DNA from: a virus
Virus record (IMG/VR): IMGVR_UViG_3300006810_000486
Coordinates: 1-21,301 of that record
DNA length: 21,301 nt
Reading direction: 5' to 3' (one strand)
The notes beneath the pieces are model-generated. The model had not been told where the DNA came from and made no database searches. It was given only the letters and a program-made list of their open reading frames with translations. Numbering within the stretch: the first letter of the stretch is position 1; each line of letters begins with the position of its first letter. Shown here in pieces: positions 1-21,301 of the stretch. The position numbers and the translations under genes are program-made.

Positions 1-938
1 CCGCCAAATTTGGTACGAATGTTCTCAAATCTGTTGGTAATGGTGTTGTCTATCCACACAGAGCAGAATATGATTTCACTGGTGAATTTACTATTGAATG
101 TTGGGTTTATTTTGATTCTGCACCCGAAGTTTATACAACAGCTGTTGGCGAGAAACATGTTATTTTCTCGAAAGCTAATGCAGGATTTACTGATGGCAGT
201 TGGCAGATATATGTTAAACAGGCATCCAATGGTAATCATTTCTGGTACATAGATATCCATGATACAGCAACTAGTTCCGAAACACAGTATCAACTGGATT
301 CTATTGGATCGGGATGGTCAACTAGTGGGTATGACCAACAATGGGTTCATATTGCTCTGGTAAAAGAATCTGACGGAACTCTTCACTTTTATAAAAATGG
401 AGTAGATGGTCTTTTCACTGTCCAGGACTTTGTATCTGGTAACGACATTACAAATACCACTCACCCTCTAGCTATTGGTATGCCACAAGAAAGTGGTCAA
501 GCAATTAATGATATTTACATTGATGATCTTCGTATCACAACAGATGCTAGATACACAAGTAATGGTAATTACGGCGTAGCAGATTTCACACCTCCAACAT
601 CAGCACACCCCATCAGCGGCACTACGACAACATATACACCACCTGCAACTAGCAAAGCTGGTGAGATTACATTAGGTGCAACTCCTACATGGACTGGAAC
701 AGCAGGAGTAACAGTTTCGCAACAGTCTAGTGGCAACTATCGCATGACCTTCACAAATCCATTTACTAATGCCACTGACTACTATGTCTTCACCAATCAT
801 ATGGATTATATTGGTGCTCAAAAAGTATTTGTAACCACTGGTAGATCTAATACTCATGTAGATTTCACTGTGTACAGAGAAGGTGATGGTGCATTCGTTG
901 ACACTGGATCCGTCGCAGTTCAGGTTATTGCACACTAA
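1..938 (+). CDS. Partial tail-fibre-like protein with LamG/concanavalin-like domain (5' end outside window)
   Basis: The reading frame is already open at the left edge and gives 311 residues before TAA, so the N-terminus is missing. Residues about 1-185 read as a laminin-G/concanavalin-A-like jelly-roll (LamGL/Laminin_G_3 type). The signs are FTIECWVYFDS, VIFSKANAG, WVHIALVKESDGTLHFYKNG and a closing YIDDLRITTDARYT strand. A Thr/Pro-rich linker near residues 195-215 leads to a C-terminal β-domain with GNYRMTFTNPF and a final VAVQVIAH strand, typical of trimeric phage fibre tips. The family knowledge is that such folds bind glycans and often form phage adhesins. The role as a host-recognition or decoration protein is inferred. 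It is the promoter-distal member of a late gene block that begins upstream. The jelly-roll call is firm and the exact virion location is unknown. Confidence 0.82.
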   Translation, partial: AKFGTNVLKSVGNGVVYPHRAEYDFTGEFTIECWVYFDSAPEVYTTAVGEKHVIFSKANAGFTDGSWQIYVKQASNGNHFWYIDIHDTATSSETQYQLDSIGSGWSTSGYDQQWVHIALVKESDGTLHFYKNGVDGLFTVQDFVSGNDITNTTHPLAIGMPQESGQAINDIYIDDLRITTDARYTSNGNYGVADFTPPTSAHPISGTTTTYTPPATSKAGEITLGATPTWTGTAGVTVSQQSSGNYRMTFTNPFTNATDYYVFTNHMDYIGAQKVFVTTGRSNTHVDFTVYREGDGAFVDTGSVAVQVIAH

Positions 939-939
939 T

Positions 940-947
940 CATAAATA
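940..947 (+). promoter_or_regulatory. Late promoter, CATAAATA (T4-like)
   Basis: The octamer CATAAATA lies 2 bases after the stop of the jelly-roll gene and 23 bases before the next ATG. It matches the NATAAATA consensus of T4-type late promoters, which a phage sigma factor (gp55 type) recognises. No -35 element is expected for this class. Confidence 0.6.
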
Positions 948-970
948 CACTTGATATTGATATATTGACT

Positions 971-1156
971 ATGGATACATCAAAAATGCGAGAGGAATTC
1001 CTATCCCAACTGAAAGACTACGAGTTCAAAATCAAAAGAGGCGAGGAAGAACTTGCTAAATTGAGAGAATACAAGTTGAAACTTGAGGGTGGGTTAGAAA
1101 CATTAGATCTACTAGAGAAGCAAGATGGCAGCGATTCCAGTCAACCTACTGATTGA
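971..1156 (+). CDS. Small coiled-coil protein, 61 aa, hypothetical
   Basis: This is a short, highly charged protein with no recognisable enzyme motif. Residues about 5-50 (MREEFLSQLKDYEFKIKRGE and what follows) show heptad-like spacing of Leu, Phe and Ile among Lys and Glu, consistent with one long amphipathic helix or coiled coil. The last ten residues are Ser/Asp-rich and probably disordered. An in-frame TTG lies six bases upstream, but the ATG at 971 is preferred. Neither has a clear Shine-Dalgarno sequence, and the late promoter at 940 would give a very short leader. The 3' end overlaps the next gene by 32 bases in another frame. Small coiled-coil proteins at this place could be chaperones or minor structural parts, but no function can be assigned. 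Confidence 0.7.
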   Translation: MDTSKMREEFLSQLKDYEFKIKRGEEELAKLREYKLKLEGGLETLDLLEKQDGSDSSQPTD

Positions 1157-1456
1157 TAAAGGAGCAGACTTCAGCGTTACGTTCTTTATCACCAATAAAG
1201 ATGGTACTCCACTCAACATGTCGGGGTACACTGGGCCGCTGCAATGAAGAAGAGTTATTCAGCGACCACTTCCGTTCCATTCACCTTGACGTTTGTAAAT
1301 AGAACCACAGGTGAGATTGCTTTAACGCTGACTGACGTAGAGACTTTGGCACTAGATAGACGACGTTATGTCTATGACATTGTTCTTTCCGATCCAAATG
1401 GATATAAGACCAGAGTAATTATGGGTAACGCTGAAGTAAGCCCAGGAGTTGCTTGA
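1125..1456 (+). pseudogene. Phage Ig-like/BppU-N-type structural gene split by a -1 frameshift
   Basis: Starting at ATG 1125, the first 37 codons read MAAIPVNLLIDKGADFSVTF and continue to NMSGYTG. The frame then ends at TGA 1245-1247. One frame over, the sequence continues as AAAMKKSYSATTSVPF to YVYDIVLSDPNGYKTRVIMG. Joined, the two parts make a 110-residue protein that reads like one common tailed-phage β-domain. Its pattern is a 'GADF..TF...DGTPL..SGYT' start, a 'TGEI.LTL' strand, and a final 'YVYDI.L..P.G...R...G...VSP' stretch, as in BppU-N-like proteins. The join lies in the G-run at 1233-1235, and one extra G there would restore a continuous frame. It may be a sequencing or assembly indel, a true mutation, or translational slippage. 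No canonical X-XXY-YYZ heptamer is present. The start overlaps the upstream coiled-coil gene. The evidence for one original gene is strong; the cause of the break is open. Confidence 0.8.
1244..1456 (+). CDS. 3' part of the frameshifted Ig-like gene, readable as a 70-aa ORF
   Basis: This is the downstream fragment of the split gene described at 1125. If the frameshift is real, translation could in principle begin at ATG 1244, which overlaps the upstream stop (AATGA). No Shine-Dalgarno sequence precedes it, and the product would lack the first strands of the domain. An automated caller would probably list this piece alone. The final strand YVYDIVLSDPNG and the closing GNAEVSPGVA belong to the C-terminal half of the β-domain. 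The following gene overlaps its stop codon (TGATG). Confidence 0.55.
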   Translation: MKKSYSATTSVPFTLTFVNRTTGEIALTLTDVETLALDRRRYVYDIVLSDPNGYKTRVIMGNAEVSPGVA

Positions 1457-2175
1457 TGTCCCAGTATAACGTTAGAGTTGGTGATAGTTCATATAGAGTA
1501 GGTAAGCAATTACCACAGCAGTACCAACTCGATGTAAACTACCAGATTCCGTCAAAGTCAACACAATACTCCAATCTATTGATTGACAGTATTGCATCAC
1601 AGTTTGATGGTGTTCAGGATACATTTAATATTACAGTAGATGGCGAGTCATACACTCCTCTCAATGAGGAACAGATTGCCATTTCTATTAATAATGTCAT
1701 TCTAGAACCTAAAGTTGATTACGTAGTATCCAACGATCAGATCGTATTCAACACTCCACCCACAGGTGGAGCAGCGTTCTTTGGTATTGCATATGCTACG
1801 ACTGCTGACCTGACCAGAACCCTCAACTATGTAATTGATAGTGGGTCATTCCCAATGTCAAATGGCGTGAAGGGTAACATGACCATTGATGTCACAGGAG
1901 AGATCGAGTCCTGGACTGTCATTTCTGACACTGAAGGTAATCTAGAAGTTGACATTCAAAAGTGTAGCTTTGAAGACTTCCCCAATTTCACATCTATTTG
2001 TGGTACGGAAAGACCTACTCTTGGTGTGCTAAATAATAGCGTTCAGAGAAAGAATAAAGACGACAATCTTTCAACATGGAACACCACTGTGAACGCTGGG
2101 GATATCTTCCAGTTTGAGGTCATCTACTCAATTAACATCTCAAGGTTTGTAGTTTCATTGAAACTCAAATTATAA
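1456..2175 (+). CDS. Virion structural protein, 239 aa, hypothetical
   Basis: ATG 1456 overlaps the previous stop (TGATG), and AGGAG at 1444-1448 is seven bases upstream, so this start is preferred over the TTG one codon earlier. The protein is acidic and β-rich and has no signal peptide or membrane segment. Residues about 45-115 contain a short β-module (DGVQDTFNITVDGESYTP, then NNVILEPKVDYVVSNDQIVF and PPTGGAAFFGIAY). This resembles the repeated 'small β-domain with a GTxxF-like closing strand' seen in cyanophage structural proteins. The C-terminus ends in a conserved-looking pattern, NAGDIFQFEVIYSINISRF followed by VVSLKLKL. The tight spacing with the Ig-like gene suggests co-translation. 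It is probably a minor tail or fibre-network component; that role is inferred from context. Confidence 0.75.
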   Translation: MSQYNVRVGDSSYRVGKQLPQQYQLDVNYQIPSKSTQYSNLLIDSIASQFDGVQDTFNITVDGESYTPLNEEQIAISINNVILEPKVDYVVSNDQIVFNTPPTGGAAFFGIAYATTADLTRTLNYVIDSGSFPMSNGVKGNMTIDVTGEIESWTVISDTEGNLEVDIQKCSFEDFPNFTSICGTERPTLGVLNNSVQRKNKDDNLSTWNTTVNAGDIFQFEVIYSINISRFVVSLKLKL

Positions 2176-2186
2176 ATCATACTCAT

Positions 2187-2194
2187 TATAAATA
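2187..2194 (+). promoter_or_regulatory. Late promoter, TATAAATA
   Basis: A perfect T4-type late octamer lies in the 57-base gap before the next gene, 39 bases from its ATG. A near match (TATAAATC) at 2171-2178 spans the stop of the preceding gene. The stretch between promoter and start is A-rich and carries the Shine-Dalgarno sequence AGGAG at 2221-2225. Confidence 0.75.
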
Positions 2195-2232
2195 AAAATA
2201 AACTCGCACGAAAAAAGTAGAGGAGAGTCTCC

Positions 2233-3630
2233 ATGGCATTGCTAGTAACCAATAATGGTGAAATTGAGTCTCTGCGTAATCTTCTGAATGCTAATCAGTC
2301 GATCCCCAGAAACTTAATCCTTAAACTATACACCACTGATACGTATCCTGCAGAAAGCGATACGCCTTCACAGACCAGATATTATGAGCCTTACATCGAT
2401 GGTAATGTCATCGGTTACGGTCAAGCAGTAACCACTGATTATCCTTCTGTTGTCAACAACAGAACTGATCAGGACTATTCACAACAAAGAGGTATTCTTC
2501 TGAACGGCAACCGTTGGACGATTGCTACAGAATCCTCTCCTGTTACTACTGTTAATGGCGACGGCACGGCTGGCGAGTATCTAATCACCGTTGCTTCTAA
2601 CGCAGGTATCAAGAAAGGCGACTATGTAACTGGTGGCGATGTAGGCACTGGCGCATATGTTGTTGACATTGATGGCACGACTCTCAACTTAAGTGTTAAG
2701 AACACTGGTACTTTCGCAGCACAGCCACTCTCCTTCGGTGAAGGTAGAACCACTGCTTCCTACCCAGAGCAAACTTTCACTTTCGGTGCTGCTGCTGGAG
2801 ACATCTACGGTTACTACCTAGCACGCGCAAACAACATGCCTAGCACCATTCATGGTGTTGCTGATGCTGCTTCTTGTGCTTCTGCCACCACCATCACCAA
2901 GTCTGGTATTCGTGGTCAGTTGGGCAACAAGTTCATCGAACTCCCTGCTATCACCAATACGACTGCTGCTACTGACACCTCTGGTACTTTCGAACTTGCA
3001 GTTACCTCAACTGCTGGTGTTGCAATCGGTCAGCGCGTAACTGGTGTTGGTGTTGCTGCTGGAACTCGTGTGGTTGGTATTGCTGGCACTACCGTATACA
3101 TCGATACCGCACTTTCTGCTGGCGTCAGCAACGACGTTAACTTCCTCGCAGAAGTTGCTGCTGATCTTGCTAAAGGAATGGTTGTTTCTTCCAACGCTGC
3201 TAACACTGGTCCTAATGGTCTAGATGCTGCTACCGAAATCATCGGTATCGACAGAGAGACTGCTGATGCAGATGGAACCGTTATCGTTTACCTCAACAAC
3301 GCTCTAATCGATAACATTCAGCCCACAAATAACAACGATGACATTGACTTTGACTTCTCCGAAGTCACTGCAACTGCTCACGGTCTAGTTGTTGGTGATG
3401 TAATCTACATCGATCAGGGTAGTGGTAACGCTGTTACAACCGCAGGAACATACACAATCCATTCTGTAGAAGACGCAAACACTTTTACTACAGAACCTGC
3501 ACTCGATGGCGCTGGTGATTTAACTCTCTATTCTTCGATCTTCTTCGCAGAAAGATTCACCAACGGACCATACAGCATCCAAAACGACGGCGACCAAATT
3601 AAAGTCACCCTCAACGTCAGCCTCGACTGA
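2233..3630 (+). CDS. Virion structural protein with duplicated β-modules, 465 aa
   Basis: The start is set by AGGAG at 2221-2225, seven bases from ATG, behind a perfect late promoter. The N-terminal 110 residues (ESLRNLLNANQSIPRNLIL and a NRWTIATES strand) form a head domain of unknown fold. Two copies of a roughly 50-residue module follow at about residues 115-165 and 250-305. Their shared pattern is 'a[G]I/V-x-x-G-x-x-V-T-G-x-x-V-G/A-x-G-x-x-V-V-x-I-x-G-T-T'. A third, different β-module at about residues 380-440 starts ATAHGLVVGDVIYID and ends in a TYTIHSVEDANTFT strand. Gly, Ala, Thr and Asp dominate, with no cysteine-rich or transmembrane stretch. It is the only gene between its promoter and a strong terminator, which suggests an abundant late product. 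A structural role is likely; tail fibre, whisker or capsid decoration cannot be separated by sequence alone. Confidence 0.8.
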   Translation: MALLVTNNGEIESLRNLLNANQSIPRNLILKLYTTDTYPAESDTPSQTRYYEPYIDGNVIGYGQAVTTDYPSVVNNRTDQDYSQQRGILLNGNRWTIATESSPVTTVNGDGTAGEYLITVASNAGIKKGDYVTGGDVGTGAYVVDIDGTTLNLSVKNTGTFAAQPLSFGEGRTTASYPEQTFTFGAAAGDIYGYYLARANNMPSTIHGVADAASCASATTITKSGIRGQLGNKFIELPAITNTTAATDTSGTFELAVTSTAGVAIGQRVTGVGVAAGTRVVGIAGTTVYIDTALSAGVSNDVNFLAEVAADLAKGMVVSSNAANTGPNGLDAATEIIGIDRETADADGTVIVYLNNALIDNIQPTNNNDDIDFDFSEVTATAHGLVVGDVIYIDQGSGNAVTTAGTYTIHSVEDANTFTTEPALDGAGDLTLYSSIFFAERFTNGPYSIQNDGDQIKVTLNVSLD

Positions 3631-3661
3631 TCTAATTATATTGAAATCTATATCATGGTAT

Positions 3662-3693
3662 CAGGGGGGTTGCTTGCGATCCCCCTTTTATTT
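3662..3693 (+). terminator. Rho-independent terminator after the 465-aa structural gene
   Basis: A G-run (AGGGGGG) and a matching CCCCCT arm flank an 11-base loop region and are followed by TTTATTT. This forms a stable GC stem with a U-rich tail 31 bases after the stop codon. The next gene starts only 18 bases further on. Confidence 0.8.
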
Positions 3694-3711
3694 CGCTGTA
3701 TGCTGATATAG

Positions 3712-6700
3712 ATGGTATTTTCATATGCTGGTTCTGGGTCTATATCTCCCGTAGTTGGGTTTGACTTCGGGAATATTTCCTACAGCTATACACCATCTTC
3801 AATTCTCCAATTCATTTATGTTGACCTGGGAACGCTTGGAGCGCCCACGGCAACAATCGATCATGGAAGTGTCACCGAACCTATTACTGGTCAGGAAGAC
3901 TGGGGTGACATGCGTTATGATCAACAGACAAGATTCCCATTCGGCGTCGTTAGACTAGCGAGCAGCACGACGTTTGTTGTTAAGAAGGTATTCGTTGGTA
4001 GCGGTCAACTCTTTGAGTTGGGCGAAGCATTCACAAGACTACAGGCCCCATGGATTGTTGAAGGCACTATCTCCCTCCGAGGAGAGGCGAACGCAGCGTT
4101 CTTGTATCGTTACGATGCTTCTGGCGTCCAACACGTATACGGGGACGCTGCGCCGTCTTACAGCACTCAATATGAGGGTTCTGGATCCCTATTCAGCGGT
4201 AGCTTTGCTGGTGAGGCTGTCACCAAGGTATTCCCAGAAGATTTTGATTATACGAGCATAGAAGGTTCACTTACCACGTTAACTGCTGCGGATCTGTCCA
4301 GCGGTTACAATGCGGTATATGATGGATCCATATACTATTCCAGCAGTGGATCTGGCACAACTCCTACTAATGGATTTGCTGTAGGTCCACACGTCAGATT
4401 TGGCACAGTCACCGACCCTGGATCATCTAGCAGCACAAACAGAAAAGTTGAATATACTCTAGACCTCACTGATGTTGAGGAGATCACCTTTAGACTCGTT
4501 ATGGGTAATGGGTCTAATGGTGGAGAGACTCCAGATAATGGCGAAGACCTATGGATGAGATACCTAGATACAGGTCTCTCCCTTAATGATGCATCTAGAA
4601 AATTACTAGACCACGCAGAAACTACTTACACAACTCCTGGCGATAAGACAGTTACTGTCCCAGTAGAGGCAAGAAGACCTAATCAGACCATTAGAATTTA
4701 CCAGTTAACATGGTCTGGTACATATGAATTTGATCACTACGGATTTATATCACTATCATATGGCAGCGAAGTTGTTGTCGGTGGAGATGGAGATACTCGC
4801 AAGACCTTATTTGAGATTGGTAGTGAAGCTCTAGTCCTGTCATCACTACGCCACATTGGTAGTGGTACTCTATTCAATATTGGTAGCACCCAACCACTAC
4901 GCACGTTTGCGTATGATGGTTCTGGAACTCTATTTGGATTTGGTAACGAGACCAGAAGTCTCACTTATTCATATCCTGGAACCGTCTTCTTCACATATGA
5001 AGATTATGGTCAGGTTACTGCGACCACAACACAACCTAACGAAGACTTTGGTTCTCTATTCAGAGATCCTGGTGATGATGTATACGAGATCTTTGATCGT
5101 GGCGAGATTCTCGTTAATTACACCAAGTCTCCGTTCGGATTATTCAAGCTTCGCAGCGAAACAATTGGTGCGAAACTTACACATATTACTGGTACTGGCG
5201 ACGTATTTGTCATTGGCGATGCTCGAACCAAGGGTCCACAAAATCATTACGGAGAAGGTGTATTCTTCATCGAAGGTGCATCCAAGACAACCTTCTCTCT
5301 ACAAGAGTTTGGTTCTGGATTCATCTCTACTCTATCTGGTGCAGCGCAAACATTCTCTGCAAGTCCAGAAGAAAAAGACAAGCTACTCAACTTTAGAGGT
5401 GTTGCGAGTCAGAGCAGATCTGCAATTCCTGCTATCGAAGGTCTTGATGTCAAGGTTCAGGGCGCTGGTCTCACCAGATTTATTCCAAGATACAATGGAA
5501 GAGTGCATCTGGACATCGACGGTGGTCTCGTTACAGAGAAAGTCACCCTCTCCCATCTTGGTACAGGTGTTCTGTTCGACTTTATCGGAGCAGAAGAGAG
5601 AAGAGTTTACTCTTACAACACCTCTTCGATTGACTTTATTACTCATCCTGATTACGGATCTGTTGCTAATGCAGCAGCAATCTTCGAGGATTATGGTGAC
5701 CTAGATCTTCGCTACACTGGTGAAACTGGATGGATGTCTACTCCAGACATTCGCATTGATTACCAGGGTATCCTTGATAATTACACTAACTATCCATTCG
5801 GACTCCTACCACTCAAGGGCGCAGGCGAGACATCAAAAGTTCGTGCTTTCTCTGGTTCTGGTACACTCACTGTTGGTGGCGATGTATTCATCTTCGTTCC
5901 TCCTGTATGGGACGGTCAAGGTGTTATCAGCATCAAAGGCAGTGCAGAAGAAGCATTTGTATCCAGTGAACAGTTCCAAACTCTATTCGAGTTCAAAGGA
6001 ACACTGGAGAATTTCAAGATCGGAAGAGGTTGGCAAGGAACTGGAAGAATCTCCACACTGTCTGGTGCTGCAGAAGCGTTCACTGGAAATCCAACAGAAA
6101 GAGAAGCACTGTTCTCATTCCGTGGTGTTGCACAATCCAGATTCATTCCGAGATACAACGGTCGCGTTCTTCTCGATATCGATGGTGGCCTTGTTGCAGA
6201 GAAAGTTGCCCTCGCACATCAAACGACTGGAAGTCTATTCAGCTTCGTCGGTGCAGATCAAGCGAGAGTCTACTCTTATAACAGCACATCAATTGACTTC
6301 TTCGTTCCAGTTGATCTGGGATCTGTTGCTGCTATACCATCGACGAATGCAGAACCAGTTGCTGTATACACCGAAACAGATTTTGGTACATTAGATCTTG
6401 TATATACTGGAGAGCAGGGATGGTTCTCTACTCCAGACGACAGACAAGATTGGCAGTATATTCTTGACCATGATACTACGTATCCATTTGGTCTCTTCGA
6501 GAGATTTAGTGGTACTGCAAGGATTATTATCAATCTTTCCCACTTCACTGGTGCGGAAGATGGTGGAGATCGTCTATTCAAGTTTCGTGGCGAAGTCGAA
6601 CTTTCATTCCCCAACGTACACAGTGGCACAGGTGGACTTACCGTCTTTGGTGCTGCTACATCAGAGAAGATTGGTGTTGCCGAGAGCTTCAATGTTCTGT

Positions 6701-9639
6701 TCGAGGCATCTGGTTCTGCCGATGTTCTCACGACATTTGCAGAACAGAGAGATGTCGAAATCGAACTCGATGGCAATGCAGGTGTTTCGTTTACTGGAAA
6801 CACAGTTCAGGATGCAACCATCTTCATTACTGGTGCTTCTTCCGAGATTAGATCGAGAGGATACCAAGGAACTGGATTCATTTCCACACTGTCTGGTGCT
6901 GCAGAATCCTTTACTGGCAATCCAGTCGAGAGACAGCTTCTCTTCGATATCACTGGTCAAAGTGTATTACGAGCAACCAAAGCACACGAGGGATCGGGAA
7001 CTCTATTCGGTCTTTCAGGTGCAGCAGAATCTACAACTGTTGATGAAGTATTCGCTACGTTATTCAATATTAGTGGCGCATCTACAGAAGTCAGGGCAAG
7101 AGGATACGAGGGAACTGGAAGAATCTCTACGCTGTCGGGTGTTGCAGAATCCTTCACTGCATCTCCAGACGATCTATTCTCACTCTTCGACTTTACTGGA
7201 GGAATTACTTCCCTCAAGTCTACTGTCAGAGAAACTGCACAAGGTGCTCTCTTCGATATTACTGGAGAGATTCCTGCTCCTCTACTCACATTTACAGAGC
7301 AACCAGAAGTACAGGCAAGAATCTTTGGTGCTGGTTCAGAAGCTTACGTACCAAACTGGAGTGGTCGTGGTCGTATCTCGACGCTATCTGGTGCAGCAGA
7401 ATCCATCACCATCAATGCAAGAGAAAGAGAACTTCTATTCTCTATCACTGGATCGGCCGAAGAAGCATTCTCGTTCGGAAATTACGATGCAGATTCTGCA
7501 GCGAGAATCTTTGGTTCTATTCCAAAACCACCAACTCTCGTATTCGCAGAGTCTGGATTCGGAACCTTCACTGCATCTGGAGAAGGTGAATACATCAACG
7601 TCGATGTATATGGTGGATTCGGTACAATCTTCGCCAAGGGTATTGGTGGAGAATCTGTTACCAGAAGAATCCCAGCTTTCCAGGCAGATCTTGCTCTATC
7701 TGGATTTGCTGGAAAGGCCGTCACTTTCAATCCACCAGACATTACAACACATCTCCGTATTACTGGAGAAGGTGTTGTACCAATCAGAATATTCGCGGAA
7801 GTATTCACTGTCAGACTTGCTACCGATGGTACAGCAAGAGAGCGTTTTGTTTCCAACCATATTGGCGACGGCGCTATTGCTTCTCGCGGTATCGGTGGAG
7901 AGGCAATCTCCAGAAAACTACCTGCCTTCCAGGCAGACATGTTTGTTTCTGGATTTGCTGGTCAGAGCATTACTGTCAGAGAGCAATTCTTCGGATCTCT
8001 ATTCACATTCAGTGGATCTTCTGCTCCAGAACTCCTCGCATTTGCAGAAGAACCTGAAGTACGTGTTGAAGTTAGTGGTGAGTCTAAAGTCAGATTCTCC
8101 TTGCTCCACATTGGTGAAGGTAGAATCTCTACTCTATCAGGTGCAGCAGAATCTGCTACATTCAATCCAAAAGAAAAAGAACTTCTATTCTCCTTTGGTG
8201 GTGGTTTCAGCGACATCAAGATTGTTAAGGCAGAGACCAAACAAATTGAGATCTCTGTCGATGTCGATACAGATTACAGATTTATTCCCAACTGGATCGT
8301 CGAAGGTACGATTTCTATCAGTGGTATTGCCCATACCACCAGATCTATTGTACACACAGGAGAAGGATTTATCAGCGCACTATCTGGTGCGGCAGAATCC
8401 TTTACTTACAATCCAACAGAAGATACTGCACTATTCAGCTTCTTTGGAACTGCAGCAATCAGATCTGCTGTATCGGAAGTCAGGACAATCCACACTTCCA
8501 TTTTCGCAGAAGATGTCAAGGTATTTATTATCAAATCTTTCACTGGATCTGGTGTTATCCCAGTATCTGGACAGAAAGAAGAGAGAACAGCGAGAGCATA
8601 CGAAGGCACTGGTGTTATCAGCACTTTGTCTGGTTCTGCCGAATCCTTTACCGTCAACCCAGAAGATCTGTTCAGTCTCTTCAACGTTCTTGGTGTTGCG
8701 GATACAAGACCAATCAAGGTATTCACCAAGATTGGTTCTGGTGCTTTGTTCACAAGCTTCACTGCTGGCGAAGCGAGAACAATCTCTGTTCCTGTCAACG
8801 TTCCTTCTCAAGAATCCAAGGGACTCTTCAAGCTGGAGGGTTCATCTCCAGAGTCGTTTACTATTCCATACGAAGGATCTGGATCTCTATTCTCCTTCGA
8901 GGGACTGGAAGAAAGAAGAACCTTTGCACACGAAACCGAAGGAACAGTCACAGTTTCTGGTATTGCTTCTACACCAAGAACCAGAGACTACGAAGGATCT
9001 GGATCTCTGTTCTCGTTTATCGAAGCAGAATCTGCTGTCAGATTTGTTCCTTCTACCCGCACAGTTCTCTTCGATATTACTGGCGAGTCTGTATTCAAAA
9101 CAACTCAAGCACACGAAGGAACGGGAAGTCTCTTCACAACCTTCACTGCTGGAGAATCCAGAACATTCAAGCTTCCAGAACATCTGGTTCCAAACCTTAT
9201 CTTCAAAGGTGCGGCAACGATCAAGAATACTTACCAGTATCAGGGTCAGAACAATCTGGAGATTACAGGTTCTGCACAAGAATCGTTTACTCCTACAGTA
9301 TACGAGGGAGATGTTCGTCTCAAGACATCTGGAGAATCTGTACAGAAATTCGTTACAGCAGAGACGAGTCAGGGTGGAACAATCAAGGTTCGTGGCGAAT
9401 CTTCGGTACTCCTCACCAACGCATTCGACACTTATACCCTTTTCGATATCAATGGTATTGCGAAGGTCAATGTATCTTCTGTCTTTGCTGGATCTGGAAC
9501 AGTATTTACTTTCGTCAGTTCCGAGGAAGTACAACCAGACAAAGAGTATCAAGGATCTGGAACAATTACTCTACGCGGTGAATCCGTAGATAAGAAGGTC
9601 AATGTTGCTCCAGAACGCACTTACGGATGGATTATTTAA
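3712..9639 (+). CDS. Giant repeat-rich adhesin-like structural protein, 1975 aa
   Basis: The protein is almost entirely short β-repeats built on 'G-[ST]-G-x-L-F-x-[FIS]-x-G-x-[AS]-E'. Eight blocks contain the strong motif I-S-[TA]-L-S-G-x-A-[EQ], at residues about 538, 780, 1057, 1138, 1222, 1472, 1554 and 1636. Their spacing is near 82, or about three times that. Within a block the unit is about 21 residues, which suits a β-solenoid or a string of small β-hairpins. Four diverged copies of a 'D-Y/L-G-x-V ... PFG-L' module occur in the first 930 residues. A distinct insert lies at about residues 181-352. No signal peptide, catalytic motif or membrane segment is visible. An in-frame TAG directly precedes ATG 3712 and the next in-frame ATG is about 65 codons later, so this start is favoured despite the lack of a Shine-Dalgarno sequence. 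It is probably a long fibre or baseplate-attached adhesin; the role is inferred. Confidence 0.85.
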   Translation: MVFSYAGSGSISPVVGFDFGNISYSYTPSSILQFIYVDLGTLGAPTATIDHGSVTEPITGQEDWGDMRYDQQTRFPFGVVRLASSTTFVVKKVFVGSGQLFELGEAFTRLQAPWIVEGTISLRGEANAAFLYRYDASGVQHVYGDAAPSYSTQYEGSGSLFSGSFAGEAVTKVFPEDFDYTSIEGSLTTLTAADLSSGYNAVYDGSIYYSSSGSGTTPTNGFAVGPHVRFGTVTDPGSSSSTNRKVEYTLDLTDVEEITFRLVMGNGSNGGETPDNGEDLWMRYLDTGLSLNDASRKLLDHAETTYTTPGDKTVTVPVEARRPNQTIRIYQLTWSGTYEFDHYGFISLSYGSEVVVGGDGDTRKTLFEIGSEALVLSSLRHIGSGTLFNIGSTQPLRTFAYDGSGTLFGFGNETRSLTYSYPGTVFFTYEDYGQVTATTTQPNEDFGSLFRDPGDDVYEIFDRGEILVNYTKSPFGLFKLRSETIGAKLTHITGTGDVFVIGDARTKGPQNHYGEGVFFIEGASKTTFSLQEFGSGFISTLSGAAQTFSASPEEKDKLLNFRGVASQSRSAIPAIEGLDVKVQGAGLTRFIPRYNGRVHLDIDGGLVTEKVTLSHLGTGVLFDFIGAEERRVYSYNTSSIDFITHPDYGSVANAAAIFEDYGDLDLRYTGETGWMSTPDIRIDYQGILDNYTNYPFGLLPLKGAGETSKVRAFSGSGTLTVGGDVFIFVPPVWDGQGVISIKGSAEEAFVSSEQFQTLFEFKGTLENFKIGRGWQGTGRISTLSGAAEAFTGNPTEREALFSFRGVAQSRFIPRYNGRVLLDIDGGLVAEKVALAHQTTGSLFSFVGADQARVYSYNSTSIDFFVPVDLGSVAAIPSTNAEPVAVYTETDFGTLDLVYTGEQGWFSTPDDRQDWQYILDHDTTYPFGLFERFSGTARIIINLSHFTGAEDGGDRLFKFRGEVELSFPNVHSGTGGLTVFGAATSEKIGVAESFNVLFEASGSADVLTTFAEQRDVEIELDGNAGVSFTGNTVQDATIFITGASSEIRSRGYQGTGFISTLSGAAESFTGNPVERQLLFDITGQSVLRATKAHEGSGTLFGLSGAAESTTVDEVFATLFNISGASTEVRARGYEGTGRISTLSGVAESFTASPDDLFSLFDFTGGITSLKSTVRETAQGALFDITGEIPAPLLTFTEQPEVQARIFGAGSEAYVPNWSGRGRISTLSGAAESITINARERELLFSITGSAEEAFSFGNYDADSAARIFGSIPKPPTLVFAESGFGTFTASGEGEYINVDVYGGFGTIFAKGIGGESVTRRIPAFQADLALSGFAGKAVTFNPPDITTHLRITGEGVVPIRIFAEVFTVRLATDGTARERFVSNHIGDGAIASRGIGGEAISRKLPAFQADMFVSGFAGQSITVREQFFGSLFTFSGSSAPELLAFAEEPEVRVEVSGESKVRFSLLHIGEGRISTLSGAAESATFNPKEKELLFSFGGGFSDIKIVKAETKQIEISVDVDTDYRFIPNWIVEGTISISGIAHTTRSIVHTGEGFISALSGAAESFTYNPTEDTALFSFFGTAAIRSAVSEVRTIHTSIFAEDVKVFIIKSFTGSGVIPVSGQKEERTARAYEGTGVISTLSGSAESFTVNPEDLFSLFNVLGVADTRPIKVFTKIGSGALFTSFTAGEARTISVPVNVPSQESKGLFKLEGSSPESFTIPYEGSGSLFSFEGLEERRTFAHETEGTVTVSGIASTPRTRDYEGSGSLFSFIEAESAVRFVPSTRTVLFDITGESVFKTTQAHEGTGSLFTTFTAGESRTFKLPEHLVPNLIFKGAATIKNTYQYQGQNNLEITGSAQESFTPTVYEGDVRLKTSGESVQKFVTAETSQGGTIKVRGESSVLLTNAFDTYTLFDINGIAKVNVSSVFAGSGTVFTFVSSEEVQPDKEYQGSGTITLRGESVDKKVNVAPERTYGWII
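3772..6510 (+). repeat. Four diverged copies of a DYG/PFGL module within the giant gene
   Basis: The copies lie at about 3772-3957, 4958-5156, 5602-5820 and 6265-6510. Each begins with a Tyr/Ser-rich strand (SYSYTPSS, TYSYPGTV, VYSYNTSSIDF, VYSYNSTSIDF). Each passes through one or two D-[YLW]-G-x-[LVMD] turns and ends with [FYS]-PFG-[VL]. Copies 3 and 4 belong to a longer duplication that also includes the preceding RFIPRYNGRV..LDIDGGLV segment, at about 5477 and 6143. This points to a recent internal duplication there and older ones upstream. Confidence 0.75.
4252..4768 (+). other. Non-repeat β-domain inserted in the giant repeat protein
   Basis: Residues about 181-352 of the giant protein break the 21-residue rhythm. 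They show VEYTLDLTDVEEITFRLVMG, then NGGETPDNGEDLWMRY, a TVTVPVEARRPNQTIRIYQ strand pair and a FDHYGFISLSYG end. The pattern suggests a compact β-sandwich, somewhat like reelin-type or carbohydrate-binding modules. The GN-x-x-NGGE-x-P-x-x-GE-x-L stretch would be its signature. The domain borders are approximate and its function is unknown. Confidence 0.5.
5323..8634 (+). repeat. Eight-copy ISTLSGAAES repeat blocks in the giant gene
   Basis: Coding copies of the I-S-[TA]-L-S-G motif begin at 5323, 6049, 6880, 7123, 7375, 8125, 8371 and 8617. Successive distances in residues are 242, 277, 81, 84, 250, 82 and 82, i.e. a period near 82 or about three times it. The motif is usually preceded by an aromatic or His residue, E/Q-G-[TE]-G, and followed by S-F-T-x-N-P-x-E and then L-F-x-[FI]-x-G. 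DNA conservation is also high (ACTCTATCTGGTGCAGC-like), so homologous recombination between copies is plausible. Confidence 0.85.
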
Positions 9640-9642
9640 TAG

Positions 9643-9650
9643 TATAAATA
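9643..9650 (+). promoter_or_regulatory. Late promoter, TATAAATA
   Basis: A perfect late octamer lies 3 bases after the stop of the giant gene and 28 bases before the next ATG. It heads the fibre operon of three genes that ends at the terminator near 13822. No terminator is visible between the giant gene and this promoter. Confidence 0.75.
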
Positions 9651-9678
9651 TTAGCAGTAACCATATACCTTTTACTGC

Positions 9679-10137
9679 ATGACCACCCAGGTACAATTTA
9701 GACGTGGTACTACTGCTGAACATGCCCACTTTGTTGGCGCAGAAGGTGAATTAACTATTGATACTGATAAGAACATGGCCGTCATCCACGATGGCGCGAC
9801 CAATGGTGGTTTTGATGTGTTCAGAGCAAGATGGGAAAGAGTTAATTCTGACACTCTTCTAGGAACAAACTTACGTTATCTGGTAGACACTACAAACAAT
9901 GAAATCACACTGACTCTTCCTTACTATAACAATGGCCTGGTTCCTAAACCAGGAGATGTCATTGAGTTTGTTGATTCTGCATTTACGTGGCATATAAATA
10001 ATGTTACGATAACAGATCCTACTGGGAGACAGTTTCAAAATGAAGAAAGTGTGATTGATTCTCCTTTGGTTTTTGATGTAAAAGGTGCAAAAGTTCAACT
10101 GATCTGGGAAGGAGTTTACTGGAGAGTAGTCGTATGA
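9679..10137 (+). CDS. Fibre-related protein with Mtd-like N-terminal domain, 152 aa
   Basis: Residues 1-50 carry the widespread phage-fibre start pattern: VQFRRGTTAEHAHFVGAEGE, then LTIDTDKNMAVIHDGATNGG. This matches the N-terminal β-prism family of the major tropism determinant and many short tail fibres (Mtd_N type), which trimerises and attaches to the tail. Residues about 72-152 form a second β-domain (ITLTLPYY, PKPGDVIEFVD, then VQLIWEGVYWRVVV). A related C-terminal module occurs in the 108-residue protein at 14254. No Shine-Dalgarno sequence is seen, and the leader from the late promoter is very short. The stop overlaps the next start as ATGA, implying translational coupling. The fibre or baseplate attachment role is inferred from the domain family. 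Confidence 0.8.
   Translation: MTTQVQFRRGTTAEHAHFVGAEGELTIDTDKNMAVIHDGATNGGFDVFRARWERVNSDTLLGTNLRYLVDTTNNEITLTLPYYNNGLVPKPGDVIEFVDSAFTWHINNVTITDPTGRQFQNEESVIDSPLVFDVKGAKVQLIWEGVYWRVVV
9993..10000 (+). promoter_or_regulatory. Intragenic late-promoter-like octamer TATAAATA
   Basis: A perfect match lies inside the Mtd-like gene, 134 bases before the next start. T4-type late promoters can be intragenic, so it might boost the two downstream fibre genes. Chance occurrence in AT-rich coding DNA is a real alternative. Confidence 0.3.
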
Positions 10138-10523
10138 CAATGTTCTTAAGCGATTTTTATCGCGCTTCGGATACAGTTACAACTGGTAACGGATCAGATG
10201 ATCTCGGTAATGACTTCTTTATCCACGCATTAGATAGAGATGAAAAAGGTATGCTTACGTATACCAAAATTAGATCTATCGATCCAACTGAAATCGCTGA
10301 TTTCACACGAAAAGATGGTACACCATACCTGGATATTGCAACTGGTCTCTACGATTATGTAGAGGAAACTACTGAAGAAAAATCTTTATATAATAGTCCC
10401 CAAGATCGATATCAACAGTTCAGATTCGATGCTAGGAAACTATCTTATTTCATTGATGATGATGGATATCTAGTCCTCCGTTTCAATGAAGATTATGATT
10501 ACACCACCCAAGGCCCCAAGTAA
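10134..10523 (+). CDS. Hypothetical acidic late protein, 129 aa
   Basis: The ATG overlaps the upstream stop as ATGA. A GGAGAG purine run lies about 8-13 bases before it, so coupled translation is likely; a second in-frame ATG is two codons downstream. The protein is acidic and Tyr/Asp-rich (SDFYRASDTVTTGNGSDDLG, an FFIHALDRDEKGMLTYTKI strand, DGYLVLRFNEDYDYTT at the end). It has no membrane segment or catalytic motif that I recognise. Its position between a fibre attachment-type protein and a large fibre suggests a connector, hinge or chaperone of the fibre operon. That role is only contextual. Confidence 0.75.
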   Translation: MTMFLSDFYRASDTVTTGNGSDDLGNDFFIHALDRDEKGMLTYTKIRSIDPTEIADFTRKDGTPYLDIATGLYDYVEETTEEKSLYNSPQDRYQQFRFDARKLSYFIDDDGYLVLRFNEDYDYTTQGPK

Positions 10524-10538
10524 GGAAAGTAAATAACA

Positions 10539-13500
10539 ATGGCTGATTTCAGATTAGGTAGACTAAAATTTAATTGGACTGGCGATTGGACCGCCGCCGC
10601 AGATTACGTCATTGACGATATCGTCAAGTTTGGCGCAAATACTTATGTTGCCAAGGCAAACCACACTGCGTCTTCTAACGAGACTATGTGGTATTCCCAA
10701 GACGCACAGTATTGGGATTTACACACAGAAAGTATCGAGAACAAAGGCGAATGGTCTGACGGAACTTTTTACAAACTTAACGACATTGTTAAGTATGGAA
10801 ATAGCGTATATCGCGTAACCGTAGCACACACAGCTTCACCAAACTTTGTAGATGATCAAGCAAAGTATGAACTGTTTGTTGCTGGTCTAGTATTTGAAGA
10901 TACTTACGATTCTGCGACTACATATCAACCAGGAGATATCGTATCTTTCGGTGGTTATACTTATGTAGCGACTACTATTCACTCTGGATCTGCTCCTAAT
11001 TTACTAACTAATTGGGATATTGTTACTACTGGATTTAAAGTACAAGGAACTTGGGACGTTGCCACAAATTACGTTCCTGGCGATGTTGTACTGCTTGGTG
11101 GTAATTCTTACGTTGCAAAGACTACTAACGTTGGTGCAAACCCAGGATCTAGTGCTTCTGATTGGGACTTCATTGTTGGTGGATTTACTTGGCAGGGTAT
11201 TTGGGACGTTGCAACTACATACTATGCAGGTGATGCAGTTGTACGTAATAGTAACTCATACATTGCTGTTTCTACCTCTATTGGCGAAGAACCAGAAACT
11301 GATGCAACTGGTACATATTGGAACACCCTGGCAGAAGGTGCCCAGGCTAATGTTCTAACAACAACTGGTGATGTTCTCTATCGTTCTGGTGCAGGTGCTG
11401 CGCGTCTACCCATTGGAACGAGTGGTCAGGTTCTTGCTGTTTCTCCATCAGGAGTTCCCCAGTGGGAAAATAACAATGTAACTGATCCTGTTTACTATGT
11501 TACCGAAGAAGGTAGTGACACAAACACTGGTGAAAATATCTCAAGATCATTTGCTTCTTTAAATTATGCAGTAACTCAAGTCACTGGTCCTGCTACTATC
11601 TACGTCAAAGCAGGCACTTACTTCGAGACTCTACCTATTGTTGTTCCTGATTATGTATCTATTGTTGGTGACAACATGAGAACATCTACTATCAAACCTA
11701 ATTCAGGTCAGAATAGTAGAGTTTTAGAACTAACTCTATCAGGAACTGTTGCTGATGAGTACAAGGTTGATGGTCTGGTAGTCAGTAACGGTGCTGGAAC
11801 CAAGACTGCTTATGCTCTTCATAGTAAAGTTGTTGGTGGTAACGATGTTATCCAAATTCTACCAATCACTGGTGGAGATTGGACAACTGCTGATACTTAT
11901 GAGTCTGGAGCAACGGACACTCCAATTTCTACTGTAGATAATGTTCTTAACGAACATGCAACTTTGTTCTACATGTCCAACAAATCCATGCTGAAGGACC
12001 TTGTTATGGACGGAATGGAAGGTTTTGTTCCTTCAGTATCAGATCCAAAAGATCTAAACACCGCAACAATCAAGGGTGTATTCCTCCGCTTGTGGCCTAA
12101 CTCTCCAACAACCAAGTCACCTTATATCTCACAGTGTTCTGCATTCTCGCAGACTGGTGTCGGTGCTATTGTTGATGGTCATGTTCACAAGAAGTGGGAA
12201 GGAACTGCAACTCCATCGAACAAGTCGATGCTGTTTGACTCCTTCACCCAGATTCATGAAAGCAATGGTGTTGGTTTCTGGTTGACAAACAACGGAAACT
12301 CCGAGATTGTATCTTGCTTCACTTACTACGCGCACATTTCTTACTGTGCTTCTAATGGTGGTAACATTAGATCTCTGGCAGGTAACTCCTCTTGGGGCAA
12401 CTATGGTATTGTATCTTCTGGATTCAACGCAGACGAAGTTACCACGGACGGTAGAATTGACGGTGAAGAACTGAACTATCAACCAGAGACACTTTCTGAC
12501 GTATTCATTGTTGGTGAGAGAATCGAAGGATTCACTTCTGGTGCTATTGCAGAAGTTCTTTCCCAGCAAGTCGGTGTCGCAAAGATCCTAATCAGACCGC
12601 TAAAAGGAACCTTCATCTCCAACGAAACTATTACTGGAGATGATTCTGGAAGCACTGCAGTTCTCGACACAGCAGCAACTTATCAGGATGGTCAGAAAGG
12701 ATTCACTCTTATTGTTAGAGACCTCTCCGCAGCACCCAAGCCTGGCGGTTCAATTGAATTCATTACTGGTCCTGGTGGCGAGGGTCCAGACATTTTCACT
12801 TATGTTATCTCCAACTCTTCTTATAAAGTTCCTGACGGAAAGGGCGATCTTACTGTTACCAGAGGTTCTCTAGGAACCACTGCTGTTGTTCATGATGGTC
12901 TATCTGATATTGTTAGATATACCGTACAAGGTCAAACAACTCTAACCGCTGCTCCAAATGCTTCTGATACATCTTTGTCAGTTACCAGTATTAATGGTAT
13001 GGTAAACGGAGGATTCTTGATCATCGATAACGAGATGGTCCAAATTACAGGATTCCCCAATCCAAATACAGTCGATGTAACTAGAGGAGTACAAACAACA
13101 TCAGCAGCTCCACATAATGCAAGTGCGGTTGTAACTATCATCACTGCTTACAATCCATCACAAACAGAGAACATTGGTGACCTCGACAATTCACAAACTT
13201 CTATTCGTGTATTCGCTGAAGACAATATCTCTAGCGGTGACTTCATCAGAATTGATAACGAGTTTATGCTTGTTTCTTCATCTGTAGAAGATCCTAACGG
13301 TCAGGTAACATTAGTTCTTGCTGAAGAGAAGCCCAATCCTTCTTACAATGGACAGCAATTTAAGATTAGATATCTGTATTCACAGGTAAGACTAACTGGT
13401 CACGACTTCTTGAATATTGGTACAGGAACCAAGACACAGACCAACTTCCCAGGTCTACCCATTCAATCACCTGCTCCAGGTAATGAGGTAACCGAGAACT

Positions 13501-13811
13501 TCCCAGGTCGTGTTTACTATGTTTCCACTGACCAAGATGGTAACTTCTCGGTTGGTAAGTATTTCCGAGTTAACCAGTCAACTGGTAGCACAACTCTGAA
13601 CGCTTCGTCCTTCGACCTGTCTGGTCTGACTTCACTACAACTGGGTTCGATTGGTGGTCAAATTGGTGAATCTATTAACGAATTCTCTTCTGACCCCACT
13701 CTTTCATCATCCAGTAACCAAAAGGTTCCTACGGAAAACGCAGTTAAGACTTACGTCGATACTGAACTAACTAATCTCAAGGGTTATATCTTCTGGGCAG
13801 GCGGTATCTAA
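10539..13811 (+). CDS. Tail fibre with CBM-like repeats and pectate-lyase-like segment, 1090 aa
   Basis: The start is supported by AAGGAAAG at 10522-10529. Five tandem W-x(6)-Y-x-x-[GN]-D-x-V-x-x-[GN]-x-x-Y modules fill residues 13-263 and resemble chitin/cellulose-binding CBM5/12 units. A fibre linker follows (TTTGDVLYRSGAGAARLPIG). Residues about 317-640 begin YYVTEEGSDTNTGENISRSF and TIYVKAGTYFETLPIVVPD, typical of a pectin-lyase-like right-handed β-helix. Further β-modules repeat 'IDNEMVQI' and 'IDNEFMLV' at about 830-930. The C-terminus has YYVSTDQDGNFSVGKYFRVN and the fibre-tail pattern VPTENAVKTYVD. Such folds in phage fibres bind, and sometimes cleave, surface polysaccharide. No catalytic residues were identified, so binding is the safer call. 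A strong terminator follows 10 bases downstream. Confidence 0.85.
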   Translation: MADFRLGRLKFNWTGDWTAAADYVIDDIVKFGANTYVAKANHTASSNETMWYSQDAQYWDLHTESIENKGEWSDGTFYKLNDIVKYGNSVYRVTVAHTASPNFVDDQAKYELFVAGLVFEDTYDSATTYQPGDIVSFGGYTYVATTIHSGSAPNLLTNWDIVTTGFKVQGTWDVATNYVPGDVVLLGGNSYVAKTTNVGANPGSSASDWDFIVGGFTWQGIWDVATTYYAGDAVVRNSNSYIAVSTSIGEEPETDATGTYWNTLAEGAQANVLTTTGDVLYRSGAGAARLPIGTSGQVLAVSPSGVPQWENNNVTDPVYYVTEEGSDTNTGENISRSFASLNYAVTQVTGPATIYVKAGTYFETLPIVVPDYVSIVGDNMRTSTIKPNSGQNSRVLELTLSGTVADEYKVDGLVVSNGAGTKTAYALHSKVVGGNDVIQILPITGGDWTTADTYESGATDTPISTVDNVLNEHATLFYMSNKSMLKDLVMDGMEGFVPSVSDPKDLNTATIKGVFLRLWPNSPTTKSPYISQCSAFSQTGVGAIVDGHVHKKWEGTATPSNKSMLFDSFTQIHESNGVGFWLTNNGNSEIVSCFTYYAHISYCASNGGNIRSLAGNSSWGNYGIVSSGFNADEVTTDGRIDGEELNYQPETLSDVFIVGERIEGFTSGAIAEVLSQQVGVAKILIRPLKGTFISNETITGDDSGSTAVLDTAATYQDGQKGFTLIVRDLSAAPKPGGSIEFITGPGGEGPDIFTYVISNSSYKVPDGKGDLTVTRGSLGTTAVVHDGLSDIVRYTVQGQTTLTAAPNASDTSLSVTSINGMVNGGFLIIDNEMVQITGFPNPNTVDVTRGVQTTSAAPHNASAVVTIITAYNPSQTENIGDLDNSQTSIRVFAEDNISSGDFIRIDNEFMLVSSSVEDPNGQVTLVLAEEKPNPSYNGQQFKIRYLYSQVRLTGHDFLNIGTGTKTQTNFPGLPIQSPAPGNEVTENFPGRVYYVSTDQDGNFSVGKYFRVNQSTGSTTLNASSFDLSGLTSLQLGSIGGQIGESINEFSSDPTLSSSSNQKVPTENAVKTYVDTELTNLKGYIFWAGGI
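10575..11327 (+). repeat. Five tandem CBM5/12-like modules in the tail fibre
   Basis: The copies span residues about 13-60, 69-111, 118-161, 168-211 and 218-263 of the fibre. Copies 3-5 share 'W/Y-D-x-A-T-x-Y-x-x-G-D-x-V', then a 'Y-[VI]-A' strand. Copies 1 and 2 are more diverged (TGDWTAAADYVIDDIVKFG, GEWSDGTFYKLNDIVKYG). The period is about 45-52 residues, and the conserved Trp and Tyr are the usual sugar-stacking type. Confidence 0.8.
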
Positions 13812-13821
13812 TCCCTGTCCT

Positions 13822-13848
13822 GGGGGTGGCTTTATGCCACCCCCCTTT
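13822..13848 (+). terminator. Rho-independent terminator after the large tail fibre
   Basis: A perfect 9-bp stem, GGGGGTGGC / GCCACCCCC, closes a 5-base TTTAT loop and is followed by CTTTGT. It ends the fibre operon. A late promoter octamer begins 2 bases later, so transcription is reset between adjacent blocks. Confidence 0.9.
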
Positions 13849-13849
13849 G

Positions 13850-13857
13850 TATAAATA
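13850..13857 (+). promoter_or_regulatory. Late promoter, TATAAATA, abutting the terminator
   Basis: A perfect octamer lies directly after the terminator T-tract. An overlapping second match (AATAAATA, 13854-13861) follows. The next gene starts 43 bases downstream with AAGGAG at 13887-13892. Confidence 0.8.
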
Positions 13858-13900
13858 AATAAAGAATAAATCGTCTAGATCTTAAAAAGGAGAACGTTAC

Positions 13901-14221
13901 ATGGCTTCTGGAGTCCTAGGGCAACAAGCTCTGAATGCTACTACTAACACTACGGTATATACTACGCCTGCAGACACAGTAGCATACGCAAATATCAATG
14001 TTGTTAACATCAATGCAACCCCCATTGTCGTAAGACTTGCTATCGCAGCAGGTACTACACCTCTCGCAGCAGAGTATATTGAATATGAAGCAGAGATTGC
14101 TGGATATGGTGTTTTGGAAAGAACTGGTATTGTTTTAAATTCTGGCAAAAGAATCGTAGCATATAGCAATATTTCGAGTGTAAGCGTTGCAGTATATGGC
14201 GTCGAAGAATCTACTGTTTGA
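13901..14221 (+). CDS. Small β-rich late structural protein, 106 aa
   Basis: AAGGAG at 13887-13892 sits eight bases before ATG. The protein is Ala/Thr/Val-rich, with alternating strand-like stretches (TVYTTPADTVAYANINVVNI, PIVVRLAIAAGTTPL, EYIEYEAEIAGYGVLERTGI, SVSVAVYGVEE) and no cysteine or membrane helix. The pattern 'TxVYTxPAxTxAxxNxxVxNxxxxPxxVRLA' with a late 'LERTG' turn fits a small jelly-roll or Ig-like virion protein, as in other cyanophage late regions. It is first in a late transcript that continues into the cysteine-rich genes. Its precise role in the virion is unknown. Confidence 0.8.
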   Translation: MASGVLGQQALNATTNTTVYTTPADTVAYANINVVNINATPIVVRLAIAAGTTPLAAEYIEYEAEIAGYGVLERTGIVLNSGKRIVAYSNISSVSVAVYGVEESTV

Positions 14222-14227
14222 TAAATA
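14220..14227 (+). promoter_or_regulatory. Late-promoter-like octamer GATAAATA
   Basis: A NATAAATA match overlaps the TGA of the preceding gene, 26 bases before the next ATG. It would give a second entry point for the block containing the three cysteine-rich genes. Confidence 0.5.
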
Positions 14228-14253
14228 ACAAGTATAAAGGAGCATAAAAACCA

Positions 14254-14580
14254 ATGGGACGTTTTATTAGTTCACCAACAGAATCAAGAGCAACCGTAGC
14301 AGTAAACTCGGCACACCAAGCAGCATCTGGAGAAATTCTTCTTCTAGATACTTCGGGTGGAACTGAATTTACTGTAACTCTTCCGTTGAATCCAAGACCT
14401 GGCGACAGACTTAACTTTATTGACGCTGCTGGAACCGCTGGCACCACTAAAGTTACTATCGCAAGAAACGGTCAAAAGATCGCTAACATCGAAGACGATT
14501 TGGATATTGACATTAAAAATACATCACTCGAATTGTACTACACAGGAACCAGTTACGGTTGGTCGATCCTTTCAAACTGA
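14254..14580 (+). CDS. Small β-rich late protein, 108 aa, module shared with the Mtd-like protein
   Basis: AAAGGAG at 14236-14242 precedes the ATG. Residues about 36-108 (EFTVTLPLNPRPGDRLNFID, VTIARNGQKI, LELYYTGTSYGWSIL) align by eye with the C-terminal domain of the 152-residue protein at 9679. The shared frame is 'T-L-T-L-P ... P-x-P-G-D-x-[IL]-x-F-[VI]-D ... V-T-I ... L-x-[YW]-x-G-x-x-[YW]'. This suggests an interchangeable small β-module used in more than one virion part. The N-terminal 35 residues (MGRFISSPTESRATVAVNSA) differ from that protein. No catalytic motif is visible. It is probably a structural or fibre accessory protein. Confidence 0.78.
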   Translation: MGRFISSPTESRATVAVNSAHQAASGEILLLDTSGGTEFTVTLPLNPRPGDRLNFIDAAGTAGTTKVTIARNGQKIANIEDDLDIDIKNTSLELYYTGTSYGWSILSN

Positions 14581-14607
14581 TTCACCTGAATACGGAGGGA
14601 TAGACAA

Positions 14608-15600
14608 ATGTCAAGTTTAAGAGATTTACTAGATTACGCGAGTATTGAGGACCTTCCTCCCATTACCGCGTTCGGTCAACCAGGAGTCATGTTTACCTTT
14701 AGAGGTGTCGCATGTGCTCAAGGAAACGGTTGCGACACTTATGAAAGTCAGAGACTATGCTGGTGTGTACCCCCACTAGACGCAACTAAAATGCGTGTAG
14801 AAATTTGGGGTGGTGGTGGAATGGGCGGGGCTCCTCGCTGTACTTCTACTGGTGTTCCTGGATATTCTGGAGAATACAACAGTAGAATCCTTTGTGCAGA
14901 TGAGTTAAACATTGCCAATTTTAACAATCAGTGCTATGTAATGTGTGTTGGCATGGCAAACTGCTGTGCAGCTTGTCATGGTGGGTGTATGGGTTGTAAG
15001 ACCTATGTTCAAGGTCCTGGACTATCTGGATTCTGTGCCGAAGGTGGATATGGCGGTAAGTACGAAGGTGTTTGCTCCGTATTTAACAACTCTCGTTATG
15101 GTTGTAACACCGTAATCGGTAACAACTGCTGTAGCAACTGTGGATGTACACCAGCATATTGCTGCTGGCACGAAACAGAAAATGCTCCTTTCAACAAAGC
15201 AGATAGAGACGCAAAAGAAGCCCTTGGCATTTGCTATAATGGTATTACAGCTTCTTATGTTGTCTCCGACTGCTGCTGCCGTAAGATTGGTGGTAAGAAG
15301 ACTTACACCCCTTTACCTGGCGGTTTGATTGGTAGATTTGGTGGATACATGGTTAATGGTTTCATGTGTGATGACTGCTATCTAGATCCTAATCACTACA
15401 GATGTGTTGATTGTGATAGAGCAAATAGTAGTGGTGGTATTTTCCCTGGTTTAGGATCTGCCACATGTGGATGGGGTGGTCCTCCTGGAATGGGAGGCGG
15501 TCAAGGATACCTCGGATGTTGTTATCACTGCTCCTGCGGTGGCACTGGCGCTACTGGTGCAGTTAGATTCACTCTATACCCATCTACTACAGGAGGTTGA
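14608..15600 (+). CDS. Cysteine/glycine-rich late protein, paralogue A, 330 aa
   Basis: GGAGG at 14594-14598 sets the start. The protein has 35 cysteines in 330 residues, often as CC, CCC or CxxC, in a glycine-rich frame. Shared landmarks with the next two genes are an LRDLL start, EIWGGGG near residue 67, C-Y-x-M-C-V-G, and GCKTYVQGPGLSGFCAEGGYGG at about 130-150 (here with the K-Y-E spacing after it). A GG[PM]-type turn series and a final GATGAVRFTLYP strand also match. The general plan resembles glycine-rich phage fibre-tip domains (Gly_rich_2-like or gp38-like), but the cysteine load is unusual. The cysteines could bind metal or form disulphides after release. No signal peptide is present. 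An adhesin or tail-tip role is inferred from location and the glycine-rich frame. Confidence 0.82.
   Translation: MSSLRDLLDYASIEDLPPITAFGQPGVMFTFRGVACAQGNGCDTYESQRLCWCVPPLDATKMRVEIWGGGGMGGAPRCTSTGVPGYSGEYNSRILCADELNIANFNNQCYVMCVGMANCCAACHGGCMGCKTYVQGPGLSGFCAEGGYGGKYEGVCSVFNNSRYGCNTVIGNNCCSNCGCTPAYCCWHETENAPFNKADRDAKEALGICYNGITASYVVSDCCCRKIGGKKTYTPLPGGLIGRFGGYMVNGFMCDDCYLDPNHYRCVDCDRANSSGGIFPGLGSATCGWGGPPGMGGGQGYLGCCYHCSCGGTGATGAVRFTLYPSTTGG
15591..15596 (+). promoter_or_regulatory. Strong ribosome-binding site AGGAGG for paralogue B
   Basis: A full AGGAGG lies inside the last codons of paralogue A, seven bases before ATG 15604. Only three bases separate the two genes, so translation is probably coupled and the start is well determined. 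Confidence 0.85.
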
Positions 15601-15603
15601 TAA

Positions 15604-16512
15604 ATGGCTGGCATTAGGAATCTATTGGGAAAAGAATTTAGGTCTTCGGTTGGTGCTCTTGGCACAACAGTAGAACCAATTCATGACGGCAAAGTCTTTA
15701 TTTTTGCAGCAAACCACAGATCATGTTGCTGCAACTGTGCTACAAACAATTGTATCTGTAACTGGTGTGTTCCCTGCGGCGTTACAAAAGTAACGTTCGA
15801 GATCTGGGGTGGTGGTGGTGCAGGCGCTGGTGCTTGCTGCTGCATGAATGGCATTCCTGGCACCACTGGTGCTTATTCACGTAAGACTCTGACTTATCCA
15901 GAAGTCGAAGGTGGTTACTGCTATCAACTGTGTGTTGGAACTGCAACAAGTAACTCAAATAGCTTCCGTGGTGTTAGAGGTTGCCATACTTACATCACTG
16001 GTCCTGGACTGTCTAACTTCTGTGCAGAAGGAGGATATGGAGGTTGTACTTGCTGCGGCATCTGGTCAAACTCTGCCTGCTACAGTAAGGATAGAATTGA
16101 TTTCTGCTCTGATGGTAATTGCCTTGGATATGGTCCCCCAGCATATGGTGGAGATTTGAACATCGCAGGTAGAGCAGGATTCATCAGAAACTACTGCTCG
16201 GAGCAATGCGCTGTTAAAGCAATGCTACCATATCCACCAAGAATTGTTGATCATAGTGGTGGTTGGTCTACTACACACTATTGCACCCGTGTTACTTGTG
16301 GAGAGCAAAACCATTGCTTTATCAGTTTGCCATACTCTGGTTGGCCAAACTGTTACTCTTCTGGTATTCCTGGTTTCGGCAACGCATCCGCTATTACTTG
16401 TGGATCTTCGTGTCAATGTGGAACCCCAGGATCTGGCGGTATGATCCGCATCACGTATTGCTCTTGCTGGATGGGTGTCAATGCAGACTGTTCACTACAT
16501 ATGTGTAATTAA
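15604..16512 (+). CDS. Cysteine/glycine-rich late protein, paralogue B, 302 aa
   Basis: It has 34 cysteines in 302 residues, including a dense N-terminal cluster of eight within residues 41-61 (CCCNCATNNCICNWCVPCG). It shares the IRNLLG start, W-C-V-P-C-G leading to FEIWGGGG near residue 67, CYQLCVG, GCHTYITGPGLSNFCAEGGY, and a C-terminal GSGGMIRITY strand with its neighbours. Unlike paralogue A, it ends in a short extra tail (CSCWMGVNADCSLHMCN). The three-base gap and shared architecture point to tandem duplication. Function is unknown; a glycine-rich adhesin or virion surface protein is the most likely class. Confidence 0.82.
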   Translation: MAGIRNLLGKEFRSSVGALGTTVEPIHDGKVFIFAANHRSCCCNCATNNCICNWCVPCGVTKVTFEIWGGGGAGAGACCCMNGIPGTTGAYSRKTLTYPEVEGGYCYQLCVGTATSNSNSFRGVRGCHTYITGPGLSNFCAEGGYGGCTCCGIWSNSACYSKDRIDFCSDGNCLGYGPPAYGGDLNIAGRAGFIRNYCSEQCAVKAMLPYPPRIVDHSGGWSTTHYCTRVTCGEQNHCFISLPYSGWPNCYSSGIPGFGNASAITCGSSCQCGTPGSGGMIRITYCSCWMGVNADCSLHMCN

Positions 16513-16526
16513 TAGGATAAACAACA

Positions 16527-17429
16527 ATGGCTACTAACTTACGAGACTTATTAGGTGTAGTGACCTCCGATGCTGCGGCTTCAGGTTACGATCCAGATAC
16601 ACTTCTACCCACATATCCTTTAGAGGATTATAACGTTCAGTATTTTACTCCTGGTGCATATATGTCACAGGGTTATGATACGCCTATAAGTGATATCGAT
16701 AGTTATCACTATACGTATTATCCCGACTGGACAGTTCCTACTGGCGCTACCCAGATTCTCTTCGAGCTCTGGGGTGGTGGTGGAGGAGGAGCAGTATCTT
16801 GCTGCTGTTCTCATGGTCCTGGTGGTGGTGCTGGAGCATATGCATATAAGATTCTCAAGGGATCTGAAGTAGTCGCTGGATGTCAATATCAACTGTGTGT
16901 TGCATCAGCAACTTGTAGAACTGCATCTAAATCTGGACGTAGAGGATGCAAGACTTATATCACTGGTTTTGGTCTTACTAATTTTTGTGCTGATGGTGGT
17001 TTTGGTGGTTGCAACTACTGCCAACTTCAAGGTTGCACTTGGTTGACACCAAGAAGAAATGAATCCGAATGTCAGTATGGTTGCTGTGCTATTTTCTATG
17101 GTGCTGATGGTGGTTCGGTTGGTCTACCTGGAGCATACTATGCAATCTGTTATGGTAACAGATGCCACAACAAAATCTTCTTCCCATACCCTGGTGGTCT
17201 AGCAAGTTCCCAAGGTGGATATGTATCTGATAGACATCATTGTGGTCACTGCAATTGCCACTATTGCGAGTGGTGCCGTGCCAAATCTCTAGTTGGTTTC
17301 GGACAAGGTAACTTCTGTCATGCTACTTCTATTCCTGGTTTCGGTGGTGTCACAGCATCTACTTGCGAAAACGGTCCAGTATGTGGATCAGGTGGTCATG
17401 GTGGCATGATCAGAATCAGCTACAAGTGA
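16527..17429 (+). CDS. Cysteine/glycine-rich late protein, paralogue C, 300 aa
   Basis: A weak AGGA at 16514-16517 precedes the ATG. It has 24 cysteines, none in the first 90 residues. That N-terminal part is instead Tyr/Asp/Pro-rich (MATNLRDLLGVV, then DTPISDIDSYHYTYYPDWTV). From residue about 78 it rejoins the family: FELWGGGGGG, CCC, GGGAGAY, CQYQLCV, GCKTYITGFGLTNFCADGGF, FPYPGGLASSQGGY, CxxCxCxxCxxC at about 239-249, then IPGFGG and GMIRISY at the C-terminus. Loss or gain of the N-terminal cysteine cluster marks it as the most diverged copy at that end. It is the last gene of the block, with a separate late promoter 39 bases after its stop. Its role is inferred to be structural or adhesive. 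Confidence 0.82.
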   Translation: MATNLRDLLGVVTSDAAASGYDPDTLLPTYPLEDYNVQYFTPGAYMSQGYDTPISDIDSYHYTYYPDWTVPTGATQILFELWGGGGGGAVSCCCSHGPGGGAGAYAYKILKGSEVVAGCQYQLCVASATCRTASKSGRRGCKTYITGFGLTNFCADGGFGGCNYCQLQGCTWLTPRRNESECQYGCCAIFYGADGGSVGLPGAYYAICYGNRCHNKIFFPYPGGLASSQGGYVSDRHHCGHCNCHYCEWCRAKSLVGFGQGNFCHATSIPGFGGVTASTCENGPVCGSGGHGGMIRISYK

Positions 17430-17467
17430 TACGGTAATCCGAAAACTGTTCATCTCATCCTTTATTC

Positions 17468-17475
17468 TATAAATA
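17468..17475 (+). promoter_or_regulatory. Late promoter, TATAAATA
   Basis: A perfect octamer lies in the 73-base gap after paralogue C, 28 bases before the next ATG, with AAGGAAAG at 17487-17494 as the ribosome-binding site. No hairpin terminator is visible between paralogue C and this promoter. Confidence 0.75.
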
Positions 17476-17502
17476 CAATTATTCAAGGAAAGTACAAACG
17501 TC

Positions 17503-18231
17503 ATGGCACAAATTTCTAAAGCATATACTTATAAGTTGCCCGACTCTTACTATGGGACAACTGCTGTAAATGGCAATACCGCCACCGCAATTTATAACGG
17601 ACCTGCAAAGGGATTTGTATTTGTAGGTTCAGATGATGGTGTTTTACATCCTGACGAGGGATTCCATCCATGGAATGGAAAGCAGGAAAATAGAGATGCA
17701 ATGGATATTAGAGCAGGTCTCTCGCGCAGAGCTATTGTACTTGATTGTACTACTAGTAATGACGATACTATCATCGCCGCTATCTGCACGGGTCAAGATA
17801 CATCTTCCGATGATTGGGGAACTGTTTCTTACACGCTAGATGGTGAGACAGAACCTTATCACACCGATCCAGATCCTCTTCCTTTAAATGATGTATATGA
17901 TGTACATAATGATAAGATCAAATATGATTTTGAAACTGAAACATGGTTGATTGATGAAATTCCTTTTGCAAAAGGTAAGTCCATGGAAGAACACATTGAA
18001 ATGAGAGACGCTCTGATTGTCGAGGCTCAAGGATATATTACTGATCCTGATAATGAAGTAACTGAAGAGCAAACAACTGCTATCAATGCATACATCACCG
18101 AACTTCAAAATCTATACACTAGATTTGAAGGAGTTCATCAGATGAAGATTCCTTTCCCATCATGGCCCATTGACGATCCTGGTCCTGCAGATGAACAGGC
18201 AGTAGCGCGCGCTGATGTAGGTGCTGGTTGA
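17503..18231 (+). CDS. Hypothetical late protein, 242 aa, with helical C-terminal part
   Basis: The start follows AAGGAAAG and a perfect late promoter. The N-terminal half is β-rich and Tyr/Gly-rich (KAYTYKLPDSYYGTTAVNGN, GFVFVGSDDG, CTTSNDDTIIAAICTG). The C-terminal third (MEEHIEMRDALIVEAQGYIT, TEEQTTAINAYITELQNLY, IPFPSWPIDDPGP) has the layout of tail-fibre-assembly or tail-chaperone-like proteins. In those, a helical R-D-x-L-[IL]-x-x-[AT]-D-type stretch precedes a W-P end. It is a single-gene unit closed by a strong terminator. It could be a fibre assembly factor or a minor virion protein; the resemblance is weak and unconfirmed. Confidence 0.72.
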   Translation: MAQISKAYTYKLPDSYYGTTAVNGNTATAIYNGPAKGFVFVGSDDGVLHPDEGFHPWNGKQENRDAMDIRAGLSRRAIVLDCTTSNDDTIIAAICTGQDTSSDDWGTVSYTLDGETEPYHTDPDPLPLNDVYDVHNDKIKYDFETETWLIDEIPFAKGKSMEEHIEMRDALIVEAQGYITDPDNEVTEEQTTAINAYITELQNLYTRFEGVHQMKIPFPSWPIDDPGPADEQAVARADVGAG

Positions 18232-18249
18232 TAACTAAAGAATCCAGAA

Positions 18250-18274
18250 GGGGCGGGGAAACCGCCCCTTTTTT
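18250..18274 (+). terminator. Rho-independent terminator ending the virion-gene region
   Basis: A 7-bp perfect stem, GGGGCGG / CCGCCCC, with a GGAAA loop is followed by six Ts. It separates the late structural genes from the downstream sugar-modification genes, which may therefore be expressed on their own schedule. Confidence 0.92.
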
Positions 18275-18278
18275 CATG

Positions 18279-18286
18279 CCTAAATA
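18279..18286 (+). promoter_or_regulatory. Weak late-promoter-like site CCTAAATA
   Basis: Seven bases of CTAAATA sit just after the terminator and 31 bases before the glycosyltransferase start. This differs from TATAAATA at two positions, so it may be a degenerate late promoter or chance. No convincing -35/-10 pair was found in the short gap. Confidence 0.3.
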
Positions 18287-18316
18287 AAGGTACTTAAATC
18301 ATTAGAGATTGATTTT

Positions 18317-19456
18317 ATGAGACCAAAATCATTTTTTATCAACGGCGGTGCGGGTCGTGTGATTTGTTCAATTCCTGCTTTAGAGAAGTATCAAGAAGAC
18401 CATCCAGACGAAGACTTCGTAATTGTTTGCGAGGGGGGAAGTGACTTCTTCAGAGGACATCCTACTCTATACAGCAAGGTTTATGATCACTGGCATAAGA
18501 ATTTGTTTCAGGATAAACTGAAGGATACGGACATTTGCACTCCAGAACCATATCGTGTCTGGGAGTATTATAACCAAAAGTGCAATCTGTCACAAGCATT
18601 TGACATTGCAATCAACAATAAAGGGATTAGAGATCTTCCTGATCCTACGATTAAATTAACTAGAGAAGAATCTGTGCGCGGCAAGATGATTGTTGCCGAG
18701 GTTCGTGCTAGGACCAATAAGAAAAAGACTGTTGTTTTCCAACCATTTGGTAGAGGAGTAACAGCACAAGGTAATTTAATCTACGACTCTTCGGGTAGAA
18801 GTTTTGAATACTACAATGCAGTTAGTATTGTAAGGAGACTACAGAAGAAGTATTCTGTTATCTGGTTTAGTGAACTTCCTCTAGATGTAGAAGGACTGGG
18901 ACTGAAAGATACTGTTTCGATTCCTGCGTCTCAACAGGTAGATCTTCGTACTTGGGCAGGTATTATCAGAGAAGCAGATCTAGTCCTTGGCTGTGATTCT
19001 GTAGGACAACACATTGCTAAATCAATGAACAAACCAGCAGTTGTTGTGGTTGGATCTACTTTTGCTGAAAACATTTCATATCCAGACTGGGAAAAATTTG
19101 ATATTCTGGACATGGGAGAGGGTCAAAGAATTTATGATCCCATTCGCGTTTCTATGGACGATGAATCCCACAGAGCAAATGATGGTATAATGGCTATGAA
19201 TGACAAAATTGAAGAAGTCATTCTGAAGTCTGTTGATAAGTTGATGAACAAATACTATCGCAAACCAGAGCAAGAAGTAATTCTTCCTCAAGAATGGGGT
19301 TGTGGCCCTCAAGGATGTGATATGCCACAAGCACCAGTTCAACAAGCAGAACCAAAAAAGGAGAAACCAAACATCTTTAGTGACATGCAAGTGACACAGG
19401 ATGCCATAGCATCAAAACCATCAGGGTTTTCAAATTCCGTTAAGATTGCAAAATAA
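18317..19456 (+). CDS. Glycosyltransferase, family 9-like (ADP-heptosyltransferase type), 379 aa
   Basis: The N-terminus reads FFINGGAGRVICSIPALEKY, a variant of the family-9 'G-x-G-D-x-x-x-x-[TS]-x-P-[AL]-[LI]-x-x-[LY]' loop, followed by FVIVCEGGSDFF. The second half has VLGCDSVGQHIAKSMNKPAV and VVVGSTFAENISYPD. This matches the GT9 'D-[ST]-G-x-x-H-[LI]-A-x-[AS]-[LM]-x-x-P' donor-site region, with D227 and H232. The likely reaction is transfer of a heptose or related sugar from an ADP-sugar to a glycan in the cytoplasm. A 65-residue Gln/Pro/Lys-rich tail (from about residue 315, with CGPQGCDMPQAP) extends beyond the GT-B fold. Only a weak AGAG precedes ATG. It heads a cassette with a carbamoyltransferase and an HldE-like enzyme. 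The fold is clear; the substrate is inferred. Confidence 0.8.
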   Translation: MRPKSFFINGGAGRVICSIPALEKYQEDHPDEDFVIVCEGGSDFFRGHPTLYSKVYDHWHKNLFQDKLKDTDICTPEPYRVWEYYNQKCNLSQAFDIAINNKGIRDLPDPTIKLTREESVRGKMIVAEVRARTNKKKTVVFQPFGRGVTAQGNLIYDSSGRSFEYYNAVSIVRRLQKKYSVIWFSELPLDVEGLGLKDTVSIPASQQVDLRTWAGIIREADLVLGCDSVGQHIAKSMNKPAVVVVGSTFAENISYPDWEKFDILDMGEGQRIYDPIRVSMDDESHRANDGIMAMNDKIEEVILKSVDKLMNKYYRKPEQEVILPQEWGCGPQGCDMPQAPVQQAEPKKEKPNIFSDMQVTQDAIASKPSGFSNSVKIAK

Positions 19457-19469
19457 TTGAGGTATTAAA

Positions 19470-21164
19470 ATGACAACTATTCTCGCTATTGCCAGAGGAC
19501 ACAATGGCAGTACGACTTTGCTGAAAGATGGTGAAGTGGTTTTTTATCTAGAAGAAGAAAGACTTTCTAGATTCAAGTATGACGGAACACCTTTGATGGG
19601 TATTCTGAAAGCGTTTGAATACACAGACACCATTGATCATTTGGTGGTCTGCCATACTCATCGTCATGGACCTGTTGCTGACTGGACAGGTGATGATATT
19701 TACGAGACATTAGTGAGAAAGATTGCTCGTAAAAAGTTTGAGTTCAAAACTCATTTCATTGATAATATTCATCATGAAATGCACGCTGCGTGTGGATTCT
19801 ATAACTCTGGATTTGACGAAGCGGCGTGTGTGATTGCTGATGGAGCTGGTAGTTTCTTGGAACTAGGAGAACCTATCGGAGATGTTGGGTACGAGTTTGA
19901 AACTATCTTTGACGTTGATTATGAGAGTAAATTTGATACTGTCTGGAAGCATATTGGAACCAGACAACCCTGCGGTATGTTTAAACAGGATAGTGTTTAT
20001 GTAACCGAGTATCCTGGTCATACCAAAATGTATGAGGCAGTAACACAATACTGCGGATTCCCTGCTATCGAAGCGGGTAAGCTCATGGGACTGTCTCCTT
20101 ATGGTAAAGAGAATGATGAACTACCATCGTTCTTTGATTCGACTGGCGAGTGGGGAAATCGTGAATTAATTATTCCAACTTACCCTAATGCTGCTCAAAT
20201 TAATTGGCAACGTTATGACATCTTGAGGGATGATGTCACTCGCCACAAAGAAGGTGATTTTACTGAAGTTCAAAAAGATCTTGCTTACAAGATTCAGAAA
20301 GAAACATCAGAAAGAATGGTCACCTTGATTCGTAGAGCACACGAATTGACTGGTAAAACTAATATTGTTATTTGCGGTGGTTACGGTCTCAACTGCGTTG
20401 CAAACTACAAGTATTGGAAAGAGTTCCCTGATCTGAACATCTACTGTGAGCCAATTTCTCACGATGGTGGTACTTCAATCGGTGGTGCTAAATGGGTTTG
20501 GCACCAACTCAATGAAATCAAGAAATCGTCTGGTAAGCAGGAATCTGTTTACTATGGACCACAGTATGATCCTTCTACATATGAATCTGATCTTGGTGAT
20601 CTCGAAGTTAGCGATACTTCTTACGGTGATGTCGCACAACTCATCCGTGATGGTAATATCGTGACTATCTACCAAGGTCGCTCTGAAGGTGGTCCTCGTG
20701 CTCTCGGTAACAGATCTATCCTTTTTGATCCCACGATCAAGGACGGAAAAGATTTTGTCAACACTGTCAAGCGCCGTGAATGGTTCAGACCATTTGCCTG
20801 CTCTATCAAGAAAGAAGCAGTTCATGACTGGTTCGACCTTGCTGGCCGTGAAGAAACTCCCCACATGATGTATGCTGTCAAGTGTCATGATGGCGTAGAA
20901 GAGAAGATCCCTTCTGTCATCCATGTTGACAACACTTGCAGAATTCAGACTGTAACCCCAGAGCAAAATGAGCATTACTATAATCTCATTGATGCTTTCG
21001 AGAAGTTGAGCGAAGTTCCCATCTTGTTCAACACCTCATTTAACCTCGGAGGAGAACCTCTAGTTGAAACTATTGAAGATGCTGTAAAGACTCTCACCAA
21101 TAGTGACATTGAATATCTGTATCTCCCAGAGATTCAGAAACTTGTTTATGTACCCAACGAATGA
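19470..21164 (+). CDS. NodU/CmcH-family O-carbamoyltransferase, 564 aa
   Basis: GAGG at 19459-19462 sets the start. The N-terminal Kae1-like domain opens with [20 protein letters not shown] and [11 protein letters not shown]. It carries the metal-site histidines H101 and H105 ([19 protein letters not shown]), D124 (IADGAGS) and D332 ([12 protein letters not shown]), plus LMGLSPYGK and [11 protein letters not shown]. The C-terminal YrdC-like domain has [33 protein letters not shown] and [13 protein letters not shown]. Length and motif order fit the family of about 550-620 residues, which transfers carbamoyl from carbamoyl phosphate (through a carbamoyl-adenylate) onto a sugar hydroxyl. The stop overlaps the next start as ATGA. 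With the flanking glycosyltransferase and heptose-type activator it probably decorates a surface or fibre sugar. All key residues seen are present, so activity is likely. Confidence 0.93.
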
Positions 21165-21301
21165 AAATCTCTTTTGTAAATGGATGTTTTGATGTGCTCC
21201 ATCCAGGGCACATCGAACTCCTGAAGTATGCCAGGTCTCTTGGTGACTATCTCATCGTTGCTATCGATTCCGACAGGAAGGTGGCAGAGATGAAGGGTCC
21301 C
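21161..21301 (+). CDS. Partial HldE/RfaE-type sugar nucleotidyltransferase (3' end outside window)
   Basis: Only 47 codons are present, and the gene continues past the right edge. The start reads [20 protein letters not shown] and [20 protein letters not shown]. This is the cytidylyltransferase-like fold with the HxGH nucleotide site (H14 to H17), as in the C-terminal half of HldE, RfaE domain II or TagD-like enzymes. In bacteria these join AMP (or CMP) to a sugar phosphate; the HldE type makes ADP-heptose. The ATGA overlap with the carbamoyltransferase implies one operon and coupled translation. It would supply an activated donor for the upstream family-9 enzyme. Whether the donor is ADP-heptose or a related ADP- or CDP-sugar cannot be told from the fragment. 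Confidence 0.88.

What the first reader, a model, noticed from the sequence alone, without database searches (positions are those of the whole stretch)
1218..1250. Single-base frameshift splits a conserved Ig-like phage domain
The frame from ATG 1125 and the frame from ATG 1244 encode the two halves of one common β-domain. The join is at the GGG of 1233-1235, and reading that last G twice (or adding one G) gives a seamless 110-residue protein. There is no canonical slippery heptamer or obvious downstream pseudoknot. This is therefore either a homopolymer error in the assembly, a real inactivating mutation, or an unusual -1 event.
Basis: partly seen in the sequence, partly recalled or inferred. 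Interest (0 to 1): 0.5.

Follow-up and report, generated by a model that had tools for sequence, protein, structure and literature searches.

The report
Frame-broken fibre-collar gene in one contig
A small tail gene of a known phage family is cut in two by one missing base in this single environmental DNA assembly, while the close relatives examined have it whole, so it is most likely a sequencing slip or a chance mutation and not a new mechanism.

Summary
Window 1125-1247 (40 aa) and 1244-1456 (70 aa) are two halves of one 110-residue protein; the frame changes at the GGG of 1233-1235. The window is a 21.3-kb virus record resembling Synechococcus phage S-CAM3. The gene is one open frame in 80 of 80 testable, non-redundant viral contigs (42 distinct sequences) drawn from two capped hit lists; two more contigs are cut off there. 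The exact split string was found in no other listed viral contig. The nearest relative, L004, is 99.9% identical over 4,361 columns, with this as the only indel; it and two others have four Gs where the window has three. Sixteen other window ORFs are open. The protein is an LtfC/p132-like Ig-fold domain, the fibre collar of T5-like phages. No conserved split, slippery heptamer or unusual RNA fold was found, so programmed frameshifting is rejected. What remains is a consensus error (about 60%) or a recent inactivating mutation (about 35%); only reads can separate them. A frame error in the same gene of the T5 record has been suggested in print. Low interest.

The parts
1125..1247 (+). N-terminal fragment (40 aa) of an LtfC/p132-like collar protein gene; ends at TGA 1245-1247
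   Evidence: phrog_1084 positions 3-40, E 4.4e-9
1233..1235 (+). GGG where the frame changes; the three relatives with the same local sequence have a run of four G
1244..1456 (+). C-terminal fragment (70 aa) of the same gene; its ATG overlaps the TGA of the first fragment (ATGA)
   Evidence: phrog_1084 positions 42-114 E 3.3e-18 and phrog_3304 E 1.3e-14 for the frame from 1232
971..1156 (+). upstream small gene (phrog_580) overlapping the start of the split gene by 32 bases; open; the same overlap is seen in S-CAM3
   Evidence: ATG 971 read (one search lists a TTG start at 965)
1456..2175 (+). downstream virion structural protein gene (phrog_10330), open; its ATG 1456 overlaps the stop codon 1454-1456
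3..938 (+). upstream tail-fibre-like gene (its 5' end lies outside the window); phrog_16570, unknown function
   Evidence: the gene in the same place in S-CAM1 is annotated putative proximal tail fiber protein

Best explanation
The gene at 1125-1456 is an ordinary member of the LtfC/p132-like (phrog_1084/phrog_3304) Ig-fold family, thought to be the collar to which tail fibres attach. In this one contig it reads one base short in a run of Gs. The likeliest cause is a one-base error in the read consensus or assembly of this metagenomic contig, because the allele is private to the window among the sequences examined and would remove a conserved structural protein. The real phage very probably encodes the 110-residue protein in one frame. 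Shown here: the split, its absence from the relatives examined, the fold and the family of the intact homologue. Inferred: that the missing base is technical, and the collar function in this phage.
For: 80 of 80 testable non-redundant contigs are open across the junction (drawn from lists capped at the best 80 of 108 hits in each). No other listed viral contig carries the window's exact 22-base junction string (the tool says records very near the window may be left out). L004 is 99.9% identical over 4,361 columns with this as the only indel. The change lies where only the window's own subclade has a four-G run: 3 of 42 distinct gene sequences have it, with the same flanks as the window. The window has another private change nearby: A at 2975 gives Asp where 79 of 79 aligned records (S-CAM3 present three times) have G, giving Gly. 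The three substitutions against L004 are 3 non-synonymous and 0 synonymous, as errors or unselected new mutations would be. Homopolymer indels inside genes do occur in this collection: L053 has 4 against its sibling L052. A frame error in the LtfC gene of the T5 genome record has been suggested in print (PMC10713586, table footnote, passage seen).
Against: Sixteen other ORFs of the window (20,307 coding bases, 133 homopolymers of four or more; the first is open at the window's left edge) have no inner stop, and 13 of the 16 differ by 0 or 3 bases in length from the S-CAM3 gene in the same place, so the contig is not generally error-rich. L053's pattern (4 indels in 8 kb) is that of a noisy record and is not seen here. 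Among 80 pairs of contigs at 99.84% identity or more, 72 show no indel, 7 involve L053 and 1 is the window with L004, so single-indel errors look rare. Two of the three substitutions against L004 (4297, 5291) carry a base shared with other relatives, so they are not private to the window. No reads or coverage could be examined.
Confidence: 0.6

Rival explanations
1. A real, recent inactivating mutation by slippage at the G run. The collar protein is lost, and virions would lack the attached side fibres (inferred from T5-like phages) or depend on weak re-initiation at the overlapping ATGA for the 70-aa remainder.
For: The other ORFs of the window are open. Homopolymer slippage occurs in vivo too (general knowledge). 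In T5-like phages LtfC is needed for fibre attachment, yet the fibres are dispensable on rough hosts (PMC10713586, passages); the fibreless T5-hd1 mutant lacks the p132 collar (PMC10038345, passages). Loss can therefore be tolerated in some phages.
Against: The allele is private among the contigs searched, and the gene is intact in 80 of 80 testable relatives. The junction falls inside the third predicted strand (residues 36-42), so neither half holds the whole fold.
Confidence: 0.35
2. A programmed or leaky -1 frameshift makes the 110-aa protein from the split frames.
For: The two frames overlap in the right order and reading G1235 twice gives the full protein.
Against: No examined relative shares the split (0 of 80). 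There is no X XXY YYZ heptamer (zero-frame codons TAC ACT GGG CCG CTG CAA TGA). RNA folding is no better than shuffles: z -0.10 for 1225-1330 and -0.30 for 1236-1300 (pseudoknots not tested).
Confidence: 0.02
3. Two real separate genes: the ATGA overlap couples translation of two half-domains that assemble as a split protein.
For: TGA 1245-1247 overlaps ATG 1244-1246, an arrangement that often couples translation (general knowledge).
Against: The ATG is simply the codon for Met41 of the intact protein. Residue 41 is Leu or Phe in 4 of the 16 aligned proteins, all distant ones, so it is not conserved as a start. No examined relative has two genes here.
Confidence: 0.03

Closest known systems
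LtfC of phage DT57C / p132 of phage T5 (PDB 8hqz, 7qg9; PHROG phrog_3304)
   Same: Same Ig-like beta-sandwich (VIA-align Z 12.0 over 108-109 residues; Foldseek E 3.9e-8 and 2.0e-7). Profile match over residues 7-109 (PDB 8hqz_Q, E 0.0087; 0.033 for the best stretch alone). Coded near fibre or tail genes. A frame error in the T5 copy has been suggested in print.
   Different: 110 instead of 140 residues. Carried by an S-CAM3-like cyanophage (Kyanoviridae), not a T5-like siphovirus. In the window the frame is broken. Ring formation is not shown.
S-CAM3 C421010_091 (AOV59074.1) and homologues in marine phages (phrog_1084)
   Same: Same gene, same neighbours, same 32-base overlap with the small upstream gene; 99% identical to the L004 protein.
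   Different: Intact in S-CAM3, split in the window.
BppU N-terminal domain (PF10651; TP901-1 ORF48)
   Same: Beta-sandwich; weak profile match for 11 of 16 members, best E 0.012; 3uh8 at Z 7.8.
   Different: Below the Pfam cut-off (14.4 against 23.1 bits for L004); a Z under 8 may mean only a common arrangement.

Membership tests
LtfC/p132-like fibre collar protein (phrog_3304, PF23926) | match to the PHROG family profile over most of its domain | tested here: met
   intact homologue L004: phrog_3304 E 1.6e-23 (profile positions 7-113 of 177) and phrog_1084 E 5.4e-33; the window halves match separately
LtfC/p132-like fibre collar protein (phrog_3304, PF23926) | Pfam PF23926 curated score (27 bits) | tested here: not met
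   19.3 bits for L004, E 0.0017; 11 of 16 members match at E up to 0.1. So it is called LtfC-like by PHROG and fold, not filed as a Pfam member.
LtfC/p132-like fibre collar protein (phrog_3304, PF23926) | single Ig-like beta-sandwich domain like 8hqz/7qg9 | tested here: met
   AlphaFold2 model of the L004 homologue, best of five models at mean pLDDT 85.4, the others 84.6 to 53.0; the top Foldseek and VIA matches are 8hqz and 7qg9
LtfC/p132-like fibre collar protein (phrog_3304, PF23926) | gene close to a tail-fibre gene | tested here: met
   two genes downstream of a gene annotated putative proximal tail fiber in S-CAM1; tail-fibre PHROGs are among the matches of the S-CAM3 gene, whose best match has unknown function. 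The annotation itself is unproven.
LtfC/p132-like fibre collar protein (phrog_3304, PF23926) | dodecameric ring round the tail that anchors fibres | not testable with these tools
   needs virion structure
programmed -1 ribosomal frameshift gene | split conserved among relatives | tested here: not met
   0 of 80 testable contigs split
programmed -1 ribosomal frameshift gene | X XXY YYZ slippery heptamer in frame | tested here: not met
   read directly from window 1227-1247
programmed -1 ribosomal frameshift gene | stable downstream stem-loop or pseudoknot | tested here: inconclusive
   minimum free energy no better than shuffles, z -0.10 and -0.30; pseudoknots not tested

The most novel reading that the evidence does not exclude
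The allele is real and was at high frequency in the sampled population: a natural cyanophage has shed its fibre-collar protein by slippage at a G run. This would be a wild counterpart of fibreless T5 mutants, perhaps selected on hosts where the side fibres are not needed, with the 70-aa remainder made by coupled re-initiation at ATGA.
Probability: 0.1. Interest if true: 0.35.

Novelty: not a real feature. Interest (0 to 1): 0.1.

Why it matters
It matters little as a mechanism. It is useful as an annotation warning: a one-base difference makes a conserved 110-aa structural gene vanish into two short ORFs. The gene itself is worth naming, since the fold search ties an ORF that GenBank records of S-CAM3 leave as hypothetical to the T5 fibre collar, in line with the RefSeq name. 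If the allele were real, it would show natural loss of fibre attachment in a marine phage.

Tried and rejected
Programmed frameshifting: rejected by comparison and by sequence. Two separate genes: rejected. A generally low-quality contig: not supported, since 16 other ORFs are open. A sibling contig for the right-hand part of the window, to count further indels: two scans, each capped at the best 80, listed no near-identical copy of the query proteins (best 96% and 95% identity), so the error rate there could not be measured. Pfam with the separate halves found nothing at E up to 0.1. Paper searches on cyanophage fibre frameshifts and on homopolymer indels in viral contigs gave listings only, with no title that evidently bears on this case; none of those papers was opened. 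The T5 record itself was not checked for the reported frame error; that rests on the footnote seen. In one search my first test for 'open across the junction' was too loose (it passed the window itself); it was replaced by the strict test. Non-redundancy there: 81 contigs by name (78, plus L163, L164 and L166), of which L163 was dropped because both its flank pieces lie in L081. The pair table holds only pairs that blastn gave at 98.5% identity or more over at least 1,500 columns, and the pairs are not independent. In one search, families missing from the list are not thereby excluded.

Full report
What the window is. It is a 21,301-base virus record. Its closest annotated relative is Synechococcus phage S-CAM3 (Kyanoviridae), with 86% of the window covered at 88.9% identity and the genes compared in the same order. 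It holds a tail/fibre module followed by a carbamoyltransferase gene and the start of what may be a nucleotidyltransferase gene, so named in S-CAM1.

The observation. ORFs 1125-1247 and 1244-1456 are present. Both match the same PHROG family, phrog_1084, in consecutive parts (3-40 and 42-114). The intact homologue aligns in two frames that meet at G1235. The homologous stretch is 333 bases in S-CAM3 and 332 in the window.

Relatives. A scan for the C-half gave 108 relatives, of which the best 80 were kept. A second scan with an alignment of 16 intact proteins again kept 80 of 108, mostly the same contigs. Of the first 80, 78 have the whole gene in one open frame of 110 codons and 2 (L012, L069) are cut by the contig end; two further non-redundant ones from the second scan are also open. 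So 80 of 80 testable are open, with 42 distinct gene sequences. In phage records, tblastn with the intact protein found 143 of 50,697 records, 141 of them covering at least 80% of it in one place; each of the 60 rows listed is a single piece, and 83 records were not listed. The window's exact junction string occurs in 0 other viral contigs, the four-G version in 3; records very near the window may be left out by the tool.

The nearest pair. L004 (IMGVR_UViG_3300006868_001806) matches window 1094-5453 with 3 substitutions and one gap, the gap being this one. L003 and L002 also have four Gs. None of the other 39 distinct sequences has four Gs there, so the long run is peculiar to the window's own subclade. 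This is what slippage at a homopolymer, in the phage or in the sequencing, would give.

Error or mutation? For error: the allele is private; a second private non-synonymous change lies at 2975 (79 of 79 aligned records differ, S-CAM3 counted three times); the differences from L004 are 0 synonymous and 3 non-synonymous, although at 4297 and 5291 the window's base is shared with other relatives; the gene is intact in the relatives examined; and homopolymer indels in genes exist in the collection (L053, 4 in 8.2 kb). Against error: 16 other ORFs (133 homopolymers of four or more in 20,307 bases) have no inner stop, and 72 of 80 near-identical contig pairs show no indel, 7 involve L053, and the last is the window's own. 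I put error at 0.6 and real mutation at 0.35; these odds are judgement. Only reads can decide.

What the gene is. The intact homologue is predicted as an Ig-like beta-sandwich (best model mean pLDDT 85.4, pTM 0.72, alignment of 16; the other four models 84.6, 69.9, 65.9 and 53.0). The best solved matches are the DT57C baseplate (8hqz, Foldseek E 3.9e-8) and the T5 tail tip (7qg9, 2.0e-7), with Z 12.0 for both in a second look, the next row being 9.7. That the matching 7qg9 chains are p132 is inferred from the T5 tail-tip paper; 8hqz_Q is named L-shaped tail fiber assembly. By sequence 8hqz_Q is the only PDB match up to E 10, E 0.0087, and phrog_3304, 'L-shaped tail fiber protein assembly', matches at 1.6e-23. 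Pfam LtfC (PF23926) is hit below its cut-off (19.3 of 27 bits). In T5 and DT57C this protein is a dodecameric ring that anchors the side fibres (passages of PMC10713586 and PMC10038345). One paper states that p140 and p132 genes mark T5-like phages only; the profile and fold matches here, and the RefSeq names, show a related domain in cyanophages as well, but a ring is not shown.

Consequence if real. The break falls within predicted strand 36-42, so neither part holds the whole sandwich. The TGA of the first part overlaps the ATG of the second (ATGA), which could let ribosomes re-initiate and go on to the next gene, whose ATG overlaps the stop at 1454-1456. This is inference.

Frameshifting. 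No examined relative is split, no slippery heptamer is present, and the RNA folds no better than its shuffles. Rejected.

A precedent. A footnote in the DT57C paper gives the T5 counterpart as gp135 and gp136 and says the DT57C sequence suggests a frame-shift error in the T5 genome record. I did not check the T5 record myself.

Verdict. The split is real in the letters, ordinary in nature, and most likely technical.

Noticed in passing
window 2975: A (Asp codon) in the window where all 79 aligned related records, S-CAM3 counted three times, have G (Gly): a second private change near the frame break.
   Followed up: partly
window 655-3867 against L003: 42 of 48 substitutions against L003 lie at or left of position 1327 and 6 to the right, which suggests a recombination boundary close to or within the split gene.
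   Followed up: no
window 3712-9639: A 1,975-aa repeat-rich ORF; the S-CAM3 gene in the same place is 7,677 bases (about 2,558 aa), so repeat number seems to vary.
   Followed up: no
window 14608-17429: Three consecutive genes of 330, 302 and 300 aa that are unusually rich in Cys and Gly and look like paralogues by eye; the first matches phrog_4205, unknown function.
   Followed up: no
L053 4484, 4863, 8037, 8072: Contig IMGVR_UViG_3300050343_000067 has four one-base homopolymer insertions against its sibling L052, and two genes that are whole in L052 are broken in it; probably a noisy record.
   Followed up: partly
window 18317-21301: Carbamoyltransferase gene (19470-21164) flanked by a gene of unknown function (phrog_8954) and the start of what may be the nucleotidyltransferase gene named in S-CAM1: a possible sugar-modification cassette.
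   Followed up: no

Follow-up and report, generated by a model that had tools for sequence, protein, structure and literature searches.

A fixed triplet of cysteine-laden, glycine-rich proteins in T4-like cyanophages, most likely receptor-binding proteins of the fibre tip

The locus and its late-operon setting

The window, meaning the whole stretch of 21,301 nt that was analysed, is a fragment of a T4-like cyanophage, and its nearest relative was identified to be Synechococcus phage S-CAM3 (Kyanoviridae, Charybdisvirus), with 89% identity across 86% of the window. Three adjacent glycine-rich genes, hereafter copies 1 to 3, lie within it in the following setting:

10539..13811, + strand: tail fibre protein, 1090 aa (PHROG 9851 tail fiber protein; CBM_5_12 and Pect-lyase matches)
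13850..13857, + strand: T4-type late promoter TATAAATA, a consensus match only, 43 bases ahead of the 106-aa gene, the first of the transcription unit
13901..14221, + strand: 106-aa protein with a tail-fibre match (phrog_11338, E 6.5e-8), kept in the cluster in 77 loci
14254..14580, + strand: 108-aa protein with matches to portions of tail fibre proteins (phrog_8859, phrog_972), kept in 78 loci
14608..15600, + strand: copy 1, glycine-rich probable tip protein, 330 aa, 35 cysteines (PHROG 4205, E 8e-67)
15604..16512, + strand: copy 2, glycine-rich probable tip protein, 302 aa, 34 cysteines (PHROG 4205, E 7e-95)
16527..17429, + strand: copy 3, glycine-rich probable tip protein, 300 aa, 24 cysteines (PHROG 4205, E 9e-91)
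17468..17475, + strand: another T4-type late promoter TATAAATA, located 27 bases ahead of the putative chaperone gene
17503..18231, + strand: putative tip-assembly chaperone, 242 aa (PHROG 9740)

The sequence TATAAATA is the consensus of the T4 late promoter, which we take to be established for T4-like phages, and it occurs five times in the window as compared to 0.73 expected occurrences, a number reached by none of 100 shuffles. The sites at 2187, 9643, 9993, 13850 and 17468 all lie on the + strand and all except that at 9993 stand just before open reading frames. The 1090-aa tail fibre gene directly precedes the cluster and was found upstream in 77 loci, and its product is likely the carrier or a neighbour of the tips. 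On the other side the triplet is followed by the PHROG 9740 gene (73 loci), a conserved 379-aa gene and a carbamoyltransferase gene (67-73 loci). The assignment of the genes to a phage late region, as made in an earlier note on this DNA, is hence supported, as both synteny and late promoters speak for a tail-fibre setting. Further upstream, positions 3712-9639 encode a repetitive, entirely cysteine-free protein of 1975 aa, whose number of repeat units seems to have increased or decreased, since the gene at the same place in S-CAM3 spans 7677 bp (record L003, 3293-10969) as compared to 5928 bp in the window.

The product of 17503-18231 is putatively a Tfa-like tip chaperone, as suggested by its family and position. 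Two of 30 PHROG 9740 members matched Pfam Phage_tail_APC (PF16778), the best being that of S-SSM7 (E 1.1e-9), which also matches several tail-fibre-assembly PHROGs. In the profile search the window protein itself gave neither a PF16778 nor any other Pfam match, and comparison of the family profile with the PDB returned nothing significant.

Copies 1 to 3 contain 16-18% glycine, and the cysteine counts of 35, 34 and 24 in three adjacent proteins of about 300-330 residues, as given in the earlier note, are exact and far above the 0-2% cysteine of the remaining predicted window genes. The common sequence plan described there was likewise recovered, as all copies possess the LRxLL start, WGGGG, C-x-x-x-CV, GCxTYxxGxGL..FCA.GG and a closing G-x-[VI]R strand; copies 2 and 3 share 35% and 32% identity with copy 1, from which BLASTP retrieved them with E values of 4e-15 and 5e-12, respectively. 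Identity to the S-CAM3 orthologues is 85-88% and dN/dS is 0.13-0.16 (0.136 for copy 1), which identifies the copies as real coding genes under purifying selection. By cysteine fraction these orthologues rank first to third among the 153 long open reading frames of the S-CAM3 genome (11.6, 10.9 and 8.0% as compared to a pooled 0.87%; binomial tails 6e-28, 8e-28 and 6e-16), and together they make up 1.6% of the residues yet hold 16% of all cysteines. The cysteine excess of the triplet, about ten times background, is thus beyond chance.

Family, distribution and predicted fold

The profile of PHROG 4205, a phage family annotated with unknown function, covers copies 1-3 over their full length. With Pfam Gly_rich_2 (PF21722, curated cut-off 24.3 bits) copy 3 scored 32.0 bits and copy 2 23.1 bits, just under the cut-off, while copy 1 gave no match; 25 of 69 aligned relatives matched at E <= 1e-3, and the search of the family profile against PDB sequences returned nothing at E <= 1. 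Among 50,697 phage records the searches recovered as carriers only the cyanophages S-CAM1, S-CAM3, S-SSM7/S-SSM6a, Sf-FS3, P-SSM2/P-SSM5 and two single-cell marine virus genomes, and IMG/VR contributed 78 loci with the cluster. The 245 copies collected, a set chosen partly by cysteine content, are cysteine-rich throughout and contain a median of 10.2% cysteine (range 6.5-12.3%). Three copies are the rule (72 loci), with two found in P-SSM2 and AG-345-F15 and four in locus L083, and the remaining low copy counts result from contig ends. The single cellular match, a contig of a metagenome-assembled genome labelled Euryarchaeota (PAZU01000047.1, L086), is likely a mis-binned phage contig because it carries the same cyanophage gene block, i.e., two genes of about 107 aa, three cysteine-rich or PHROG 4205-like copies and a carbamoyltransferase-like gene.

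In the carriers examined the copies are annotated as hypothetical. The annotated copies 2 and 3 of S-CAM1 (L004, 17258-18094 and 18241-19020) miss the N-terminal part, and with in-frame ATGs located upstream at 17162 and 18121 their starts are probably mis-annotated; the hypothetical frame S-SSM7_117 (L006, 8389-8718), which overlaps the third cysteine-rich copy in a different frame, is probably spurious. As a side observation, three genes of S-CAM3 are annotated as glutaredoxin (L088, 17527-17718; L091, 24895-25143 and 31655-31918). Within the incompletely covered literature, no description was found that joins cyanophages with a cysteine-rich protein or a cysteine-rich tail fiber, and no paper on phage Sf-FS3 was found in the literature searched.

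AlphaFold2 models of the monomers were obtained for copy 2 (pLDDT 77.8, pTM 0.79) and copy 3 (pLDDT 80.9, pTM 0.82). For both, the top solved match was the fibre of cyanophage Pam3 (7ypx_A), with Z 17.1, rmsd 3.1 and 194 residues for copy 2 and Z 16.9, rmsd 3.0 and 193 residues for copy 3, at 21-22% identity. Copies 2 and 3 are therefore predicted to consist of a TNF-like and a glycine-rich domain in a fold of the Pam3 gp24 type, preceded by a brief conserved stretch (LRxLL) with low pLDDT values. Next came the glycine-rich subunit of the Bxb1 tail tip (PDB 9D93; Z about 14), which has the same fold at 15-20% identity but belongs to a mycobacteriophage tail tip and not to a myovirus fibre, and the extracellular glycine-rich domains of ALK/LTK (Z 8-10), animal receptors with the same TNF-like plus glycine-rich architecture at about 16% identity, meaning analogy or very distant kinship; unrelated rows scored about 3-4. 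Named BFVD matches were mostly phage glycine-rich and tail-fibre proteins, including Syn9 gp38 as neighbour of copy 3. The earlier note had supposed a link to glycine-rich phage adhesins, to be checked by profile and structure comparison with Gly_rich_2 and gp38-like adhesins. The link gained support from the Gly_rich_2 profile, with copy 3 over the cut-off, and from the predicted adhesin fold of copies 2 and 3; S16 gp38 is not named in the Foldseek/VIA lists of PDB matches, where absence does not amount to exclusion.

Pam3 gp24 (PDB 7YPX, 7YFW) is a virion tail fibre that comprises a TNF-like domain plus a glycine-rich domain assigned to host recognition, and it forms a trimeric fibre that is folded by the chaperone gp25 in a 3:3 complex (PMC9608196). 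Likeness to copies 2 and 3 thus extends from the predicted fold (about 190 residues, Z about 17) to the setting, as Pam3 gp24 is also the fibre of a cyanophage myovirus with a chaperone and the window holds a candidate chaperone gene close downstream. However, Pam3 has one fibre gene instead of three, and gp24 possesses a long helical shaft where the window copies seem to have only their short N-terminal segment. Pam3 gp24 was reported to resemble S16 gp38 in its glycine-rich domain, S16 having a beta-helix middle domain in place of the TNF-like domain, and the report contains no mention of cysteine or disulphide (PMC9608196). The gp38 adhesins of the T4 superfamily (T2/S16 type) are, like the triplet, glycine-rich and act as adhesins at the fibre tip. 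In the T4-like cyanophage Syn9, gp36, gp38 and gp39 (gp38 and gp39 annotated as tail fiber assembly) are likewise glycine-rich and stand in tandem behind a tail-fibre gene, but belong to other PHROGs (863, 1589) and are followed by other downstream genes. As these proteins in the matching slot contain 0.8-2.5% cysteine, the cysteine load probably represents an alteration of a known adhesin fold that is particular to this lineage.

Cysteine conservation and history of the copies

The window and S-CAM3 have 92 of 96 cysteine positions in common, and in pairs of 60-95% identity cysteine was the most conserved of ten residue types compared (0.87-0.89, as compared to 0.76-0.84 for glycine). Over the whole depth, each position group contains 6-13 columns with more than 90% cysteine, 13-19 with 50-90% and 37-57 with 5-50%. 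The cysteines hence form a fixed core plus outer positions with slow turnover, so that the variation of the outer cysteines, which the earlier note set against a preserved glycine frame, is seen at deep distances only, and its notion of a swappable cysteine layer is not supported.

The constraint on the cysteines is of a structural kind, and together with the loops of the fold, which have little secondary structure, this makes disulphides formed after lysis the favoured reading. Against it stand the cysteine counts, which show no excess of even numbers (46-52% of the sequences by weight), the single-cysteine differences found between many close relatives (frequent for copies 1 and 2), and the search for co-changing cysteine pairs on the trees as disulphide partners, in which no pair was significant after correction. 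Odd counts being as common as even ones, along with frequent single gains and losses, suit metal ions or free thiols as well as disulphides. The same tip adhesins could then bind zinc, iron or copper by their cysteines, either ordering the loops or in receptor contact, and the 1.5-2.2-fold enrichment of adjacent cysteines (CC, CCC) and the mild enrichment of CxxC in copy 3 (1.28, z 3.3) would be in line with this. CxxC spacing is the usual mark of metal knuckles. It reaches only 0.87 (copy 1) and 0.63 (copy 2) of the expected frequency, so the motif is not consistently enriched in the manner of zinc ribbons or metal knuckles, and the profile search yielded no metal-binding family match for the window proteins or the aligned relatives. 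Metal binding is thus considered unlikely, albeit worth keeping in view.

For the history of the copies a tree of 65 divergent members was used, of which 58 carried a position label. On this tree two changes account for the labels 1, 2 and 3, which is the minimum for three labels; the P-SSM2-type and S-SSM7 sets separate, with the S-SSM7 copies forming a clade of their own. Between-phage distances measured on copies 1-3 are correlated with the distances obtained for the fibre gene (rho 0.90-0.95) and for the PHROG 9740 gene (0.86-0.88). Both findings document a triplet of ancient origin and set order that has been passed on as a unit, which points to three distinct jobs and argues against recent tandem diversification. 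The copies are hence proposed to fill different places in a single apparatus, where none could stand in for another, instead of being alternative versions of one adhesin.

It is conceivable that the paralogues assemble as a 1:1:1 heterotrimer into one asymmetric tip with cysteines bridging subunits, an idea that draws on the exactly three ordered, ancient and co-inherited copies in 72 loci, on the trimeric state of Pam3 gp24 with the same fold (PMC9608196) and on the missing parity constraint within one chain. Two copies in P-SSM2 and its relative AG-345-F15, four in L083 and the separate S-SSM7 clade stand against it, and three separate homotrimers fit the data equally well, leaving the heterotrimer a slightly less likely candidate even than metal binding. 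Improbable to a greater degree is the extended version, in which such a heterotrimeric tip of three ordered paralogues is reduced in the host and becomes locked in seawater by cysteines within and between subunits, which would make it an oxidation-armed adhesin.

The copies and the PHROG 9740 gene are the fastest-diverging genes of the block (83-88% identity to S-CAM3 as compared to 91-97%), as is expected of receptor-binding proteins and their fitting partner. This fast protein divergence and the many low-frequency cysteine positions at deep range could also be taken as signs of recent tandem duplication with exchangeable cysteine decorations that serve host-range diversification, as had been supposed earlier. 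Recent tandem expansion or swapping is, however, rejected on the basis of the position-sorted tree and the correlated divergence, and given that none of the other residues compared is better conserved than cysteine at 60-95% identity and that dN/dS is 0.13-0.16, this explanation is very improbable; what was taken for diversifying copies is an old triplet of fixed order that has been inherited along with the fibre gene. Least probable of all are non-virion cysteine-rich proteins (metal storage, redox buffer or host takeover) on a borrowed glycine-rich fold, which the hypothetical annotation would permit but which are hard to reconcile with the late promoter, the neighbours of the tail-fibre type, the adhesin fold and a chaperone candidate linked to the genes.

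Proposed role at the fibre tip

Based on fold, family and neighbourhood, the three proteins are most likely receptor-binding proteins of the fibre tip. In its full form, to which we assign a probability of roughly two in three, the suggested model assumes that the copies are receptor-binding proteins at the fibre tips of T4-like cyanophages, which are made late, folded by a chaperone and furnished with disulphides after release. Homology, predicted fold, gene order, conservation and late-operon setting are directly supported, and from these we infer virion location, receptor binding, the chaperone role and the disulphides. In the literature searched, no virion proteomics of family carriers was found, and none of the phages with virion proteomics (S-SM1, S-PM2, Syn9, S-SCSM1, S-CREM2) is among the family matches.

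According to the model, the conserved N-terminal segment M-x-x-LRxLLG would serve for docking and would be followed by the TNF-like beta-sandwich and the glycine-rich bundle, whose far loops may touch the host surface, an arrangement corresponding to the Pam3 gp24 fold. Upon late synthesis, folding would be aided by the downstream Tfa-like chaperone, its part being suggested by family and position, and the proteins would then be added to the fibres. The cysteines would stay reduced as long as the proteins are inside the host and pair into disulphides once they reach oxygenated seawater, whereby long loops poor in other secondary structure would become cross-braced and the exposed tip hardened.

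What is new, and well supported, is the occurrence of glycine-rich tail-fibre tip proteins with unusual chemistry in a fixed triplet, an unusual and presumably reinforcing cysteine load that a whole group of ocean phages has retained together with the order of the three genes. For many marine T4-like cyanophages the receptor-binding proteins lack an assignment, and the present result names likely tip adhesins for one group of Kyanoviridae. PHROG 4205 gains a candidate function together with a probable chaperone, and thereby a concrete target for work on phage-host recognition. A tip with 8-12% cysteine that originates from a reducing cytoplasm raises the question of when and how its thiols are used, and whether oxidation at lysis hardens the particle.
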